Assembly: GCF_900890425.1 (NCBI RefSeq)
Contig: NZ_CAAHFG010000001.1
Span: forward strand, 4,278,001 to 4,342,000
Reading direction: 5' to 3'
Origin: Pontiella desulfatans
Lineage (GTDB): Bacteria; Verrucomicrobiota; Kiritimatiellia; Kiritimatiellales; Pontiellaceae
DNA length: 64,000 nt
Shown: positions 1-64,000 of the stretch, one piece after another
How positions within the stretch are numbered: the first letter of the stretch is position 1
Layout: every line of letters starts with the position of its first letter
The notes under the pieces: model-generated
Seen by the model: only the letters and a program-made list of their open reading frames with translations
What the model was told of the DNA's origin: nothing
Database searches by the model: none
Translations under genes and position numbers: made by a program

Positions 1-470
1 AGCTCCAGCGATGCAAGGTCCACCACCCAGGCCACGGCATGCGGAACGCCGGTGTTCACGAAATCGACCGGCCAATCGAACCCGGTTTCGAGATCCAGTT
101 CCAGCTCCGTCGGTTCGGTCAGCTCCAGACGGATCTGGTTTTCACGAACGGTCGCTTTCACAAGCCCCGCCCCGGTCTCGATGTTCATGGAGGCCGGCGC
201 GATGCCTTGGTCGAAAGCCAGACGGGCGATGCAGCGCGCCCCGTTGCCGCACATATCCTGCTCCCCTCCGTCGGGATTGATGAAACGCATGCGGAAGTCG
301 GCCACATCCGAGGGCTGGATCAAGAGCAAGCCATCGCATCCAATTCCAATGCGCCGGGAAGCGATCCGCCGGACAAACCCCGTGTCGTGCAACGGAAACG
401 ACAGCGAACGGTCGTCGACCATGATGAAGTCGTTACCCGCGCCGTGCATCTTGGTGAAGGGAATCTTCAT
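1..470 (-). CDS. dapF: Diaminopimelate epimerase, partial (3' end outside window)
   Basis: Converts LL- to meso-diaminopimelate for lysine and peptidoglycan synthesis in the cytoplasm. The first ~156 codons are visible, starting MKIPFTKMHGAGNDFIM, the classic DapF N-terminus. The active-site region FINPDGGEQDMCGNGARC places the first catalytic cysteine near residue 74, as expected for the family. The second catalytic cysteine lies beyond the left edge. The start codon overlaps the stop of the preceding DUF4139 gene by 4 bp (ATGA), suggesting translational coupling. Family members are ~275 aa, so roughly the second half is missing only because of the window edge. Confidence 0.93.
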   Translation of the reverse strand, partial: MKIPFTKMHGAGNDFIMVDDRSLSFPLHDTGFVRRIASRRIGIGCDGLLLIQPSDVADFRMRFINPDGGEQDMCGNGARCIARLAFDQGIAPASMNIETGAGLVKATVRENQIRLELTEPTELELDLETGFDWPVDFVNTGVPHAVAWVVDLASLE

Positions 471-2104
471 TCGAGTCCATCGATCTTCATGTCCTTCGGT
501 GCTTCCACGTGGAAGGAGAACGGGATTTCCCATTCCGTTCCGGGCTCCAGCGTCCGGAACCAGCTGATCCGCTGCTCGTCGTCGAGCTTGAGCGAATCGG
601 TGTCCTTCGAATATTTGGGTTCGAGCAATTTAACCTTCAGCCCCTCGCTCCCGGAAATGGGAAGCTGATCCCACACGATGACCTCCTCGGCAACCGAATG
701 GGTATTCTTTACGGTCATCAGGTATTCGTAGGTATGCCGAACGTCCCGTCCGGTGAGACCTTCGCGGCTCTGGTATCTTTTGATGAGCCGATGCTCCACC
801 TTAATGCTTTCGTCCGCACCGAGGAAGATCCAGAACTCCTCCTCCGGAGCAACCAGCTCCATGGTCGAGGTGGTCACGAAGCTGCCATCGAGAAACACAT
901 TGGCCTTCCCTTCAAGGAATGGATGGACTCCCTTGTTGACCGCCTTGGCCTTGAGATAGGCATGCGGATCGACTTTCGGAATCGTGGAGTAGCGGAAGGT
1001 GGATGGGAGCGTCACGCTCGACACGGAAACCCGGTGTTCCACGTTATCGGAAACCACCTCGCTTTCGCCCTTCACTGCGAACACAACCGAAGCCCCTTGG
1101 CGAACAACCTCAGTCTGGCGGGACTGGATGGAGGCGGGGGCTGGTTCCTCCAACTCAAAATCCACGTCCGACACCAACGCATCCCCATATAGATTCGCCG
1201 ACTCATAGGCATTGAACCCAACAGAAAAACTGCCCTTAAGAAAGGCGCCCGACTCGGCCGCCGGCTGCACCATTCGGATGCGCCAGGGTTGCAACTCGGG
1301 ATGGCGCCCGCCGAGACCGGGATTCGCCGTCGAGAGCTTGAGGGCAACATTCGCCCAATCCTCGCCGGTGTTTTGGCGAACGAGGGCAAAATATTTCACC
1401 TCCACATCGCGCGTCTTCGTATCGACGCGAATGTCGTAGGTCGGCACCCATTTGGGACCACGGACGATGTAGGAGAGCTTAAGCTCGGCCTTGCCAGCCG
1501 TCGCCGCCTCCAGATCGACCTCGACCACCCGGCGCTGCTTGCGCGTATCGGCACCGGCGTCGTGGATATCGGCCTGCACTTTCCCCAGGACCTCGCGGAC
1601 TTGCTTGAGTTCACGTTCCGTTTTGCGCAAACCGTCGTCGTATTCCTTGCCCTTGTCCGCGTAGAGCGCCAGCATCTGGCTCCAGCTTTCGGGATCGAGC
1701 TGCGCGTCCCCGGCTTCCTTTTCCGGCGTGTTCGTGACCTTGGCGCCGATCGCTTTCAGCAGTCCCTTGGAATCACCGATGCGAGCAATCCTTTGCAGTA
1801 GAGCCTTTTCCTCATCCAGCAAAGCGGTTTGTTTTTCGTAGAGTTCCTTCCAGGCCTCCTGGGGAATCTCCTTGAAGTTTTCGGTCTTGAAGCGGACGTC
1901 GAGAACGGTGGCCGCACCGGAACCTTCGACCTGGATACCGCGCGAATCGACCGCATCGGGCAAATCCCCGAACACGAGTTTGTTGATTCCCGCCTCCAGT
2001 GGCACCTGCGCCGTGCGCGTTACTTGCGCCCGATCGTTGTAGACGGTCACATCCGTGACCTGCGAAGAAACCGCCAATGCGGCAATTGCGATGATTCCGA
2101 CCAT
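467..2104 (-). CDS. MuiA-like DUF4140/DUF4139 protein
   Basis: 545 aa. The N-terminus is a short hydrophobic signal-like stretch, followed by a DUF4140-type beta domain (residues ~15-80, VTVYNDRAQVTR). A helical, coiled-coil-prone region rich in K/E/L follows (~90-190), then the DUF4139 domain (from ~205, GPKWVPTYDIRVDT) to the end. This is the architecture of 'mucoidy inhibitor A' proteins; their biochemical role is unknown, so no function is assigned. An AGGAGG sits 5 nt before the ATG. It lies downstream of an ExbB/ExbD operon but is separated from it by a strong terminator, and it overlaps dapF. Confidence 0.85.
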   Translation of the reverse strand: MVGIIAIAALAVSSQVTDVTVYNDRAQVTRTAQVPLEAGINKLVFGDLPDAVDSRGIQVEGSGAATVLDVRFKTENFKEIPQEAWKELYEKQTALLDEEKALLQRIARIGDSKGLLKAIGAKVTNTPEKEAGDAQLDPESWSQMLALYADKGKEYDDGLRKTERELKQVREVLGKVQADIHDAGADTRKQRRVVEVDLEAATAGKAELKLSYIVRGPKWVPTYDIRVDTKTRDVEVKYFALVRQNTGEDWANVALKLSTANPGLGGRHPELQPWRIRMVQPAAESGAFLKGSFSVGFNAYESANLYGDALVSDVDFELEEPAPASIQSRQTEVVRQGASVVFAVKGESEVVSDNVEHRVSVSSVTLPSTFRYSTIPKVDPHAYLKAKAVNKGVHPFLEGKANVFLDGSFVTTSTMELVAPEEEFWIFLGADESIKVEHRLIKRYQSREGLTGRDVRHTYEYLMTVKNTHSVAEEVIVWDQLPISGSEGLKVKLLEPKYSKDTDSLKLDDEQRISWFRTLEPGTEWEIPFSFHVEAPKDMKIDGLE

Positions 2105-2154
2105 GATTTCCTCCTAAAGAAGGGTAGAGCTTGCCACAAATGGGCCCGGGGCCA

Positions 2155-2188
2155 AAAACAAAAAAGGCCGCGCAACGTGGCGCGGCCT
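2155..2188 (-). terminator. Rho-independent terminator after the exbD genes
   Basis: On the minus strand an 8-bp perfect GC-rich stem (arms 2166-2173 and 2180-2187, GGCCGCGC/GCGCGGCC) with a 6-nt loop is followed directly by a run of T residues. It lies 27 bp past the stop of the first exbD and before the DUF4139 gene, so it should end or attenuate the TPR-Exb transcript. Confidence 0.85.
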
Positions 2189-2214
2189 TCCGAAACTGAT
2201 TCCCCGGAGAATTG

Positions 2215-2649
2215 CTACATCGACTTGCTGAACGTTAGGCTGTTCACACCGGCGGCGGCGCAGGCGTCCATCACATCGATGATCCGGCGGTGCAATGCAT
2301 CCTGGTGCGGCAACACGTTGACGAAGAACGGCGAGCTTTGCGCAAGGGCGATTTGCTTAAGACCCGCGACCTGCATAACCAAGTCGTCGAGCGTGCGGTC
2401 GTCGTATGAGAAGCGCATGCCTTCGACCTGCACGGAACCGTCGGCGGTGATCTCGATGAGCACCTCCACCGGAATCTCCTGCATATCTTCAACCGCAATG
2501 TTGGCCGGCAACATGAAGCCGATATCGGCCTCCTTCTTGATCAAGGACGCCGTGACCATGAAGTAGATGAGCAGCAGGAAGACGACGTCGATCAACGGCG
2601 CGACTTGAAGCTCAAGTTTAGCGTCTTCGTAATGTTGGTTTAAATTCAT
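2215..2649 (-). CDS. exbD: Biopolymer transport protein ExbD/TolR (copy 1)
   Basis: 144 aa. A short cytoplasmic N-terminus is followed by one membrane helix (about residues 18-38, PLIDVVFLLLIYFMV) carrying the conserved proton-pathway aspartate D21, and then a periplasmic domain. ExbD with ExbB forms the inner-membrane motor that uses proton motive force to energise outer-membrane processes. It is the last of five tightly spaced genes (TPR, TPR, ExbB, ExbD, ExbD), with only 7 bp to the second exbD. Two different ExbD subunits per ExbB occur in other Bacteroidetes/PVC motors. The exact client system is not evident. Confidence 0.92.
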   Translation of the reverse strand: MNLNQHYEDAKLELQVAPLIDVVFLLLIYFMVTASLIKKEADIGFMLPANIAVEDMQEIPVEVLIEITADGSVQVEGMRFSYDDRTLDDLVMQVAGLKQIALAQSSPFFVNVLPHQDALHRRIIDVMDACAAAGVNSLTFSKSM

Positions 2650-2656
2650 GGTTCCC

Positions 2657-3067
2657 CTACTCTTCGAACACGGAATAGATCAAGTCCTGCGCACCGACTT
2701 CGGCGCAGGCAATCGTGACCTTCTCGTTCGTCTTGTATTTCACTTCACCATCGGCACGGATCAATACGCGCAACTCGGGGTTGGCGTTGATTTCCTGCTC
2801 AATGCGCTCCTTGACCTGCTCGATGGTCTTGGGTTCGCGGTCGGAGGCGAGATAGAATGTGTCGTCCTTCTTGACGGTGATCATCAAGCGCCCGGTGGTA
2901 TCTTCCGGAACCTTGGCATAGGCCGCGGCCGGAATCTCCACCTTGGGTTTCTCGTCCACGATCTGAGATGCCACGATAAAGAAAATCAGCAGCAGGAAGA
3001 CCATGTCGATCATGGGCGACATATCCAGCTCTAGATCGTCGCCAATGTCTTTCTGTTCGAGTTTCAT
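2657..3067 (-). CDS. exbD: Biopolymer transport protein ExbD/TolR (copy 2)
   Basis: 136 aa with the same plan as its neighbour: MKLEQKDIGDDLELDMSPMID, a single membrane helix with conserved D21 (MVFLLLIFFIVASQ), and a periplasmic domain. The two copies differ clearly outside the helix, so they are distinct subunits rather than a recent duplication. It lies 30 bp downstream of exbB in the same operon. Confidence 0.92.
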   Translation of the reverse strand: MKLEQKDIGDDLELDMSPMIDMVFLLLIFFIVASQIVDEKPKVEIPAAAYAKVPEDTTGRLMITVKKDDTFYLASDREPKTIEQVKERIEQEINANPELRVLIRADGEVKYKTNEKVTIACAEVGAQDLIYSVFEE

Positions 3068-3097
3068 AGCTTTTGCCTAAATTCCGGTTTTGGAAAA

Positions 3098-3877
3098 CTA
3101 TTTGGATTCCATTTTCTTCAGCGTCTCGAGATCCATGAAGCTGACCGGCTCCTTGCCGGACTGCAGGGCATCGAAAAGGAAGCCAATGTTACGGCCGAGG
3201 GTGGCGAGGGTTTTCTGGAAGCCCTTCTTGAAGAAGAAGAAGAAGAACATGGCCGGAATGGCGATCACCAGGCCGGTCGCCGTTGTAATCAAGGCCTCAC
3301 CAATGTTGGCGGCGAGCAGTTCCGGCTTACCCATGCCCTGCGCACCCATGGTGTGGAAGGCCTTGATCATGCCGGATACCGTACCGAGCAGACCCAACAT
3401 CGGGGAGCTGGCGCCGATGATCGAAAGATAGTCGATCGGCTTCATGAGCTTGGACATCTGCTCGACCGAGGCTTCCTCCACCGACTCCTTCACTTTCTGG
3501 AAATCGATTTCCGCTTCACCATCGAGGCAACGCTCGAGGCCGGCGCCAAAGGTGTTGGCAAACATGGACGGATGCTCGCGGCAGTAGATGAGGGCCTTGA
3601 GGCATTCCTTATCGAGCATCATTTTCAGCAAGCCGGGCATTTGCTCGCTGTGCAGCAGCGTCTTGGGACGAAGCGAAATAAAGTTCTGGATGATGAGCGC
3701 GACCATGAAGAACGAGAATGCGCCGAGCGGGAACATGGCCCAGCCCCCCTGCTTCAACAGGCTCCACAGATCGGTTTTATCCGCCATCGAGGCCGCGGCG
3801 GCAGCTTCGGCATCACCTTGGGCAAAAGCAGCTCCGGCCGCCAAAAGCACAACTGCGGTTAAGATTGTTTTTTTCAT
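3098..3877 (-). CDS. exbB: MotA/TolQ/ExbB proton channel family protein
   Basis: 259 aa from the ATG giving MKKTILTAVVLLAAGAAFAQ. This start is preferred to one 30 nt upstream because it gives a clean Sec signal peptide and is preceded by GGAGG. A long N-terminal extension with a cleavable signal is typical of ExbB proteins from this part of the tree. Further helices are seen at about 45-70, 165-190 and 205-235 (the GLLGTVSGMIKAF region is the family hallmark). It forms the pentameric channel partner of the two ExbD proteins. Confidence 0.9.
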   Translation of the reverse strand: MKKTILTAVVLLAAGAAFAQGDAEAAAAASMADKTDLWSLLKQGGWAMFPLGAFSFFMVALIIQNFISLRPKTLLHSEQMPGLLKMMLDKECLKALIYCREHPSMFANTFGAGLERCLDGEAEIDFQKVKESVEEASVEQMSKLMKPIDYLSIIGASSPMLGLLGTVSGMIKAFHTMGAQGMGKPELLAANIGEALITTATGLVIAIPAMFFFFFFKKGFQKTLATLGRNIGFLFDALQSGKEPVSFMDLETLKKMESK

Positions 3878-3928
3878 GTTTGTTTCCTCCGGTTGGGTCA
3901 GTTTCAAGTGTTTGGTTTCTGGTTTAGA

Positions 3929-4915
3929 TTATTCGGCTTTCTCCGCAGTCTCTTCCACTCCACCGAGTTGGGCGAAGAGCTTGGCGGCATCGCCCGCCGA
4001 GCTGCTGCCTGCGTAGATATTCTTAACCTGGCGGGCCGTGTTCACCGCGGAGTTCGTCATGGCCATGTCCAAGTAAAGATAGGCGCTGAGCAGCTCGGAT
4101 TCCGGCATCCATTCAAGGTCGTTGCCGTGTGCCGCGATGATTTCGGTAACGGTCTGGATCGCCTGCTTGGGCTGACCCTGCGCCTGCATGATGCAGGCTT
4201 GCAGATAGAGCTTCGCCGCTTCGGAGCCGAGCTCGCCACGCAAGGTTTCGGCGGTTTCGAAATCCTTGTCGGCAACGGCGATGAGCGCCAGGTTGGCCTT
4301 GCCCTTCGCCGCGATATCGGAATCGGTGCTGGCTTGGAGGATAGTTGCGGCTTCCCGCACCTTGGCAAGGTCACCCAGTTTGCGGTAGCTCTCCATCAGC
4401 ATGACGGCGACATCCTGCAGGTTGTTCTCGATCGACATATATTCCCCGCGCTCCCGCAGAAGCGGTTCGAGGGCGGCAACCACGGCGGCATAGTCGCCTT
4501 CGTTGTTGGCCTTGGCAATGTTTACGAGAATCGCCTTGAAAATCAGTTCGAGTTTTTCCGCTTTGCCGAGGTTGGGCGTACTGAAGAGCTCGGTAATCTC
4601 CTCGTCGGAGATGGTTTGCTGTTCGCGGTAGAAGTCGAACTCCTCCTTGTTCATGGAAAACGCGAGGCTCTTGATCTTGTCGGCAGGCACGGTCATTTCG
4701 TTCGATCCAGCCGCGAAGGTAAGGTTGCCATCCTTCAACCGCAGAAGATTCACGCGCGCCGTCTTGCCGTTGGAGGTCGTGAGCGTTGTCGGCGTACCCG
4801 GCGCGGGGGCGGCCTCCTCCGTCGCTTGCTGCGCCGACACGGTCGACGCGGCGCAACACAGGAGCATCGCGGAGCATAGGGCATGGAATTTCGAATTACG
4901 GACAGGATTGATCAT
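3929..4915 (-). CDS. Secreted TPR-type protein of the Exb operon
   Basis: 328 aa from the ATG starting MINPVRNSKFHALCSAMLL. A start 39 nt upstream is possible, but it adds a polar leader before the signal peptide (cleavage near STVSAQ). The mature protein is alpha-helical with degenerate tetratricopeptide-like repeats (e.g. NEGDYAAVVAALEPLLRERG). No enzymatic motif is seen. It lies between a giant TPR protein (overlap/adjacency at 4954) and exbB, so it is probably a periplasmic structural partner of the Exb motor. Confidence 0.7.
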   Translation of the reverse strand: MINPVRNSKFHALCSAMLLCCAASTVSAQQATEEAAPAPGTPTTLTTSNGKTARVNLLRLKDGNLTFAAGSNEMTVPADKIKSLAFSMNKEEFDFYREQQTISDEEITELFSTPNLGKAEKLELIFKAILVNIAKANNEGDYAAVVAALEPLLRERGEYMSIENNLQDVAVMLMESYRKLGDLAKVREAATILQASTDSDIAAKGKANLALIAVADKDFETAETLRGELGSEAAKLYLQACIMQAQGQPKQAIQTVTEIIAAHGNDLEWMPESELLSAYLYLDMAMTNSAVNTARQVKNIYAGSSSAGDAAKLFAQLGGVEETAEKAE

Positions 4916-4953
4916 TCGGAGTTCCTTGTTCGAAGTTGGGAGTGCAACGTTCA

Positions 4954-7900
4954 TTATTCCCCCCCCTCGGTAGCGGCAGGTGCATCGGTGGTGGTTTCCG
5001 GTTCGGGCTCGGACTCGACCGAGATGGCAATATTGGTCACGCCGCCGGTTTCGACATAGGCGGCAATCTCGGCCACTTCGGTGGCGCCGAGCACTTCGCG
5101 GGCCTCCTCGGCCTGGGGCAGTTCGTTCACATAGCGGTCGAACAACATGGCACGGTAGGTGTTGCGGCGATCATTCTCGTAGCCGGCGCCGAGTTTCTCG
5201 AGAATCCGGGCACTGGCGAGATAGCCCTCGGCGGCCCAATAGCCGCCTGAATGGCCTTTGTATTGGAAGTAGGCGCGCTGGTAGAAGCCGAACGCCTTCT
5301 TGAGGTTGCCGGCCGCCTCCTCGACCTGCCCCAGCTGGAAGGTGGCCTGCGCCACCGGAGCACCGCGCCACGAGGGAACGTTGAGCAGGTTCATGTTGGC
5401 CGCACGGGCCCCCTCTTCGCCATCGATCTGGCCCTGGTCGAGCCGGATCTGCGCCTTCATGAGCTGCGCCCAGGCCACGTCGTATTCGGTTCCGTAGAGC
5501 GCCTGCGCATCGTTGATGGTCTGCAACGCGCCTTCGAAATCCTTTTCGGCATACTGGCCATAGCCGCGCAACTTGTAGGCCGCACGCATATAGTCGGAAT
5601 CCTCGAACTTGTTGATGAAAATGCGGAGCAGCTCCTCGGCCCGGGAATAGTCCTTCTTGGCGAACGAAGCATCGCAGATGCAGGCCAATACGGGCGGGGA
5701 AGCGTTGTCCAGATTCTCAAGTTCCTTGAGCAGTTGCTGGCCGAGTTCAATCTCGGTCTTGTCGAGTTTGGCCAGCGTGACCCGGAGGCGCAGCTTCAGC
5801 GTTTCGTTGTCGGTTTCCTCGAGCGCGGTGTTCAGATCGTCCTTGAGCTTGGCCTGCAACTCGGTATCGAGATAGATGGAGGAAATCTTGACCAGCTCGG
5901 CAATCATGTCGTCCACCCCGTCCTGGCGGAGGTCGCCGCCGTATTTGGCAATGGCTCCGACATAGGTGTGGACGGCCGCTTCGTATTCCCGTTGCTGGAT
6001 TTTCGTTTTTCCGATCCAGAACAGCGCCTTGGCCACATCGGCCCCGTTTCCGCCCCAGTCGGTTTCATAACGCTCAACCACACGCAGGATTTCGTCGTAT
6101 TTATCTTCCGCCTCGTAGACATCCGCCGCCTGGAAGGTGGCATAGGTGGCCTGGTTGACTTTTTTCGAAGCCACGTATGCGCGGTCGTAGTCGGCCAGCG
6201 CCCGATCGAGGTAGTCGTTTTCCGCATAGACCTCGCCGGCCCCGTAGATGTCGCCGCGCATGCTGCAGGCTTCGGGATAGATGGAGGAATCGGGATAGGT
6301 GTCGATCACATAGGAGAACCGGTCGTGGGCCTCCTTGTATTTTTCCTGGCCGAAGAGACAGATGCCGACCTGGAAGTTGCACTCGTCGACAAACTGCTCG
6401 GTCGGGAACTGTTTGATGTAGCGCTCGAAGTTGGGCTGCGCATCGACATATTTCTGGAGGAACATCTGCGACATGCCATACCAATAGATGCAGTTGGCCT
6501 CCTGGTGGGAACCCGGGAATTCGTCGAGGATGAACTTGAAGCTTTTCTCGGAATCCTCGTATTTCTGCAGCACAAGGTCGGCCACGGCCTGCATGAAGTA
6601 GAGTTCGACATCGTACTTGACGATGGTTTCATCGTTGGTGCGGGTGAACCCGTCCAGATAGGGTTTGAGGGGCTTGAGGGCCGGCCAGTCCTCATGCTTC
6701 TGGTGGTAGCCGGTGATCATGTAGGCGATCTGGCGCGGCGTCATGCCTTTCGGATACTTGCCCATGTAGTCGAAACCGCGTTCTTCGGCCTCCTTGATCT
6801 CGTCCAAGGGTTCGATCAACGTATCGATGATCTCATAGATGGAACGTTCGCCCACCTCGCTTTCCGGGTCGGCGGAAAAGACGATGTCGAAGAACCTAAG
6901 GCCTTCCCAATGGCGCTCGACCGTCTTGTAGAGGTCGGCCATGCGGTACTGGATGTCGAGTTCGTAGGGCGGGAGGTCCTTCAGCGCGATGATGAGGTTT
7001 TCGAGTTCGACCAGCTCCTTCGGTTTCGTGTCCAGCAGGCCGGTTTCGGCATTCTTTTCCTCGGTGGTCGCCTCCTTCTCCTCATCGGCGCCGAACAGCA
7101 GGATATCGTCCGCCGTCAGCTCGGCGCCCTCTTCGGGCGGCAGGCCGAACGCGACGCGCATTTCACGCACCTTGCCCTCCTGGTAGGTCACGAGTTCGTC
7201 GCGCGGGAGGATCATGCGGTAAAGGGGCAGCGCGCTATCGTATTCGCCGGCTTCATAGAGGGCGGCGGCGGCATGCATGAGCGCGAGGTTTACGCGGATG
7301 TCGAAACGGGCATCGGTGCGGTAGAGCTGCGGAACCCATTCCAGGATGCGATCGAACGCCGGGATCTCGATCAGCGCATTGATCACCTGCATAATGGCAT
7401 AGCCCTTGCGCTGGTCGCTTGGCGTGTGCTGGATCACATAGGAGTAGGGATCGATGCACTCCTCCCACTTTTCAAGGTGGTAGTAGGACTCCGCCAGCGT
7501 CATGTTGAGCATCGTCAGCTCTTCCTGCGTATAGTCCGGCTCCGGCTCCTTGTCGTCGAGGGCTTGGAATTTCTCTTCATCATCGTCGCCCTTCACCACC
7601 TTGCGGGCCTCAATCACCGGGTTTTCGTTGTAATAGAGGGCATTGGTGCAGGCCGTTACGCATTCCTCGTAGGCTTCGATTTCGAAATAGCAGGTGGCCA
7701 GCATCTTCATGGCCTGGCGCGGATGCTCGGCCAGCGGGCGGTCGATATATTCCTGCAAAACGGCGGCGGCTTCTTCCAGACGCTCGGCCTTGATGAGCAT
7801 CGTGCCGAGCTTGAAGCGGATATCCTGCGCAATGGCAATCACGCGGGGGGCCTTGGACTCCTCCACCATGCCGAGATACATGTACATCGAGGCGGCGGCG

Positions 7901-8061
7901 TCATCGAACTTGCCCGCCTCCATCGCCTTCATGGCTTCTTTAAGGACTTCGGCAGGCGTTGCCTCATCCTCGGCACGCGACCCCGCCGCAACACCGAGCA
8001 AAACAACAACCAAAAGGAAACGAAGATTAGACCAAATTTTATTCTTATTCACAAAAAGCAT
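4954..8061 (-). CDS. Large periplasmic TPR-repeat protein, operon leader
   Basis: 1035 aa. An N-terminal signal peptide (RFLLVVVLLGVAAGSRAE) is followed by TPR repeats over almost the whole length (e.g. AMEAGKFDDAAASMYMYLG, QKYVDAQPNFERYIKQFP) and an acidic, threonine/proline-rich tail. There is no catalytic motif. As first gene of a TPR-TPR-ExbB-ExbD-ExbD operon it is likely a scaffold linking the inner-membrane motor to the cell envelope. In the original frame its stop overlaps the long-start version of the next gene by 1 base, so translation is probably coupled. The specific function is unknown. Confidence 0.85.
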   Translation of the reverse strand: MLFVNKNKIWSNLRFLLVVVLLGVAAGSRAEDEATPAEVLKEAMKAMEAGKFDDAAASMYMYLGMVEESKAPRVIAIAQDIRFKLGTMLIKAERLEEAAAVLQEYIDRPLAEHPRQAMKMLATCYFEIEAYEECVTACTNALYYNENPVIEARKVVKGDDDEEKFQALDDKEPEPDYTQEELTMLNMTLAESYYHLEKWEECIDPYSYVIQHTPSDQRKGYAIMQVINALIEIPAFDRILEWVPQLYRTDARFDIRVNLALMHAAAALYEAGEYDSALPLYRMILPRDELVTYQEGKVREMRVAFGLPPEEGAELTADDILLFGADEEKEATTEEKNAETGLLDTKPKELVELENLIIALKDLPPYELDIQYRMADLYKTVERHWEGLRFFDIVFSADPESEVGERSIYEIIDTLIEPLDEIKEAEERGFDYMGKYPKGMTPRQIAYMITGYHQKHEDWPALKPLKPYLDGFTRTNDETIVKYDVELYFMQAVADLVLQKYEDSEKSFKFILDEFPGSHQEANCIYWYGMSQMFLQKYVDAQPNFERYIKQFPTEQFVDECNFQVGICLFGQEKYKEAHDRFSYVIDTYPDSSIYPEACSMRGDIYGAGEVYAENDYLDRALADYDRAYVASKKVNQATYATFQAADVYEAEDKYDEILRVVERYETDWGGNGADVAKALFWIGKTKIQQREYEAAVHTYVGAIAKYGGDLRQDGVDDMIAELVKISSIYLDTELQAKLKDDLNTALEETDNETLKLRLRVTLAKLDKTEIELGQQLLKELENLDNASPPVLACICDASFAKKDYSRAEELLRIFINKFEDSDYMRAAYKLRGYGQYAEKDFEGALQTINDAQALYGTEYDVAWAQLMKAQIRLDQGQIDGEEGARAANMNLLNVPSWRGAPVAQATFQLGQVEEAAGNLKKAFGFYQRAYFQYKGHSGGYWAAEGYLASARILEKLGAGYENDRRNTYRAMLFDRYVNELPQAEEAREVLGATEVAEIAAYVETGGVTNIAISVESEPEPETTTDAPAATEGGE

Positions 8062-8479
8062 TAAAAGAATCCCGACAACACCAGTTCAACAACACGTATC
8101 ATACCCGACGGGCAATCTCCCGGTACCACCGAGACCCTCCGGAAACCCAACCATATTGAAACGATACCCCTCTGTATTGATTCATGACCTAGATTTATAA
8201 ATAGAAATGTCAGATATAGGCTTATTGCCCCTCGAAGGGAAGCATCAATTTAAGCAAATAGAATAACAAAATCCCGTTTGGCGTTCGTTCTATAGGGTTC
8301 GGCCCCCACCTGGAAACGTCAGAACCGAAATGGAAAACCCTGCATAAGCAACCGGCACCCCGACACTTACACAGGAACCAAGCACAGCCCCGTGTCCTGC
8401 GGAATCTTGCACAAAACCGTCGGTAATTTTTCCTTTGCAAACCTTTCAGCTCAGACCGGCTCCCTGCCCGACCGTCCAC
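8062..8479. other. Intergenic region, upstream of the TPR-Exb operon
   Basis: 418 bp between hoxW (which ends here) and the start of the TPR-Exb operon. It is AT-richer near 8160-8280. It must hold the operon promoter and a leader of up to ~150 nt, but I see no convincing -35/-10 pair, riboswitch or RNA gene. Only short shadow ORFs are present. Confidence 0.5.
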
Positions 8480-8923
8480 CTAGCGCACGGATTCGACCCA
8501 GTGGCCAAAACATTCCACCGACCGCTCCAGATTGGCCGCCGCCGAGGGAGAAAGATATTCACCGAATTCGTCGAAATCGTACCCGCGAATGGCCATCGCA
8601 AAGGCCTTGGGGGTTCCCCCGAACAATTCCTCGGCCAAGCCGAGCAGCGATTCGGCCGTAATGCTATGGCTGGAGAACCCAACCATGGGAGCCTTCTTTT
8701 CCAGCGGCAGGAAATCGAACGGCTCGGCGGCATCCACCGAGGCGTCGGCAAAGACCACGGTGTCGTACCGCGACACCAATTCGGCATCCTCGATATTCAG
8801 CTGGTAGTTCGACTCCACCGTAACGCCCGGAAGATCCAGGCCCTGGATCCTTTCCGCAAAAGCCGGCCCCAGCCCGTCGTCCAACCGCCCCGGATTCCCA
8901 TAGCCTATGACCAAAGTGCTCAT
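8480..8923 (-). CDS. hoxW: [NiFe]-hydrogenase maturation protease (HoxW type)
   Basis: 147 aa from ATG giving MSTLVIGYGNPGRLDDGLGP. This is the GxGNxxxxDDGxG signature of HycI/HyaD-type endopeptidases that cut the C-terminal peptide from the hydrogenase large subunit after nickel insertion. The in-frame 12-codon extension upstream is rejected because it reads through repeat DNA. Metal-binding acidic residues are present (DDG; D after VVFADAS). It is the expected partner of HoxH, yet lies 4.6 kb downstream of it across an integron and an IS. No good ribosome binding site precedes the start: a 430-bp tandem duplication begins inside this gene and replaces its upstream context. Confidence 0.85.
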   Translation of the reverse strand: MSTLVIGYGNPGRLDDGLGPAFAERIQGLDLPGVTVESNYQLNIEDAELVSRYDTVVFADASVDAAEPFDFLPLEKKAPMVGFSSHSITAESLLGLAEELFGGTPKAFAMAIRGYDFDEFGEYLSPSAAANLERSVECFGHWVESVR

Positions 8924-9160
8924 GAGTGTATTAACCGCATAAGAATGCAAGGAACGCAAAACAATTCATTCTATGAGCGCATCGTAGGTGTAACCCACAT
9001 CGGCCTTGTCGCCGCCGGATTCATCGACGGACAGCAGGTTGCCGGCATCGTCGTAGCCGTAGTCGCGGGTGCGGCTGCCGGGATAGGTGACGAGGCCGAG
9101 GCGGTTGCGGGCGTCGTATGCGTCAACTAAAATGACGCAATGTGCGGGCTGACCCCGCCG
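8731..9160. repeat. 430-bp tandem duplication, copy 1
   Basis: Base-by-base comparison shows 8731-9160 and 9161-9590 are direct, adjacent, gap-free copies with about 15 mismatches (~96.5 % identical by hand count). Each carries the hoxW 5' end, a short linker, an RHS-repeat fragment and the motif TGTGCGGGCTGACCCCGCCG at its end. Confidence 0.93.
8966..9125 (-). pseudogene. RHS-repeat fragment (copy 1)
   Basis: About 53 codons reading VDAYDARNRLGLVTYPGS... YGYDDAGNLLSVDESGG... YTYDALIE then stop. The YDxxGNL and YxYD motifs are diagnostic of RHS/YD repeats. There is no start and no full RHS protein, so this is a relic, directly upstream of hoxW. Confidence 0.8.
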
Positions 9161-9353
9161 CATCCACCGAGGCGTCGGCAAAGACCACCGTGTCGTATCG
9201 CGACACCAATTCGGCATCCTCGATATTGAGTTGGTAGTTCGACTCCACCGTAACGCCCGAAAGCCCCAGGCCCTGGATCCTTTCGGCAAACGCCGGCCCC
9301 AGTCCGTCGTCCAACCGCCCCGGATTCCCATAGCCTATGACCAAAGTGCTCAT
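9161..9353 (-). pseudogene. Truncated duplicate of hoxW 5' end
   Basis: Encodes the first ~64 residues of the hydrogenase protease (MSTLVIGYGNPGR... to ADASVDAA), then runs into unrelated sequence and stops. Compared with the intact copy there are about 10 nucleotide changes but only two amino-acid changes (D to G and P to S), both close together. The catalytic C-terminal part is absent, so it is not functional as a protease. Confidence 0.88.
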
Positions 9354-9395
9354 GAGTGTATTAACCGCATATGAACGCAAGGAACGCAAAACAAT

Positions 9396-9555
9396 TCATT
9401 CTATGAGCGCATCCTAGGTGTAACCCACATCGGCCTTGTCGCCGCCGGATTCATCGACGGACAGCAGGTTGCCGGCATCGTCGTAGCCGTAGTCGCGGGT
9501 GCGGCTGCCGGGATGGGTGACGAGGTCGAGGCGGTTGCGGGCGTCGTATGCGTCA
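9396..9555 (-). pseudogene. RHS-repeat fragment (copy 2)
   Basis: Same relic within the second tandem unit, differing by a few substitutions (LDLVTHPGS instead of LGLVTYPGS). Confidence 0.8.
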
Positions 9556-9601
9556 ACTAAAATGACGCAATGTGCGGGCTGACCCCGCCGCCCCCAAAAT
9601 T

Positions 9602-9631
9602 AAAAATGACGAAATAGGCGGCCTGACCCTT
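9602..9631. repeat. Short GGGTCAGG..TTTCGTCATTTTT motif
   Basis: AAAAATGACGAAATAGGCGG followed by CCTGACCCT. A diverged version (AAAATGACGCAATGTGCGGGCTGACCCC) ends each 430-bp unit at 9130-9157 and 9560-9587. Such GGGTCAGG..CGTCATTT strings are often found beside REP-associated/IS200-like transposase genes; here no transposase is present, so the assignment is a guess. Confidence 0.45.
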
Positions 9632-9638
9632 TTTCCTC

Positions 9639-10043
9639 CTACTCGACTATCCCTTTATTGTTGGAGTCCTTTTTATTCTTCATCAGTAGAATTTTGATCA
9701 ATCTGGTAATGGTGATTGCAAAGAAAACACAAAATGCAGATGAAGCAATTGAGGTGATGAATTGAGCATAACGAAGTGAACGATCATCCATTCCGCCAAT
9801 AGGGTAAAACTGTTCAACAAACCCAACTGCTGTGAACATAAAAAATATTGCAACCAACAGTTTGCAGATGTCATCAGTCCGCAAAATGAAAGATGACCTT
9901 TTTTCTAAATTCTTTCTTCCCATTATGCCCATTGGGATTGAATAGAATAACATGATTCCCATGGCGATGATGCCAGACCAGCCTGCATATTGAATGATCC
10001 CCCAAATGGTCATGCTTGGATATACGGTCGGATATGGTTGCAT
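9639..10043 (-). CDS. Integron cassette ORF: small membrane protein
   Basis: 134 aa, distal cassette. Three hydrophobic stretches (about 13-36, 58-78, 92-115) separated by short charged loops, ending in a lysine-rich tail (LMKNKKDSNNKGIVE). No family recognised. Its base composition is clearly AT-richer than the surrounding genes. It starts 12 bp from an attC-like site (10056-10145), as expected for a cassette gene. No attC is left on its 3' side: unrelated repeat DNA begins within 10 bp of the stop, so this end of the array is truncated. Confidence 0.7.
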   Translation of the reverse strand: MQPYPTVYPSMTIWGIIQYAGWSGIIAMGIMLFYSIPMGIMGRKNLEKRSSFILRTDDICKLLVAIFFMFTAVGFVEQFYPIGGMDDRSLRYAQFITSIASSAFCVFFAITITRLIKILLMKNKKDSNNKGIVE

Positions 10044-10055
10044 TTAATTTTCCTA

Positions 10056-10145
10056 CTCCAACGTTACACGTGACTTTCGGTGCGCATAAACCTCTGACCG
10101 GATCAAACAGGCGTTTTCACCGTAAAGTCCATGTGCTGGTTAGAT
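10056..10145 (-). repeat. attC: attC-like recombination site between cassettes 2 and 3
   Basis: About 90 bp. The right boundary is a perfect GTTAGAT (GTTRRRY, 10139-10145). The left boundary is CTCCAAC, which keeps the AAC core but has C for R at the first position. Inside, the two arms are imperfectly complementary (CACGTGACTTTCGGTG against CACATGGACTTTACGGTG), giving the long stem expected of attC. The stop codon of the next cassette ORF lies inside GTTAGAT. Confidence 0.75.
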
Positions 10146-10796
10146 ATTTGTATTTTTCATCCAGTTGGCTAGTTCTCCAACTAGCGTTGAAAGTTCCGAT
10201 AATTCAACTTCATACGCTTTGTAATCATCGATCTTACCTGAATCAAAACTTGGCCCAAATGTAGGTTCTAGCTTCACCAAATCGCCAATGGATGCATCCA
10301 CTGTTGAGTGAGAGTGTAGATTCATTTTTGATTTATTTTCACACAACCATTTCAAATAATCATTACAACTCTCTGGCAGGCCGACGAGAGGTAGTTTTTG
10401 TTTAATACTGTCAATCGACCTATGAGCTTTTGTCTTATCCTCTTTGAAATTTTCATAATAATCTACACCACTAAATATTAATATAGATTGGCAGATAGAT
10501 TCACAGGTAAGGCGAAAGAAATATATTACTCGAGTGTTATATCCAGATCGTAATAGATGAAATCCAGCTAATATATCATTCTGGGCTTTAAGTAAAAGAA
10601 GTGCTGCGGCTATTTTTTGCTGATCATCTTTTATTTGGCTTCTGAAGTCACATAGCTTAGATCGAGATATGACCATAGCTTCGATGAACTTGGAATCCTG
10701 AGTAGCGAAAAGGGTATCAAATTGTTTGGCACGATCTATGGGGTCGTCGAAAATCGCTTTCGGTACAATTTTTTGATGTTCAGCTAGGTTATTCAT
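10140..10796 (-). CDS. Integron cassette ORF: hypothetical soluble protein
   Basis: 218 aa, mostly alpha-helical by eye, no signal peptide or membrane helix, no recognised family. Visible features: a KIAAALLLLKAQNDILAGFHLLRSGYN helical segment and a downstream stretch with NLHSHSTVD. AT-rich like the other cassettes. It begins 6 bp from the boundary GTTAGAT (reverse strand) of the attC at 10803-10890 and ends within the next attC, the compact layout of an integron cassette. Cassette proteins are often toxins, antitoxins or phage-resistance factors, but nothing here shows which. Confidence 0.72.
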   Translation of the reverse strand: MNNLAEHQKIVPKAIFDDPIDRAKQFDTLFATQDSKFIEAMVISRSKLCDFRSQIKDDQQKIAAALLLLKAQNDILAGFHLLRSGYNTRVIYFFRLTCESICQSILIFSGVDYYENFKEDKTKAHRSIDSIKQKLPLVGLPESCNDYLKWLCENKSKMNLHSHSTVDASIGDLVKLEPTFGPSFDSGKIDDYKAYEVELSELSTLVGELANWMKNTNI

Positions 10797-10802
10797 ATTT
10801 TT

Positions 10803-10890
10803 ATCTAACGTTAATCCTGACCCGCTTGGGAATCAGACGTCGCCTTCAAAAACGGGCGTTGTCCAAGTAGGGTCTAGGATCTGGTTAGAT
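10803..10890 (-). repeat. attC: attC-like recombination site between cassettes 1 and 2
   Basis: 88 bp bounded by perfect RYYYAAC (ATCTAAC, 10803-10809) and GTTRRRY (GTTAGAT, 10884-10890). The arms pair well: the left arm ATCCTGACCCGCTTGG matches the reverse complement of the right arm, ATCCTAGACCCTACTTGG, with bulges as in canonical attC sites. Length is within the usual range (about 57-141 bp). Confidence 0.88.
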
Positions 10891-10891
10891 A

Positions 10892-11446
10892 TTAATAATA
10901 TTTCTTCATATATAAACCGTCAGGACTGACAAATATCATTGGGGCAATTTCCGTGTCCTCATAAGAGTCCATGAGCAGGTTGTGGTATTGGGTATGAACT
11001 GTTTCAAGCAAAACTTTGTCATCCTTGAGTGTTAAGCTAAAATTAACATCATAGTAATTATTTCCTCCACCCCATTCTGTGGTAATGAACAACCTATCAG
11101 AGAAAGACGATATAGAATCTACCCCGAAATTTTTCACCTCTGTATCTGCTCTAGGGAAAATCAATTTAGCAATAATTTCATCATTTTTTGCAATGACGAC
11201 TATTCGATTCCTCGTGCCATCATAATGACTTAGATCGTAGGAGTAAGAGTAAATCCAATATGGCTTATTGTGATTAACTTGAAGGCCACCATCACGAACC
11301 ATATCGACGGTAACACCAATGTCTTCAGAAACAATCTCAAGGATTGACTGCTCACCATCTGAATCCTTTGCAACATTAGGAGAGGCAGTATATCGGCCAA
11401 TGATGAAGGCTGCTAATGCTAGGATGATGATTAATGTTTTTTTCAT
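10892..11446 (-). CDS. Integron cassette ORF 1: single-helix anchored/secreted protein
   Basis: 184 aa from the ATG immediately after the cassette boundary (MKKTLIIILALAAFIIGRYT). Longer in-frame starts would run across attI and are rejected. An N-terminal hydrophobic helix (signal peptide or anchor) is followed by a hydrophilic beta-rich domain with many aromatic residues (YWIYSYSYDLSHYDGTRNR). No family recognised. As the integrase-proximal cassette, it would be the best expressed of the array if a Pc promoter exists in the integrase region. Confidence 0.72.
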   Translation of the reverse strand: MKKTLIIILALAAFIIGRYTASPNVAKDSDGEQSILEIVSEDIGVTVDMVRDGGLQVNHNKPYWIYSYSYDLSHYDGTRNRIVVIAKNDEIIAKLIFPRADTEVKNFGVDSISSFSDRLFITTEWGGGNNYYDVNFSLTLKDDKVLLETVHTQYHNLLMDSYEDTEIAPMIFVSPDGLYMKKYY

Positions 11447-11453
11447 ATCTAAC
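11447..11453 (-). other. attI: attI/cassette junction (GTTRRRY)
   Basis: Reverse complement reads GTTAGAT, directly followed by the ATG of cassette ORF 1. The adjoining 11454-11527 has no partner stem but holds the palindrome GGCAGAAACGGCATCTGCC (11463-11481) and the integrase start region, matching the position of attI between intI and the first cassette. Confidence 0.65.
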
Positions 11454-11527
11454 AGTTGATTAGGCAGAAACGGCATCTGCCTATCTATTTCCTTAACAGG
11501 CCTTTTTTTATGTGATAGGTAGAATGC

Positions 11528-11815
11528 ATGGCTAAAGAGCATGTGAAAAGAAAAATGTCGGGCAAAGAGCAGGTGTTCTGGGGCAAGTATGCCGAGAAGC
11601 TCGCCAAATACGGGGTCTCCGGCCGAAATGCTGAGTGGCATGTGCGGCGTGCGCAGGAGTTCGTTTATGGGCTGGAGGGGCTTAAACTGAACGCTGTGAC
11701 TTCTGTCTATCTCGATTCCTATCTCGATGTGTTAGGCAGAACGCCCGGTTTTAAGGTCTGGCAGTTGCGCCAAGTCATTTACGCACTCAGAATCCTGTTT
11801 CTGTCGAAAGGGTCG
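11528..11815 (+). pseudogene. intI: Truncated integron integrase (N-terminal fragment)
   Basis: About 95 codons from ATG resemble the N-terminal SAM-like domain of integron-type tyrosine recombinases: VRRAQEFVYGLEG, YLDVLGRTPGFKVWQLRQ and VIYALRILF match the WQxRQxxxALxxLF segment of IntI. It is divergent from the three cassettes, the classical intI orientation. Homology stops near 11810, where IS-associated sequence starts. The catalytic domain (R..H..R..Y and the IntI-specific insert) is absent on either side of the IS, so the integrase is dead. Confidence 0.75.
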
Positions 11816-12314
11816 GTCCTCGGATTTAAGTGTTGCGAAAGTAAAAAGGGTCACCCATTAGAGGTTCCGGTCAAACACAAAATACCCTTCCATGGTCGTT
11901 TCTCAACGACCTGCTTATTTCCCTTTTCGTTGATCGGTTCTGCGTTAATCCCCATCGCTGAACGTTTGCTGCCATCAGGGTCTTCGTCGCGTGGTTTGCC
12001 GCGTGATTCATCACGTGGTTGTTCAGTCACCCATCTGGATCTCGGATGCCGGCGGCGAAGGCAACCACCTGCGCTTTGTGCCGCATCCCCATTCCGCTAT
12101 TGCGGAACCAGAAAACCTTCTGTACCCGTCCACCGCCCATTCAGTCAAAGTGGTTTGCCTTCGGTCCCGCATCTGCGGGTCCTCCGGGTTTCCAGACCCT
12201 TGGGGGCTGGCAACGGGGCAACCGCGTTTCAAACGATAGAGTTGGGACGCCGCCGGATTCCAATCAGTCCGTTGGTTTTACCAGACCCTTTTCCGGTTCC
12301 CGGCGGCATCCCGT
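11816..12314. other. Non-coding part of a degenerate IS110-type element
   Basis: About 500 bp between the integrase break and the transposase stop. No ORF with family features. G/T- and C-rich palindromic stretches (e.g. around 12150-12210, CTGCGGGTCCTCCGGGTTTC) are present. IS110-family elements carry a structured bridge RNA in a long non-coding end; this stretch is a candidate but I cannot fold it. Confidence 0.4.
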
Positions 12315-13346
12315 TTATCCAAACATCAGCTTTTCATCAAAATCCTTTCCGTTCATTACATGCCACATCGCCTTGGCCAACTTGCAGGCCAGCGCTTTTT
12401 TCGCCTTAGGCACGCCGCTCGTTCTTTTTTTACGTTCGTACCAGGCGTGGATGCGCGGGTTGAAGCGCGCGGCATAGGTTGCGGCCTCACCGAATGCCCA
12501 TGCGCGCTACCGGTTGCCGTTCTTCGCGTTGTTTTTACCCTTCTTTTTTCAGTTCGCACTGTATTCACTTTTTTCCGCCCGGCAGTAGGGGGCGTAGTCG
12601 CCCGCGCTTTTGAAGCGGCTGAAATCCCCGCTCTCAAGGGCGACAAGCATTCCCAGCGCATCCCCGATTCCCGTAACCCCCCGCGGCCGTCGGTATGGCT
12701 TTGTCGGTTTTGCGACTGCCAGCACCTGCTGCTCGACCTTTTTCGCCAGGCGATCCGACTCACGGATGGCTTCAAGCAGGGTTTCGAGCTGAAGCTGAAC
12801 GAATTCGTCGAGTCCGGTGGCCTGAATATCTTTTAATGTCCACTGTTCCAACTTGCGCGCACCCGGAGCATCCAGGCCATAGCGTTCGAGCAGGCCGCCG
12901 AAGCTCAGCAGCACCTGTGTCCGACGGCGCACGAACAGCTGTCTTCTGCGCAATGCATCGCGTACGGGGCGTGTTTCCTTCGGATAGATGTAGCTTTCCG
13001 GAAAGATACCCAGCCGGAGCTGCTCGGCCAGCCAGTCCGCATCCGTCAGATCGTTAGTGATCTTGATCCCCTTGTACTGCTCCATCTTCGCCGGGTTGCC
13101 CAGCTTTACATTACGGTCTTTCTCGCGAAGTCCATCGACGAACCAGTACCAGTTAAAGGTCGATTCCACGCCCAGCGCCACGATCCGATCCCAGAACGGG
13201 TCGAGCGCAGCATTGACGGCCGCAAGGTTCGCTTTCACGCGTTTGCGGAACACCGTGTTCCCCTCCTGATCACAAAGGGAGAGGAAAACATTGTTTCCAT
13301 GCAGGTCGGCACCTGCGTATAGTGCATTTGCTTTGGTCGTTTGCAT
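12315..13346 (-). pseudogene. IS110-family transposase with two in-frame stops
   Basis: Reads MQTTKANALYAGADLHGNNV... through a DEDD RuvC-like domain (D14 in AGADLHG; E61 near VESTFNWYWFVDGL) to the C-terminal transposase_20 region (YRRPRGVTGIGDALG, GDYAPYCRAEKSEYSAN). Then TGA at about 12549 and TAG at about 12506 interrupt a frame that continues sensibly (KKKGKNNAKNGNR, then RAWAFGEAATYAARFNPR) to a natural stop at 12315. There are no indels, so point mutations have killed the gene. It sits between the broken integrase and hoxH. Confidence 0.88.
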
Positions 13347-13499
13347 AACTGCTCCTTTAGTTAGTGGTTTAACCCAAGGATAGTTTGCGCTCGACCAAGG
13401 CTTATTTCAAAGAACCTCTTTATGATTATCAGTCCCGTAATATAGTAATCCGTCTTAGCTCTTCGCGCTTTTCCGCCAACAGCCCCTTCCTTTTTCGAA
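13347..13499. other. IS left flank / end of hydrogenase operon
   Basis: 153 bp between the IS110 transposase start and the hoxH stop. AT-rich; no gene. Presumably contains the other IS end; no inverted repeat is expected for IS110. None of the missing integrase C-terminus is found here. Confidence 0.4.
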
Positions 13500-14930
13500 T
13501 TAGTCGCGCACCCGGCGGTCGAGGGTGTTGCCTGCGGCGTCTTCGAGTTCGACGATCAGCGGCATCTGCCCCATGGCGTGGGTGGCGCAGGAGAGGCAGG
13601 GGTCGTAGGCGCGGATGGCGACTTCGACGCGGTTCAATAAGCCTTCGGTGATTTCCGTGCCGGAGAGGTATTTCTTCGCCACCCCTTCCACCGCCAGGTT
13701 CATCGGCGTGTTGTTGTTGGTGGTGGAGACAATCAGGTTGGCCATCGTCACCTGGTCGTTTTCATCAACCTTGTAGTGATGGAACAGCGTACCGCGTGGT
13801 GCCTCGATCAACCCAACCGACTCCCCTCGCCTTTCGCCGGTTGCCATGAGGTCGGTTCCCTGCAGGTCGGGATCGTTGAGCAGGTCGCGGATTTTTTCGC
13901 CGGAATGAAGCAGTTCGATCATGCGCGCCCAGTGGTAGGCCATCGTAATGTTGTTCGGCTTTCCGTCGGTGACCGAGAGAAAATCCTTGCGGGCGTCCTC
14001 GGCCTCGGGGGTGTCGATGAAATCGCAGGCATTCACGCGTGCCAGCGGCCCGACGCGGTACCATCCCTTTTCCGGCCCCAGCTCGGAGATGAACGGGAAT
14101 TTCATGTAGGACCACGGCTTCACTTCCTCGGCAATATACTTGAAGTAGCCCTGGTAATCGACCTGGTCGAAAATCGTGTCGCCATCCTTGGTGATGGCGC
14201 GCAGGTTACCGTGGTAGAGATCCATCGCGCCGTCCTCGCGGATGAGGCTGACGTGGTTGGAATCGAACGAACCAAAATCGGCCAGCTCGCCGATATGCTC
14301 CAGGGTGTAGTCCTTGGCAATCTTCAGCGACGCGCGGCACCATTCGAGCATCTGGTCGATCTCCTTCAGGAATCCATCGCGCTCCTCGATCGAGAGATTT
14401 TTGTTGATGCCGCCGGGCACCGCACCGGTTCCGTGGATTTTTTTACCGGCGGTGGCCTTGATGATTTCCTGGCCATACTTGCGCATCATGACACCCTGCA
14501 CCGCAAGATCCGGGAACTTTTGCGCCACGCCGATCACATTGCGCTCGAGCGGATCGGCATCGAACCCAAACAGCAGGTCGGGCGAAACGAGGTGGAAGAA
14601 ATGCAGCGCATGGCTTTGGAACATTTGGCCATAGTGCATCAGCCGCCGCATCTTTTCCGCCGTCGGCGTCAAGGTATCCACTCCCACGATACCGTCCATG
14701 GCTTTGGCGGCGGCGAGGTGGTGGCTGACCGGACAGATGCCGCAAAGCCGCTGCACCAGCACCGGCACTTCCCAATAGGGCCGCCCCTGGATAAAACGCT
14801 CGAAACCGCGAAACTCGACAATGTGCAGCCGCGCCTGGCTAACATCACCTTTTTCGTCCAGCAGGATGGTCACCTTGCCGTGGCCCTCGACTCTTGTCAC
14901 AGGTTCTATGGTTATTTTTTTTGTGCTCAT
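13500..14930 (-). CDS. hoxH: NAD-reducing [NiFe] hydrogenase large subunit
   Basis: 476 aa. Holds the Ni-Fe(CN)2CO active site. Ligands are C63 and C66 in RLCGICPVSHH (L1/L2 region, with RVEGHG at 13-18) and C445 and C448 in DPCLSCATH near the end. 25 residues follow H451 and are the peptide that a HoxW-type protease must remove. The C-terminal sequence and the partner set (HoxY, HoxU, HoxF) point to a group 3d-like bidirectional enzyme that couples H2 to NAD(H). The protease gene hoxW is not adjacent but beyond the IS/integron. A 91-bp gap with a repeat separates it from hoxY. Confidence 0.95.
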   Translation of the reverse strand: MSTKKITIEPVTRVEGHGKVTILLDEKGDVSQARLHIVEFRGFERFIQGRPYWEVPVLVQRLCGICPVSHHLAAAKAMDGIVGVDTLTPTAEKMRRLMHYGQMFQSHALHFFHLVSPDLLFGFDADPLERNVIGVAQKFPDLAVQGVMMRKYGQEIIKATAGKKIHGTGAVPGGINKNLSIEERDGFLKEIDQMLEWCRASLKIAKDYTLEHIGELADFGSFDSNHVSLIREDGAMDLYHGNLRAITKDGDTIFDQVDYQGYFKYIAEEVKPWSYMKFPFISELGPEKGWYRVGPLARVNACDFIDTPEAEDARKDFLSVTDGKPNNITMAYHWARMIELLHSGEKIRDLLNDPDLQGTDLMATGERRGESVGLIEAPRGTLFHHYKVDENDQVTMANLIVSTTNNNTPMNLAVEGVAKKYLSGTEITEGLLNRVEVAIRAYDPCLSCATHAMGQMPLIVELEDAAGNTLDRRVRD

Positions 14931-14989
14931 GGAAACCTCCTTGCGTACTACATATTGCGTACTGTGTATCTAAATTTCGTCAGGTTGAC

Positions 14990-15020
14990 TTTGCGTTCCT
15001 TGCGTTCTTTCGCGGTTAAA
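14990..15020. repeat. Dispersed TTTGCGTTCCTTGCGTTCTTTCGCGGTTAA-type repeat
   Basis: Between hoxY and hoxH. The same string, slightly changed, occurs at 8931-8960 and 9361-9390 (both upstream of the hoxW copies), and a relative is found at 55035-55058. Confidence 0.6.
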
Positions 15021-15021
15021 A

Positions 15022-15567
15022 TCAGTCGTATTTCAACAGTTCGTACGGAAGCTCGACCGGCTTATCGGTCAGCAACGCAGTGAGTGCGGCCCAGAGCGTG
15101 TCAGCCGAGGGCGGGCAGCCCGGCAGGAAATAGTCGATCTTCACGACTTCGTGGCACGGATAAACCTTGTTGAGCAGCAACGGGATCTCCGGATCCTGCG
15201 GCACAATGCCCTCCGGATTGTAGACCGTCGGGCCGTCGCGGTAGGCCTCGTTAATGCACTCCTCCAATGGAATATTGTTCCGCATGGCGGGAATGCCGCC
15301 CATGGTGGCGCAGTCGCCGAACGAGATCAGCACATCGCAGTTTTCGCGGAATTCGTGCAGCACATGCACGTTTTCCTCGTTGCAGCAACCGCCCTCGACC
15401 AAGCCGACGGCACAGCGTTGCGAGATATGCTTGATGTCGTCGATCGGCGAACGGTCGAAGTCCACCAGCTCGATCAGCTGGAGAATCCGTTCGTCGATGT
15501 CGAGCAAGGACATATGGCAGCCGAAGCATCCGGCCAACGATGTGGTTGCAACCCTTGGCTTACTCAT
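15022..15567 (-). CDS. hoxY: [NiFe] hydrogenase small subunit
   Basis: 181 aa, the short HoxY type with a single proximal [4Fe-4S] cluster. Ligands visible: C14 and C17 (GCFGCHMS), a cysteine in EGGCCNEENV and one in PGCPPSADT. It passes electrons between HoxH and the HoxFU diaphorase. The start overlaps the stop of hoxU by 4 bp (ATGA). No twin-arginine signal, so the enzyme is cytoplasmic, as expected for an NAD-linked hydrogenase. Confidence 0.94.
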   Translation of the reverse strand: MSKPRVATTSLAGCFGCHMSLLDIDERILQLIELVDFDRSPIDDIKHISQRCAVGLVEGGCCNEENVHVLHEFRENCDVLISFGDCATMGGIPAMRNNIPLEECINEAYRDGPTVYNPEGIVPQDPEIPLLLNKVYPCHEVVKIDYFLPGCPPSADTLWAALTALLTDKPVELPYELLKYD

Positions 15568-16271
15568 GACCGCACCCCCTCGATATCCGAACCAATCGGC
15601 TTTTTGTCGTACAGGCGCTCCCCAACCGGAACCTTGAAACCGACGCGCTTCTTAATGATGCACCCGACCGGGCAAATGTCCGCCGCGCGGTCGGAAACCG
15701 CCATGTCGGTATCGCCCAGCGCCTTCTCGCCATTGACGCCAATCTTCCGTTCGAAGCCCCGTCCGATCGACTGGAACACGTTCTTGCCGTCGAGCTCCTG
15801 CGAGGCGCGCACGCAGCGCGCGCACATGACGCAGCGGTTGTGGTCGAGCATCACGTCGGGATGCGAGGCATCGACCTCCTTTTCCGGGAACTGGAAGGGA
15901 TACTGCGGTGCGGAGATGCCGAAGCGGTAGGCCAGCGCCTGCAGTTCGCAGTTGCCGCTCTTTTCGCAGAACATGCAGAAGTGGTTTCCTTCCACAAACA
16001 TCATGTCGATAATGTTGCGCCGATGCTGCAGCAGCTGCGGGGTTTCGTTTTCGATCACCATGCCCTCCATCACCGGCTTCACGCAGGCGGCCTGCGGGCG
16101 GCCATCGCACATGACCGTGCAAACGCGGCAGCTACCGATCGGCTTCAGGTCCGGGTGCGAGCAGAGGCGCGGGATGTAGATGCCCGCGTCGTCGGCCGCC
16201 TCGAGAATCGTCTGCCCCAATCGGGCTTCGATTTCTTTTCCATCAATCGTGATTTTTACCGTATCGCTCAT
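15564..16271 (-). CDS. hoxU: Hydrogenase diaphorase iron-sulfur subunit
   Basis: 235 aa, NuoG-N-terminal type. A [2Fe-2S] ferredoxin domain has C37, C48, C51 and C63 (RLCSHP, GSCRVCTVMC, AAC). The His/Cys [4Fe-4S] region is HFCMFCEKSGNC, and a C-terminal ferredoxin-like site has CVMCARC with CPVGC. It links the flavin of HoxF to HoxY. It lies 9 bp after hoxF and overlaps hoxY. Confidence 0.93.
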   Translation of the reverse strand: MSDTVKITIDGKEIEARLGQTILEAADDAGIYIPRLCSHPDLKPIGSCRVCTVMCDGRPQAACVKPVMEGMVIENETPQLLQHRRNIIDMMFVEGNHFCMFCEKSGNCELQALAYRFGISAPQYPFQFPEKEVDASHPDVMLDHNRCVMCARCVRASQELDGKNVFQSIGRGFERKIGVNGEKALGDTDMAVSDRAADICPVGCIIKKRVGFKVPVGERLYDKKPIGSDIEGVRS

Positions 16272-16280
16272 GGCTCCCTC

Positions 16281-18098
16281 CTAGGCGTGGAAAATTTCGG
16301 AACGTCGGCCGGCGATGGCACTGGCCGCCTCGACCGCTTTCATGATGTTGAACGATTTCTGCAACCCGTCGCCGTTGTCCTTCACCAGCGCATTGTAGAC
16401 CGGCCGGAAGTTTTTCAGCGTGGAGAGCACCGGGTTGGGCGAGGTTTGCCCCAGCCCGCAACGGCTGGTGAACTTGACGCTTTCGCCCAAGCGCTGGAGA
16501 TAGTCGAGGTCGCTTTGGGCCCCCTCCCCCTTACGGACGCGTTCGAGCCGTTTTTTGAGCAATACGTTGCCCACGCGGCACGGAACGCAATAGCCACAGC
16601 TTTCATCCACGAAGAATTCCATGAACGCATCGGCCACTTCGAGAATGTCGCGCTGGTTGCTGAAGACCATCATCGAGCCGCCGGTCGAGAGTTCCTCATA
16701 GCTGATGCCGAGGCCGAACTGCGCCGGGCCGACCATCTGCCCGGACGGGCCGCCCACGCAAACGCAGGCCACGTCGTCGGCACCGGCGCGTTCGAGAATA
16801 TCGCCGAGCCGGGTGCCGAACGGCACCTCGTAGATGCCCGGGCGCTCGCAGTCGCCGCAGACACTGAGCAGCTTGGTGCCGGCGCTGCGGTCGGTGCCGA
16901 TGCCGGAAAACCAGCCCGGCCCCATGTCCATGATGCGCGCGGCGCAACAATAGCTTTCCACATTGTTCACGGCGGTGGGCGAAACCATGTAGCCTTTCAC
17001 CACAGGGAAGGGCGTCCGGTCGGTTGGATCGCCGCGAGTGCCTTCGCACGAGCTGATCAAGGACGTCTCCTCGCCACACACATAGGCTCCGGCGCCCATC
17101 TGAATCCGGACGTCGAAATTAAACCCTTCCTTGCCCAGAATATTGATGCCCAGCAGGTTGGCCGCCCGGCGCTGGTTCATCGTGTCCTCCAGGTATGCGC
17201 GCAGATAGGCATATTCACCGCGCAGGTAGATAATGCCGGTTTCCGCGCCGATGGCATAGGCCGCCACCGTCATGCCCTCGAGCACCAGGTCGGCGCGCTC
17301 GGTGAGCAGCACGCGGTCCTTGAACGTGCCCGGCTCGCCTTCGTCGGCGTTGCACAGCACGAACTTATCGGTTCCTGGCGACTGCCGGGTCAATTCCCAC
17401 TTCAGGCCGGTCAGGAATCCCGCGCCGCCGCGACCCCGCAGGCCGGAGTTCTTGACATCCTCGATCACCTCTTCCGGCGCCTGGGTCAGCGCCTTGCGCA
17501 GGCCGGCGTCCCGGCGGTAGTTGGCGAGAATCACCGGGCCGGCCTCCCGGATGTGGTTGTTCACCATGGCGTGCACCAGCGGATCGGCGTTGATGCCGTC
17601 GCCTGTTTCATGGACCAATGCCTGCGGATCCGGGTTTTCCTGCAACTGCCTAATGATGCCCGGAATGCTTTCCGGCGTCAGGTTGGTTACGACCGTATCG
17701 TTCACCATCATCGCCGGGGCTTGGTCGCTCATGCCGATGCAGGGGGTCTTTTCCAGGGTAATGGAGCCATCGCCGGTTGTTTCGCCAAAGCCGATGCCCA
17801 GCGCTTTGCAGAGGGCCTCGCCCACGGCCTCGCCGCCCTTGAAGCGGTCGATGATGTCGTCGCAGAGACGGATCACGACATCGCCCTTCTTGTTATCGGA
17901 GAGGAAGGCGTAGAACGAGACCACGCTTTCCACCTCGACCCGATGGGTGTTCGCCTCGTCGGCGATAAGGCCGAAGGCTTCGCGCGGAACATGGCCGATG
18001 CGCTCCTGCACCTCCTGCACAATATCCATCAACCGTGCGCGGTTGTTGCCGTATTTCCCGCAGATTTCCCTGATCAACAGTGCCTGTTCACCACTCAT
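16281..18098 (-). CDS. hoxF: Hydrogenase diaphorase flavoprotein (NuoE-NuoF fusion)
   Basis: 605 aa. Residues ~1-160 are NuoE-like; ~175 onward is NuoF-like with the NAD/FMN glycine-rich motif GLRGRGGAGFLTGLKW, and a [4Fe-4S] site ESCGYCVPCR plus a later Cys in SRCGLGQ. Oxidises/reduces NAD(H) for the hydrogenase. In the NuoE-like part the canonical C-x4-C / C-x3-C set is incomplete: RLCDDIID lacks the second and PCIGMSD the fourth cysteine, so this [2Fe-2S] cluster is probably absent. First gene of hoxFUYH; an AGGAGG precedes the ATG. Confidence 0.94.
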   Translation of the reverse strand: MSGEQALLIREICGKYGNNRARLMDIVQEVQERIGHVPREAFGLIADEANTHRVEVESVVSFYAFLSDNKKGDVVIRLCDDIIDRFKGGEAVGEALCKALGIGFGETTGDGSITLEKTPCIGMSDQAPAMMVNDTVVTNLTPESIPGIIRQLQENPDPQALVHETGDGINADPLVHAMVNNHIREAGPVILANYRRDAGLRKALTQAPEEVIEDVKNSGLRGRGGAGFLTGLKWELTRQSPGTDKFVLCNADEGEPGTFKDRVLLTERADLVLEGMTVAAYAIGAETGIIYLRGEYAYLRAYLEDTMNQRRAANLLGINILGKEGFNFDVRIQMGAGAYVCGEETSLISSCEGTRGDPTDRTPFPVVKGYMVSPTAVNNVESYCCAARIMDMGPGWFSGIGTDRSAGTKLLSVCGDCERPGIYEVPFGTRLGDILERAGADDVACVCVGGPSGQMVGPAQFGLGISYEELSTGGSMMVFSNQRDILEVADAFMEFFVDESCGYCVPCRVGNVLLKKRLERVRKGEGAQSDLDYLQRLGESVKFTSRCGLGQTSPNPVLSTLKNFRPVYNALVKDNGDGLQKSFNIMKAVEAASAIAGRRSEIFHA

Positions 18099-18142
18099 GG
18101 ACTCCTCCTATGGGCACATGGCCCGGCTTCGAAACCGATGCA

Positions 18143-18171
18143 AAAATATCGATTCATTCCCGGGATGGCAA
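18143..18171 (-). promoter_or_regulatory. Candidate sigma-70-type promoter of hoxFUYH
   Basis: On the minus strand TTGCCA (18166-18171), a 17-nt spacer and TATTTT (18143-18148), 45 nt before the hoxF start, which has an AGGAGG ribosome binding site. The spacing is ideal and the boxes are fair. Consensus-based guess only. Confidence 0.45.
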
Positions 18172-18259
18172 GAAATCAATCGCGTAGCCCGGTGCAAACC
18201 AAATCTTTAGACAAGATCCGAATTCTGCGGGAGCGGGAGGAACGATGACGGAAGGGGAT

Positions 18260-18703
18260 CTAGGGATGGATGAAGCGGAAGGAAGCGGCGGCGGTTGCAA
18301 TGCCCGTGAGGCACCCCATGAAAACCTCCAGACGCGTGTGGCCCAGGAGTTCCTTAAGCTTGGTTTCCGACAGATGGTGTTCGTGCAGCAGTTCGTCGAC
18401 GATGGAGTTCAAGAGCTTGGCTTGCTCGCCGGCGGCCTTGCGGACGCTCTGCGCATCGAACATGACCACCACGGCAAAGGCGGCCCCCAAGGCAAAGATG
18501 GGCGAATCGAATCCTTCGCACAGCCCGAGCGATGTCGCCAGCGCTGCCGCCATGGCCGAATGGGCGCTCGGCATGCCGCCGGTGCTGACCATGTAGCTGA
18601 AATCGAGGCGGCGGGATTCGATGAAGCAGTTGACCATCTTGGCCAACTGGGCAATCGTCCAACCAAAAAGCGCGGCCCAGAAACTTGGATGCAGTGTTTC
18701 CAT
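18260..18703 (-). CDS. Divergent PAP2-family (DUF212/YuiD-like) membrane protein
   Basis: 147 aa with 3-4 hydrophobic segments. The motif STGGMPSAHSA (residues 40-50) is the conserved SGxMPSSHxA core of the DUF212 group related to acid phosphatases. The second phosphatase histidine motif (SRxxxxxH) is not obvious, so catalytic activity is uncertain. Typical length is ~150 aa. It stands alone between hoxF and the Gld-AsmA operon, transcribed on the same strand. Confidence 0.82.
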   Translation of the reverse strand: METLHPSFWAALFGWTIAQLAKMVNCFIESRRLDFSYMVSTGGMPSAHSAMAAALATSLGLCEGFDSPIFALGAAFAVVVMFDAQSVRKAAGEQAKLLNSIVDELLHEHHLSETKLKELLGHTRLEVFMGCLTGIATAAASFRFIHP

Positions 18704-18755
18704 GAAAAATATCTTTCGGTTTGCCTATGATGTATAGATTCCGCCCGGGTGTGAT

Positions 18756-21275
18756 TCAATTCGTTTCGGTGTTTTCCTCGGTCTGTCCGGAATCCTTTTT
18801 GGCGGTGCTCAGGTTGTTCAACCGCCACGCCGGTTCCGCGAGGGTGCCCTCGAGCTTGAGCTCGAAAAACTTGAAGATCGGATTGGTGATGACCCGCGCC
18901 AGCTTTGCCAGCCCCTTGTCGCTGAACACCTGCGTTTGGATGAGCGCATCGAACCCTTGCTGTTTCGTGTAGTTGCCCTTCATGCTCGCGTTCACGAGAT
19001 CGCCCTTGAAATAGGCATCATCCGAAAAGATGGCTCCATCCACCAGGGCAAACGTGCCGGAAAGGCTGGTGATGGAAAAAACGCTGAAGGAAGGAATCAG
19101 CATACGCATCGCCTTGGAAAAACCGCTGAAGAACGGAAGGTCGGCCAGCTGCCCGTCCTTGACGTCCACCGAACCGGTGCCGTTCGCCGATTCGAAGAAG
19201 TCGAGCGCCATGTCGGCTTCGAAGTCGGCACGGCCCTTCATCTTTCCGGTCACCTTGTATTCGGTTCCGGGGCGGAGGAAGGAGAGGAACTGCCGGAAGT
19301 CCACGTCTTCCACGTCAACCATCATCCCGTAGGGCATGGCATTGGTTTCCGGGTCCAACTGGATGGAAAACCACCCCTCGCCCTTGCCGCCGTAGAGGCC
19401 GAAATCCGCATCTGCAACCGAGATGCGCTTGCCCTCCCCTTTCACCGTGGCCGCAAAGCCATCCAGCCGCGCAACCGGGATTTGCAGGCTATCGGCTTCG
19501 ACCTCCGCGCTGAATTCGGTTTCGCGCATGGTTGCCCAGTCGAGCTGCCCCCGCGCCCGGATCTGCGTATCGCCTTCGGTCAGGATCTTGTTCCCGAACA
19601 GGTTGAAACCGGCATAGACGACATCTTCGAGCACCGCAGGCTGCAGACTGCCGAAGGCATCGAACTCGGCGAGTTTCCGCTTGAAGTCGATCGAGGTCGA
19701 TCCCTTGATGAAATCCACCCCCTGCATCGCGGCCAGGGGATCGAGCCGGAGGATCCCATGCTTGTAACGGGCCGAGGTGTTCACCGATGAAAGCTCCACG
19801 CCATGGATGAGCATGTTGTTGGCCATGCCCTGGACGTTGATGTAGAAGGTCGACCAATCGACCAGGCTGGAACCCAGCTCCAGCGAGATTTGCGGGGGAC
19901 GATCCTTGAACTTGAACCGGTCCAGCACGTTGGTCGCAATCTTGACCATTTCCAGCGGCCGGATCACCAGGTTGGGATCGAAGGAACCCGATGCACTCAC
20001 GCCGAACTCCTGTGCGGCGGAATCCCAGAAGACCGCGCCCGTTGCCGAACCGCCGACCATGCAACTGCCATACTGCTGCGCATTATCCTCCTGCCCCAGC
20101 ACGGTGCCGGACAAACCGCCCAGATCCAAACGGTCGTTCCTCCGGTCCACCTTGCCTTCGAGGTGATCGATCTCGAGGTCGCGGTAGGTCACGGAATCGA
20201 TTGAAAAAGAACCGGAAACCGCATTCAGCAGCTCCTTCGGTTTTGCAGCGCCGAAATGGATCGAGAACTGGGGGAGATATTCGAAATGCACCTGGGCCAC
20301 GTCCAGCAGATCCAGAACCGGTTGAGGCAGGAGCAACAGCAATTCCTTCGATTCAATCGTGTTGTTCGCCGCTCCCTCCACCATGCCGGACGCGAGGTCG
20401 TACTTCCCGTTCACTTCGAAGGCGAGGTTGTCCTTGGCCAGGGCCAACCGTTCAATCTCGACCGTGGGGTAGCGGTATTGCCCGTTGAGTTCGGCACCGG
20501 AAAACCCGACCTTGCGGGCAACGATGTCGGTGGCCTTCACCCCGAACGAAACCTGGCTGGCGGCATAGTTTCCCGCATCCACCAGGAAATCCACCTCAAC
20601 CTCGGTTCCGCCAAGCACCTGGATGACCTTCATTCGCTCTTCGAAAGCCTGGAATTGCGCTGCATTGAACAACTCGGGGGCCTTCCCGGACTCCTTGCGG
20701 GGCTTGGCGGATTTGGGGCCGCCCGTGGACGCCGGTTTTTTCAGGATGGTTCCATTCACCGCGAACACCGCATCGACCCACCGCATGCTCCCCTCCGAAA
20801 GCTCGATGTGGTCGGGGAAAAACCCCAATGAAAGATGAAGGTCCTCCACCTCCCGGTACCGGCTCCCGCCCGGAAGACCAATCCCCCATTCCACGGAAGG
20901 GGCTATGGCGATCCCCTTGGATGCCACGTCGACATGCCATGCATCGGAAACCTCCTCGCCGGATCCGGACATGTGGGCCAGCAGCACCTGCTCCGCATGG
21001 AACATCGGCTCCAGGTCGTCGGGATGCGTGCTGTAGTAGCGGACGTTCTCCGCTCGCCAACCGCGCAAGGTGAGCCGGATGCGGTCGACATCGACCGGGA
21101 TGCCGGCGGCATTCACCCGCCGCACGGCCTCGCGCAGCAACGGCCCGGGCACCCCGTGGATGCGCAGGAACACGAAGGCGAAGACCAGCAGGATAACGAA
21201 GCCGGCAACGAAGCGCACAAAACACCGGCAAACCTTGAAGGCCCGCAGGGAAAAACACTGGCGCGGCCCCGGCAT
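18756..21275 (-). CDS. AsmA-like envelope protein
   Basis: 839 aa. One N-terminal membrane helix (FVRFVAGFVILLVFAFVFLR) is followed by a long beta-rich periplasmic region. The last ~200 residues (GSVDVKDGQLADLPFFSGF, FSDDAYFKGDLVNASMKGNY) resemble the AsmA-like C-terminal region of bridge-type proteins thought to move lipids between the membranes. The ATG directly abuts the TAG of the DUF4340 gene, so the two are translationally linked. It is the last gene of the Gld-type operon. Assignment to the AsmA/YdbH superfamily is by pattern; the exact role is unknown. Confidence 0.65.
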   Translation of the reverse strand: MPGPRQCFSLRAFKVCRCFVRFVAGFVILLVFAFVFLRIHGVPGPLLREAVRRVNAAGIPVDVDRIRLTLRGWRAENVRYYSTHPDDLEPMFHAEQVLLAHMSGSGEEVSDAWHVDVASKGIAIAPSVEWGIGLPGGSRYREVEDLHLSLGFFPDHIELSEGSMRWVDAVFAVNGTILKKPASTGGPKSAKPRKESGKAPELFNAAQFQAFEERMKVIQVLGGTEVEVDFLVDAGNYAASQVSFGVKATDIVARKVGFSGAELNGQYRYPTVEIERLALAKDNLAFEVNGKYDLASGMVEGAANNTIESKELLLLLPQPVLDLLDVAQVHFEYLPQFSIHFGAAKPKELLNAVSGSFSIDSVTYRDLEIDHLEGKVDRRNDRLDLGGLSGTVLGQEDNAQQYGSCMVGGSATGAVFWDSAAQEFGVSASGSFDPNLVIRPLEMVKIATNVLDRFKFKDRPPQISLELGSSLVDWSTFYINVQGMANNMLIHGVELSSVNTSARYKHGILRLDPLAAMQGVDFIKGSTSIDFKRKLAEFDAFGSLQPAVLEDVVYAGFNLFGNKILTEGDTQIRARGQLDWATMRETEFSAEVEADSLQIPVARLDGFAATVKGEGKRISVADADFGLYGGKGEGWFSIQLDPETNAMPYGMMVDVEDVDFRQFLSFLRPGTEYKVTGKMKGRADFEADMALDFFESANGTGSVDVKDGQLADLPFFSGFSKAMRMLIPSFSVFSITSLSGTFALVDGAIFSDDAYFKGDLVNASMKGNYTKQQGFDALIQTQVFSDKGLAKLARVITNPIFKFFELKLEGTLAEPAWRLNNLSTAKKDSGQTEENTETN

Positions 21276-23060
21276 CTATTCACCGGCGACGGGGGTTGGC
21301 AATTGCGGCTCAACCACAAGGTTGGCCGAAAGAATGTCTACAACCGGCTTATCAAGGTAGAAGACCACATCGCGCCCCTTCACCATCGAGTAGAACCCTG
21401 CGGCGGTTTCGCGCCCCACCAGCAAGACGCGTCCAAGTTCGTTGGAGACGGACAGCCCCACATGGAGTTCAAGCGCGGGTTCCGCTAGACCGTAGACCGC
21501 GAGGTCGCGGGGATTGTAGGCAATGTAGCCCGAGGCCTTGACCTCGGCCAGCTGCCCCAGCAATTTACTTAAAGCCGAAGCATTCACCTTGAGATTGCTG
21601 TTTGTTTCGACCAACGCGAAGGAACGATCCTCCTGACGCTCCACCACCTGGGGCGGGAGATTGGCCTTGAGCACCGAAACCTTGTTGATGCCGTCTTTTT
21701 CCAGTTGCCAAACCTTGCTGTCCTTGTAGGTGAGCGGATCGATGAACTGCCGCGGGATTTCCGGGAGGTTGATCTGGTAGATGGCGGGGTCGTCGTCCTT
21801 TTGGACCAGCAAGCCGTCCTTTTTGCCCTGGGAGGGGAAAACCTTTATGAGGTTGGTTGTTCCGAGCACCGTCGAGCCGAATTCAAACTCCCAGTCTGGA
21901 TCGACGGCATTCGTTGCAACATCGAACTCGGTCACAACGGCATCGGCCCACAGCCGCCCCAGGAAATTCACGGCAACGGGATTGGCGTTCCATGCGGGCG
22001 AGACCACCTGCCAGCCGGCGGCGGGGTCTAGCCCAAGGGCGAGCCGGTCCGACCCATGACGGATGGAAAAGGAGGTAATGTCGCCGAGCTTGAGTTCGAG
22101 CACCCGGGCATCGCGGATGCGCTGGGCCGGCGTGTTGAGCAGTTGCAGGACATCGGCGCTGAGCGAGAACACGGAGGTATCGTCCGCCCGGCGAACATAG
22201 ACAAAGCCGGGGCGTCCGGGCACATCGTCGCCCACCACCAGCATACGCGATGTTCCGTCGCCGCCCCCCAGGGAAATCTGGCGGGTTTCGCCCTGCAAGC
22301 CATAGACGGAAAAGTCGGAAACATTGTCGGCCACAAAATCCTCGATGCGCAGCCGGTAGAGTTTTTCAATGAATCCTTGCACCTCTTTCGGGTCGGCCGC
22401 GGCCGCCACGGGCTGCTGCAAATGCCAACCGGTCTGCGGATCCTTCACCAACTGCACAAAACCGGCCGACCCCCGGATCTCGATGCGGCGGACACTGGCG
22501 GCCTCGCTGGGAAAGAGCAGGCGGTCGCGCAGCGCATCGGGAGAAGTCGGGACCATCGCGAGCAGCTTGCCGGATACGGTGAAGATGTCGTCCTCGCCGT
22601 CCAGCTTGGCATAGACCATGTCGCCCAGCGGGGTACGGCGCCCCACCAACCATCGATGCGTCCCCGAGTTGTCGCTCGCAGTGATGACGACCGTCGGTTT
22701 GTCGAATCCATATTCGGCCGAATCGAGTCCGCGTATTTCGAGATGTTTCTGGGTAATCGTTGTCCCCTTGCCCATGGAATTGAGGCCCGACACCATGCGC
22801 TGGATCAAGGCGACATCGGCGCGTCCCATTCCGGTTTCCGGCGCCCCCGCCATCCAGACGCCGTTTTCCTTGGCAAAGCGGACCACACTGTTGGTGAGCT
22901 TGAACTCGACGGATTCCAGCGAAGAGGCATCCAAATTAAACAAGCGGACGCTGCGGCTCTCCTTGGAGGGATTCCGGGCACGCCAGGATTCTTGTATCCA
23001 TATAAAAGCCCCCAGCACAACAATGCTGGCGAGCAGAACCAATGTGGAACGTCCCTTCAT
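21276..23060 (-). CDS. DUF4340 domain protein of a Gld-type ABC operon
   Basis: 594 aa from ATG giving MKGRSTLVLLASIVVLGAFIW (one membrane anchor); a start 30 nt upstream would overlap gldG and places charged residues before the anchor. Repeated modules of the type SVEFKLTNSVVRFAKENGVW and GFDKPTVVITASDN are the DUF4340 hallmark, present at least twice (roughly 40-200 and 300-450). Such proteins accompany GldG-type ABC components in many bacteria; their function is not known. Confidence 0.82.
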   Translation of the reverse strand: MKGRSTLVLLASIVVLGAFIWIQESWRARNPSKESRSVRLFNLDASSLESVEFKLTNSVVRFAKENGVWMAGAPETGMGRADVALIQRMVSGLNSMGKGTTITQKHLEIRGLDSAEYGFDKPTVVITASDNSGTHRWLVGRRTPLGDMVYAKLDGEDDIFTVSGKLLAMVPTSPDALRDRLLFPSEAASVRRIEIRGSAGFVQLVKDPQTGWHLQQPVAAAADPKEVQGFIEKLYRLRIEDFVADNVSDFSVYGLQGETRQISLGGGDGTSRMLVVGDDVPGRPGFVYVRRADDTSVFSLSADVLQLLNTPAQRIRDARVLELKLGDITSFSIRHGSDRLALGLDPAAGWQVVSPAWNANPVAVNFLGRLWADAVVTEFDVATNAVDPDWEFEFGSTVLGTTNLIKVFPSQGKKDGLLVQKDDDPAIYQINLPEIPRQFIDPLTYKDSKVWQLEKDGINKVSVLKANLPPQVVERQEDRSFALVETNSNLKVNASALSKLLGQLAEVKASGYIAYNPRDLAVYGLAEPALELHVGLSVSNELGRVLLVGRETAAGFYSMVKGRDVVFYLDKPVVDILSANLVVEPQLPTPVAGE

Positions 23061-23068
23061 CTCAAACC

Positions 23069-24514
23069 CTATTTCCTTCTCCGCATCCAAACCAGCAGGC
23101 CCAGAACAACGGCAATCGCCGGAATCCCGGTGACATTGAGCCAGAACATGCTGCGGAGTTGTTTTTTCGAAAGGCTCAACTTCACCTCTTCAATCGGTTT
23201 GGGAGCAATGGCCATCAACTCCTCGCGATCCAGCAGCCAGTTCAGGGCGCTCATGAAAAGGTCGACATTGCCGCCGACCATGCTCCCGTTCGACACAAAA
23301 TCCGAATCGCCGAAGACGACCATGCGCGACGGCTTGATTTGCACATCCAGCATCTTCTGGGTGGCGCCGCGCTCCACCGCCACGCCGAGCGATATCGGCC
23401 GGCGCGGATCGTTCCCGCGCAGATCGCCCGTGCCCTCGTCGAACTTGGCGCTTGAATCCTCCACCTGGGTCTCCGACCAGCTTTTATCGGAGGTATAGAA
23501 GAGCGGCACCACCGCGGGGCGGTCTTCGGCGGAGGTGTCTTCCTCCTCCAGCAGCGGCATGATCGAGCGAGGCAGGAAGAACTGGACAATCGAATCCATC
23601 TTCATGCTGATCGGATGGGCGTTGAACCGCCGGATGTGGACGTCGTTGCCCCGCAGCGTGTTTTCGGGATCCACCACGATATCCTGGCGCAGGCCGACCC
23701 CCCAGCGCCGCAGCATGGGTTCGAGGCCGGTTTCGTTGAGGGCATCGAGCATGACCAGCATACGGCCACCGCGGGTGAGATAGTTCTCGATCATTTCCAC
23801 TTCCACCGTGCTCATGGTTTTCGTGGGCCCGGAAATGATCAGCGCCCCGGTATCCTCCGGCACCTGCTTCTCACCACTGAGCATCAGTTCGTCGATTTCC
23901 AGGTTGTCGCCCAGCACCACGGTGCCGATCTTCGAATAGCCGGAAATCTGGTCGAAATCGCTCACCCGGTGTTCACCGTGCCCCACGAGAAAATAGACCT
24001 TGGGTTTTTCGCCCTGCATCAAGCCGTAGATCGCGCTGGAGAACGCCTGCTCGCCCTTGAAGGTCGTATAGGTTGCGTCCTTCTGCCCGGCCAGGACGGC
24101 ACTATCGGCAAGATCGGACTGCTTGACCACCTTGCGGTTGTCGCCGATGTCGAAGACGACCACCTGGGCCTCGGTCAGCCCATACTTTCCCGCCAGTTGT
24201 TCCGTCCGGGCCATGTCGCGCAGCGGATCGACCCACTCCACCTTGATGTTGCGGGAATGGTATTGGTATTCCTCGAGCAGGTTTTCAATATCGTAGAAAA
24301 GCTTGTGCTCCTCCTGGAAGAACACCGTAACGGTGATCTGCTGCTCCAGTTCATCGAGCAGGTTGAGGGTTTTTTCCGAAAGGTCGTAGTAGGTGCGCCC
24401 GCTCCAGTTCGCGCGAACCGGATTCCGCAAGGCGATGAAGCTGACCATCTGCACCACCACCAAGGCGAGCAGGACGGCAACAATCGAGTTTAGGCTGGTT
24501 AGGAGTCGTTTCAT
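23069..24514 (-). CDS. gldG: GldG-family ABC transporter auxiliary protein
   Basis: 481 aa. An N-terminal membrane helix (IVAVLLALVVVQMVSFIAL) is followed by a large periplasmic ABC_transp_aux domain (NWSGRTYYDLSEKTLNLLDEL; YFLVGHGEHRVSDF; GRMLVMLDAL) and a C-terminal helix ending RRRK. Partner of the GldF-like permease and GldA-like ATPase upstream. In Bacteroidetes GldAFG supports gliding; in PVC bacteria the set occurs without known gliding, so only the complex, not the role, is inferred. Confidence 0.88.
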   Translation of the reverse strand: MKRLLTSLNSIVAVLLALVVVQMVSFIALRNPVRANWSGRTYYDLSEKTLNLLDELEQQITVTVFFQEEHKLFYDIENLLEEYQYHSRNIKVEWVDPLRDMARTEQLAGKYGLTEAQVVVFDIGDNRKVVKQSDLADSAVLAGQKDATYTTFKGEQAFSSAIYGLMQGEKPKVYFLVGHGEHRVSDFDQISGYSKIGTVVLGDNLEIDELMLSGEKQVPEDTGALIISGPTKTMSTVEVEMIENYLTRGGRMLVMLDALNETGLEPMLRRWGVGLRQDIVVDPENTLRGNDVHIRRFNAHPISMKMDSIVQFFLPRSIMPLLEEEDTSAEDRPAVVPLFYTSDKSWSETQVEDSSAKFDEGTGDLRGNDPRRPISLGVAVERGATQKMLDVQIKPSRMVVFGDSDFVSNGSMVGGNVDLFMSALNWLLDREELMAIAPKPIEEVKLSLSKKQLRSMFWLNVTGIPAIAVVLGLLVWMRRRK

Positions 24515-24531
24515 TCAAAACATCCGGATTA

Positions 24532-25284
24532 TCAGGCGCGGCGGCTTTCGACCACCTTGGTTGCGGCGAACAGGAACCAGACCGCGTAGCTCAAATACAT
24601 GATGACGATCCGGCTGTCCACGATGCCGCGGGCGAAGTCCATCATGTGCACATACGAGGAAAAATACTGGCCAATGATCCGCAACGCGGGATTCTGGGCG
24701 GAATAGGCCAGGATCGCCAGGCTGAACGAAGAGCCGAACAGGATGGCGATCCCCCCGATCGCCGCCACGATCTGGTTCGAGGTCAGGCTCGACATGAACA
24801 GGCCGACGGCAATGTAGAGCGAACCCACCAGCAGCACCCCCACCGCCCCGGCACGCAGGGCGCCGGCATCGGGGAACCCGACCACATCGACCGAGCACAG
24901 GTGGCTCTGGATGAAGGCATAGGCGAACACCGGCAGCCACAGCACCACATAGAAAACCAGCGCACCGAAAAACTTGGCCAGCACCAGCTCCGGCACCCGG
25001 ACCGAAGTCGTCAGCAAGGCCTCCAGGGTGCCCAGCTTCTTTTCCTCGGCGAACAGCCGCATCGTGATCAGGGGAATGACGAAGGGCAGCGAAATCGAAA
25101 GGAAAGGCCCGCTGAACATCAGCTGCGTCGCCACCGTCAGCGACTCGCCGGAGGCCAGCTGCCCGAGCAACCAGATGAAGTTGCCGCCCGTCAGCACCCA
25201 GAAAAAGAACATCACCACATAGGCGATCGGCGAATAGAAACAGGTGCGAAGCTCCTTCTTCAACAAGCTAAAGAACACGCTCAC
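24532..25284 (-). CDS. gldF: GldF-type ABC transporter permease
   Basis: 250 aa with six hydrophobic segments. The stretch MRLFAEEKKLGTLEALLTTSVR is the ABC2_membrane signature. The start overlaps the ATPase gene by 4 bp, and gldG follows after 17 bp. Confidence 0.9.
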   Translation of the reverse strand: MSVFFSLLKKELRTCFYSPIAYVVMFFFWVLTGGNFIWLLGQLASGESLTVATQLMFSGPFLSISLPFVIPLITMRLFAEEKKLGTLEALLTTSVRVPELVLAKFFGALVFYVVLWLPVFAYAFIQSHLCSVDVVGFPDAGALRAGAVGVLLVGSLYIAVGLFMSSLTSNQIVAAIGGIAILFGSSFSLAILAYSAQNPALRIIGQYFSSYVHMMDFARGIVDSRIVIMYLSYAVWFLFAATKVVESRRA

Positions 25285-26222
25285 GAGTCACCTCCCTTGT
25301 TGCGGGTGATCTGCACAAACGTCTCCTCGAGCGAATGCTGCTGCTCGCTGAGCTCGCGCAGCGCCCACCCCTCGGCCACCGCCAGGTTGAACAGCTCCAC
25401 CCGCATCGAGGCCGAATCGGCCTCGATTTCCAGCCACAGCCAGCCATCGGCCAGCTCGGAGGCATTGCGCACATCCATCCCGCCAAGCCTTCCAACCTGT
25501 TCCACGGCGGCCGCCTTTTCGGCCAGGATTTCCATTTCGATGATCGAGCAGGCGTGCAGCTTGCGGTGGAGGTTTTCCTCGGTGTCCGAGGCAACGATCT
25601 TCCCCTCGTTGATGATCAGGATGCGCTCGCAGATGGCCTCCACCTCCTGGAGGATATGGGTGGAGAGCAGGATGGTGTGGCGTTCGGCCAGCTGCGTAAT
25701 CAATTCGCGCACCTGGCGGATCTGGAAGGGGTCCAGCCCCACGGTCGGCTCGTCGAGCACCAGCAGGTCGGGATCGTGCACCAGGCTGTCGGCCAGGCCG
25801 ACCCGCTGTCGGTAGCCCTTCGAAAGCTGGCCGATGATGCGCTTGCCGACCTCGGTCAGTCCGCACTGCTCCTTGACCTCGTTGATCTTGGCCTTGCGCG
25901 CGGAGGCCTTCACGCCCTTGAGTTCGGCGCGGAAGCGCAAATATTCATCCACGCGCATCTCGGGATAGAGCGGGCAGCTCTCCGGCAGGTAGCCAATCCG
26001 GTGGCGTACCTCCTGCGGTTGCCGGGCCACATCGAACCCGGCCACCTCGATCGACCCCGAATTCATCGGCAGGTAGCCGGTCAGCATGCGCATCGTGGTG
26101 GTCTTCCCCGCCCCGTTAGGGCCAAGAAACCCGACGATTTCACCTCGATTGACCTCGAACGAAATATCGTCCACCGCCAGACGCGCCGGATATTTTTTCG
26201 TTACCCCAGAAACCTTGATCAT
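25281..26222 (-). CDS. gldA: GldA-type ABC transporter ATP-binding protein
   Basis: 313 aa. Walker A GPNGAGKTT (residues ~35-43), ABC signature LSKGYRQRVG, Walker B LLVLDEPTVGLDP and an H-loop (LLSTHILQEV). The ~90-residue C-terminal extension is usual for this class. It powers the GldF permease, and the operon continues with GldG, DUF4340 and AsmA-like genes, all on the minus strand. Confidence 0.93.
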   Translation of the reverse strand: MIKVSGVTKKYPARLAVDDISFEVNRGEIVGFLGPNGAGKTTTMRMLTGYLPMNSGSIEVAGFDVARQPQEVRHRIGYLPESCPLYPEMRVDEYLRFRAELKGVKASARKAKINEVKEQCGLTEVGKRIIGQLSKGYRQRVGLADSLVHDPDLLVLDEPTVGLDPFQIRQVRELITQLAERHTILLSTHILQEVEAICERILIINEGKIVASDTEENLHRKLHACSIIEMEILAEKAAAVEQVGRLGGMDVRNASELADGWLWLEIEADSASMRVELFNLAVAEGWALRELSEQQHSLEETFVQITRNKGGDS

Positions 26223-26296
26223 AAATACAGTCCGTCTTGTTTAGAGCGCGGCATTATGCCTGAACCCCCAAACGAGTCAAGCAACCCGGTAGGAAG

Positions 26297-26500
26297 TCAG
26301 CGGGTGCCGCAATCCCGGCAAAAGTTCGCGGCGGAGCGATCCCAGGTGGCTTCGCCCGCCGTCGTGAAGAAACAGCCGGGGATGGCGCCCTTGGCGCGGT
26401 GGTAGGCGACGCACTCGCAGCACAGGCCGCGCTTGTCGCAGTTGTAGGAACAGGTGCAGTGCTTGAGATTCTCTTCTTTGTTGGGGCAAGACCCGGCCAT
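26297..26500 (-). CDS. Small cysteine-rich DUF6485 protein
   Basis: 67 aa with ten cysteines: CPNKEENLKHCTCSYNC, GLCCECVAYH, GCF, FCRDCG. The pattern matches the DUF6485 family of small, probably metal-binding proteins of anaerobes; function unknown. It directly follows hisC (1-bp overlap), so it may be co-transcribed with it. Confidence 0.82.
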   Translation of the reverse strand: MAGSCPNKEENLKHCTCSYNCDKRGLCCECVAYHRAKGAIPGCFFTTAGEATWDRSAANFCRDCGTR

Positions 26501-27555
26501 CAGTCAACTCCGTTGAGGATTGCTTCGGTTGCATCGAGGAACTTGAGCATTTCGGGGGCGGTTCCAACCGTGATGCGGAGGTAATCCTTCGTGCGCTCGT
26601 CGTTGCCGAAATAGCGGACAATGATGTTTTTCTTGCGCAACGCCTCGAACAGGGACTTCGCCCCAATGCCCAATGGTTTGACCCACAGGAAGTTCGTCTG
26701 CGAATTCCCGACCTGGAACCCGAGTTCGGCCAGCTTTTCGGCAACCATCTTGCGGGTTGCAACGATCGCCGAAACATTGGCCTTCATCGTATCCTGGTCG
26801 AGGATGGCCACGCGGGCAATCTCCTGCGTGAGATAGTTGACGTTGTAGGAATCCTTGATCTTATGCATCGCCCCGATCAATTCGGCGTTGCCGACGCAGT
26901 ATCCCAAGCGGATGCCGGCCAGCGAATAGGCTTTCGACAACGTGCGGGCAACCAGCACATTTTCGTTTTCGAGCGCCAGATCCATGCAGTTTTCATCGGC
27001 AAAGTCCGCATAGGCTTCGTCGATCAGCACCACCCCGCCGAACGACTTCACGAAGGACTCCACATGGGCCCGGCCAAACCCGAAGCTGGTCGGCGCGTTT
27101 GGGTTGGTCAGGAAAAAGAGTGCGGCCGAATAGTCGTCCGGCATCTGCCATCCGAACCGGGCATCGAGCGGAACCGGCTTCTTTTCCACATCCTCGATGT
27201 CGGCCAGCACGGGATAGAGCGAATACGACGGATCGAAATACCCCACCGAACCATCGCGCTCCACGAACGCGCGGATGCACAACGCCAGAACCTCGTCCGA
27301 CCCATTGCCCACAAACACGTTTTCGATTTCGCAACCGTGCAGCTCGGCAATCGCCTTGCGCAGCTCGATGCAGACCGGATCGGGATAGCGCGACAACACC
27401 GCAACATCGACCATCGACAAAATATCCTGCACATCCGGCGAAGGCAGATACGGGTTCTCATTGGTATTCAGCTTAACGATACCGGCAATCTTAGGCTGTT
27501 CGCCCGGAACATATCCCGACATCGCCCGCACCGATTTTCTAATTAAATTTTTCAT
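26500..27555 (-). CDS. hisC: Histidinol-phosphate aminotransferase
   Basis: 351 aa, normal length. Fold-type I PLP enzyme: GNGSDEVLALCIRAF (cofactor phosphate), FLTNPNAPTS (substrate/PLP Asn), DEAYADF and the Schiff-base lysine in RTLSKAYSLAGIRLGY. Catalyses the transamination step of histidine biosynthesis. The start overlaps the end of a PIN toxin gene by 4 bp (ATGA). hisD lies 4.7 kb upstream on the same strand with four non-biosynthetic genes between, so the his operon seems to be split by an insertion. Confidence 0.93.
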   Translation of the reverse strand: MKNLIRKSVRAMSGYVPGEQPKIAGIVKLNTNENPYLPSPDVQDILSMVDVAVLSRYPDPVCIELRKAIAELHGCEIENVFVGNGSDEVLALCIRAFVERDGSVGYFDPSYSLYPVLADIEDVEKKPVPLDARFGWQMPDDYSAALFFLTNPNAPTSFGFGRAHVESFVKSFGGVVLIDEAYADFADENCMDLALENENVLVARTLSKAYSLAGIRLGYCVGNAELIGAMHKIKDSYNVNYLTQEIARVAILDQDTMKANVSAIVATRKMVAEKLAELGFQVGNSQTNFLWVKPLGIGAKSLFEALRKKNIIVRYFGNDERTKDYLRITVGTAPEMLKFLDATEAILNGVD

Positions 27556-27971
27556 TTTCCCTCAAATGGATTAACGGCAACCACACCGCCATAATCCTGT
27601 CCCGTATTAAAATCCTCAGACCACAATTCCTTCGCCCCTACTACCTGCGCAGCGGCAATGATGTTCGCATCGTAGAACGATGTTCCGAATTCCTGATGAA
27701 TATCCAACGCCCTACGCAAAAGCCCCTTGGAATTCTCTACAATTTCCCGACACATATAATGCTCAACCACCTCACGAAAAAAGGCGCGTTCCCCGCCTTT
27801 GCGAAGCATCGTAACATAAAATTCCTGCAAAACCTGAATGCTCAACGCCACAGCAACGTTTTGCACCCAAAGCTCGTCCAGACGCCGTTGAGCAATGGCA
27901 TGCTTTACCGGATCAGTACTGTCAAAGGAATAGACCAGCACATTGGTATCAACGAACACCTCAACGCTCAT
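27552..27971 (-). CDS. PIN-domain ribonuclease toxin
   Basis: 139 aa from ATG giving MSVEVFVDTNVLVYSFD; a 10-codon longer start is rejected because it would extend further into the antitoxin gene. The PIN acidic residues are present: FVDTN (D), E in LQEFYV, and SFYDANIIAAA (D). VapC-like toxins cleave tRNA or rRNA. It overlaps the antitoxin gene by 11 bp upstream and hisC by 4 bp downstream, so toxin and hisC are in one tight transcription unit. Confidence 0.88.
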   Translation of the reverse strand: MSVEVFVDTNVLVYSFDSTDPVKHAIAQRRLDELWVQNVAVALSIQVLQEFYVTMLRKGGERAFFREVVEHYMCREIVENSKGLLRRALDIHQEFGTSFYDANIIAAAQVVGAKELWSEDFNTGQDYGGVVAVNPFEGK

Positions 27972-28191
27972 GCATTTCATCCCGAGTCGGCATTTTACCA
28001 CCGTAGGCCGGAGCCTCTTCCATAGCCTTCATGACAAAAGCTTTGGCCTCCTCGTATCGAAAATCCCGTTTAGTCGCCTTTTCAACCACCTGCGTAATCC
28101 ACGCCGAAACCGACATATCATGCTCAACGGCAATGTGCTTTACGTCTTTAAGCAATTGCTCATCCATCCGCAATGTAATGTTTTTGGTCAT
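27961..28191 (-). CDS. RHH-type antitoxin (Arc/MetJ-like)
   Basis: 76 aa from ATG giving MTKNITLRMDEQLLKDVKHIA. A ribbon-helix-helix N-terminus (beta strand ITLRMD, helix, turn, helix VSAWITQVVE) should bind DNA and repress the pair; the C-terminal 30 residues (DFRYEEAKAF... PTRDEMHER) should cover the PIN active site. A longer in-frame start exists 72 nt upstream but lacks family similarity, and GAGG precedes the chosen start. The gene precedes its toxin, the usual order. Confidence 0.85.
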   Translation of the reverse strand: MTKNITLRMDEQLLKDVKHIAVEHDMSVSAWITQVVEKATKRDFRYEEAKAFVMKAMEEAPAYGGKMPTRDEMHER

Positions 28192-28309
28192 ACCAACCTC
28201 CTTGCACGCATTCTGTATTGCACACTTTGCGTGCAGATGCAAGGGCGTTTCTGGTTGTTGCAACGCTCCAAATTAGCTGGAAGTATCAATCTGGTGAAGT
28301 CCAACAGTT

Positions 28310-30034
28310 TTAATCTTGTTCTGACAACAAAGCAGTAACAGCATCCCACCAGGGTCTGGTGTTGCGAGTATCCAATTTCTTGATAGCGACACCTCGAACC
28401 TTCGACCCTTTATTAAAACCCGCAGAGAGGTTAGCATGTACAAAAATGCAATCAACATGCCCTCCTCCTTTTTCACGCGGACGAAAGACTCCGCAATAGT
28501 CTTTCCACTGCGAGCTGCTGATGATCCCATTATATGGTTCAATGAACCGTACTTTTGTACGTTTTTGGTCTGGAACAATACCACAATGCACAACAGTCCC
28601 TGGCAACAACGAATGGGCTGGTGGCAGATCGTTATAGAAACAAAAACACTCGACACCAGTTTCGGTCAGGAGCGTTGTTACCCCTTTGTCATTATTGACA
28701 CGCACAATAAGAGCAATCGTTTTGGGAATAATATCCCAAGTTTCACCACTTCTCAGTCGCAAACCCACTACCACCGGCTTGCTGGATGAATCATCAAACT
28801 GAACTTCGAGCGCAGTCCCGGTTTCGCTATTCAGAAGGTCAGAAAATGACTTCATTTTAACGAAAATGCTCGTAACCACATCCGGCTCCTGCCGAACATC
28901 GAGAATTGCAAACATATCCTTCCGTTTTCCAACGGGAACATTCTTCACGCCGAGATTGGCTGGGTGCCACGGCAGACCATCCGTCAACACCTCTGTCGCA
29001 TTTAAGGCCAACTTTTTAAAAAGAACGCCCCCATCTTTTGCGACGGCACCTAAAAACCATGCAGAACGCGTTATATCTAACAGCTCACCTCTAATTGGCC
29101 AATTGTTGGAATTCCGCACCTGCACCACCGTCTCAATTTCATGCTTAGCCACTTCGTTATAGCCGGCAACATGCAACTCCTTGGCCAAATCCATTCGTAC
29201 AGACAAGAGAAACTGTGGCTGGGGAGCTCGGCACAACACTGCCTTACATAAACAAGCGAGTTTTATGGGGTCACCTGCCGAATAGCATTCAGAAAGATGG
29301 TGCCAAGCCCACGATTCTGTTTGTTTTTTACGAACGATTTGAATCAGGAGAACTCTTGCTTCATCAGGTTTCCCTGATCGAATTAGCGCGATCGCCAAAT
29401 AGTATGGAAACCAATTCTGTTCTGGATACTTCTCATAATGCTTCCGTATGAATTCTGCAGAAAAGCGCACTCGTTCCAAATTAGCTTCGCCTTTAAGAAC
29501 CTTCCCCAAACCTTGGATTACGCGCTCGACAACACTTGGATACGTACCGCCATCGTTACTGGTATTTGGATTAAAATCATCATCTCTCAGATTCGATACA
29601 TCCCACCAATGCAAGAAGCCACAGAAGGAAGGGAACGAATCGTCATGCGCAGCACGTGCGGTGACTTCCAAGATGCGAGAATGAATATCAGACGGCTTAT
29701 CAACGTTTAATCTACCGTATTCCCTCAACAAATTCCTTATGAGCTGGCGATCCGGGTCGTCTTGCCTCAGAGAGGCAACAATCAAATACCAGATCTCCCA
29801 AGCAATGGCTTTATCCACATCTGTGTCTTGAGGATGCTGATGCTGAAGCACTCTAAATTCTTCCAAAACATCATCACGATAGCCGCGTTTAGCATGTGCG
29901 GAAAGCGCTCCTAATAAAGCACGCAGATTCCATGCGTTATCTTGTTCTTCGGCGTATAGCGTGCGCGCCAGAGCGAGAGCCTCATCGACCTGCCCGTTCT
30001 TGAGCATATTGAATACGTCTTTAGCTGTCAGCAT
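28310..30034 (-). CDS. TPR protein with C-terminal cold-shock/OB-like repeats
   Basis: 574 aa. Residues ~1-300 form TPR-like helical hairpins (NGQVDEALALARTLYAEE; IRSGKPDEARVLLIQIV). The C-terminal ~200 residues are beta-rich and appear to hold two cold-shock/OB-type folds (VTTLLTETGVECFCFYNDLP and GGGHVDCIFVHANLSAG, compare the VFVHxSxL strand of CSD proteins), implying RNA or ssDNA binding. No catalytic motif. It lies 30 bp downstream of an SF1 helicase on the same strand and probably works with it. Compositionally AT-richer than the his genes around it. No function is assigned. Confidence 0.65.
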   Translation of the reverse strand: MLTAKDVFNMLKNGQVDEALALARTLYAEEQDNAWNLRALLGALSAHAKRGYRDDVLEEFRVLQHQHPQDTDVDKAIAWEIWYLIVASLRQDDPDRQLIRNLLREYGRLNVDKPSDIHSRILEVTARAAHDDSFPSFCGFLHWWDVSNLRDDDFNPNTSNDGGTYPSVVERVIQGLGKVLKGEANLERVRFSAEFIRKHYEKYPEQNWFPYYLAIALIRSGKPDEARVLLIQIVRKKQTESWAWHHLSECYSAGDPIKLACLCKAVLCRAPQPQFLLSVRMDLAKELHVAGYNEVAKHEIETVVQVRNSNNWPIRGELLDITRSAWFLGAVAKDGGVLFKKLALNATEVLTDGLPWHPANLGVKNVPVGKRKDMFAILDVRQEPDVVTSIFVKMKSFSDLLNSETGTALEVQFDDSSSKPVVVGLRLRSGETWDIIPKTIALIVRVNNDKGVTTLLTETGVECFCFYNDLPPAHSLLPGTVVHCGIVPDQKRTKVRFIEPYNGIISSSQWKDYCGVFRPREKGGGHVDCIFVHANLSAGFNKGSKVRGVAIKKLDTRNTRPWWDAVTALLSEQD

Positions 30035-30064
30035 GCTGCCGTTCCCCCACTACTCTTAACCCAT

Positions 30065-32101
30065 TCAGGTATCCCGCATCATTTCGTCAAACAACCTCTG
30101 GCCTCCACTTTCGAGCCGGCAGTTTCCGATCTTTCCATCCTTATCGTAGTACACAACGATAGTCGCGACACAAGCACCTTTGGATACATGGTACTTTTCC
30201 TGGTAGTCGTTGTGATCTACCCGCAGGATTTTTGCGCCAATTGCCTGAGCGCGTGGCATCATGCATTCATCATAGAAGGCTCTAAGAAATGGCTTTCCGC
30301 TAGGGAACTCAATAGCTTCTTCATGCGGCATAACCGGCAAATGGTGGAGTTGAAGACAAAGGAGAGCTTCCTTTCCAAGAACCTCATCCATACCTGCTCG
30401 TGGGAGTATTGCAGGCTTTAGTTCTCCATTATTTTTAAACCAGACATTGAGAGTTGATCTTGCAGAATCGCGACAGGCAACATATCGCCAGTAGTAGTTG
30501 TTGGCGCGAACCTCCACACTTTCGATAGTAATCCCCGCGCCGTCAAGCGCGGCCACCATGCGACGGTGCTGTGCAAGTAAGAAAGGGGGTTCCTCTGGAA
30601 ACAGCCCATCCCACTTTGTCGCCGCAATATCTTCCGCAACAGGTGTTACGTCGCAGGACACATTGCCATCATTGACCACTGCGTTCGCCCATGGCTGGCG
30701 ATCCGGCAGGTTGACTCCGAACAACCGACTCTTGGCACGAGTCAGCGCCGTATATGCCCAACGCAAGCTTAATGCGTCAGTGCGAGCATGTTCAAAGTAA
30801 ACAAACACGTCGTCCCACTCGCCTCCCTGGGCCTTATGACATGTGACCGCATAACCAAACTTCACTTGGAGGGCGTTAAAGTATGGATCGGCTTGAAGCG
30901 CTTGGGCGAACTCCTTGGTATTGGAGCGAAGCTTCGGATACCTCATTTTGAAATGCACGTAGAGTGCCTTTTGCTCGACCGGCGACAGATCCCTTTTTTC
31001 ACTGAATAGAAGATTTTCCACGATTTTCGTCCCGATTTGAATATCGCTACCATCCTCAGATTCAGCAAGAATACGAATATTCCGAAACCGAATACTCACC
31101 AATTCGGTGCCAACTCGAACCGGAACCTCTTCTGGTTCTTCGTCAGCCCAAAGAACGCTCACAAGATCCCCATTGAGGAGTCCCGTGGAAGGGCTATTAC
31201 GAATCACCATCAAAACATCAGATGAGGCGGCCGCTTGCATTCCATCGCCCCCAAACAGGTTTGACCGAACTGCAACGTTAAGATTCAGGCATGTCGCATT
31301 TGTATATGCAATGCATATCGCTCGTGGTAAACGAGCCCCAGAGTTCGCCTCGATGTACCGGCTTGGCAGATCAGGCTGCTGGATTGATTCAATACAAGGA
31401 GGAGCCGGCTTAATGCATAAGCAGTTGTGAAACTCTGAAGCCAAGGTATTTCTGATCGCCGTAGCCTCTCGAAGGATTGGGCTTTCGGATTTTTGCCGAA
31501 CAACTTCTTTTAATTCATACTCCCTGGCAGAAATACCATGCTCACGAAACAAATAGTTAGCATCCAACGCCGGAGATGTTGCCGAATTTACCGGCGGAAG
31601 TTGCGCCGGATCGCCTACCAAAACCAACTTGGTTTTCTGCGTCGGCTCTTTCAGCCTTAGGATGTGGATCAAATCAGAAAGTAGGCGACCACTGCCAAAG
31701 CGAATAAACTCTCCCTCAGAATGCTTATCCGAAACCATTGATGCTTCATCAACGAACACGACCACGTCAAGGTTATCAGTCGTCACATCCTTGGTTCGGA
31801 AATAGAATTTAAAGGAAGCAGTCTCATCATCATGCTCAACTAACTCTTTTAGGTCATAGGTTGCTCGATGAATGGTGGAGGCTGAGTATCCCGTTTTTCT
31901 AGACAACACACGAGCCGCCCTGCCAGTGGGTGCCAGTAGCCAGACCTCCTTGCTCCTGCTTGCCAGAGATTCCGCAAGATGACCAAGCAGGAAGGTCTTT
32001 CCTGTTCCGGCATATCCTTTGAGAATAAAGCACCGTTCACTACTCTTAAAGAATTCGCTTAGCTTTGAAATCGCTTGTTCTTGTTGTGGCGTCAACGTCA
32101 T
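30065..32101 (-). CDS. SF1B (RecD/Pif1-like) DNA helicase
   Basis: 678 aa from ATG giving MTLTPQQEQAISKL; a GTG 15 nt upstream is also possible. Helicase motifs in order: Walker A GYAGTGKT, motif Ia LAPTGRAARVL, Walker B VVFVDEASMV, motif III LVLVGDPAQLPPV, motif IV/V region FGYAVTCHKAQGGEWDDVFVYF, motif VI RWAYTALTRAKS. A ~170-residue C-terminal extension has no recognised domain. Partner gene is the TPR/cold-shock protein downstream. Located between hisD and hisC, next to a toxin-antitoxin pair, so a defence or mobile-island role is possible but not shown. Confidence 0.88.
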   Translation of the reverse strand: MTLTPQQEQAISKLSEFFKSSERCFILKGYAGTGKTFLLGHLAESLASRSKEVWLLAPTGRAARVLSRKTGYSASTIHRATYDLKELVEHDDETASFKFYFRTKDVTTDNLDVVVFVDEASMVSDKHSEGEFIRFGSGRLLSDLIHILRLKEPTQKTKLVLVGDPAQLPPVNSATSPALDANYLFREHGISAREYELKEVVRQKSESPILREATAIRNTLASEFHNCLCIKPAPPCIESIQQPDLPSRYIEANSGARLPRAICIAYTNATCLNLNVAVRSNLFGGDGMQAAASSDVLMVIRNSPSTGLLNGDLVSVLWADEEPEEVPVRVGTELVSIRFRNIRILAESEDGSDIQIGTKIVENLLFSEKRDLSPVEQKALYVHFKMRYPKLRSNTKEFAQALQADPYFNALQVKFGYAVTCHKAQGGEWDDVFVYFEHARTDALSLRWAYTALTRAKSRLFGVNLPDRQPWANAVVNDGNVSCDVTPVAEDIAATKWDGLFPEEPPFLLAQHRRMVAALDGAGITIESVEVRANNYYWRYVACRDSARSTLNVWFKNNGELKPAILPRAGMDEVLGKEALLCLQLHHLPVMPHEEAIEFPSGKPFLRAFYDECMMPRAQAIGAKILRVDHNDYQEKYHVSKGACVATIVVYYDKDGKIGNCRLESGGQRLFDEMMRDT

Positions 32102-32219
32102 GATCTCAATGCCCACTCCCCAATTCAGCGCAAACTTTGATTACACCGCACGAAAGTTACACACTTAACCCATGCGATCAATTAATTTCCTGATGATCAA
32201 TTAGCAACACTTGTTCTCG

Positions 32220-33530
32220 TTACTCAAACCGAATGGAGGCGGAGCGGGCGTGGCCATCGAGGGTTTCGATGCGCCCGAAGGCCTCCACCACCGGCAGGGT
32301 GTCTTCGAGGTCTTCCTTCGTGAAATGGATCAGGCTGACGCGGCGGCGAAAATCCTCGACCGTCAGGCCGGAAAAATAGGCCGCCGTCCCGCCCGTCGGC
32401 AAAACATGGCTGGGGCCGGCGGCAAAATCGCCCACCGCCTCGGGCGTCCACTCGCCAATGAACAGCGCACCGGCATTCTCCACCTTGTCGACCCAGTTGT
32501 CGGGATTCTTGACAATCAGCTCCATGTGCTCGGGGGCGAACAGGTTGGCCAGCTTCATGCCATCGGCCATGTCTTTCACGACCACCAGCAACATCCCTTT
32601 TTTCAGCACCTCGTTGATCGGCTCGGAGCGCGACAGCAGCTCGGCCTGCTTGAATACTTCGGCGCGAACCGCTTCGGCCTGTTTCTGGGTGGTGGTGATC
32701 AGCATGGCCTTTTCGGAACCGGTTCCATGCTCGGCCTGGGAAAGCAGGTCGGCCGCAACGTACGCCGGATTGGCCGAGGCATCGCACAGCACCGCAATCT
32801 CGCTGGGGCCGGCCACCATGTCGAGCGCAACATCGCCATACACCTGGCGCTTGGCGGCGGTGACGTAGGGGCCGCCGGGGCCGACAATCTTGCGCACTTT
32901 CTTGATCGACTTGGTGCCATAGGCCATGGCGCCGATCGCGTGCACGCCGCCGATCTTGTAGATTTCGGTGGCGCCGGCCAGATCCAGCGCATAGATGATG
33001 TAGGGGTTGAGCTTGCCGTCGGCATTCGCCGGCGAACACGCCACCAGCTCCTTCACGCCGGCCACCTTGGCGAGCGTGAGCGTCATGAGCGCGGTCGAGG
33101 CCAGTGGCGCCGCGCCTCCGGGGATGTAGGCGCCGACCCGGTCGTAGGCCACGAATTTTTCGCCCAGCATGCCGCCCTTGGGGGTTTTCATCTTCCAATC
33201 GTCCCGCAGGCCATTCTTGGAAAATGCCACGATCCGACCATGGGCCTCCGCCGCCGCCTTCTTGAAATCGGCATCCACGGCCTTTTTGGCGGCCGCGATC
33301 TCCTCCGGCTTCACCCGGATGCGACGGGTCGACATGTTGGAACCATCGTACAGGCGGGCGCAATCGATCACCGCCTTATCGCCGCTCTCCTTCACCAGCG
33401 CCAGGATGCGCGCGGCGGCCTCCATCGCCTTTTCCTCGACGGACGGACGCAGAAGGAAATCATCGACCTTCTTGTATTTCTTGTCAGTCCCCCACTTTAC
33501 AATCGGCGCATAGCTTCTCACATTGCTCAT
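32220..33530 (-). CDS. hisD: Histidinol dehydrogenase
   Basis: 436 aa from ATG giving MSNVRSYAPIVKW, with AAGGA 8-12 nt upstream; an 8-codon longer start lacks this. Oxidises L-histidinol to histidine with two NAD+. Family motifs: AYIPGGAAPLASTALM, the HisD signature region with Zn ligands (SQAEHGTGS, His; FAPEHMEL; GPSHVLPTGGTAAYFSGL). Normal length. Separated from hisC by the helicase/TPR/toxin-antitoxin genes. Confidence 0.94.
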   Translation of the reverse strand: MSNVRSYAPIVKWGTDKKYKKVDDFLLRPSVEEKAMEAAARILALVKESGDKAVIDCARLYDGSNMSTRRIRVKPEEIAAAKKAVDADFKKAAAEAHGRIVAFSKNGLRDDWKMKTPKGGMLGEKFVAYDRVGAYIPGGAAPLASTALMTLTLAKVAGVKELVACSPANADGKLNPYIIYALDLAGATEIYKIGGVHAIGAMAYGTKSIKKVRKIVGPGGPYVTAAKRQVYGDVALDMVAGPSEIAVLCDASANPAYVAADLLSQAEHGTGSEKAMLITTTQKQAEAVRAEVFKQAELLSRSEPINEVLKKGMLLVVVKDMADGMKLANLFAPEHMELIVKNPDNWVDKVENAGALFIGEWTPEAVGDFAAGPSHVLPTGGTAAYFSGLTVEDFRRRVSLIHFTKEDLEDTLPVVEAFGRIETLDGHARSASIRFE

Positions 33531-34043
33531 CTTGAAAATCCTTGTTTCATCCAAAGGGAGGGGAATCTACCCGTAAACCAGCCTAATTCAATCCTTATTT
33601 ACCGCATCCCCGCCCGGGATCGGCCGATCATTTCCAGAATCCGGTTGCTGGGTCTTGGATAAACCGCCCCTTCCCACCCCAGGATAGACCAAGCACCTCC
33701 CCCACCCCCGGGGCCGAACATGCCATCTTGGTGCAACATGGGTGACATCCATTTGCACGATCGTCAATTTGGATGTCACCCTTGTGGTTGCGGAACCGCG
33801 GCCACCCGAACTGCCGCAGCAGGTTAAAAGGCGGGAGGATGGGATTCTTTTGGACAGGGGACCGACCCAGGGTTGCGTGTCAATTCGGGAGCCGTCGCCA
33901 GGGTTGAATAGCCATGCCGACCGAACCAGAGCTGCCGAATAGGGAATTTGGTTTTTGCGTACGTTGACTTTTCATCGTTTCGCGTGCGAGCATCCTTGGA
34001 ACTATCTTTTGTTGCAATGTTGCTCAAGAAAGGGATATGGCCC
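33531..34043. other. Intergenic region between divergent hisD and radical SAM gene
   Basis: About 510 bp. Holds a strong inverted repeat at 33740-33781. Only short shadow ORFs. Must contain promoters for hisD (leftward) and the radical SAM gene (rightward); no clear boxes were recognised. Confidence 0.5.
33740..33781. repeat. 42-bp near-perfect palindrome
   Basis: Arms GGGTGACATCCA (33740-33751) and TGGATGTCACCC (33770-33781) are perfectly complementary; the inner 18 bp is itself nearly palindromic around ACGATCGT. No T-run follows, so it is less likely a terminator than an operator or a mobile-element end. Confidence 0.75.
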
Positions 34044-35453
34044 ATGAAAATCCTGCTTGTTAAACCCAAGGCCCGCTTGCAGACCATTCGAAAACTGGGA
34101 AACCTCATATTCCTGGAACCGCTTGAACTGGGCTATGTTGCCGCCGCCGTACCGGAGGGCCACTCCGTTGAAATCCTCGACCTGCGTCTGGCACGCAACC
34201 CCGAGCGGGTTTTACGGGCCAAGCTCAAGGAAACTCAACCGGATATCATCGGCATCAGTGGCTACACCCACGAAGTGACCAAGGTGATCGAGCTCGCCGG
34301 GCTTATCCGGAAATGCAACCCGGCCAGTAAGATTGTGGTTGGCGGCCACCATGCCACGGTATTGCCCGGCGATTTCAACCTACCGGCAATCGATGCCATC
34401 GTGCGCGGTGAAGGTTGCGCTCCCTTCCGTAGAATCGTGCAAAACCTGGAAAAGGGCGAAAACCTGGACGGAATCGAAAACGTGATGGTGCCGGGCGAAG
34501 ACTGGAGCACCGAAACCGCAGAGGATCTCCCGCTCTACCCTGCCCCCGACACGTTGCCCGAACCCCGGCGCGACCTATGGAAGCCGGAAGCCTACCGTTG
34601 CTTCTGGCCAACCATGAAACATCCGCAATGGCAGACCATCTTCCCGCAAACCGCCCTGCTGCGTACTTCGTTCGGCTGTTTCATGAACTGCAACTTTTGC
34701 GTCATTCCCCTGCTGAGCCGCCGCACCCATATGCCGCGCGATCCAGAAAAAGTGGTCGATGAGCTGGAGAAGATTCCCCAGGATCACGTGTATTTCTGCG
34801 ACGATGAAACATTTATCGACCCCGTACATGTAAAAGCCATTGCGGAAACCATCCAGCGGCGCGGCATCCAGAAACGCTATTTTGCCTGGGCGCGCTCCAC
34901 CACCGTCAACCGCCACCCCGAACTCTTCAAGCTTTGGCGGGAGATTGGGCTCGACTGCGTGTTCCTGGGCATGGAGGCCGCAACCAACGAACAGCTCGAC
35001 CGTATGGACAAGCACTCGACCATCGAGGAAAACCAAAAAGCCCACCAGGCGCTGATCGATATGGAAATTGCGGTGCAGGCCGCCTTCATGGTCAACGCAA
35101 ACTATACCGAGCAGGATTTTGATACGCTGTGCAGCTACATCGAAAAAATCCCGCCCGCACAGGTGACCAGCACCGTTTTCACCCCGTCGCCGGGCAGCAC
35201 CGCGTGGCACGAGGAAAAAGACAACTATGTCTGCCACCCCTACGACCTGCACGACTGCATGCACCCGCTGACCAAGACGACAATTCCCCTGCGCAAATTC
35301 TACCGGAATTTTTCGCGCGTCGCGGAGATCGGCGGCAAGCGCAACCCCCTGCGCAATCCGCAGACCCGCATGCTGCCGCCCGACATTTTCCGCATCATCC
35401 GCGCCGTCTCCGGCTATTCCAACGCCCTCAAGAACGCGTGGAAAGATTTTTAG
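34044..35453 (+). CDS. B12-binding radical SAM protein
   Basis: 469 aa from ATG giving MKILLVKPKARLQTIRKLG; an in-frame start 96 nt upstream lacks family similarity. A cobalamin-binding Rossmann domain (residues ~1-130, no DxHxxG motif visible) precedes a radical SAM core with the [4Fe-4S] motif CFMNCNFC near residue 215, then a C-terminal domain. Class B radical SAM proteins of this kind often methylate unactivated carbons (e.g. in hopanoid or antibiotic pathways). The substrate is not evident and the gene stands alone. Confidence 0.82.
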   Translation: MKILLVKPKARLQTIRKLGNLIFLEPLELGYVAAAVPEGHSVEILDLRLARNPERVLRAKLKETQPDIIGISGYTHEVTKVIELAGLIRKCNPASKIVVGGHHATVLPGDFNLPAIDAIVRGEGCAPFRRIVQNLEKGENLDGIENVMVPGEDWSTETAEDLPLYPAPDTLPEPRRDLWKPEAYRCFWPTMKHPQWQTIFPQTALLRTSFGCFMNCNFCVIPLLSRRTHMPRDPEKVVDELEKIPQDHVYFCDDETFIDPVHVKAIAETIQRRGIQKRYFAWARSTTVNRHPELFKLWREIGLDCVFLGMEAATNEQLDRMDKHSTIEENQKAHQALIDMEIAVQAAFMVNANYTEQDFDTLCSYIEKIPPAQVTSTVFTPSPGSTAWHEEKDNYVCHPYDLHDCMHPLTKTTIPLRKFYRNFSRVAEIGGKRNPLRNPQTRMLPPDIFRIIRAVSGYSNALKNAWKDF

Positions 35454-35884
35454 GATCTGAATTCAGCAATGAAAAAAGCCCTGGAACAGTGCCCAGAGCT
35501 TAATCGAAACCATTCATTCAAAAGACTAGCAGTGTGTCGGACTTAGAAAAACAACTCGCTCAGAATATGAAAATCATAATTGGCTCATGAACGGATCAAC
35601 GGTTTTTCTTTGGTACCCCCAGTTGTTTTACTGTTTTGGGGCACTTTCTTCAGTCACGGCCCTAAGTCCAACAGACTGCCAGCCGCTTCTTAGAACGGGG
35701 CAGAGCTTATAGAATGCCCTAATATAATTGCATGAATTATTGTAATTTATTTATTTGTTCTGTATGCATTGCTATGTCTAATCAATACAATCTATGTAGC
35801 ACCATACTTTCGCTATTCCATGGGGGAATTCGAATGAAAGAATATCTGGAGCGACACTCCAGCATAAAGGTCAAAGGAGAAAAT
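35454..35884. other. Intergenic region with MITE-like element
   Basis: 431 bp. Contains the inverted-repeat element at 35529-35679; the rest (35690-35884) is AT-rich and should hold the lipoprotein gene promoter. AAAGGAGAAAAT precedes that gene's ATG. Confidence 0.55.
35529..35679. mobile_element. MITE-like element with 18-bp terminal inverted repeats
   Basis: Left end GCAGTGTGTCGGACTTAG (35529-35546), right end CTAAGTCCAACAGACTGC (35662-35679). The right end's reverse complement matches the left at 16 of 18 positions. The 151-bp body has no ORF. The ends resemble those of IS5/IS1182-like elements (GTCTGTTGGACTTA type), so it is probably a non-autonomous derivative. No clear target duplication was identified. 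Confidence 0.7.
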
Positions 35885-36412
35885 ATGACTAAGCAAAAAT
35901 CAATAATCATCGCCCTAGCCTTGGCATCCTCATTTCTATCGGGTTGCACCCATCAGTATAAATGGAAGGAATACCCAATCAGCGACCGGATTCCCAACAA
36001 CTCCGTACTTCAAGTAAGAACCCCGGTTGCGGTAATCAATGGACAAACCGACAACAAGGTTAAGGAAATCGGTCGCATTGGGGCCCACAAGTACCAGGGT
36101 TCGGAACAACAGCTATCGCAGGCGATTGTAGATCACCTCAAGAAAGAACTCGCAAAGAACAGCATTCAAGTGGACGATGGTTCCTCCAAGAAACTCTACA
36201 TCAAGGTTGAACACGCCAACCTTGTGCAGGGGGTTTGGCAGGTCCGCGCCGACATGGAAGTGATTGTCACGACGGGGGACAGAATTGCCTATAAGTTTGA
36301 AATACAAAACTCTACCCCCACCACGGTTCCTCGAGCTTACAATGGTGCAGTTGCCACCGCTGTGGTTGATATCCTCAACAATCCAAAGATCCAAGCCTAT
36401 CTGCGCAAGTAG
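35885..36412 (+). CDS. Predicted outer-membrane lipoprotein
   Basis: 175 aa. The chosen ATG has AAAGGAG 8 nt upstream and gives a type II signal MTKQKSIIIALALASSFLSGC with lipobox LSGC; earlier in-frame ATGs precede an unrelated leader. The mature part (ILQVRTP-like strand, then KVKEIGRIGAH, QAIVDHLKKELAKNSIQV, and a C-terminal AVATAVVDILNNPKIQAYLRK) resembles small YajG-like lipoproteins in layout, but I do not assign it. Followed by a terminator; monocistronic. Confidence 0.8.
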   Translation: MTKQKSIIIALALASSFLSGCTHQYKWKEYPISDRIPNNSVLQVRTPVAVINGQTDNKVKEIGRIGAHKYQGSEQQLSQAIVDHLKKELAKNSIQVDDGSSKKLYIKVEHANLVQGVWQVRADMEVIVTTGDRIAYKFEIQNSTPTTVPRAYNGAVATAVVDILNNPKIQAYLRK

Positions 36413-36440
36413 CAAACGCGAGACAACGCACCGAAATACG

Positions 36441-36475
36441 AAAGCCACCTTTCCGTATGAGGTGGCTTTTTATTT
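36441..36475 (+). terminator. Rho-independent terminator of the lipoprotein gene
   Basis: AAAGCCACCT (36441-36450) pairs with AGGTGGCTTT (36460-36469), followed by TTTATTT. Positioned 29 bp after the lipoprotein stop. Confidence 0.88.
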
Positions 36476-36590
36476 CCGATAGCTGGCACCGGACAGGTTG
36501 CCCAGGAAAACTCCATGATGAAATTCCACTCTGGCACGCCATTGTGATGGCAGGGTAGGCAGTTCCAGCCATCCGCTGAGGGATCATAGT

Positions 36591-36671
36591 TCACGGGTCG
36601 ATTTGCTTCGCCATTTCCTCTTCTGATATCTTTTTGAACTTCTTGGAATAGCAACGCGGACAACGCTCCTT
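36591..36671 (-). pseudogene. 3' remnant of a second zinc-ribbon protein gene
   Basis: Reads ERCPRCYSKKFKKISEEEMA KQIDP then stop (blank inserted only to split the string). It closely matches the end of the intact neighbour (KRCPRCYAKAMKRISEEEMA). There is no start or N-terminal half: a palindromic repeat begins 6 bp upstream. Evidence for a lost tandem paralogue. Confidence 0.7.
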
Positions 36672-36677
36672 TCACAG

Positions 36678-36763
36678 GGTGTAGGACGCGCCCGCGGAAC
36701 GAAGGCTGTGTTGCTCCGTAGCGAAACACGGCCTTCGCTACGCAAAGAGCCGCGTCCTACACC
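36678..36763. repeat. 86-bp REP-like palindrome
   Basis: Outer arms GGTGTAGGACGCG (36678-36690) and CGCGTCCTACACC (36751-36763) are perfect inverted copies. The inner part again folds (GAAGGCTGTGTT against AACACGGCCTTC, with mismatches), so the whole unit could form a long cruciform. No coding content. Confidence 0.8.
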
Positions 36764-36805
36764 ATCCCCGTCAAAGCTCCTGCATCCATAACAGTCGAAA
36801 GCCTC

Positions 36806-37054
36806 TTAATCCGCATGAAGGGCGGTGGCCATTTCCTCTTCGGAAATTCGTTTCATCGCCTTGGCATAGCAGCGCGGACATCGTTTTTCGGTCATATCTT
36901 CCGTCGAACGGATAAGATGCCCGCACTTCCCGCACTGGTAGGGATCGCCCATCGCAGCGTCCGATGCACTCGCCGCAATCCGCGACTTGCATCCGGACAG
37001 AACCGCCAATCCCGCGGTTCCCAGCAGAACATTCCTGAATTCTCGTCTTGTCAT
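36806..37054 (-). CDS. Small twin-arginine zinc-ribbon lipoprotein
   Basis: 82 aa from ATG giving MTRREFRNVLLGTAGLAVLSGC; AAAGGAG lies 8 nt upstream, whereas two upstream ATGs are too close to it. RRxF plus a hydrophobic stretch and LSGC suggest Tat export and lipidation. The mature part carries a zinc ribbon (YQCGKCGHLI... KRCPRCYAK). It shares the strand with the ketosynthase gene and follows it by 23 bp. A truncated paralogue is at 36591-36671. Function unknown. Confidence 0.75.
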   Translation of the reverse strand: MTRREFRNVLLGTAGLAVLSGCKSRIAASASDAAMGDPYQCGKCGHLIRSTEDMTEKRCPRCYAKAMKRISEEEMATALHAD

Positions 37055-37077
37055 CTCCATGCTCCTTTTCATTGGGG

Positions 37078-38298
37078 TTAGATCTTCCGGCAAACCAGGG
37101 CGGCGTTGATGCCGCCGAAGGCGAAGCTGTTCTTGATGATGGTGTTGACCTGTTTTTCCAGCGGCTTGAAAACATGCTGGATGCCTTCGCAACCGGGATC
37201 GACGTTTTCGAGGTTAAGTGTCGGCGCAATGGTGTTGCGCTCCATCATGGCGAGCGATGCAATCAGCTCGATGGCGCCGGAGGCTCCGAGCGTGTGCCCC
37301 ATGTGGCCTTTTAAACTACTGACCGGAACGGCGTCGCCGAAGATTTCCTGCAGCGCCTTGGCCTCCTCGACGTCGCCGTGCACCGTGGCGGTGGCATGGG
37401 CGCTGATGTAGTCGATTTCCGAGGGTTGAACCTGGCTTTCGCGCAACGCCTGCTTCAGGCAGCGCACCATGGCATCGGCATTCGACTGGCTGATGTGCGC
37501 ACCGCTGCCGCAGGTGCTGAAGCCGAGCACCTCGGCATAGATTTTCGCGCCACGGGCGAGGGCCAGCTCCCTATCCTCCAGCACCAGGATGCCGGCGCCT
37601 TCGCCGCAGACGAGGCCATCGCGATCCTTGTCGAACGGGCGCGGCGTGGTTTCGGGCGAGTCGTTGTGGTGCGAGGAGGTGGCAAAGAGGACATCGAACG
37701 AACCGGTGACGGTGGGATGCAGTTCCTCCGCCCCGCCGCACAGCACGCGATCCTGCCGACCGCAACGGATCAGGTCGTAGCCCGCGCCCAGCGCCTGGAG
37801 ACCGGAAGCGCAGGCGGCCGATGGAGCAAACACGGTTCCGCTGATGCCGAGATATTGCGAAATGTTCATGGCCGCCGTGTGGGAAACGCATTGGAAGAAC
37901 TTGGTGGAGGGCAACTGCGAAATATCGCGTTCCGGCAACACCAGCTCGAAGGTTTCGGTAATACTGGCCGCACTGCCCATGGTGGAACCCACCGCGCAAC
38001 CGGTTCGATCGGATGCCACCAGCTCTTCCGGCAGCCCGGCATCGTCGATGGCCCGCTTTGCAGCCTGCGCCGCAAACAACGAGAGGCGCCCCATGGAACG
38101 GCGATTCTGGCGCGGAATCTGTTTTTCGTTTTCCAGCACCGCGGGTGCTCCAACGAGCGAATGCAGCCCTTGGTACATCGACCATTCGTCCATGCGCCTG
38201 ACCGCCGACTTCCCGGCGGCAAGCCCGTCCATCATGGTGTCCACATCGTTGCCCAACGGGGAAACCACCCCAACTCCTGTAATCACGACACGCTTCAT
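37078..38298 (-). CDS. Beta-ketoacyl-ACP synthase (FabF-like)
   Basis: 406 aa condensing enzyme. Catalytic residues by position: C163 (SAACASG), H301 (SAHATAT), K330/H335 (KGHMGHTLGASG). Elongates an acyl-ACP with malonyl-ACP. It is not in a fatty-acid synthesis operon: the start overlaps an FAD oxidoreductase gene by 4 bp and a FabG-like reductase lies upstream. The replacement of the usual NxHGTxT by SAHATAT is as seen in some secondary-metabolism ketosynthases. It may build a special acyl or polyene chain rather than housekeeping lipids. Confidence 0.88.
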   Translation of the reverse strand: MKRVVITGVGVVSPLGNDVDTMMDGLAAGKSAVRRMDEWSMYQGLHSLVGAPAVLENEKQIPRQNRRSMGRLSLFAAQAAKRAIDDAGLPEELVASDRTGCAVGSTMGSAASITETFELVLPERDISQLPSTKFFQCVSHTAAMNISQYLGISGTVFAPSAACASGLQALGAGYDLIRCGRQDRVLCGGAEELHPTVTGSFDVLFATSSHHNDSPETTPRPFDKDRDGLVCGEGAGILVLEDRELALARGAKIYAEVLGFSTCGSGAHISQSNADAMVRCLKQALRESQVQPSEIDYISAHATATVHGDVEEAKALQEIFGDAVPVSSLKGHMGHTLGASGAIELIASLAMMERNTIAPTLNLENVDPGCEGIQHVFKPLEKQVNTIIKNSFAFGGINAALVCRKI

Positions 38299-39782
38299 GC
38301 ATCCAGCCTTTCTTCAATATAGGAATCGAACGCTTCCGCGTCCTGCATCATCCGGCACACAATGAATGCCGAAACCATGGCCCCCATCACCCCTGGTAGC
38401 ACGGAGCTTTGCCCCGCAGCAAACAGGTTTTTCATCGGGAGTTTGCCGAGCAGATTAAACTGCGCAACGAGCTGCTTAACGCCATAGGCCGAGCCGTCCG
38501 GCGAATGGAGATAGTCGCGGAAGGTCAGCGGCGTTGAACTGCCCAGCACCTTGAAACGGCCCTTGAGCTCGGGGAGTTGCGCATAGACACGCTCCATGAT
38601 TCGCGCCGTCTTGCGGGCCTTGAAATCGGCATAGGATTGCGGGCGCCTCATCAAGGAACTCTCCTCCCATTCGGCCATATCCTCCGGACAGGCGGCCTCG
38701 AGGATGGTCAACGTTCGCCCCCCCTGTTCCTCGCCGGAAATACAGAAGGTCATCGAATCGGCATTGCGATTGCCCGATTCAAACATCGAGTTGAGGTCGG
38801 CACCCGGCAGGCCTAGCAAGATGAAATCGTCGAGCAAATCCGGTTCATCGCAAACGCCGAACACCGCAAAGAAGCCGAAGGAAGGCTTGAACCCTTCCAC
38901 CCGGTTAACAAAGGCCTTGCGTAGCTTTTCTTCCGGAAGCAGATCGAGGATGGCCTTGGGATGGATCGTCAGAATGGCCGATTCAAAACGAACGAGATCG
39001 CCATTGTTAAGCCGGAAGGCGCCAACGTTCGCCCCTTCGATTTCCTCGCAGGAGACAATGTGGCTTTTGCAACGGACATCAACCCCGGCCTCTTCCAGCT
39101 TATCCTTCAGGGCGGAAACAAAGGCATCGCCGCCGTTTTCCACCCGCACAATACCATCGTGCATGCCCTGAACCATCCGTGCATGGTTGGCGAACGAGAT
39201 TTCCGTCGGGGAAGCGCCGTAGCAAAGGCAATAGCCGGCCAGTATCGCTTTCAGCTCTTGGTTAACGAACAGTTCATCAAGCACGGAGGTGAGGCTGAGA
39301 TAATCCTCGTCCAGCATATGCATTGAATCGCCGATGCTTCGCAGATTCATGCTGGTGGTTTTGGCGCACACCGCATCGAGCTTTTCAAAATAGGATTTGA
39401 TGCCGTCCGCTTCGTCCGGAAACCGTTCCCGCAAGAAACCGATTGAGCCATTGCGGTCGCACGGGAATTCATAGGTATTGCCCGATGCCTCGAAAACAAA
39501 GCGGGTGCCATCGGTGGCGGCAAACGGAACCGGCTGGATCCGATCCTCGACCCCCAGCACCTTTAACATATCGAAAACCAATCCATCCGGAGCGAGGCCG
39601 CCGGTAAAGTGGAAGCCGGTATCGAATGGGATCCCCCTCAGCGTGAAACGCACCATCGAACCGCCGATGGCCGGTGCCTTTTCGATGATGAGTACCCGCT
39701 TGCCGCACCGGGCCAACAACAGGGCTGCGGTGAGTCCGCTGATTCCGGAACCCACCACCACATGATCATATTTTAATTCCAC
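38295..39782 (-). CDS. Phytoene-desaturase-like FAD-dependent oxidoreductase
   Basis: 495 aa. N-terminal dinucleotide fold VVGSGISGLTAALLLARCG with IIEKAPAIGGS, and a C-terminal FAD-contact segment (NLFAAGQSSVLPGVMGAMVSAF). This is the pattern of CrtI/CrtISO/RetSat-type desaturases and isomerases. With a ketosynthase (4-bp overlap) and a ketoreductase it suggests modification of an unsaturated chain; the substrate is unknown. Confidence 0.85.
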   Translation of the reverse strand: MELKYDHVVVGSGISGLTAALLLARCGKRVLIIEKAPAIGGSMVRFTLRGIPFDTGFHFTGGLAPDGLVFDMLKVLGVEDRIQPVPFAATDGTRFVFEASGNTYEFPCDRNGSIGFLRERFPDEADGIKSYFEKLDAVCAKTTSMNLRSIGDSMHMLDEDYLSLTSVLDELFVNQELKAILAGYCLCYGASPTEISFANHARMVQGMHDGIVRVENGGDAFVSALKDKLEEAGVDVRCKSHIVSCEEIEGANVGAFRLNNGDLVRFESAILTIHPKAILDLLPEEKLRKAFVNRVEGFKPSFGFFAVFGVCDEPDLLDDFILLGLPGADLNSMFESGNRNADSMTFCISGEEQGGRTLTILEAACPEDMAEWEESSLMRRPQSYADFKARKTARIMERVYAQLPELKGRFKVLGSSTPLTFRDYLHSPDGSAYGVKQLVAQFNLLGKLPMKNLFAAGQSSVLPGVMGAMVSAFIVCRMMQDAEAFDSYIEERLDA

Positions 39783-39802
39783 CGCTCATTCCCCTGACTT
39801 TT

Positions 39803-39866
39803 TTAACCACGGAGGTACAGAGCTCCCAAGGATCTTCCCCTCTCTGTCTCAGTGCCTCCGTGGTAA
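39803..39866. repeat. Hairpin repeat of the ACCACGGAGG type
   Basis: TTAACCACGGAGGTACAGAG (39803-39822) and CTCAGTGCCTCCGTGGTAA (39848-39866) are inverted copies with one or two mismatches, in the gap between the FabG-like and FAD-oxidoreductase genes. Confidence 0.75.
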
Positions 39867-39874
39867 AAACATTG

Positions 39875-40594
39875 CTAGATCGCCAAACCGCCGTTCACGC
39901 CAATGACCTGGCCATGGATATAGGATTGGGCATCGCTGCACAGGAAATCGACCGTCGCCGCAACATCCTCCACCACCCCGAACTTGTTCAACGGAATCAG
40001 CGGCTTAATCTGTTTTTCCGGCAAATCGGCCGTCATATCGGTTTCGATGACGCCCGGCGCCACCACATTGACAAACACATTCTTTTTACCCACTTCGCGG
40101 GCAAGCGCCTTCACCGCGCCGATGAGGCCGGCCTTGGAGGCGGAATAGTTGACCTGCCCGGCCTGGCCAATCTGCCCGGCGGTGGAGGAAATGACCACGA
40201 TGCGACCGCGCTTTTCGCGCAGCATTGGAAAGAGCACGGCCTTGGTCACGTTGTAGAAACCGCTGAGATTGGTATCGATCACGGCATCCCATTCGTCCTT
40301 GGTCATCCAGACCATCAGGTTGTCGCGGATGATGCCGGAATTAAACACCATGACCTCTGGCGGATCCTGGTCGCACTTGTCGGCCAAGGCGGCCTTGGTG
40401 GCCTCGAAGTCGGAAACATCGAAACCCATGATCTCGCAGGTGCGGCCCTGCGCTTCGATTTCCTTCTGCACCTCTTCCGCCGCCGCTGAATTGCTGTGGT
40501 AGGTCAGCCAAATATCAAATCCCGAATTCGCCAGTTTCAGTGCAATCCCGCGCCCGATTCCCCGGCTGCCGCCAATAACCAATGCCGTTCCCAT
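39875..40594 (-). CDS. fabG: 3-oxoacyl-ACP reductase (FabG-like SDR)
   Basis: 239 aa classical short-chain dehydrogenase. NADP-binding GGSRGIGRG, then FNSG (NNAG equivalent), the Ser in VISSTAG and catalytic YSASK. Reduces beta-ketoacyl-ACP to beta-hydroxyacyl-ACP. First of a three-gene unit with the FAD oxidoreductase and ketosynthase. Because a housekeeping fabG normally sits with fabD/acpP/fabF, this copy is more likely pathway-specific. Confidence 0.88.
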   Translation of the reverse strand: MGTALVIGGSRGIGRGIALKLANSGFDIWLTYHSNSAAAEEVQKEIEAQGRTCEIMGFDVSDFEATKAALADKCDQDPPEVMVFNSGIIRDNLMVWMTKDEWDAVIDTNLSGFYNVTKAVLFPMLREKRGRIVVISSTAGQIGQAGQVNYSASKAGLIGAVKALAREVGKKNVFVNVVAPGVIETDMTADLPEKQIKPLIPLNKFGVVEDVAATVDFLCSDAQSYIHGQVIGVNGGLAI

Positions 40595-40667
40595 ATATAA
40601 CCTGCTCCCTGAATTTCCGTGTTCCTAAAGATTATGGGAAAATATCATCACTCCCCCCACCCGAAAA

Positions 40668-40700
40668 CAGAAAAGGGACTCGAATCACGAGTCCCTTCAT
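40668..40700 (-). terminator. Terminator of the barrel protein gene
   Basis: AAGGGACTCG (40673-40682) and CGAGTCCCTT (40688-40697) form a 10-bp stem with a 5-nt loop; on the minus strand it is followed by TTTTCTGTTTT. It lies 21 bp past the stop of the gene at 40721. Confidence 0.85.
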
Positions 40701-40720
40701 CGAATCATGCGTTCAGCACG

Positions 40721-41350
40721 TTAGAATGCAGCGCGAATCGATACCAACAGGCCGCCTGGCTCGATTTCCTCCCAAGGATAATAAATACCAGAATCTTCTG
40801 GGGGACGATAGGTCACGGTTGAACCGTCATAGGCAACTTCCAACTGAAGCTGAACACCCTTGTTGGAGAAAAAGTTCACACCACCGGCAAGATAGATCCC
40901 CGGCTCGGAATCCTCGGTAAAATCGCCGCCAGTGAAATGATAACGGAAACCGCCGCGCACATATGGGGAAACCGGCTTAGCGGTAAAGAAGGCATATCCG
41001 ACCGTCAAACCCACGGGCACATCGACATTCAAATAGACATCATCCGAACCATCATCGACCATAATCAGTGATACGGGGCCAAAGTCTCCAAGAATCTCCA
41101 TTCCGAAACCAAACCGATATCCACCGACAAAGGTCAAGCCCACCGGAAGCACAAAGCTATCAATCTCATATCCATTGGCTTCGTACATATCGGTAATATA
41201 ATCATTAACATCCAGCATGCCGCTGGCAAACGTTGCACCAATGGCAAACCTGGCCTCACTGCCCTTCTGCATCTGGGCATTTGCCGAGGTGCCCACAAAA
41301 GCAGAAACTAGAAGTGCCGCAAACAATATACAATATGCTTTCTTTCCCAT
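40721..41350 (-). CDS. Outer-membrane beta-barrel protein
   Basis: 209 aa. Signal peptide MGKKAYCILFAALLVSAFVGTSANAQ. The mature part shows alternating beta strands (VGLTFVGGYRFGFGMEILGDFG; VSPYVRGGFRYHF) and ends in phenylalanine (LLVSIRAAF), the usual barrel-assembly signal. Eight-stranded OmpA/OmpW-like size. Monocistronic with its own terminator. Ligand or role unknown. Confidence 0.8.
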   Translation of the reverse strand: MGKKAYCILFAALLVSAFVGTSANAQMQKGSEARFAIGATFASGMLDVNDYITDMYEANGYEIDSFVLPVGLTFVGGYRFGFGMEILGDFGPVSLIMVDDGSDDVYLNVDVPVGLTVGYAFFTAKPVSPYVRGGFRYHFTGGDFTEDSEPGIYLAGGVNFFSNKGVQLQLEVAYDGSTVTYRPPEDSGIYYPWEEIEPGGLLVSIRAAF

Positions 41351-41589
41351 TTAATCTCTCCTGGTTGGTTATAATCCAATCTGGAACAACCCCTGTCATT
41401 CCAGAGCGCTTTATGAGTAGGGCTACATGATCAAAAACCCCACTTATAAAACGCCTATAGTTTATGGATCATTAATCGTGATTTCAACCCCGCTCTAATT
41501 ATTTTATCCAGACCATAAGAAGCACTTCAGAACATTATTTAAACACATTCTTAACATACCCCACGGAAACGGAAACAAGGCATAAGCAC

Positions 41590-42036
41590 CTATTCAACAA
41601 TGGAGAGATAGAAGATCAGGCTGAGGAGATAGCCGGTCAGGCCGACCAGCAGCAGAACCATGGCGACGCGGTAGTAGGTGGTTCGGTGGTTGCGTTGACG
41701 AAGATGCAGCAGCAGCGTGCCCTGGATGTCTTCCGCCTTCCAGGCGGTCATCCAGCGCAGGCGCAGCGGCCCCGCCACCAGCGCCATCACGGAAAAGAGC
41801 ACAAAGGTCAGGCCAAAGCCGATGAAGAAACGGCTCCAGCCATTCGAAGCGGCCATGCGCGGCCCCGAGAAGCCGGTGATCGTCAAACAGATCGTGGCCA
41901 ATCCGAGCAACATTTGCGCACGCGCCTGAAGCAGGGCAAACGATTCCTTGAGCACCCCGAACAAGTTCGCATATCCCTCACCGTGGATCTCCTTAAGGAA
42001 CTCCAACTCTTCTTCCGGACTCAGCTTCTTCAACAT
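41590..42036 (-). CDS. Hypothetical membrane protein
   Basis: 148 aa. A soluble N-terminal helix (LSPEEELEFLKEIHGEGYANLFGVLKES) is followed by three membrane segments (about 42-58, 70-90, 120-144). Resembles small DUF-type integral membrane proteins (Pycsar-effector-like layout is conceivable but not supported). A heptanucleotide repeat tract begins 19 bp upstream of its ATG and may affect expression. Confidence 0.65.
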   Translation of the reverse strand: MLKKLSPEEELEFLKEIHGEGYANLFGVLKESFALLQARAQMLLGLATICLTITGFSGPRMAASNGWSRFFIGFGLTFVLFSVMALVAGPLRLRWMTAWKAEDIQGTLLLHLRQRNHRTTYYRVAMVLLLVGLTGYLLSLIFYLSIVE

Positions 42037-42054
42037 GGTCGCTTTCGCTCCTTA

Positions 42055-42116
42055 TTGCGTAATGCGTAATGCGTAATGCGTAATGCGTAATGCGTAATGC
42101 GTAATGCGTAATGCGT
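42055..42116. repeat. Heptanucleotide tandem repeat (AATGCGT)n
   Basis: Eight perfect AATGCGT units (42061-42116) preceded by a partial unit (TTGCGT). Further matching strings on the opposite strand (ATTACGCATTACG, GTTACGCATTAC at 42151-42180) could pair with it. Located between the flavoprotein stop (42178) and the ATG at 42036. Confidence 0.95.
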
Positions 42117-42177
42117 AAAAAGCGGTATCCAATCCAACGAACGAGTCAATTACGCATTACGAATTACTCGTTACGCA

Positions 42178-44127
42178 TTACTTGTATATTGTTCCTGCAC
42201 GGAAATCCGCCCAGGCGGTTTCAAACCACAGGTTGCTGTCCGGGATCGGGCGCACCTTGACCCAGCGGCTCTTTGCTTTGCCTTCCTTAAAGACGGTTTC
42301 CTGCACCTTGCCCTTAAAGGAGGCATCCTCTTCGGCAAAGCTCCACTGCGCCTTGTCGAGCTGCTGGTGGGCGCGCTTGCCGCCGGCCTGCCGCACCATG
42401 GCGGAACCGCGCGATCCAACGCCGCTTTTAACCGCGTAAAGGGTTGCCTCCAGATACATCCAATGGGCAAAGCAAAGCTGGCGGTTGCGCAGCGCCTGCA
42501 CGGCTTGCGTGGCGTTTTCCACCTTGCACCCCTGCTCTTCCAGCAAGGCAACCTGCGCCTTCGCCTCCTTGGCGGCGTTCCTCAACCCATCCATCGACCG
42601 GATATGGGCACCGGCCTTGCTCATGCGCTCCTGCAGCTCGGCGCGAACCGCGCGCCATCCGGATTCCGATGTTCCGCAGCGATCCAGGAAACCGAGCACA
42701 TCCTTGATCTCCGCTTTGGCCGCCTTGTTGAAGTCGGCCATTTTCAAATCCGTTCCGGCATAGGCGTTGGCAATGAATTCCGCCGCGCGGAACGAACCGA
42801 CCTGTCCCGAGTTGAGCGCCGATCCACCGGGACGGGCAACGCCGTGCGAACCATTCACCTCACCCACCGGGAAGAGGTGCTTGATGTTGACCGACTCCCA
42901 CCAATGGTTTCCGGCCAGCCCGCCGTTGTTGTGCTGGGCGCACACGGCCACTTCGAGCGGCTCCTTGGTGATGTCGATGTTGTGATCCTTATAGAGATCG
43001 ATCGCGCCGGGATTCATATGTTTGAGACGCGCAATCGGCGTCTTCTGGAACGCACCCGAATTTTCAAGATACTCGAACGCCTCTTTTTCCAAGGCGTTGA
43101 AATCAAAGTCCGCCGGGTTTTCTCGATAGTCGAGGAACACGCGCCGCCCCTTCTCAACCGTTTCGATGTAGACGAGGATATCGACGATCGACGATCCGCC
43201 AACAATCTTCTTGGAATCGAACGGCCATTGGTAGCCCTTCAGGAACACCTTGGAATTCATTTTTCCGGGATTGGGAAAATAGTCGCGCAGAAATTCGCGC
43301 GGGTTGCTTTTGCCATCGGCATCGGTGGAGACAAACCGGGGGATCACCTGCATGTAGGTGCCCGACACGTTCCAACGGAACTTGGTGGAGGCCAGTCCAT
43401 ACTGCGCCTCCGGCAATCCCTGCGCCATGGCACCGGCCTTGAGCGCAATGCCGATCGCGCCGGTGTGCACGGCCGGATAGACACTGGTTTTGTAGAGCCC
43501 GCCGGGGCCGCCGACGGCAAAGACCACGTTTTCGGCGGCATAGGCCACCAGCTCGCCTTCGCCATTCAGCGCCAATGCCCCGCAGGCGCGATTTCCCGCC
43601 GTGAGCAAGCTGACCACGTTGATCTTTTCCTCCACCGGGATACCCCGCCGCTCCACCTCGGCAATGAGCGCGCGGCACATGTCGCGCGAGGTGTAGGGGC
43701 CAACCGACGTTCCACGCTGCGCGGGATCGTGGTCGGTCTTGTAGCCAATGAACTGCCCGAACGCATCCTGCGGAAACTTGACGCCGAGGTTGACGAGGTT
43801 CAGGAAGCCCCGCGCGGAAGCGGCGGCCTCCACCAGCGCCAGGTCGCCGTGCATGCTGCCGGGCGAAAAAAAGTTTTTCGCCATTGCCAGCGGGGCGTCG
43901 AGATCGTTGCCGCACATCGCGCTTTTATAATAGGTCTGCTTATCGGAACCCGTATTGATGGAGGTGCCCATCTTCAGGCCTTCGGTCACAATCAGCACAT
44001 CCTCGATGCCCTGGTTGCGCAGCTGCACGGCGGCGTTCAGCCCCGCCGCACCCGATCCAATCACCAGCGTATGCACCTGCGTGACGGAAACGACAGTATC
44101 CTTAATTTTCAACGTTCTTTGCTTCAA
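42178..44127 (-). CDS. Fumarate-reductase-like FAD-binding protein
   Basis: 649 aa. FAD-binding LVIGSGAAGLNAAVQLRNQG at the N-terminus and a flavoprotein C-terminal substrate domain (HNNGGLAGNHWWES, PVGEVNGSHGVARPGGSALNSGQVGSFRAAE) as in the succinate dehydrogenase/fumarate reductase/aspartate oxidase family. No in-frame ATG exists near the start. The best start is TTG at 44127 with AGGAG 9 nt before it; an upstream TTG at 44157 has no site. Last of an operon after the XRE-cupin regulator and the SDR, so probably oxidises or reduces a sugar-acid intermediate. The substrate is unknown. Confidence 0.82.
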   Translation of the reverse strand: MKQRTLKIKDTVVSVTQVHTLVIGSGAAGLNAAVQLRNQGIEDVLIVTEGLKMGTSINTGSDKQTYYKSAMCGNDLDAPLAMAKNFFSPGSMHGDLALVEAAASARGFLNLVNLGVKFPQDAFGQFIGYKTDHDPAQRGTSVGPYTSRDMCRALIAEVERRGIPVEEKINVVSLLTAGNRACGALALNGEGELVAYAAENVVFAVGGPGGLYKTSVYPAVHTGAIGIALKAGAMAQGLPEAQYGLASTKFRWNVSGTYMQVIPRFVSTDADGKSNPREFLRDYFPNPGKMNSKVFLKGYQWPFDSKKIVGGSSIVDILVYIETVEKGRRVFLDYRENPADFDFNALEKEAFEYLENSGAFQKTPIARLKHMNPGAIDLYKDHNIDITKEPLEVAVCAQHNNGGLAGNHWWESVNIKHLFPVGEVNGSHGVARPGGSALNSGQVGSFRAAEFIANAYAGTDLKMADFNKAAKAEIKDVLGFLDRCGTSESGWRAVRAELQERMSKAGAHIRSMDGLRNAAKEAKAQVALLEEQGCKVENATQAVQALRNRQLCFAHWMYLEATLYAVKSGVGSRGSAMVRQAGGKRAHQQLDKAQWSFAEEDASFKGKVQETVFKEGKAKSRWVKVRPIPDSNLWFETAWADFRAGTIYK

Positions 44128-44150
44128 TTGCTCATTCTCCTGAAAACATG

Positions 44151-44218
44151 TTGGCAAAATGTCGGCATCAGCAATGCGTCATGCAAGTTCAGCATTTTGC
44201 ATCAAATTATTTTGCTTA
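44151..44218. repeat. Dispersed hairpin repeat, family A (copy 1)
   Basis: TTGGCAAAATGTCGGCATC... ATGCGTCATGCAAGTTCAG CATTTTGCATCAAATTATTT TGCTTA (spaces only to split). The right half matches 58468-58506. It includes the stop codon of the SDR gene. Confidence 0.65.
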
Positions 44219-44989
44219 TAATCTCGGTAGAGTTAAGCCGCCGTCCACATAGATCGCCTGCCCGCTGGCATAGGGCATGTCGCCGCGCGCCATGGCGGCG
44301 GCGAGCTTGCCGATATCCTCCGGCACGCCCCAGCGCTTTTCGACGAGCAGCTCGGTGTTGTTGATCAGGTTGTCGTATTTCTCGGTGACGCCGGCAGTCA
44401 TGTCGGTCTTGATGATGCCCGGACGGATTTCATAGACGGGAATCGCGAACTCGCCCAGGCGGGCGGCGAAGAGCGAGCTCATCATGCCGAGGCCGGCCTT
44501 GGAGATGCAGTAGTCGCCGCGGTTCGGCGAAACGACCGTTGCGGAAATCGAACCGACGTTGATGATGCAGCCGCCGAACGAGTCGTCGGCTTTCTTCTGC
44601 TCCACCATCCAGTTGGCGCAGGCCTGGGTGAGGAAATAGGGCCCCTGCAAGTTGATCTTCATGATCCACTCGAAGCTCTCCTCGTCGGCCTCGAGGATGT
44701 CGGCGCGCACCTTCGGCGCCACGCCGGCATTGTTGACCAGCACATCGAGACGCCCAAAGCGGGCCTTGATTTCCGCCAGCATCGCCGCGCGGTCTTCGGC
44801 GGAGGCAACATCGCCGGAGCAATAGAGCACCTCCGCGCCCATGGCTTCCAGTTTCGCGACGGAGTCGGCCACTTTCGAAGCATCGCTGCGCCCGCTCAGC
44901 ACGAGGTTGAAGCCATCGGCCGCCAGCTTTTCACAAATACCCAAACCAATCCCCCGGCCACCGCCGGTCACCAACGCTACTTTTTTCAT
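44216..44989 (-). CDS. SDR-family dehydrogenase (KduD/FabG-like)
   Basis: 257 aa from ATG giving MKKVALVTGGGRGIGLGIC; an 18-codon longer reading lacks a family match. NAD(P) motif GGGRGIG, NNAGV, catalytic Ser (VGSIS) and YCISK. A KduD-like role (2-dehydro-3-deoxygluconate 5-dehydrogenase) would fit the neighbouring GH88 and cupin genes, but other sugar-alcohol dehydrogenases look alike. Between the regulator and the flavoprotein gene, same strand. Confidence 0.83.
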   Translation of the reverse strand: MKKVALVTGGGRGIGLGICEKLAADGFNLVLSGRSDASKVADSVAKLEAMGAEVLYCSGDVASAEDRAAMLAEIKARFGRLDVLVNNAGVAPKVRADILEADEESFEWIMKINLQGPYFLTQACANWMVEQKKADDSFGGCIINVGSISATVVSPNRGDYCISKAGLGMMSSLFAARLGEFAIPVYEIRPGIIKTDMTAGVTEKYDNLINNTELLVEKRWGVPEDIGKLAAAMARGDMPYASGQAIYVDGGLTLPRL

Positions 44990-45113
44990 TTCCACTCTCC
45001 TATTCTTCGTTAAATTTCTGCAACCGCTTCGCTCAGGAAGCAAAGTTCGGATCCTTTGCGACCTTCTATATAAAACAATCGTTCAAATCCTGCCGCAACA
45101 CACCTCGGCCGCA

Positions 45114-45662
45114 TTAAAACCGCTTGGGTTTCCGGATGTGCTGGATAATGATGCGGCAATCCTCGAGTACCTCGTAGGTATGCTCGAAGACCGCATCGAA
45201 CTGGAGGCAGTCACCGGCGGAGAGCACATGGCTTTCGTAGGGAAGGTCGAGACGCAACGTTCCCTCCAGCACCCAGCATACTTCGAAATCATCGCGGTGC
45301 GCATCCGGATTGGAACGCTGCGCCCCCTTCGGCGCATCCGCATAGAAGCACCGGCAATTGGCAAACTCAATCTGGCGGAAATGGAAATCCCCCACCCGGC
45401 GATCGGTCTCCTGCTTGCACTGCGCCGTGCGCGATTCCACCAGCCCCAGCATCTCCGAAGCCGTCAGGCCGAAAGCACGCGCCAAACGGAACAAGGTCTT
45501 CAGCTCGGCCACGGTCTGGTTGCGCTCCAGCTTGGAAATCACTGCGGGGGAAATCCCGGTGCGCTCCGAAAGATCCGCAATCGTCATGCCGTCCCGCTTG
45601 CGCAGGTCGCGCAAGACCGAGAAGTTATACATGTCCATACTGTTGTCGCTCTTTTCCGCCAT
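45114..45662 (-). CDS. XRE-family regulator with C-terminal cupin
   Basis: 182 aa from ATG giving MAEKSDNSMDMYNF, with GGAGA 5 nt upstream. Helix-turn-helix at about 14-65 (LRKRDGMTIADLSERTGISP) and a cupin_2 domain at about 95-180 (HRDDFEVCWVLEGTLRLDL, LSAGDCLQFDA), which should sense a small ligand. Divergent from the GH88 operon with only 91 bp between, so likely the local regulator of both operons; a near-perfect palindrome lies in that gap. Confidence 0.88.
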   Translation of the reverse strand: MAEKSDNSMDMYNFSVLRDLRKRDGMTIADLSERTGISPAVISKLERNQTVAELKTLFRLARAFGLTASEMLGLVESRTAQCKQETDRRVGDFHFRQIEFANCRCFYADAPKGAQRSNPDAHRDDFEVCWVLEGTLRLDLPYESHVLSAGDCLQFDAVFEHTYEVLEDCRIIIQHIRKPKRF

Positions 45663-45684
45663 TTTTCTCTCCATTGAACGAAGC

Positions 45685-45709
45685 GGAATATAGTCCTTGA
45701 CTATTTTCC
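45685..45709. promoter_or_regulatory. Candidate operator for the XRE-cupin regulator
   Basis: GGAATATAGTC (45685-45695), CTT, GACTATTTTCC (45699-45709): inverted repeat with 10 of 11 matches. It sits in the divergent intergenic region and overlaps a possible -35 (TTGACT, 45697-45702) for the rightward operon. Confidence 0.5.
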
Positions 45710-45753
45710 TATGCAATATATTTTTACCCGCAATATATAAATGGAGAACTTTA

Positions 45754-47106
45754 ATGCATATCAACCATCACCTCACCCCGCAGGACTTGATTCCCGAGCT
45801 GGAACGTTTCTGGGCGGTTTCGGGCCAAAAGGTAAAGGATCTGAACCAAAACTATGATCCCGCGCAGGGATCGCCGGTCTTCACCATTGAGGGGAAATAC
45901 ACCACACGCGGCTGGACGGAATGGACGCAGGGTTTCCAGTATGGCTCCGAAATCCTGCAATTCGACGCCACCGGCGACTCCTCCTTCCTGGACATCGGAA
46001 AGAAAAACACGCTTGAAAAAATGGCGCCGCACGTTACGCACTTCGGCGTGCACGACCACGGCTTCAACAACGTCTCCACCTACGGCAACCTGCTGCGCCT
46101 GATGAACGAAGGACGTATCCCCGAAAACGAATGGGAACGCAACTTCTATGTGATGGCGCTGCAGGCCTCGAGCGCCGTTCAGGCCAAGCGCTGGACGGCC
46201 CTGCCCTCCGGTGGATATATCTATTCGTTCAACGGTCCGCACTCGCTCTTTGCCGACACCATCCGCTCGTTGCGTGCCCTGGCCATCGGCCATCAGCTCG
46301 GCCATTCCATCATGGGCGAAAACGACCAGCAGACCAGCCTGCTGGAGCGGCTGGTGCAACACGCGAAAACCACCGCCGACTTTGCCGTCTACTATGGCGA
46401 AGGCCGCGACCACTACGACGTTTGGGGCCGCACCGCCCATGAAAGCATCTTCAACACCAACGATGGCAACTACCGTTGCCCCAACTCGCAGCAGGGCTTT
46501 TCGCCCTTCACCACCTGGACGCGCGGGCTCGCGTGGATCATGGTGGGCGCACCGGAACAGCTGGAGTTCCTGCAGACCATCAACGACGCCGAACTCGAAC
46601 CGCTCGGCGGGCGCGAAGCCATCGAAGCGTTCCTGCTCAAGATGGCCAAGGCCACCTGCGACTTCTACATCGAAAACACCGCCACCGACGGCATCCCCTA
46701 CTGGGATACCGGGGCGCTCAACACGCACCAACTTGGAACCGATGTATACGAACGCGAGTCCGATCCGTTCAACGATGCCGAGCCGGTCGACTCCTCCGCC
46801 GCCGCCATCGGCGCGCAGGGCCTCTTGCGTCTGGGCCGCTATTTGAACGACGACAAATACACCCAGGCCGGACTGACCGTGATGAAAACGCTGATGGGCG
46901 ACAACTACCTCAGCCTCGACGAATCCCACCAAGGGCTGATCCTGCATTCGGTCTACCACCGCCCCAACGGCTGGGACCACATTCCCGAAGGGCAGTCGGT
47001 GCCGTGCGGCGAGTCGAGCATGTGGGGCGACTACCACGCCCGCGAAGCCGCGCTCTACCTCCAGCGCCTCGCCAACGACGACCCCTACTACAAATTTTAC
47101 TTATAA
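45754..47106 (+). CDS. GH88-type unsaturated glucuronyl hydrolase
   Basis: 450 aa from ATG giving MHINHHLTPQDLIPELERFW, cytoplasmic (no signal). An (alpha/alpha)6-barrel hydrolase pattern: HDHGFNNVSTYGNLLRL, ESIFNTNDGNYRCPNSQQGF, TWTRGLAWIM, YWDTGAL, DSSAAAI, SSMWGDYHAREAALYLQRL. GH88 enzymes hydrate the 4,5-double bond of unsaturated uronic acids released by polysaccharide lyases. First gene of a three-gene operon with a cupin and a Gfo/Idh/MocA enzyme. The exact sugar is not evident. Confidence 0.82.
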   Translation: MHINHHLTPQDLIPELERFWAVSGQKVKDLNQNYDPAQGSPVFTIEGKYTTRGWTEWTQGFQYGSEILQFDATGDSSFLDIGKKNTLEKMAPHVTHFGVHDHGFNNVSTYGNLLRLMNEGRIPENEWERNFYVMALQASSAVQAKRWTALPSGGYIYSFNGPHSLFADTIRSLRALAIGHQLGHSIMGENDQQTSLLERLVQHAKTTADFAVYYGEGRDHYDVWGRTAHESIFNTNDGNYRCPNSQQGFSPFTTWTRGLAWIMVGAPEQLEFLQTINDAELEPLGGREAIEAFLLKMAKATCDFYIENTATDGIPYWDTGALNTHQLGTDVYERESDPFNDAEPVDSSAAAIGAQGLLRLGRYLNDDKYTQAGLTVMKTLMGDNYLSLDESHQGLILHSVYHRPNGWDHIPEGQSVPCGESSMWGDYHAREAALYLQRLANDDPYYKFYL

Positions 47107-47153
47107 CCAAACAGTACGGGCGGGCCATGTGTCCGCCCCAAAGGAGAAAAACC

Positions 47154-47618
47154 ATGATCATTGGAGACCTCAGCGAAATCGCCGGCCGCACCTATCCCGC
47201 GCGCCGACTCACCCAAAACCTCGTGGGCGGCGCCTCGCCCGTTCAATGCGATAACTTTGCCATGGGCTTCGTCACGCTCGAGCCCAACGGCGGCCAGGTG
47301 CCGTGGCACAACCAGGAGCAGGAAGAAGTCTACTTCGTCGTCTCCGGCAAAACCGAAATGTGCCTCGGCGAAGAGCGCCGCGAAATGAAGGCCGGCCAGA
47401 TCGTCCATATCCCCTCGGGCGTCTTCCACCAGATGACCAACATCGGCGAAGAAACCGCCACCTTCATCTATTGCTACGGCCCCGCCGGCGACGTGGCCCA
47501 CTGGAAACAGGAGCTGGCCGGAAACCTGCCCAAGGAAGGCGTCGATGTCCCCGCCCTCCCCGCAGGCGCACAACCGCAATGCACCGACATGCCCGAAGGC
47601 GGGCCCGTTATTATTTAG
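47154..47618 (+). CDS. Cupin protein (KdgF-like candidate)
   Basis: 154 aa from ATG with AAAGGAG upstream. Single cupin_2 barrel: metal ligands in WHNQEQEE (His, Glu) and VFHQM (His), with PSG turn. KdgF-type cupins turn unsaturated uronates into 5-keto-4-deoxyuronate, which would follow GH88 directly; the position supports this but the family also includes many isomerases and binding proteins. 47 bp after the hydrolase gene. Confidence 0.75.
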   Translation: MIIGDLSEIAGRTYPARRLTQNLVGGASPVQCDNFAMGFVTLEPNGGQVPWHNQEQEEVYFVVSGKTEMCLGEERREMKAGQIVHIPSGVFHQMTNIGEETATFIYCYGPAGDVAHWKQELAGNLPKEGVDVPALPAGAQPQCTDMPEGGPVII

Positions 47619-47700
47619 CGTGAGCCGTGAAACGTGAGGCGTGATTCATTCACGCATCACGACTCATTCGTCACGCATCCATTACCAAAGGAGAAACCAC

Positions 47701-48879
47701 ATGGAAATCAAACGTATCGGAATCATCATGAACGGCGTGACCGGGCGCATGGGAACCAACCAGCACCTGGCTCGCTCCATCACGGCCATCATCAAGGAAG
47801 GCGGCATCAAGGTCGGCAACGACATGATCATCATGCCCGACCCGATCCTGACCGGCCGCCGCGAATATGCCCTCAAGGAACTCGCCGAAAAATATGGCAA
47901 CGAAGCCAAGGGCGAGCCCTTCAAATACACCACCGACGTGCAGGGCGCGCTCGATGGGAAATACGGCGACTACGAAATCTTCTTCGATGCCTCCGGCACG
48001 CTGCAGCGCGCGGGATTCATCGAAGCCGCCGTCAAGGCCGGCAAGGCGATCTATTGCGAAAAACCGACCGCCGTCGAAACCAAGGAAGCCGTACGCCTCG
48101 CCAAGCTCGTCGACGACGCCGGCCTCAAGAACGGCGTGGTGCAGGACAAGCTCTGGCTGCCCGGCTTCCGCAAACTCAAGATGCTCAAGGAGCTGGGCTT
48201 CTTCGGCAAGATCCTCTCCGTTCGCGGCGAGTTCGGCTATTGGGTCTTCACCGGCATGGACTACGACCAGCCCGCCCAGCGCCCCTCCTGGAACTATCGC
48301 AACGAAGACGGCGGCGGCATGATGATCGACATGTTCTGCCACTGGCGCTACGTGATCGACAATGTCTTCGGCCCGGTCAAGAGCCTCGTTGCCTATGGCG
48401 CAACCGACATCGACCAGCGCCGGCACGAAGACGGCACGCCGTTCGACTGCACCGCCGACGACTCCGCCTACGCCATGTTCGTGCTCGAGGACGGAACCAT
48501 GGTTCAGTTCAACAGCTCCTGGTGCACCCGCGTCCGCCGCGACGACCTGCTGACCGTCCAGGTCGATGGCGTCAAGGGCTCGGCCGTGGCCGGCCTGCGC
48601 GAAGTCAAGACCCAGTCCGCGGCCAACACGCCCAAGCCGGTCTGGAACCCGGACGTCCCGCAGCCGATCGACTTTTTCGAAGCGTGGGAAGACGTGCCGA
48701 ACAACACCAACTACGACAACGCCTTCAAGATCCAGTGGGAAATGTTCATCAAGCACGTCGTGCTCGACGAAGAGTGGAACTATTCCCTGATGGAAGGCGC
48801 CAAGGGCGTCCAGCTCGCCGAACTCGGCATGCAAAGCTGGAAAGAGCGCAAGTGGATGGACGTCCCGGAGCTCGGATAA
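47701..48879 (+). CDS. Gfo/Idh/MocA-family oxidoreductase
   Basis: 392 aa from ATG giving MEIKRIGIIMNGVTGRMGTN, with AAAGGAG upstream. The N-terminal Rossmann fold has GVTGRMG instead of the usual GxGxxG; the EKP motif is present (YCEKPTAVET). The C-terminal GFO_IDH_MocA_C2 domain contains the DMFCHWRYVIDNVFG helix with the catalytic His. NAD(P)-dependent oxidation of a sugar or sugar acid. Last gene of the GH88 operon. 82 bp of hairpin-like repeat (ACGCATCACGACTCATTCGT) separate it from the cupin gene. Confidence 0.85.
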   Translation: MEIKRIGIIMNGVTGRMGTNQHLARSITAIIKEGGIKVGNDMIIMPDPILTGRREYALKELAEKYGNEAKGEPFKYTTDVQGALDGKYGDYEIFFDASGTLQRAGFIEAAVKAGKAIYCEKPTAVETKEAVRLAKLVDDAGLKNGVVQDKLWLPGFRKLKMLKELGFFGKILSVRGEFGYWVFTGMDYDQPAQRPSWNYRNEDGGGMMIDMFCHWRYVIDNVFGPVKSLVAYGATDIDQRRHEDGTPFDCTADDSAYAMFVLEDGTMVQFNSSWCTRVRRDDLLTVQVDGVKGSAVAGLREVKTQSAANTPKPVWNPDVPQPIDFFEAWEDVPNNTNYDNAFKIQWEMFIKHVVLDEEWNYSLMEGAKGVQLAELGMQSWKERKWMDVPELG

Positions 48880-48896
48880 TCAAGGCATAACCAATT

Positions 48897-48918
48897 GGCT
48901 CCAGGGTCTCCTGGAGCC
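48897..48918 (+). terminator. Hairpin after the GH88 operon
   Basis: GGCTCCAGG (48897-48905), loop GTCT, CCTGGAGCC (48910-48918): perfect 9-bp stem 17 bp past the last stop. It is followed by ACTCCCCTCTTC rather than a clean T-run, so termination is likely but not certain. Confidence 0.65.
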
Positions 48919-49041
48919 ACTCCCCTCTTCCACGCCCTTTTCAAAAGCAACATTTGGGTAAAAGTACTAGATGAATCCGCAATTCTAGGTAGCGTATGCG
49001 TTGGTTTCTGGATTTGGCATGCCTTAAATTAGCGGGATTCA

Positions 49042-49469
49042 ATGAAAAGGATCAAACATAGCGGCCATGGTTGCATCGTTCTAGCCCTCCTGTGCACCCT
49101 TCCCGGGTGCCAAAACCACCGTGCTCCCTCCGAGCAACGCCCCCTAAGAAATCACCCACCACAACTGGTGGAACTATTATGAACGCGGAACGCATTACCT
49201 GCAGCAGGGAAAGATTGCGCTGGCGCGGGAGGATTTCGAGCGAAGCCTCGGCATCCGCAAAGGGGCAAAATATGGGTTTCCCCAAGACATGTGGTGGGCA
49301 ACAACCTACGGCAGTTTCCGCAACGACCCAACTGTCCGGAAACTGGACGCGGGAGCGCGTATTGAACCTTGCGGTTTCCGCCAAGGCCGAGGGATTGGTC
49401 TCCGATGTCCGGATCGACGGGCTTCGCCAATTCATCGAGTTGGCCCAAGAGGAGTATGAAGGCACCTGA
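49042..49469 (+). pseudogene. Frameshifted TPR lipoprotein gene
   Basis: Starts ATG with a lipoprotein signal (HGCIVLALLCTLPGCQNH). The frame breaks at ~49175. The next frame continues with NWWNYYERGTHYLQQGKIAL and AREDFERSLGIRKGAKYGFP, the N-terminus of a known type of TPR protein from PVC genomes, then a second shift near 49340 leads to a short tail (LNLAVSAKAEGLVSDVRID). At least two indels; the C-terminal bulk is gone. Confidence 0.7.
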
Positions 49470-49655
49470 AGATTTATGATCTTCCTCATCTGAAAACGCG
49501 CCGGGATCTCTGAGACGCACTTCCGTGGACAACCGGAAAAACGCATTCATTTTCCAATTTTGTGCCTTTTTCTGTAATCGCACTCCTCCCCTCCCGTTGT
49601 AAGAGGTGGAATCAAACACGGTTCCACCAAATATAAATGGAACAGGGGAATGGAA

Positions 49656-49847
49656 ATGAAAACGTGGAAAAAACATATCGGTATCGTCCTGCTGATCGTC
49701 CTGGGCTGTGGGCAAGCGCAAAGCAAAGCCAACCACCCCGCACAACGTGATGCCACGCATCAAACCCAGCAAACCGGATTGGAGTTGAGCTCTGGAGCGT
49801 TGTATTTTTCTTCCACCATTACGCCGGATGAGGCCAATAAATTGTGA
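49656..49847 (+). CDS. Short secreted ORF, probably truncated by IS insertion
   Basis: 63 aa from the second ATG (AGGGGA six nt upstream) giving MKTWKKHIGIVLLIVLGCGQ, a signal peptide or lipoprotein signal. The mature part is ~40 residues ending ALYFSSTITPDEANKL. The IS630 remnant begins within 10 bp of the stop, so the natural C-terminus is probably lost. No family can be named. Confidence 0.45.
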   Translation: MKTWKKHIGIVLLIVLGCGQAQSKANHPAQRDATHQTQQTGLELSSGALYFSSTITPDEANKL

Positions 49848-49861
49848 GCATACTTGAGGCG

Positions 49862-50507
49862 GATATCGTCACTCATGTCTGGAGCCGCACACGCAAACTC
49901 TTCAGCAATGGATTGCGGCACAACCCGATCTCACCCTCAAGGAGCTGGAGCTTAGGTGCAAGCAGGAGCTTCATGTTCGAATAGGGATCACCGCGCTATG
50001 GCAGCAGCTCGACAAGCTTGGTCTAAGCTTTAAAAAAAAACGCTTCACGCCAGCGAGCAAGATCGTGAAGATGTTCGTCTGGCGCGGCTGGTCTGGAAAG
50101 CACAGCAACCGGAATGGCCGGCCGCCAAGCTGGTATTCATCGACGAAACTGGCCTGAACACCAAAATGACCCGAGGATATGGGCGGGCTCCGCTGTCAAA
50201 GCGTTGCGTTTGTAAGGTTCCGTACGGTCACCGGCACACCAATACTTTTATTGCCGCGCTTCGGGTCGATGGGCTACATGCTCCATGGCTATTGGATGGA
50301 CCGATGAACAGTCAGGCGTTCCTTGTTTATGTTAGACAGGTACTTGCGCCGGAACTTCAAAAGGGTGATCGTGTTGTTTGCGACAATCTTTCATCCCACC
50401 ATGCCCCTGGAGTTCGCGAAGCCTTGGAGGAAGTCGGGGCTGAGCTGATGTATCTACCTCCCTACAGCCCGGTGCACTTTTCAACCGGCGTTTACCGCTT
50501 TTTTTGA
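49862..50507 (+). pseudogene. IS630-family transposase remnant
   Basis: Reading TLQQWIAAQPDLTLKELELR... then LVFIDETGLNTKMTRGYGRA, RVVCDNLSSHHAPGVREAL and LMYLPPYSP gives the DDE core of IS630 (IDET; CDNLSSH; PPYSP). The two halves are joined by a -1 shift at a run of nine A (50033-50041), which may be a programmed frameshift site as in other IS. Both ends are missing: no HTH start and the last acidic residue region after PPYSP is replaced by unrelated DNA. Confidence 0.85.
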
Positions 50508-50870
50508 GAACTGAATTTGGCATGGCGGTAGCGTCTCCGCTGATGAGCGGCTTTTGGGTCGTGCGGTGGTTGCCCGTTCGGCGGGGCAGGCGGGACGCCT
50601 GCGGTACAGCAAACGGTACGCCGGCGGTGCGGTGCCATTTCCTGTCTTGTGCGGGAGCGGGGACATTCCTGTCCCCGGCGGGGGCCAGAAAGCCCCGCTC
50701 CGTTGGAACCGCCCATCGATTCCTGTCCACCCGCGCCAGCGGATGAGGCCGGATTCGGGCGGACCGCCGACAGAACCGGAGAGGCGATGGATGGTTGCCT
50801 GCCCGAGAACATTGCCTTCACGGGAGGAAGGAACCCGCGCCGGTTTCCCCTGGATTTTGAAGGAAGCGCG
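50508..50870. other. GC-rich palindromic intergenic region
   Basis: About 360 bp without a gene. Contains several short inverted repeats (GGCAGGCGGGACGCCTGC at 50585-50602; GGGGACATTCCTGTCCCC at 50656-50673; GGCGGGGGCCAGAAAGCCCC). These look like dispersed hairpin repeats. Only shadow ORFs. Confidence 0.55.
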
Positions 50871-51407
50871 CTACTCTACCTCGACAACAACATTATCGAA
50901 GCGCCACCATTCCTTGGCCGTGGAGGTCTTTATGGTTTCGACCACCAGCATGAGATAGGTTTCGGCGGTGCCGGACGGAACCACGAAATCAGAAAGGGTA
51001 ATCGTCTGGAACGTGGCGGAGGGCTTCGTTATGACCTTCTTGGACTCGCGCAAGGTCTTCCCCTCGGCATCGATGCACATCAGCACGACGGTGGCCTTTG
51101 AATTGCCTTTGATTTTCCCGGCAACATCGACGCTGCCCTTGACCACCCATCCGGCATCGGCCTTCGCAATGGTCCGCACACAGGCTTTCATTTCCGGCGC
51201 ATCGCCCTTGGCAATGGAACACATGGCTGATTTTTCACCATTGCTGGCCGCCTTGGCATAGATTGACCACCCTTTTCCCTGGATGGTCCATCCCGTAAAG
51301 TCGCCGGACTCGAAACTACTCTTCATTTCGGCAGACCTCACCCGCGGAGCGGTTAACAAAACCAGCCCCACAACGATCCCCAACTCCACCAACCGATTCC
51401 GACGCAC
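50871..51407 (-). CDS. Secreted beta-sandwich (carbohydrate-binding-like) protein
   Basis: 178 aa if translation starts at GTG (51407), which has AAGGGAG 8 nt upstream and gives a signal peptide (LVELGIVVGLVLLTAPRVRS A); an in-frame ATG 66 nt upstream gives a cysteine-rich leader and is less likely. The mature part is a single beta-sandwich domain beginning KSSFESGDFTGWTIQGKGW and ending WWRFDNVVVEVE, typical of CBM-like or jelly-roll modules. No catalytic domain. Next to a regulator and the heme-protein operon, but role unknown. Confidence 0.65.
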   Translation of the reverse strand: MRRNRLVELGIVVGLVLLTAPRVRSAEMKSSFESGDFTGWTIQGKGWSIYAKAASNGEKSAMCSIAKGDAPEMKACVRTIAKADAGWVVKGSVDVAGKIKGNSKATVVLMCIDAEGKTLRESKKVITKPSATFQTITLSDFVVPSGTAETYLMLVVETIKTSTAKEWWRFDNVVVEVE

Positions 51408-51538
51408 GTTCCCATCTCCCTTTTTCACATGTGATACACGTCTACATTTTATGCACGAAAAACCGGAAAACATCCAGCCTGCGTTAAGTCTATTTTCAGG
51501 AAGGCGTCCAAACGCCGTTTAATCCGCCCCTGCAAGGG

Positions 51539-52411
51539 TCATTGCCCGCGAAAGCCGGAAGGCGCCAGTCCCGTCTTGCGCTTGAACAGGGCGGAAAAAT
51601 GGTTCTGGGTCTTGAAACCGAGGGTTTCGGATATTTGCCGGATGGACAAATCGGACTCGGCCAGCAGCACCTTGGCCCGTTCAAGCCGCAGCTGCTGGTG
51701 ATAGGCCGCGGGCGCCATGCCGCGCTGCTCCCGGAACACCTTGCGGAACCAGGAATAACCCACATAGAGGTTGGCGGCCAGCTCTTCCACATCGAGCGGA
51801 CGGTGCAGGTTGTTTTCCATGATTTCCCGCGCCTGCCCTACCACGCTATGGATATAATCCCGATTCGAGGAGCGGCTCGAAAACGCACAACGCGAGCTCA
51901 TCTCCAGCGCGCTTTTCCTGAGGGCTTCCGCCACCTGGTCAAAAATCCGCACCGGGAATCCCGCCGAAGGCCCCGTGGCCCACAATCCGGCAACAACCCG
52001 ATGCTCCTCATCGAAAACCGGCACCCCCACGCAGTGGCACCCTTCGATCTGCTCCGACACATCGATGCTGTAGCCCTTCTCGCGGACACTCTCGAGTTCC
52101 GCTTCGAAATCCGCGGGGCTTGTTATGGTGCTCTGGGTGTATCGCCGGAAATCCATGTGCGCATAATAGGCACGGCGCTCCGCTTCGGGCAGGTAGGCCA
52201 GCATCGCCTTGCTCGGGGCCCCGGTATGCAGCGGAAACTCGTAATGGACTGCCAGATGGAAAGAAAAACCGGAACTTCCGTCCACTGCCGCCAACACAAT
52301 CCCGTCCCCTTTACCGGGTTGGAGCGTGCCAAGCCCAATGGTGTAGCCGAGGCTCTGTTCGAGCCTGCGCATGACATCCCTGGCCTTGGCGGTTAGTTTT
52401 TCGAGCGGCAT
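51539..52411 (-). CDS. Hybrid regulator: IclR-type effector domain + AraC HTH
   Basis: 290 aa from ATG giving MPLEKLTAKARDVM. Residues ~10-175 match the IclR effector domain (LHTGAPSKAMLAYLPEAER; GYSIDVSEQIEGCHCVGVPV; FDEEHRVVAGL). Residues ~190-290 are an AraC-type double HTH (LHRPLDVEELAANLYVGYSWF; LSIRQISETLGFKTQNHFSALFKRKTG). The usual IclR N-terminal winged helix is missing and DNA binding has moved to the C-terminus. An in-frame upstream reading of 180 codons is antisense noise. Divergent from the HzsA-like operon with 94 bp between, so it probably controls it. Confidence 0.85.
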   Translation of the reverse strand: MPLEKLTAKARDVMRRLEQSLGYTIGLGTLQPGKGDGIVLAAVDGSSGFSFHLAVHYEFPLHTGAPSKAMLAYLPEAERRAYYAHMDFRRYTQSTITSPADFEAELESVREKGYSIDVSEQIEGCHCVGVPVFDEEHRVVAGLWATGPSAGFPVRIFDQVAEALRKSALEMSSRCAFSSRSSNRDYIHSVVGQAREIMENNLHRPLDVEELAANLYVGYSWFRKVFREQRGMAPAAYHQQLRLERAKVLLAESDLSIRQISETLGFKTQNHFSALFKRKTGLAPSGFRGQ

Positions 52412-52450
52412 GGAATCAATATGTACATAAAAAAATATCAATGCAAATAT

Positions 52451-52478
52451 ATACTCTTCGTCGCCGCACTGAGAGTAT
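52451..52478. promoter_or_regulatory. Candidate operator in the divergent intergenic region
   Basis: ATACTCT (52451-52457) and AGAGTAT (52472-52478) are a perfect 7-bp inverted repeat, 21 bp centre to centre (two helical turns), between the hybrid regulator and the first HzsA-like gene. GAAGGA precedes that gene's ATG. Confidence 0.4.
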
Positions 52479-52505
52479 GGAACCGGTAATGAAGGAAAAA
52501 ACACA

Positions 52506-54974
52506 ATGAACCCGACCCTGATCATGGCGACCCTCTTGCTGGCGGCTTCCCTTGCCCCTGCAGCGACCGATCCGGTGCATGCCGCCCATGCGCTGGATTT
52601 CGATGTGATTAGCCAAAACATTGAACAATACCATCCTTCGCAGTGGGCCGAATACGGCAAGGTGGCGGCCCAGGCCCTGCGCACGGACGCGCTGATTCTT
52701 GAAGCCGACCGCACTCCGGTGGACGTCGTCCTGCGGCGTACGCAGGCCCTGCTCGACCACCTCGGCGCGAAGCAACACCAACGGGACCTCAACCAACTCA
52801 AACGTAAAAACAAAGCGGGCCTTTCGGTTGAAGGGCAACGCGCATTGTTCATGGAGGTCGCGGAGCTGCGCCGCAAGGCGGCCTTTTCCAATCCCCTGCT
52901 CGACTTCGACTCGCTCCTCTTCCTTAAGCACAATCCCAAGGCACGCGGCGACAACCACATGGTCGATCAATATCTCGGCTTCAACCAGTCGTCCGGAGGG
53001 GGTATCTTCCGGCTCGACCATCCCTTCACAAACCCGCAGGCCACTAGCCTACTGGACGATGAACTCGATCAAGAAAACGGCTCGTTCATTTCGCTCGACC
53101 TCGACTACGACGCGAACGAAATCCTTTTCGCCTACACGCCGCTCGACTGGAAGGGCCATACCGAAACAAACAACTGGAACGGCCAACCGTGGAACCCGCA
53201 GGAGGCCTCCCGCAACAACCACAACAAACACTATTGCTTCCTCGAAGAGTCGGCCTTCCATATCTTCAAGGCCAATGCCGACGGCGGGAACCTCCGGCAG
53301 CTCACAACCGGACAATGGGACGACTTCGACCCCGTCTTCCTGCCCAGCGGTCGCATCGTTTTCATCTCTGCCCGCGCCGGGGGAACCCAGCGGTGCGGCT
53401 ACCGCTTCATCCCCACCTACACCCTGTTCGGCATGATGCCCGACGGTTCCGACATCCAGCAGTTCAGCTGGCACGACACCAACGAATGGCACCCCAGTGT
53501 CAACCACGACGGCATGCTCGTCTACACCCGCTGGGACTATGTCGACCGCGATTCCGACATTGCCCACCACCTTTGGTTCTGCTACCCGGACGGCCGCGAC
53601 CCGCGCTCGATGCACGGCAACTATCCCGACAACCGCTCGCACCGCCCGTGGATGGAAATGAGCATCCGCGCCGTACCCGGTTCCCACCAATACACCGCCG
53701 TCGCCGCGCCCCACCATGGCGAGGCCTACGGCTCGCTCGTCCTCATCGACCAAGCGCTTCCGGACGACCGCGCGATGTCGCAGGTCAAGCGAATCACGCC
53801 GCTCTCCGCCTTTCCTGAATCCGAAATCACTCCCGGCCTCTCGTTCCGCGACGGCAAGGGCAACAAGCAGCGCGACTGGAACTATGGAACCCCGTGGCCA
53901 CTCTCCGACGACTTCCACCTCTGCGTCTACTCCCATAAAAAACTCGGCAACTATGGCATCTATCTCGTCGACAGCTTCGGCAACCGCGAGCTCATCTATC
54001 GCGATCCAAGCATCTCCTGCCTCGACCCAATCCCCTTCCGCCCGCGCACGCGCCCGCCCGTCATCCCCGTCCAAACCCAGCAGATGCAGGCCGACCGCGA
54101 GCCGGGGCTCGATCCCTCCATCGGCACGGTCTCGGTCATGAACGTCTACGAAGGCGAATTCCCGATTCCCGAAGGCATAACGATCAAGGAATTGCGCATC
54201 GTCAACGTCTTCCCAAAATCGACGCACGCCATCGACAACCCGCGCATCGGCCATGCCGACCAGTCGATCGCGCGCGGCGTGCTCGGCACGGTGCCCGTCG
54301 AGGAAGACGGCAGCGTCTTCTTCGAATGCCCCACCGGGGCGGGCCTCTATTTCCAGCTGCTCGACGAACACGGCATGATGGTGCAGAACATGCGCACCGA
54401 CACCTACCTGCATCCCGGCGAAAAGCTCAACTGCATCGGTTGCCACGAAGACAAATTGAACGCGCCGAAGATCAACCGGGTTCCGCTGGCCCTCAAGCGC
54501 CCGCCTTCCAAAATCAAGCCCGAAGCGCCCGGCTCCTGGCCGCTCACCTTCCCGCGCCTCGTCCAGCCCGTGCTCGACAAGCACCCGGATTTCTTCGCCG
54601 CGCTCTATCCCGAAAAAAACCTCAGCGGAACCGAGTTCGGCAAGTGGGGCTGGTCGCAAGCCATGCACACGCTCGAGAAAGACGCATGGGGCAAGCATGG
54701 CGGCAACGGGGCCCTCTCGAAGAAAAACAAACGCTCCTACTCCCTCCCCATGCAGGAAGGTGCCCGCGTCTCCAAACTCTGGAAAAAACTCGAAGCCGCC
54801 GGGGCGCGCGAAAAACTACCGCCCGAAGACCTGCGCCGCATCACCCTCTGGCTCGACTGCAACTCCAACTTCTACGGCGCATACAAGGATATCGGCCAGC
54901 AGGCGCAGGGCGCAGCCCTCCTCCCCCAAGACGGAATCCCCGCCTGGTCGCCCCCCAACCAATTCGTTAACTAA
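52506..54974 (+). CDS. HzsA-like (hydrazine synthase alpha-type) cytochrome, one heme
   Basis: 822 aa. Signal peptide MNPTLIMATLLLAASLAPAA; N-terminal helical/beta region; central propeller with HZS-alpha/PD40-like repeats (NADGGNLRQLTTGQWDDFDP; LPSGRIVFISARAGG; HDGMLVYTRWDYVDRD); C-terminal domain with one c-type heme motif CIGCH (C643-H647) and a final LDCNSNFYGAY. At the point where the next paralogue has CVGCH, this protein has H693-PDFF, so a second heme is lost. Periplasmic. These proteins are widespread in PVC bacteria; the reaction is unknown. First gene of the operon, with a paralogue 96 bp downstream. Confidence 0.85.
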   Translation: MNPTLIMATLLLAASLAPAATDPVHAAHALDFDVISQNIEQYHPSQWAEYGKVAAQALRTDALILEADRTPVDVVLRRTQALLDHLGAKQHQRDLNQLKRKNKAGLSVEGQRALFMEVAELRRKAAFSNPLLDFDSLLFLKHNPKARGDNHMVDQYLGFNQSSGGGIFRLDHPFTNPQATSLLDDELDQENGSFISLDLDYDANEILFAYTPLDWKGHTETNNWNGQPWNPQEASRNNHNKHYCFLEESAFHIFKANADGGNLRQLTTGQWDDFDPVFLPSGRIVFISARAGGTQRCGYRFIPTYTLFGMMPDGSDIQQFSWHDTNEWHPSVNHDGMLVYTRWDYVDRDSDIAHHLWFCYPDGRDPRSMHGNYPDNRSHRPWMEMSIRAVPGSHQYTAVAAPHHGEAYGSLVLIDQALPDDRAMSQVKRITPLSAFPESEITPGLSFRDGKGNKQRDWNYGTPWPLSDDFHLCVYSHKKLGNYGIYLVDSFGNRELIYRDPSISCLDPIPFRPRTRPPVIPVQTQQMQADREPGLDPSIGTVSVMNVYEGEFPIPEGITIKELRIVNVFPKSTHAIDNPRIGHADQSIARGVLGTVPVEEDGSVFFECPTGAGLYFQLLDEHGMMVQNMRTDTYLHPGEKLNCIGCHEDKLNAPKINRVPLALKRPPSKIKPEAPGSWPLTFPRLVQPVLDKHPDFFAALYPEKNLSGTEFGKWGWSQAMHTLEKDAWGKHGGNGALSKKNKRSYSLPMQEGARVSKLWKKLEAAGAREKLPPEDLRRITLWLDCNSNFYGAYKDIGQQAQGAALLPQDGIPAWSPPNQFVN

Positions 54975-54986
54975 CAGGAATTAAAT

Positions 54987-55058
54987 ATGACCGCTAAGAC
55001 GCTAAGAAACAAAGCATCCAAATACCCGCCCTTTCGTATCTTTGCGTCTTTGCGGTCA
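54987..55058. repeat. Hairpin repeat between the two HzsA-like genes
   Basis: TGACCGCTAAGACGCTAAGA (54987-55006) and its inverted relative TCTTTGCGTCTTTGCGGTCA (55039-55058) could form a ~24-bp stem. Related to the TTTGCGTTCCTTGCG strings at 8931, 9361 and 14990. Confidence 0.75.
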
Positions 55059-55070
55059 AAATATTTCCAT

Positions 55071-57443
55071 ATGATGAGAAATTCTTCTGCCACCAAATTA
55101 TTCTGCTTAATTCCACTATTGGCCATGCGAACGCACGCAAGCGAAGTCGAGGAACAGTACAAGGTACTGGAGTTCGACCTGACGCGCGTCGCCCATTTCG
55201 AGAGCATCGCATCCGAAACCCTCCACCCGCAGGCGCTGGTCACCCTGGCCGACCGCGACCCACTGGACATCCTCCTGCGCCGCACCCGTGCGCTGCTCAA
55301 CGACATTGAACAGATGCCGGGCGCGCCGGACATGAAGGCGTTCGCCAAGCGGCTCAAAGAGTTCGAACGTTCCGAGGACGGCCGGAAGGAGCTCTTTGCC
55401 AACGTTCATGAGCTCCGCCGGGAGATCGCCTTTGCCAACCCCCTGCTCGACTTCGACAAGATCCTCTTCATCAAACGCCACCGCTCCAACTTCAGCCACA
55501 TGTGCGACCAGTTCTACGGTGCGCACGCGCGCCCCGGTGGCGGCGTTTGTGTTTTAGGCAACCCCTTCAGCGACCAGCCTTCCGTCCGGAATATTGTTCC
55601 CGAACTAAACGATGGCAGTTTCCTCTCCCCGGAGCTCGCGTTCGACGGCAAGCAGATCATGTTCGCCTACGTTGAAGGCACCGGCGACAAGAAACATATC
55701 GTCCACCTCGACCACGAGCGCGGACATTGGGAAGAAGGCCGCTGCTACCACCTCTATTCCGCCGACCTCGACACTGAAGGCAACGCCTCAAATTTGAAGC
55801 AACTCACCGAAGGCACCTTCAACGACTTTGATCCGTGCTACCTGCCGAATGGGCGCGTCGCCTTCATCTCCGAGCGGCGCGGCGGCTACCTGCGCTGCGG
55901 ACGCGCCTGCCCTTCGTACACCGTGCACGACATGAAGCCCGACGGTTCCGATATCCGCATCCTCTCCCCCCACGAAAACAACGAGTGGCAGCCGAGCGTC
56001 CTGCACGACGGCATGCTCGCCTACACCCGCTGGGACTATGTCGACCGCCACGGTTGCGTGGCCCACCATCCGTGGATCATGACGCCCGACGGTCGCGACT
56101 CGCGCGCCGTGCACGGCAACTTTTCCGTCGCCAAGAAACGCGCCGACATGGAGATGGATCTGCGCGCCGTGCCGAGCTCGAACAAAATGATCGGCACCGC
56201 CGCACCGCACCACGGCCAGGCCTACGGCTCGATCATTCTCATCGACCCGCGCGTGCCGGACGACGATGGAATGGCGCCCGTCAAGCGCGTCACACCCGAA
56301 GTCGGTTTCCCCGAAACCCAGAAAGGCAAACAGGTCTACGGCACGCCGTGGCCGCTGAGCGAAGATTACTACCTCGTTATCTACGACGCCAAAATGCAGC
56401 AACGCAACGGACGGCAGGGCGACAAATCCAACCCCCGCGGCGAATACGGCATCTACCTGCTCGATAAGTTCGGCAACAAGATCCTGATCTACCGCGATCC
56501 GGAAATCGCCTGCCTCAGCCCCATCCCGCTGCGCCCGCGCCCGATGCCCCCCGCCCTGCCCGAAAAGTGCGACCGCCTCGCCGACACGCCGCCGACGCAC
56601 GGCTCCATGGCCGTCATGGATGTCTACGACTCGTTCCTGCCCTGGCCGAACGACACCAAGATCAAAGCGTTGCGCATCGTCCAGATCCACCCCAGCTCAG
56701 TGCCCTCCGGGCCGCGGCCGCACGAGACCGGGCGGCGCATCGCCGAAGCGTCCGACTCGGTCAACCTCACCCGCAGCATCCTCGGCACCGTGCCCGTCGA
56801 GGAGGACGGCAGCGCGCACTTCAAGGTCCCCGCACTCAAGGAACTCCTTTTCCAGGCGCTGGACGAAAACGGCCTTGCCGTGCAGTCGATGCGCTCCTCC
56901 ACCTGGGTGCAGCCCGGCGAACAGCTCGTTTGCATGGGCTGCCACGAACCGAAAAACCGCGCGCCGCTCCCATCGAACCACGTACCGCTGGCCATGAAGC
57001 GCAAGCCATCCGAACCGATGCCCGACGTCGATGGCACCAACCCCTTCAGCTACCCGCGCCTCGTTCAGCCCGTGCTCGATAAGCATTGCGTCGGCTGCCA
57101 CGACAAGGACCACATGCTTCCGCTCGACCGCACCATCGTCGACTCCAAGCTCGACCGCCAAAGAACCACGCAGGTCTACCGCTCCTACGACAGCCTCATT
57201 CACAAATACGCGTTCTGGGAGTTCGGCGACCACTACCGCACCATCCCCGGCCAGTTCGGCGCCCGCGACTCCAAACTCTACAAGATGCTGAAGAATGGAC
57301 ACAGCAACGTCAAGCTGACCGACGAAGAGCTGCACCGCATCACCGTCTGGCTCGACTCGATGTCGAACTTCTACGGCGTCTACGAAAAGGAAGGCGGCCT
57401 CGCCCAGCTCCGCGGCGAGATCGTCCAACCCACGCTGGAATAG
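55071..57443 (+). CDS. HzsA-like (hydrazine synthase alpha-type) diheme cytochrome
   Basis: 790 aa from ATG giving MMRNSSATKLFCLIPLLAMRTHAS; an ORF start 84 nt upstream reads through a hairpin repeat. Same domain order as its upstream paralogue: propeller repeats (LPNGRVAFISERRGGYLRCGR; HDGMLAYTRWDYVDRHG) and a C-terminal cytochrome domain, here with two heme c motifs CMGCH (C621-H625) and CVGCH (C673-H677), ending LDSMSNFYGVYE. HzsA of anammox bacteria also has two c-hemes in this region. Periplasmic, probably forming a complex with neighbouring heme proteins. Substrate unknown. Confidence 0.87.
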   Translation: MMRNSSATKLFCLIPLLAMRTHASEVEEQYKVLEFDLTRVAHFESIASETLHPQALVTLADRDPLDILLRRTRALLNDIEQMPGAPDMKAFAKRLKEFERSEDGRKELFANVHELRREIAFANPLLDFDKILFIKRHRSNFSHMCDQFYGAHARPGGGVCVLGNPFSDQPSVRNIVPELNDGSFLSPELAFDGKQIMFAYVEGTGDKKHIVHLDHERGHWEEGRCYHLYSADLDTEGNASNLKQLTEGTFNDFDPCYLPNGRVAFISERRGGYLRCGRACPSYTVHDMKPDGSDIRILSPHENNEWQPSVLHDGMLAYTRWDYVDRHGCVAHHPWIMTPDGRDSRAVHGNFSVAKKRADMEMDLRAVPSSNKMIGTAAPHHGQAYGSIILIDPRVPDDDGMAPVKRVTPEVGFPETQKGKQVYGTPWPLSEDYYLVIYDAKMQQRNGRQGDKSNPRGEYGIYLLDKFGNKILIYRDPEIACLSPIPLRPRPMPPALPEKCDRLADTPPTHGSMAVMDVYDSFLPWPNDTKIKALRIVQIHPSSVPSGPRPHETGRRIAEASDSVNLTRSILGTVPVEEDGSAHFKVPALKELLFQALDENGLAVQSMRSSTWVQPGEQLVCMGCHEPKNRAPLPSNHVPLAMKRKPSEPMPDVDGTNPFSYPRLVQPVLDKHCVGCHDKDHMLPLDRTIVDSKLDRQRTTQVYRSYDSLIHKYAFWEFGDHYRTIPGQFGARDSKLYKMLKNGHSNVKLTDEELHRITVWLDSMSNFYGVYEKEGGLAQLRGEIVQPTLE

Positions 57444-57445
57444 TC

Positions 57446-58405
57446 ATGTTCAAACCACGTAATTTGAAAAGACAGCGCAAAGCGTTCTGGAGCGCGGAGG
57501 CAACCAACGGGCGACACCGCTTTCCGCGTACAAAGAGCGGCGTGGCGCTCCGCTTCCCGCCGCACTCCAGAACGATTGCATTGTGCCTTTTCGTGGTAGC
57601 AAACGCTGAAGCAAAGGAAATCAAGCACCGCTTTTTGGCGAAGGATGAATCGCGGGCGCAGTTGCACTATGTCGACCAGCTCGATGCCTCCAAGGATTGG
57701 ACGATCAAGCTGGAAAAGGGTTGCCGCGATATCCGGCTGCTGGACAACCACCGCGTATTGGTTTCGCATGCCGACGGCTATGCGGAGTTCGATCTCGCCA
57801 CGCAACAACAGGTGCATGAAGTGCGCGATGCACGGTTCAAGAAGACGGAAACCGTCAGCCGCCTGCCCAACGGCAACACAATTCTCGGCGCAAACCAGAA
57901 GGGCATCACCTTTTTCGAGATCGCACCGGATGGCGCGGTGGTTCGGCAGGTCAACTTTCCGCAGTTCAACACCATGCGGCTGATGCGCCTTTCGCCGGAA
58001 GGCCGTTTCCTGTTCGGCGCCAACACCGACCACGTCATCGAAGCGGATTGGGACGGAGCCATCCACGCCGACATCCAGGTTCCCGGCGCCAAACATATTT
58101 ACTGGATTCGGAAAATGGATGCGCACTACCGCGTCTCGACGGGCTATGGCAAGTCGATCGTCGATGTCAGCCCGCAAGGCGAGGTGCTGCGCACGCTCGG
58201 CGGAACCGACGACTATTTTTTCTTTTCGCGCCCGTTCGAGTTGGCCAACGGAAACACCGTCTGCTGCAACTGGACGGGGCACAAGCCCAACGACAGCGAG
58301 AAGGCGCCGCAGCTCGTCGAGTTCGACCCGCAAGGCAACGTCGTCTGGAACTGGCACGATCCCCAACGCGCCGGCACCATCCACGGCGTCATCGTTTTAG
58401 ACTAA
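57446..58405 (+). CDS. Secreted beta-propeller protein
   Basis: 319 aa from ATG 2 bp after the HzsA-like stop. Residues ~55-319 form WD40/PQQ-like blades (LPNGNTILGANQKGITFFEI; FELANGNTVCCNWTGHKP; QLVEFDPQGNVVWNWHD). The export signal (TIALCLFVVANAEA) is unusually far from the start, at residues ~37-50, because an inverted repeat (57482-57574) lies inside the first codons. No heme motif. Probably an accessory or structural partner of the heme proteins. Confidence 0.75.
   Translation: MFKPRNLKRQRKAFWSAEATNGRHRFPRTKSGVALRFPPHSRTIALCLFVVANAEAKEIKHRFLAKDESRAQLHYVDQLDASKDWTIKLEKGCRDIRLLDNHRVLVSHADGYAEFDLATQQQVHEVRDARFKKTETVSRLPNGNTILGANQKGITFFEIAPDGAVVRQVNFPQFNTMRLMRLSPEGRFLFGANTDHVIEADWDGAIHADIQVPGAKHIYWIRKMDAHYRVSTGYGKSIVDVSPQGEVLRTLGGTDDYFFFSRPFELANGNTVCCNWTGHKPNDSEKAPQLVEFDPQGNVVWNWHDPQRAGTIHGVIVLD
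57482..57574. repeat. Palindromic repeat inside the 5' end of the propeller gene
   Basis: GCGTTCTGGAGCGCGG (57482-57497) and CCGCACTCCAGAACG (57560-57574) are inverted copies with one mismatch. The ~93-bp unit adds about 31 codons without breaking the frame. Confidence 0.75.
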
Positions 58406-58423
58406 CCAAACCATAGAGAAGTA

Positions 58424-58506
58424 TTGGCAAAATAATTGAATGCAAAATGAGGGTCATGCCCCATGCGTTATCGAAGCCAACATTTTGCATTGAATGATTT
58501 TGCTTA
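58424..58506. repeat. Dispersed hairpin repeat, family A (copy 2)
   Basis: TTGGCAAAATAATTGAATGC and its inverted counterpart GCATTGAATGATTTTGCTT fold into a stem of ~24 bp. The right half is the same repeat as at 44190-44218. Confidence 0.72.
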
Positions 58507-58529
58507 GACCGAGCACGAAAGGAACAACC

Positions 58530-59672
58530 ATGAGCTTTGATTATCACATTCCAACCAGGATCCTGTTTGGCGCAGGGAAACTGAACCAGCTGGCGGAGGA
58601 GCCGCTGCCGGGGACGAAGGCGCTGATCGTCATGTCGAACGGCGGCTCGATGAGACGGCACGGCTACCTGGAACGGCTCGAAGGCCTGCTGAAGCAGCAG
58701 AATATTGAATCGATCGTCTTCGACAAGATCCAGCCCAACCCCATCAAGGAACATGTGATGGAGGGGGCGGCGCTCGTGAAAGAACACCATTGCGATTTTG
58801 TCGTCGCGCTCGGCGGCGGCTCGCCCATCGATGCCGCAAAGGCCATTGCTGTGATGGCGGTCAACCCGGGCGACTTTTGGGACTATATCGGGAGCGGCTC
58901 CGGCAAAGGGCAGCCCGTGAAAAACGGCGCGTTGCCGATCGTGGCGATCACCACCACGGCAGGCACCGGCACCGAGGCCGACCCGTGGACGGTCATCACC
59001 AACGGCACCGAAAAGATCGGCTTCGGCTTGCCGCCGCACACGTTCCCGACGATCTCGGTGGTCGATCCCGAGCTCATGGTTTCGATTCCGCCGCATCTGA
59101 CGGCCTACCAGGGGTTCGATGCCTTTTTCCATGCGGTCGAGGGCTATATGGCCAACGTCGCCACACCGATGAGCGACATCTACGCGCTCGAAAGCATCCG
59201 GCTCGTGGCCGGATATTTACCGCGTGCGGTGGCCGAAGGCACCGACATCGAGGCGCGCGAAAAGGTGGCGCTGGCCAACACCCTTTCCGGCATGGTTGAA
59301 TCGACCTCCTGCGTGGTGTCGCAACATGCGCTTGCCCACGCCATGGGCGCGCTCTACCCCGAGCTGGCGCACGGGGCGGGGTTGCTGATGCTTTCCGAGG
59401 CCTACTTCAGCCATTTTGCCCCGCACTGCACCGTCCGCTATGCCAAGATGGCGGCGGCCATGGGCGGCACCGACTTCCTCGCCGAGCTGCTGGCCCTGCA
59501 GGACCAATGCGGCGTGCGCGGCCTCAGGATGTCGGAGTACGGCATCACCGAAGACGGTCTCGAGGCGATTGCCGCCAATGCGATCGACACCATGGGCTTC
59601 CTGTGCGATTTCGATCCTGTCCAGACCACGCAGGCCGATGCCGTCGATATTCTACGAGCCGCTTTTAAGTAG
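58530..59672 (+). CDS. Iron-containing alcohol dehydrogenase
   Basis: 380 aa from ATG giving MSFDYHIPTRILFGAGKLNQ. NAD motif ALGGGSPIDAAKAI, TTAGTGTEAD, DPELM and metal-ligand helix (D in YQGFDAFFHAVE, H in SQHALAHAMGALYPELAHGAG). Group III (BDH/1,3-propanediol-type) oxidoreductase of aldehydes or alcohols; substrate unknown. Cytoplasmic, embedded among the exported heme proteins on the same strand. It may reduce a product of the pathway or belong to a sugar-degradation step. Confidence 0.88.
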   Translation: MSFDYHIPTRILFGAGKLNQLAEEPLPGTKALIVMSNGGSMRRHGYLERLEGLLKQQNIESIVFDKIQPNPIKEHVMEGAALVKEHHCDFVVALGGGSPIDAAKAIAVMAVNPGDFWDYIGSGSGKGQPVKNGALPIVAITTTAGTGTEADPWTVITNGTEKIGFGLPPHTFPTISVVDPELMVSIPPHLTAYQGFDAFFHAVEGYMANVATPMSDIYALESIRLVAGYLPRAVAEGTDIEAREKVALANTLSGMVESTSCVVSQHALAHAMGALYPELAHGAGLLMLSEAYFSHFAPHCTVRYAKMAAAMGGTDFLAELLALQDQCGVRGLRMSEYGITEDGLEAIAANAIDTMGFLCDFDPVQTTQADAVDILRAAFK

Positions 59673-59838
59673 CCTGCCGAAAAGAGCCGCTCCGCCCCCT
59701 TTCCAGCAGCGGGAAACCGAAAGGAGGTCGCTCTTGGCTCAGCCGCCCCCGGTGTGCTATGGTTCGTCGCTTTTTAGGTCATAAACCTTGTAACTTGATC
59801 CATCCCATAGACCTCCGGGGCATCATCGAAGAGTAGAC

Positions 59839-61626
59839 ATGAAATTATTTTCAACCATTGCCATATCATTCGCGCTGCTAGGGGCGGCCGGGGCCCAGAC
59901 CTATCTCTCCCCGTGCGACATCGATCAATCGCCGGATAAAAAGACGATTTACATTACGGCCCACACGGGGCGCCAACTACTCTGCTTCGACGTTGCCTCG
60001 AAGAAGGTCGCGAAATGCATCGACCTGCCGGCGCAACCATCCGGCACCGTCCACTCCACCGACGGCAAAACGCTGTTCATTGCCGGCGGAGGCCCGGACG
60101 GCCGCATTTGGAAGGTGGATAACGGCACCATTACCGGCGAGTTTGAAACCGGACACACCCCCATCTCGCCGGTGCCCTCCCCCGACGGGAAAATGCTCTA
60201 TGTCTGCAACCGCTTCGACACCGATGTCTCCTTCATCGATCTCGCCTCCGGCGAAACCGTTGCGCGGGTTCCCGTGCTGCGCGAACCGGTGGCCGCCGAT
60301 GTCACCCACGACGGCAAGTTCCTGTTCGTGGCCAACCATATCCCGGACGGGCGGGCAGACGTGGATTATGTGGCCTCCAAGATTTCCGTCATCAATACGG
60401 CAACGAAGGAGGTCGAGACCATCCCGCTGGTCAACGGCGCGGAAGGCGTCCGCGACCTCAAGGTTTCGCCCGACGGCACGAAGATTTTCGCCACGCACCT
60501 GATGGCGCGTTTCCTCGTGCCGACCACCCAGCTGGAACGCGGCTGGGTTTCCACCGATGCGCTCAGCGTCATTGATGTCGCCAGCCGGTCACTGGAATAC
60601 ACCGTGCTGCTCGACGATGTCGATCAAGGCTTCCCGAACCCATGGGCCATCGGTTTTTCCAAGGATGGCAACACACTGGTGGTCTCCTCCGCCGGCAACC
60701 ACGAGATCAGCCTGATCAACCTCCCGGCCATGCGGGAAAAAATCGAGGCCGAAGCCAAGGCCGCCGAAGGGGAGGCGCACCTCAATGCGCACAACAACCT
60801 TTCGTTCCTGTCCGGCATCCGCAAACGCATCAAGCTGGCAGGCAACGGACCGCGCGCCCTCGTGGTGGACGGCGAATTCATCTATATCGGCAACTATTAT
60901 TCCGACACGCTGGAAGTGGTCCGGGTTTCCAAGGACTGGAGCACCCGTAGCGGCGTCTTCCAGCTTGGCCCCCAGCAAAAGCTTACGCCCGAACGCCTAG
61001 GCGAAATCTTTTTCAACGATTCCGCGCTCTGCTTCCAAAACTGGCTGAGCTGCGCCACCTGCCACCCCGACGCACGCACCGATGCCATGAACTGGGATTT
61101 GCTCAACGACGGCATGGGCAACCCCAAAAACGTCAAGACGATGCTGCTGGCCCACCAAACCCCGCGCGCCATGTGGCTGGGCGTCCGCGCCGATGCCGAG
61201 ACCGGCGTCCGCGCCGGCATCAAGCATATCCAGTTTGCCGTCCGCCCCGAAAAGGATGCCGTGGCCATCGATGCCTACCTCAAGAGCCTCGAGCCCGTTC
61301 CCAGCCCCTACCTGGTGGATGGCAAGTTGAGCGATGCCGCCAAACGCGGCGAGCGTATTTTCGGAGAACAAGGATGCATCGGTTGCCACCCCGCCCCCTA
61401 CTTCACCGATCTGAACATGTATGACATGGGCACCACCAAGGGGCAGGACGAAGGATTGCCCGTGGATGTCCCGCAGCTCATCGAAAGCTGGCGCACCGCG
61501 CCCTACATGCACGATGGTCGCGCCGCAACCATGCGCGATGTATTCTCGGAATTCCAGCACGGCAACGTTTCCGGCCTTTCCGAAAAGCAGATCAACGACC
61601 TCTCCGAATACGTGCTGTCGCTTTAA
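59839..61626 (+). CDS. Beta-propeller/diheme peroxidase-like fusion (HzsB-HzsC architecture)
   Basis: 595 aa. Signal peptide MKLFSTIAISFALLGAAGAQ. Residues ~21-375 form a YncE-like seven-blade propeller (SPDKKTIYITAHTGRQLLCF; SPDGKMLYVCNRFDTDVSFI). Residues ~385-595 form a MauG/CcP-like diheme domain with CATCH (C405-H409) and CIGCH (C513-H517) and the APYMHDGRAATMRDVF segment (distal-heme methionine). Hydrazine synthase beta is a propeller and gamma a diheme CcP-like subunit, fused in some anammox species; this protein has that layout. Other propeller-cytochrome fusions exist, so the functional link is not proven. Confidence 0.85.
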   Translation: MKLFSTIAISFALLGAAGAQTYLSPCDIDQSPDKKTIYITAHTGRQLLCFDVASKKVAKCIDLPAQPSGTVHSTDGKTLFIAGGGPDGRIWKVDNGTITGEFETGHTPISPVPSPDGKMLYVCNRFDTDVSFIDLASGETVARVPVLREPVAADVTHDGKFLFVANHIPDGRADVDYVASKISVINTATKEVETIPLVNGAEGVRDLKVSPDGTKIFATHLMARFLVPTTQLERGWVSTDALSVIDVASRSLEYTVLLDDVDQGFPNPWAIGFSKDGNTLVVSSAGNHEISLINLPAMREKIEAEAKAAEGEAHLNAHNNLSFLSGIRKRIKLAGNGPRALVVDGEFIYIGNYYSDTLEVVRVSKDWSTRSGVFQLGPQQKLTPERLGEIFFNDSALCFQNWLSCATCHPDARTDAMNWDLLNDGMGNPKNVKTMLLAHQTPRAMWLGVRADAETGVRAGIKHIQFAVRPEKDAVAIDAYLKSLEPVPSPYLVDGKLSDAAKRGERIFGEQGCIGCHPAPYFTDLNMYDMGTTKGQDEGLPVDVPQLIESWRTAPYMHDGRAATMRDVFSEFQHGNVSGLSEKQINDLSEYVLSL

Positions 61627-61673
61627 CCCTGGCACGCCAAACGCCGCGATGGGAGCAGGTGCAAGGCTATCTT

Positions 61674-61745
61674 ACTTGCATAAGTGTGATATGGGGTTTC
61701 GCGCACGTATTATTGGACATTATCCAATTTCATACTTATGCAAGT
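61674..61745. repeat. Inverted repeat between convergent genes
   Basis: ACTTGCATAAGT (61674-61685) and ACTTATGCAAGT (61734-61745) are perfect inverted copies, both followed by GTGATA. An inner stem ATTGGA/TCCAAT lies between. Situated between the heme fusion gene and the aldo/keto reductase gene, which converge; could serve as a shared terminator or operator. Confidence 0.65.
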
Positions 61746-61752
61746 GTGATAA

Positions 61753-62946
61753 TCACGATTCGCTCAGGCGTTTGGCTTCCTTCTCTTCGTGGAAGAGTTC
61801 GTGCGCTTCCTGGAGGAGGGCCGGAATGCGGTCGGCGAACCGACTGCCTGCCAGGCATGACCAATCGCGCGAATCGATTTCCGTCGCCTTTTGGCCGGCG
61901 AACCACTCCCCGGCATTGCCGAGCAGGTTGTAGCGCATCTTGGCGAATTCGGTCAGGCCCAGCCCCTTGGCGAAGGTCCAAAGGCGAAGGATTTCACGTA
62001 CGTTGATGTTGCCCGGCGTGTCCGTGTGGGGCGGGATGCCCTCGAACCAATGGGCGACCCAGTCCGCGCCGAGGTCGGCCTGGAGCGATTCATGGATCCG
62101 GCGTTCGATCTGCCCGACAACCGGATCGTTCGCATGCTTGCACACCGCTTCCACATGCTCATCGAAGTCGGAAGGTTTCGACGCTCCGATGCTGAGGGTG
62201 TGCACCTCGGGGCGCGACAGGCAAAACAGATCGTTCCATTGCATGGGGGTCAGGGGGGCGCACAGCGCCTTCATTTTTTCGGCTGGGTGGTAGAGCATGC
62301 CGCCTTTGTCGTTGGGGCTGATGATGAATACCCCCATGTCCTGCTTGCTGGCGGCCCGGACCATCGGCCAGTGGAGCTGGTCGTAGATGAAATACCAGTG
62401 CAGGTTCACATAGTCGAACTCGCCCGTTTCACAGACGGGCGAGACCACCTCCGGCGATGCGTGGGTGGAAAAACCCATATGGCGCACGCGGCCCTCCTTC
62501 TGCAATTGGCGGATGGCTTCGACGCATCCGCCCTTCTTGAGGCAGGTTTCCAAATCCTGCTGCGTGTTGATGCCATGGATGGAGAGGAAATCCACATGGT
62601 CGAGCTGGAGATAGTTCATCGAGGTCTCGAAGACCTCAAGCAGTTCCTTGCCGGACTCCTTGACCCCGATCTTGGTCTGCACCATCAGCTTGTCGCGCTC
62701 AATCTTCGGCAAGACCCAGCCGAGCTGCATTTCCGACGGGCCGTAGCCGCGCGCGGTTTCGATGTGGTTGATGCCCAGCTCCAGCGCCCGGTGGATGCAG
62801 GCCTCGAGGTTTTCCTGCCCCTTGGGATCGATCTTGGACGGATCGAGATCGTCCCAGCCCTGCTGGTAGCGCATGCCTCCGCACGTCAGCACCGGCATCG
62901 GCACCTCGGTTCTTCCAAATCGTCTAGTCGGTACTCTCATGATCAT
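61753..62946 (-). CDS. Aldo/keto reductase family protein
   Basis: 397 aa from ATG at 62946 (AGG nine nt upstream); a 40-codon longer reading lies inside uvrC. TIM-barrel NADPH reductase: GINHIETARGYGPSEMQLG (catalytic D replaced by E in HIETARGYG, Tyr present), K in LMVQTKIGV and H in FLSIHGIN. A C-terminal extension of ~90 residues (from ~300) resembles the iron-sulfur-type AKR extensions but lacks the cysteine cluster. 10 bp after the uvrC stop, so co-transcribed with it. Substrate unknown. Confidence 0.83.
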   Translation of the reverse strand: MIMRVPTRRFGRTEVPMPVLTCGGMRYQQGWDDLDPSKIDPKGQENLEACIHRALELGINHIETARGYGPSEMQLGWVLPKIERDKLMVQTKIGVKESGKELLEVFETSMNYLQLDHVDFLSIHGINTQQDLETCLKKGGCVEAIRQLQKEGRVRHMGFSTHASPEVVSPVCETGEFDYVNLHWYFIYDQLHWPMVRAASKQDMGVFIISPNDKGGMLYHPAEKMKALCAPLTPMQWNDLFCLSRPEVHTLSIGASKPSDFDEHVEAVCKHANDPVVGQIERRIHESLQADLGADWVAHWFEGIPPHTDTPGNINVREILRLWTFAKGLGLTEFAKMRYNLLGNAGEWFAGQKATEIDSRDWSCLAGSRFADRIPALLQEAHELFHEEKEAKRLSES

Positions 62947-62956
62947 TTCGTGGTGC

Positions 62957-64000
62957 CTACTTTTTATCCAGTTCGTTGCGGATGAGTTCCGCGGTCTTCT
63001 TGCCGATGCCCGGGGCTTCGGCGATTTGATCGATGGTGGCACGACCGAGCCGCGTAATCGAGCCAAAGTGTTTCAATAGCAGTTCTTTCTTGGATGCCCC
63101 GATGCCGGGAATTTCGTCGAGCCGCGATTCCATGATGCGCTGGCGGCGCAGGTCGCGGTGGTAGGTGATGGCGAAGCGGTGGGCCTCGTCGCGCAGGCGG
63201 GTCACCACGGTCAAGCCCGCCGAATGGCGCGGCAGCACCAGGTTGCCCGAATTATCCGTGTAGTCCCAAACCACCTCTTCATAACGTTTGGCCAAGCCCA
63301 CGATCGGCAGGTCGTCGAGCCCCAGTTCGACCAGCTCGGCCTTGGCGGCGCGCAGCTGAGTGATGCCGCCATCGACCATGACCAAGCCGGGCATGGGCTT
63401 GCCCTCCCGTTGCAGGCGCGAATAACGCCGCCGCACCACCTCGGCCATCGAGCGCGGATCGTCGGCCCCCTCGACGGTCTTGATCCGGAACCGGCGGTAG
63501 CGGTTTGGATAGGGTACGCCATCGACGGAGCACACCATGCTGGCCACGGAGCTGGTGCCTGAAATGTTGGAGATATCGAAGCATTCGATCACGCGCGGCT
63601 CCTCCATCAGCTTCAGTTGCGTCTGCAGTTCTTTCAGGCCCTGGCGTGCCTCGTCCTGCTTCATCTTCGGCGTCTTGCGCACCTTGGCCTTTTCCTTCAC
63701 GGCGTTGTGGAGGTGCATGAGCATGTCGCGCAGGGCGGCGGCTTCCTCGAACCGCAACCCGCCGGCCATACGCTCCATCTCGGCGCGCAACTCCTTGAGC
63801 ATGCCCATGCGCTCGCCGCGCAGGAAGGCGCAGGCCTCCTCCACCCGGCCGCGGTATTCCTCCGCCGACACCTTGCCGATGCACGGGGCCGAACAGTTGG
63901 CGATGATATCGTTGCTGCAATGCTTGTAGGTGTCGGCATCCGGCTCGCGCGGGCGGCAACGCCGCAATCCGAAGTGCCGCTCCAGGAACTCAACCGCCAC
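62957..64000 (-). CDS. uvrC: Excinuclease ABC subunit C, partial (5' end outside window)
   Basis: At least 347 codons of the C-terminal part. Cysteine motif KHCSNDIIANCSAPCIG, UVR domain (RAEMERMAGGLRFEEAAALRD), RNase H-like UvrC endonuclease domain (VIECFDISNISGTSSVASMV; VMVDGGITQLRAA; LRDEAHRFAITYHR) and a C-terminal helix-hairpin-helix (LDEIPGIGASKKELLLKHFG; APGIGKKTAELIRNEL). The GIY-YIG nuclease domain lies beyond the right edge. Incises damaged DNA with UvrAB. Confidence 0.95.
   Translation of the reverse strand: MAVEFLERHFGLRRCRPREPDADTYKHCSNDIIANCSAPCIGKVSAEEYRGRVEEACAFLRGERMGMLKELRAEMERMAGGLRFEEAAALRDMLMHLHNAVKEKAKVRKTPKMKQDEARQGLKELQTQLKLMEEPRVIECFDISNISGTSSVASMVCSVDGVPYPNRYRRFRIKTVEGADDPRSMAEVVRRRYSRLQREGKPMPGLVMVDGGITQLRAAKAELVELGLDDLPIVGLAKRYEEVVWDYTDNSGNLVLPRHSAGLTVVTRLRDEAHRFAITYHRDLRRQRIMESRLDEIPGIGASKKELLLKHFGSITRLGRATIDQIAEAPGIGKKTAELIRNELDKK

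Follow-up and report, generated by a model that had tools for sequence, protein, structure and literature searches.

Gene content of the locus

Within the analysed window of 64,000 nucleotides from the genome of the marine bacterium Pontiella desulfatans (8.66 Mb, six contigs), five genes stand on the + strand behind a divergent regulator. All of the parts named by the sequence-only reading, namely two HzsA-like proteins, a propeller protein, an iron-containing alcohol dehydrogenase (Fe-ADH), a propeller-diheme fusion and a divergent dedicated regulator, were found between 51539 and 61626. The regulator (51539-52411, - strand, 290 aa) joins an IclR_C effector domain (PF01614, 107 bits) to an AraC HTH (PF12833, 72 bits), and no inverted-repeat operator was found in 52380-52520, between the regulator and the first alpha gene. 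The first HzsA-like protein (alphaA, 52506-54974, 822 aa), with a Sec signal-like N-terminus, matched PF18582 at 77 bits and 5C2V_A by phmmer, and motif counting gave a sole heme motif, CIGCH (54432-54446), the equivalent of heme alphaI. The second (alphaB, 54987-57443, 818 aa, PF18582 98.5 bits), whose signal peptide points to translation starting near 55071, carries two heme motifs by the same count: CMGCH (56931-56945), the alphaI equivalent, which by alignment lacks a Tyr591 equivalent, and CVGCH (57087-57101), the alphaII equivalent.

Downstream lies a small secreted beta-propeller protein (about 57446-58405), which had no match in a curated Pfam search; similar genes adjoin other alphas, with related neighbours at L021 and L134. 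It is followed by the Fe-ADH (58494-59672, PF00465 166 bits). The alphas, the small propeller and the fusion have signal-like N-termini as read from sequence, and no signal peptide was seen at the N-terminus of the Fe-ADH, which is thus cytosolic and outside any periplasmic complex; the earlier placement of this enzyme among the parts of such a complex had to be dropped, and we rejected it as a subunit. The last gene encodes the secreted fusion (59839-61626), in which roughly residues 20-366 form an HzsB-like seven-bladed propeller and roughly 385-595 an HzsC-like diheme domain. Its heme motifs are CATCH (61051-61065, gammaI equivalent) and CIGCH (61375-61389, gammaII equivalent) by motif count, and an extra cysteine, Cys398 (61030), stands seven residues ahead of CATCH; all of these features are on the + strand.

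The fusion is related to HzsB and HzsC

Among NCBIfam models, the best family for the fusion was hydrazine_BC (126 bits, E = 1.4e-36), followed by hydrazine_beta (102 bits) and hydrazine_gamma (67 bits), compared to MauG (38 bits), MbnH (34 bits) and YncE (32 bits), with all scores to the hydrazine models far below their curated cut-offs of 560-1250. A profile of 13 fusion sequences matched HzsB (5C2V_B) at 172 bits in one 347-position stretch and HzsC (5C2V_C) at 126 bits versus 53 bits for the best peroxidase (CCP). Although the repetitive surface-layer propeller 1l0q topped this profile ranking at 184 bits, slightly above HzsB, the fold ranking was clear: the structure model of the fusion (pLDDT 89.7, pTM 0.91) aligned to 5C2V_B with a Z of 44.7 (337 residues, 2.3 Å), and the runner-up was 1l0q with a Z of 35.0. 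The diheme half was assigned by sequence profiles, and the matches listed in its PDB fold search were propellers. A conserved loop of the fusion, PTTQLERGW, aligns with PVCEAENGQ of HzsB with one Glu in common and may represent the tunnel-side loop. In the whole genome, PF03150 (CCP_MauG) matched two proteins, both fusions of this type. In both the profile and the predicted-fold comparisons, the fusion came closer to HzsB plus HzsC than to YncE or MauG, so that the proposed HzsB-HzsC layout held up in the HZS profile searches that the sequence-only reading had suggested.

The HzsA-like proteins and the residues of anammox hydrazine synthase

An alpha profile matched 5C2V_A at 142 bits, and the alphaB model (pLDDT 82) aligned to 5C2V_A with a Z of 33.5 over 565 residues (model 152-805; runner-up TolB, 26.4) in a match spanning the propeller, middle and C-terminal domains. 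An HzsA-like chain (N-terminal propeller, HZS_alpha middle domain, C-terminal cytochrome c) is present, with PF18582 over its cut-off. The description of both proteins as HzsA-like cytochromes is borne out by their PF18582 matches and needs qualification for alphaA, which has only one heme motif, having lost the second CXXCH that is kept in 104 of the 107 non-anammox alphas aligned. Cys304, Arg348-Trp349-x-Tyr351, Glu645 and the Glu after the CXXCH are conserved in 85-95% of non-anammox alphas (85-89% for R-W-x-Y, which is absent from anammox HzsA), and none of these signature residues occurs in anammox HzsA except for one Scalindua Cys. A Cys seven residues ahead of the first CXXCH is present in 143/159 fusions. 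Judging from this conservation, the alpha signature residues and the extra Cys of the fusion are likely functional sites of the non-anammox branch.

We compared the residues of hydrazine synthase (HZS) using five or six anammox reference sequences. The Tyr591 of HzsA, proximal at heme alphaI, is Tyr in 5/5 anammox sequences and Asn/Leu in the two alphas of the window, and Tyr was not among the common residues of this column in the 107 other non-anammox alphas. At the column of Cys303, which together with His587 holds Zn, the window alphas have Phe/Tyr, and Cys303 is missing in Scalindua too; at that of His772, distal at the bis-His heme alphaII, they have Ser and Ala. In the gammaI pocket, the fusion has a gap for Cys165 (third thioether of HzsC), Trp for His144 and His for Asp168, with the Cys165 equivalent absent in 159/159 non-anammox fusions. 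Hägglund et al. (2025; PMC12758564) describe losses of the same HZS residues in other alpha/beta-gamma homologs. HAO/HDH-family octaheme proteins (PF13447) numbered 0 in this genome and 0 in P. sulfatireligans (G242), while two anammox genomes used as positive controls yielded 15 and 12 hits, counted as whole genes or parts of genes. Cultured Pontiella strains grow by sugar fermentation, are inhibited by nitrite, show no nitrate reduction and have menaquinone and c-type cytochromes (PMC7356697); one c-heme assembly gene was found in the genome. In the fusion tree, anammox sequences grouped with ten-heme planctomycete fusions (SH-aLRT 93, not decisive), apart from the group of the window. The restraint of the sequence-only reading, which claimed no anammox reaction, is in line with the missing HZS residues and HAO-family proteins.

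Association of alphas and fusions across genomes

We surveyed 240 genomes of the class, in which the fusion was detected in 73 (E <= 1e-20) and HZS_alpha in 79: 69 had both, 4 the fusion only, 10 HZS_alpha only, and 157 had neither. The Fisher odds ratio was 271 (P = 6e-44), with no correction for relatedness. In this genome, 3/3 fusions adjoin an HZS_alpha gene; by this count and the odds ratio of about 270, the association is not chance. Among the 70 non-anammox alpha-fusion pairs within 3 kb, 54 were within 200 bp, and 20 clusters of this set have two or three same-strand alphas. The divergence of alphas and fusions was also correlated (rho = 0.52, compared to a maximum of 0.28 in 500 permutations, uncorrected for species phylogeny). 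Single-chain proteins combining alpha and beta-gamma were found twice, on different branches of the fusion tree: a planctomycete protein of 1730 aa (L262) and one of 3111 aa with a GldK/EgtB-like region in between (L135). Alphas far outnumber fusions in many PVC genomes.

The coupling has limits. For 80 of 125 distinct fusions with enough flanking sequence (anammox included), an alpha stood within 3 kb or formed part of the chain; the other 45 had none, and some fusions without a neighbouring alpha adjoin Rid/chorismatase-like, ResB and CcsA genes. The nearest fusion orthologs in the genus (G120, G146 and G061, with 72%, 69% and 68% identity) have a shared pair of flanking genes, DUF and AKR, and lack alpha, ADH and regulator there; in the window, the module at 51539-59672 lies between that DUF gene and the fusion. 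The alpha-less orthologs and the 45 fusions indicate that the fusion does not have to work with an adjacent alpha, and it can also stand alone. The co-occurrence expected earlier is therefore strong at the level of genomes and incomplete at the level of gene neighbourhoods. In two other genomes (G126 and G114) the gene order is IclR-alpha-ADH-alpha-fusion, and in a third (G225) it is ADH-alpha-fusion; the alpha-adjacent ADH genes of three Pontiella relatives are 75-79% identical to that of the window. Across these contexts the ADH (75-79%) and the fusion (68-74%) are orthologous while the alphas share about 30% identity, which indicates that the alphas accompanying fusion and ADH can be exchanged.

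Regulators and catabolic genes beside alphas

While the regulator of the window joins IclR_C to an AraC HTH, the alpha-adjacent regulators at five other loci have the complete IclR architecture (HTH_IclR plus IclR_C). In the whole genome, each of the five IclR_C proteins has an alpha at 2.3 to 10.8 kb, although the stretches within 11 kb of an alpha make up only 2.6% of the genome; two of the five flank a single alpha. Of the IclR_C proteins in three further genomes, 6/6 above 100 bits were within 9 kb of an alpha, compared to 1/5 of the weaker hits, and two alpha-rich genomes had no IclR_C protein. DhaK, DhaL and an LsrF-type aldolase stand beside alphas at nine to ten loci. One of these, L023, belongs to this genome and has a class II fructose-bisphosphate aldolase as a further alpha neighbour; the LsrF-type aldolase at L140 scored 439 bits, over its cut-off. 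At L021, the alpha neighbours are a xylulokinase-like FGGY kinase and an SDR. The common theme of the alpha neighbours is sugar and polyol metabolism. The neighbour loci were picked around alphas and fusions, a bias from which the whole-genome IclR test alone is exempt.

A proposed role and its alternatives

Homology and folds link the locus to HZS, the anammox residues and HAO partners are missing, and alpha, fusion, Fe-ADH, IclR and DhaK-DhaL-LsrF or sugar-kinase genes recur together. We propose, with about an even chance of being right, that this is a regulated catabolic operon encoding a divergent non-anammox member of the HZS structural family, made up of alpha and a fused beta-gamma, which acts as a periplasmic heme complex for carbohydrate or polyol catabolism; the carbon-catabolic role is suggested by the gene neighbours. 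The two alphas and the fusion, once secreted, would meet in the periplasm as an HZS-like alpha/beta-gamma complex, in which heme alphaI and the propeller site (Cys304, Arg348-Trp349-x-Tyr351) might act on a carbohydrate- or polyol-derived substrate and the diheme domain might exchange electrons with the cytochrome or menaquinone pool. A keto or aldehyde product would then enter the cell, where the Fe-ADH would handle it here and DhaKL and LsrF-type enzymes would do so in related operons, and the IclR_C domain would sense a pathway metabolite and switch the operon. For alphaA, which lacks heme II, a structural or regulatory role alongside alphaB is possible. We know of no conserved catalytic residue for carbohydrate oxidation at a c-type heme, which counts against this proposal.

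Two alternatives concern what the fusion does for the alphas. It could be a stand-alone diheme peroxidase or electron carrier whose closeness to alphas reflects loose clustering of cytochrome genes, as the 45/125 fusions without a neighbouring alpha, some of them near Rid/chorismatase-like, ResB and CcsA genes, and the three close alpha-less orthologs in the genus would suggest; we consider this unlikely in view of the alpha beside each of the three fusions in this genome, the two separate single-chain alpha-beta-gamma proteins, the correlated divergence and the strong phyletic co-occurrence. Alternatively, the fusion could be a MauG/MbnH-like maturase in which the propeller-docked diheme domain oxidises Trp or Tyr residues of the alphas (e.g., Trp349, Tyr351), leaving the modified alpha as the real enzyme. 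Such a role would suit the membership of the diheme domain in the CCP/MauG superfamily, the MbnH match of a fusion paralog (L019, 58 bits), the R-W-x-Y motif kept in non-anammox alphas only and the possibility that many alphas are served by one fusion. The propeller, however, is HzsB-like and not a generic docking propeller, and the position aligned with HzsC His144, the MauG/CCP Trp position according to PMC12758564, is Trp in only 32/159 fusions, which leaves the maturase quite unlikely.

Two further alternatives deny either the kinship or the difference from hydrazine synthase. Pfam gives the fusion a generic propeller plus CCP_MauG only, as expected if a plain YncE propeller had been linked to a plain MauG domain, without particular HzsBC kinship, but the best NCBIfam model (hydrazine_BC), the single-stretch alignment to 5C2V_B, the preference for 5C2V_C over the best peroxidase and the fold Z of 44.7 versus 35.0 make this identity very improbable, and we rejected it. 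A working hydrazine synthase or other nitrogen-oxide enzyme, to which the presence of all three HZS modules with HZS folds or profiles might point, is extremely improbable and was likewise rejected, given the missing equivalents of Tyr591, His144, Cys165 and Asp168, the genome without the HAO/HDH-family proteins that the anammox control genomes contain, and the nitrite inhibition and lack of nitrate reduction in cultured strains.

Beyond the proposed catabolic complex lies a broader and more doubtful idea, that anammox HZS was recruited from a large and older PVC family of periplasmic alpha/beta-gamma heme complexes, of which it is one branch. Carbohydrate or polyol catabolism, controlled by IclR-type regulators, would be the native task of this family, and two hemes in one complex would predate nitrogen chemistry. 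How hydrazine synthase arose is a long-standing question, and we found no non-anammox member with an assigned function. The Pontiella locus, in a genus with cultured type strains and with a dedicated ligand-sensing regulator and catabolic neighbours, offers a direct route to identifying an inducer and a substrate and to a first function within this family.

Comparison with known systems

That all HZS parts occur together, as the sequence-only reading had put forward, was confirmed, and the arrangement is already published: co-localised alpha and beta-gamma homologs outside anammox bacteria were reported in Phycisphaerae UBA1845 in 2023 (PMC10732223) and, as clades I-IV, by Hägglund et al. in 2025 (PMC12758564), whose main text does not name Verrucomicrobiota or Pontiella. 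New here are the IclR, DhaKL-LsrF and Fe-ADH links and the single-chain alpha-beta-gamma proteins, which we did not find in the papers searched; the available text of the two papers makes no mention of Fe-ADH, IclR_C regulators or a DhaK-DhaL-LsrF link, and our literature search found no paper on an IclR link to HZS_alpha. Like the homologs of Hägglund et al., the locus of the window has the gene pair in one cluster, a fused beta-gamma and lost HZS residues. The hallmarks of clades I-III are absent: the fusion has two CXXCH only and none of the N-terminal c554 hemes of clade I, the ten-heme fusions form a separate branch in the fusion tree, and the FG-GAP neighbour gene had no match among the scanned neighbours. 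By these hallmarks, the window would fit clade IV.

The diheme half shares two CXXCH and the general diheme fold with MauG, MbnH and bacterial cytochrome c peroxidases, but the fusion scores these below HzsC and joins the domain to an HzsB-like propeller. With anammox HzsA, HzsB and HzsC (PDB 5C2V), the locus shares three modules in equal domain order and with equal folds; beta and gamma are fused as in Scalindua HZS, and alpha and beta-gamma genes lie in one cluster as in anammox HZS. It differs from anammox HZS in its low identity (about 20-23%), in the missing equivalents of Tyr591, Cys303, His144, Cys165 and Asp168, in having two different alphas, one without heme alphaII, with alpha upstream of beta-gamma, and in having catabolic neighbours and a dedicated regulator in place of HAO/HDH partners.

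Genomic contexts of the fusion family

In the window, the operon that includes the fusion (a secreted HzsB-like propeller joined to an HzsC-like diheme domain) is bracketed by genes for a DUF-like protein (window 50871-51473, minus strand) and an aldo/keto reductase (window 61753-63066, minus strand); the two genes have the same order about the fusion in three relatives without the alpha-ADH-regulator module. A second genomic context for the family, seen in 32 of 159 loci (L089, L094, L101, L106, L119 and L187 among them), has a 379-aa Rid/chorismatase-like protein encoded downstream of the fusion; in several of these loci ResB and CcsA genes also follow, and the HzsA-like alpha, which bears the HZS_alpha domain, is often absent.

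Additional proteins were observed beside these genes. In planctomycete loci L255-L257, L259, L265 and L266, a second, larger fusion-like protein (~1000-1200 aa) immediately follows the fusion. A TAT-signal protein of ~220 aa, matching nothing in Pfam or NCBIfam, repeatedly adjoins alpha or fusion genes (L158:4803-5468 and 10 further loci). Some PVC genomes have a greatly enlarged set of HZS_alpha proteins, for example G243 (35), G244 (24) and G241 (22); such HZS_alpha-rich genomes hold few fusions each, and sulfatases adjoin some of their HZS_alpha genes.

Further pairs and a related cassette in another phylum

The window's genome encodes two further alpha-fusion pairs with much longer chains, at L018:4672-12398 (alpha 1641 aa, fusion 934 aa; 4-base overlap) and L019:6415-13553 (alpha 1162 aa, fusion 1299 aa). 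Planctomycetes bacterium CA13, a host from a different phylum, carries a fusion (L140:9944-11746) whose neighbours are two alphas, IclR, DhaK, DhaL and LsrF. Its 71% identity to the window fusion across phyla, together with its nested position within the Pontiella group of the tree, points to a probable recent inter-phylum transfer of the cassette.

Follow-up and report, generated by a model that had tools for sequence, protein, structure and literature searches.

To our knowledge, hydrazine synthase was long believed to have no relatives. Fused homologues of its beta and gamma subunits, encoded close to alpha homologues outside the anammox bacteria, are already in print (clades I-IV of PMC12758564; PMC10732223), and a broad family acting on other substrates has already been suggested (PMC10732223). 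Genes of this kind have also served as grounds for proposing new anammox bacteria (PMC10732223), which gives weight to the question of what these relatives do. The residues discussed for hydrazine synthase include gamma Cys102, Cys105, His106, His144 and Cys165 and alpha Tyr591 (PMC12758564), with gamma Asp168 as a further one (PMC12607021), and the model of the latter paper has heme gamma II take up electrons and hand them to the open-site heme gamma I. The published homologues resemble the Pontiella gene studied here in being fused, in lying near an alpha homologue and in having lost hydrazine synthase residues. Nevertheless, the main text of PMC12758564 makes no mention of Kiritimatiellota or Pontiella, and the Trp that it describes as conserved in its clades I-III occurs in only 10 of the 55 aligned rows of the family of our gene, which therefore differs from those clades. 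What is new here are the Pontiella members, the loss of this Trp in most of the family, its separate clade and an operon context of LsrF, DhaKL and isomerase genes; in the open-access literature that was searched, no paper links hydrazine-synthase-like genes with LsrF/DhaK operons.

The gene lies at 59839..61626 of the window (the whole stretch of 64,000 nucleotides of DNA that was analysed from Pontiella desulfatans, a marine fermenter of sugars) and encodes a protein of 595 amino acids; like the HzsA-like, propeller and alcohol dehydrogenase genes that precede it, it is on the forward strand. The sequence-only reading had described a single-chain propeller plus diheme peroxidase-like protein in the order of a fused HzsB-HzsC, and both parts are present: Pfam places propeller models in the first half of the protein and CCP_MauG (36.2 bits, cut-off 25.6) and Cytochrom_C in the second. 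A putative Sec signal peptide at about residues 1-19 (MKLFSTIAISFALLGAAGA; 59839..59895), suggested by the sequence and by the low pLDDT of these residues, precedes an HzsB-like beta-propeller (about residues 25-376; 59911..60966) and an HzsC-like diheme cytochrome domain (residues 375-595; 60961..61623). As that reading had also reported, two CxxCH motifs start exactly 108 residues apart (C405 and C513) and are accompanied by an MHDGR segment (residues 557-561; 61507..61521). The first motif, CATCH (residues 405-409; 61051..61065), is the equivalent of gamma Cys102/Cys105/His106, and the second, CIGCH (residues 513-517; 61375..61389), aligns with the gamma II site. Both are kept in 55/55 family rows, and the codon differences between the gene and four orthologues fall mostly on third positions (in the 593 codons compared with the L025 orthologue, 118 first, 82 second and 302 third positions differ), which together indicate a real protein-coding gene under constraint and not a chance reading frame. 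Pontiellaceae supply the nearest relatives of the protein, which are 63-73% identical to it across the alignment. The counts of promoters and terminators in the surroundings of the gene (3 and 11) showed no real excess over those in shuffles (2.5 and 10.8), and a first pattern search, with 9 matches against 12 in the reversed control, was uninformative.

Among all the models, NCBIfam hydrazine_BC gave the protein its best score (126 bits), but this is only about a tenth of the cut-off of 1250. In a sequence search of the PDB (phmmer), the leading matches were the archaeal surface-layer YVTN propeller 1l0q (7e-24), HzsB (1.6e-23) and HzsC (4.6e-18). Two heme-free AlphaFold2 models, one of the full protein built from 40 aligned relatives (pLDDT 87, pTM 0.90) and one of the cytochrome domain alone (pLDDT 80), were compared with PDB chains at the chain level using VIA Z scores. 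The best match of the full model is HzsB (5c2v_B; Z 44.8, 339 residues, rmsd 2.4), followed by 1l0q (Z 35.0), and that of the cytochrome domain is HzsC (5c2v_C; Z 16.7, 218 residues, rmsd 2.9), followed at a small margin by BCcP (14.9). The structural comparison with the beta-gamma part of hydrazine synthase that had been proposed thus places HzsB and HzsC ahead of BCcP and MauG. A surface-layer propeller, the competing relative named by the sequence-only reading, shares the propeller repeats and is marginally first by sequence, but HzsB is clearly first by structure and 1l0q has nothing that matches the cytochrome domain. The loop inserted in HzsB (THQTPKNWLPVCEAENG...) aligns with a region of the window protein that begins with THLMARFLVPTTQLERGW (60496..60612), the sequences matched being THLMARFLVPTTQLERGW and THQTPKNWLPVCEAENGQ. 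Weak profile matches of the 595-residue protein include MauG and MbnH models, and the structural matches of its cytochrome domain include MauG and 6e1c. Since, by structure, each half has a hydrazine synthase chain as its best PDB match, the description as fused HzsB-HzsC-like holds for ancestry and architecture as judged from the predicted models; it is not supported for function or membership, as hydrazine synthase residues are missing and the protein does not group with the anammox sequences.

The residues were compared in an alignment of 70 rows, made up of 55 family rows (window protein included), 7 deeper homologues and 8 anammox rows; L009, L109, L108, L112, L011, L063, L062, L066 and L020 were left out as duplicates or fragments, and L067, not recovered at 1e-10, is also absent. 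The heme I motif, with the equivalent of His106, is universal in this alignment. The segment carrying gamma Cys165 (the third heme-binding Cys) and Asp168 is present in 8/8 anammox rows, but absent from 55/55 family rows and from the 7 deeper homologues. At the position of gamma His144, the seven residues most often found in the 55 family rows are Ile (24), Trp (10), Ala (7), Ser (5), Val (5), Leu (2) and Thr (1), with no His among them, and the window protein has Trp446 (61174..61176). The Glu of the HzsB loop (residue 254 of ORF L087, which we take to be Glu253) is replaced by Gln in 52/55 rows, including Gln231 of the window protein. The column of the second heme II ligand (DMHG in HzsC) holds His in 36/55 rows; the window protein is gapped there and its candidate second axial ligand is the nearby His574 (FQHGN; 61558..61560), within an alignment that is uncertain by a few residues. 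The family keeps both hemes, and several columns near heme I are invariant (R413, D415, N418, W419, D420, N423, D424, R450 and G460), none of the alignment columns providing a fixed distal residue at heme I.

The phylogeny of 81 rows, which is unrooted, groups the 8 anammox rows with L096-L102 (15 rows, SH-aLRT 99) and separates them from the 66 rows of the window's family. Forcing the anammox and Pontiella sequences into one clade in a set of 31 rows costs 71.8 log units (AU p 2.2e-8). In addition, the HAO/HDH family (PF13447) has no gene in the P. desulfatans genome (G000, 95% complete), compared to 12 and 14 in two anammox genomes (G132 and G389), and a read-off of the Tyr591 motif gives CMGCHEPKN and CIGCHEDKL in the HzsA-like neighbours, against CTGCHWGSY in anammox. 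A hydrazine synthase that has diverged but still works, its host being an anammox-like organism so far overlooked, would account for the likeness to HzsB/HzsC (5c2v) and to fused HzsBC (NF052342) in domain order and fold, in the region of the inserted loop, in a CcP-like diheme domain that keeps both CxxCH and perhaps has a bis-His second heme, and in the nearby HzsA-like genes, and the same proposal has been made for Phycisphaerae with similar genes (PMC10732223). Yet, the absence of Cys165 and Asp168, the replacement of His144 and of the loop Glu, the partners devoid of the Tyr591 motif, the score, the separate clade and the missing HAO/HDH genes rule out hydrazine synthase proper, PMC12758564 rejects the proposal for related clades, and we consider even a diverged version highly improbable.

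The claim that the gene lies 3' of HzsA-like genes was borne out: two genes with PF18582 (77 and 98.5 bits, cut-off 26.6) are found upstream, with two other genes in between. The two HzsA-like proteins are 45% identical copies; the first (52506..54974, 822 aa) retains one CxxCH only, its second site being lost, and the other (54987..57443, 818 aa) has two. They are followed by a 319-aa propeller protein (57446..58405), a homologue of the Mala_s_1-like propeller of the operon described below (phmmer 1.9e-17 to the L038 protein in a set of five), and by an iron-containing alcohol dehydrogenase (58530..59672; the longest ORF starts at 58494, but the start at 58530 has a better upstream GGA). The order HzsA-like, HzsA-like, propeller, alcohol dehydrogenase, fused beta-gamma gene (hereafter BC) becomes IclR, HzsA-like, alcohol dehydrogenase, HzsA-like, propeller, BC in the relative L025, where the propeller stop and the BC start overlap as ATGA. 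Elsewhere in the window, a short transposase-like fragment was read shortly upstream of the HzsA-like genes (50166-50507), and there is an IS110-type transposase (12549-13346). The large subunit of a NiFe hydrogenase is encoded together with NuoE/F- and NuoG-like subunits at 13500-18098, and these probably make up an NAD-linked hydrogenase. Two minus-strand genes have domains named after TOTE conflict systems (PF22708, PF22721) and PF22860 (28310-32116).

The whole P. desulfatans genome (8.66 Mb) contains 11 PF18582 genes and 3 BC genes, and 3/3 of the latter adjoin an HzsA-like gene or lie a few kb from one, for which rough arithmetic from the genome counts gives a chance of about 2.5% per BC gene within 10 kb. 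The paralogue locus at 1.85 Mb has an ATGA overlap between the end of the HzsA-like gene and the beginning of BC. The BC paralogues have much longer open frames with extra parts (L152 12657-16553, 1299 aa; L153 10094-12895, 934 aa). At C1 3.226-3.239 Mb (L172, C1:3222000-3241900), 1.1 Mb from the window gene, the genome has an LsrF-type operon made up of IclR, a cupin resembling lyxose isomerase, DhaK, DhaL, LsrF, a membrane protein, a Mala_s_1 propeller and an HzsA-like gene, with no BC gene in it. The HzsA-like gene of this operon (L017) is the nearest relative of one of those in the L025 operon, which, together with the lack of BC, suggests that a single BC protein may possibly serve several HzsA-like partners. 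A cytochrome c assembly gene is also present. Another HzsA-like gene (L173 7046-12827) stands beside IclR and, judging from the sequence, a putative FGGY sugar kinase; genes of SDR and sulfatase-like type lie close by.

The loci of the relatives were collected through the similarity of their BC proteins to that of the window or that of L041, and the seeds of the alpha search were the window and L041 proteins, so that the sample leans to the window's family. An HzsA-like gene occurs within 7.5 kb in 33 of 58 BC loci; where both flanks reach at least 5 kb (24 loci), the figure is 17, and four of the seven full-flank loci with no such gene near come from one planctomycete subclade. Several planctomycetes with genomes of about 4 Mb are rich in PF18582 (18-30 genes each in G023, G025-G027, G031-G033, G035, G037, G038 and G042), and BC-like genes of several of them have no HzsA-like gene near. 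Among the 58 loci (with L042 and L144 being one place counted twice, the window's own propeller missed, and the Pfam survey covering 58 chosen neighbours), the genes found near by were FkbO (18), isomerase (15), IclR (11), propeller (11), DhaK (10), DhaL (8), LsrF (8) and iron-containing alcohol dehydrogenase (2), and all but one of the loci with LsrF or DhaK come from Bacteroidota. In several loci of that phylum and in one planctomycete (L047), these genes form a compact operon in the order IclR-BC-FkbO-isomerase-DhaK-DhaL-LsrF-propeller-HzsA-like. The whole set is found in L038, and most of it in L145 (without FkbO), L155 (whose contig ends before any HzsA-like gene) and L042, L047, L057 and L063 (each without one to three members). 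Its LsrF protein scores above the NCBIfam cut-off (451 bits against 297) and matches PDB LsrF (1.7e-103), its isomerase is a cupin, of Tat or lipoprotein type, whose profile matches D-lyxose isomerase structures (3.1e-25), and its FkbO/Hyg5-like protein scores 129 bits against a cut-off of 325. FkbO-like genes were also seen in Lentisphaerota (L032), Verrucomicrobiota (L036) and Planctomycetota (L044, L046), and within the order of Carboxylicivirga 21 of 295 genomes gave a BC-like gene (1e-30). The window has no LsrF or DhaK gene; it shares with the operon set only the HzsA-like and propeller genes, and the alcohol dehydrogenase with one relative (L025). The idea that each beta-gamma lineage is strictly paired with a single alpha lineage found no support: the HzsA-like genes near BC are scattered in their tree (7 changes where shuffles average 9.2, with 21/500 shuffles as low) and form no single clade, the window pair not being orthologous to the L025 pair.

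The domain architecture, the homology to HzsB and HzsC, the missing hydrazine synthase residues, the repeated occurrence near HzsA-like genes and, for part of the loci, the linkage to a sugar-catabolic operon are what is observed. The loss of key residues and the presence of some relatives in sugar-breakdown clusters suggest that the protein probably has a different heme redox job. The reading that we favor, with a probability of about one half, is that the product of the gene is an exported homologue, in a single chain, of the beta-gamma part of hydrazine synthase; with HzsA-like cytochromes it would form an extracytoplasmic heme oxidoreductase that serves anaerobic saccharolytic bacteria by acting on a compound derived from carbohydrate, and it does not make hydrazine. 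The export, the formation of the complex, the ligation of the hemes and the direction of electron flow are inferred. Heme I, with His409 as the proximal ligand and no conserved distal one seen, would be an open catalytic site, heme II, perhaps bis-His (His517/His574), would serve electron transfer as in HzsC, and the propeller would dock the HzsA-like partner. Given LsrF and DhaKL in the same operons and the chemistry of LsrF, the conversion of a C5 diketone-type intermediate to DHAP and acetyl-CoA is chemically plausible; the heme proteins could then be producing a deoxy- or keto-sugar on the extracytoplasmic side, from a substrate that can only be guessed at. Besides the structural matches, the HzsA-like linkage and the conserved operon, the LsrF operon and the cytochrome c assembly gene of P. 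desulfatans itself speak for this oxidoreductase, as do Pontiella strains being described as fermentative, with c-type cytochromes of unexplained role (PMC7356697). Against it stand the 7/24 loci with no HzsA-like gene near, the few loci with LsrF or DhaK near and the window with none, the HzsA-like partners that are not one clade and the P. desulfatans LsrF operon devoid of BC.

Several other functions could be served by such a protein. A diheme peroxidase of the BCcP type, removing periplasmic H2O2 with the propeller as its docking part, would agree with the CCP_MauG fold, the two CxxCH and the position of Trp446, which in the window protein and its near relatives is that of the Trp of MauG/CcP. 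Known BCcP and MauG enzymes differ in having no propeller fused in front. The better, if only by a small margin, structural match to HzsC, the rarity of the Trp in the family, the likely His instead of Met/Tyr at the second heme and the linkage to catabolic genes make it unlikely. Alternatively, the protein could oxidatively modify a partner protein (the HzsA-like protein, the propeller or the alcohol dehydrogenase) instead of a small molecule, as a maturation enzyme similar to MauG; the MauG and MbnH profiles, the structural matches to MauG and 6e1c and the linkage with protein partners fit this idea, but HzsC is again the better match and an unsystematic look at the neighbourhoods inspected revealed no candidate precursor, so we regard it as slightly more improbable still. 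The cytochrome module could also dispose of fermentation electrons to quinone, sulfur, metal or AQDS with no chemistry of its own. Pontiella reduces AQDS, ferric citrate and sulfur and has c-type cytochromes that lack an explanation (PMC7356697); yet, a heme I devoid of a conserved distal ligand suggests a substrate site, and the linkage is to specific pathway genes, which leaves this explanation no less doubtful than a peroxidase.

A wider and rather unlikely reading is that the fold of hydrazine synthase (alpha and beta-gamma) is mainly a carbon-chemistry machine, a multiheme enzyme of anaerobic polysaccharide degraders that would oxidise or rearrange a sugar outside the cytoplasm, DhaKL and LsrF yielding DHAP and acetyl-CoA after its import; the hydrazine synthase of anammox bacteria would then be an offshoot of this broader family that has specialised in nitrogen. 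The LsrF, DhaKL and lyxose-isomerase-like neighbours in culturable anaerobes such as Carboxylicivirga, and the gene pairs in Pontiella, offer a concrete place to seek the substrate, and genes that resemble hzs should not be read as anammox markers.
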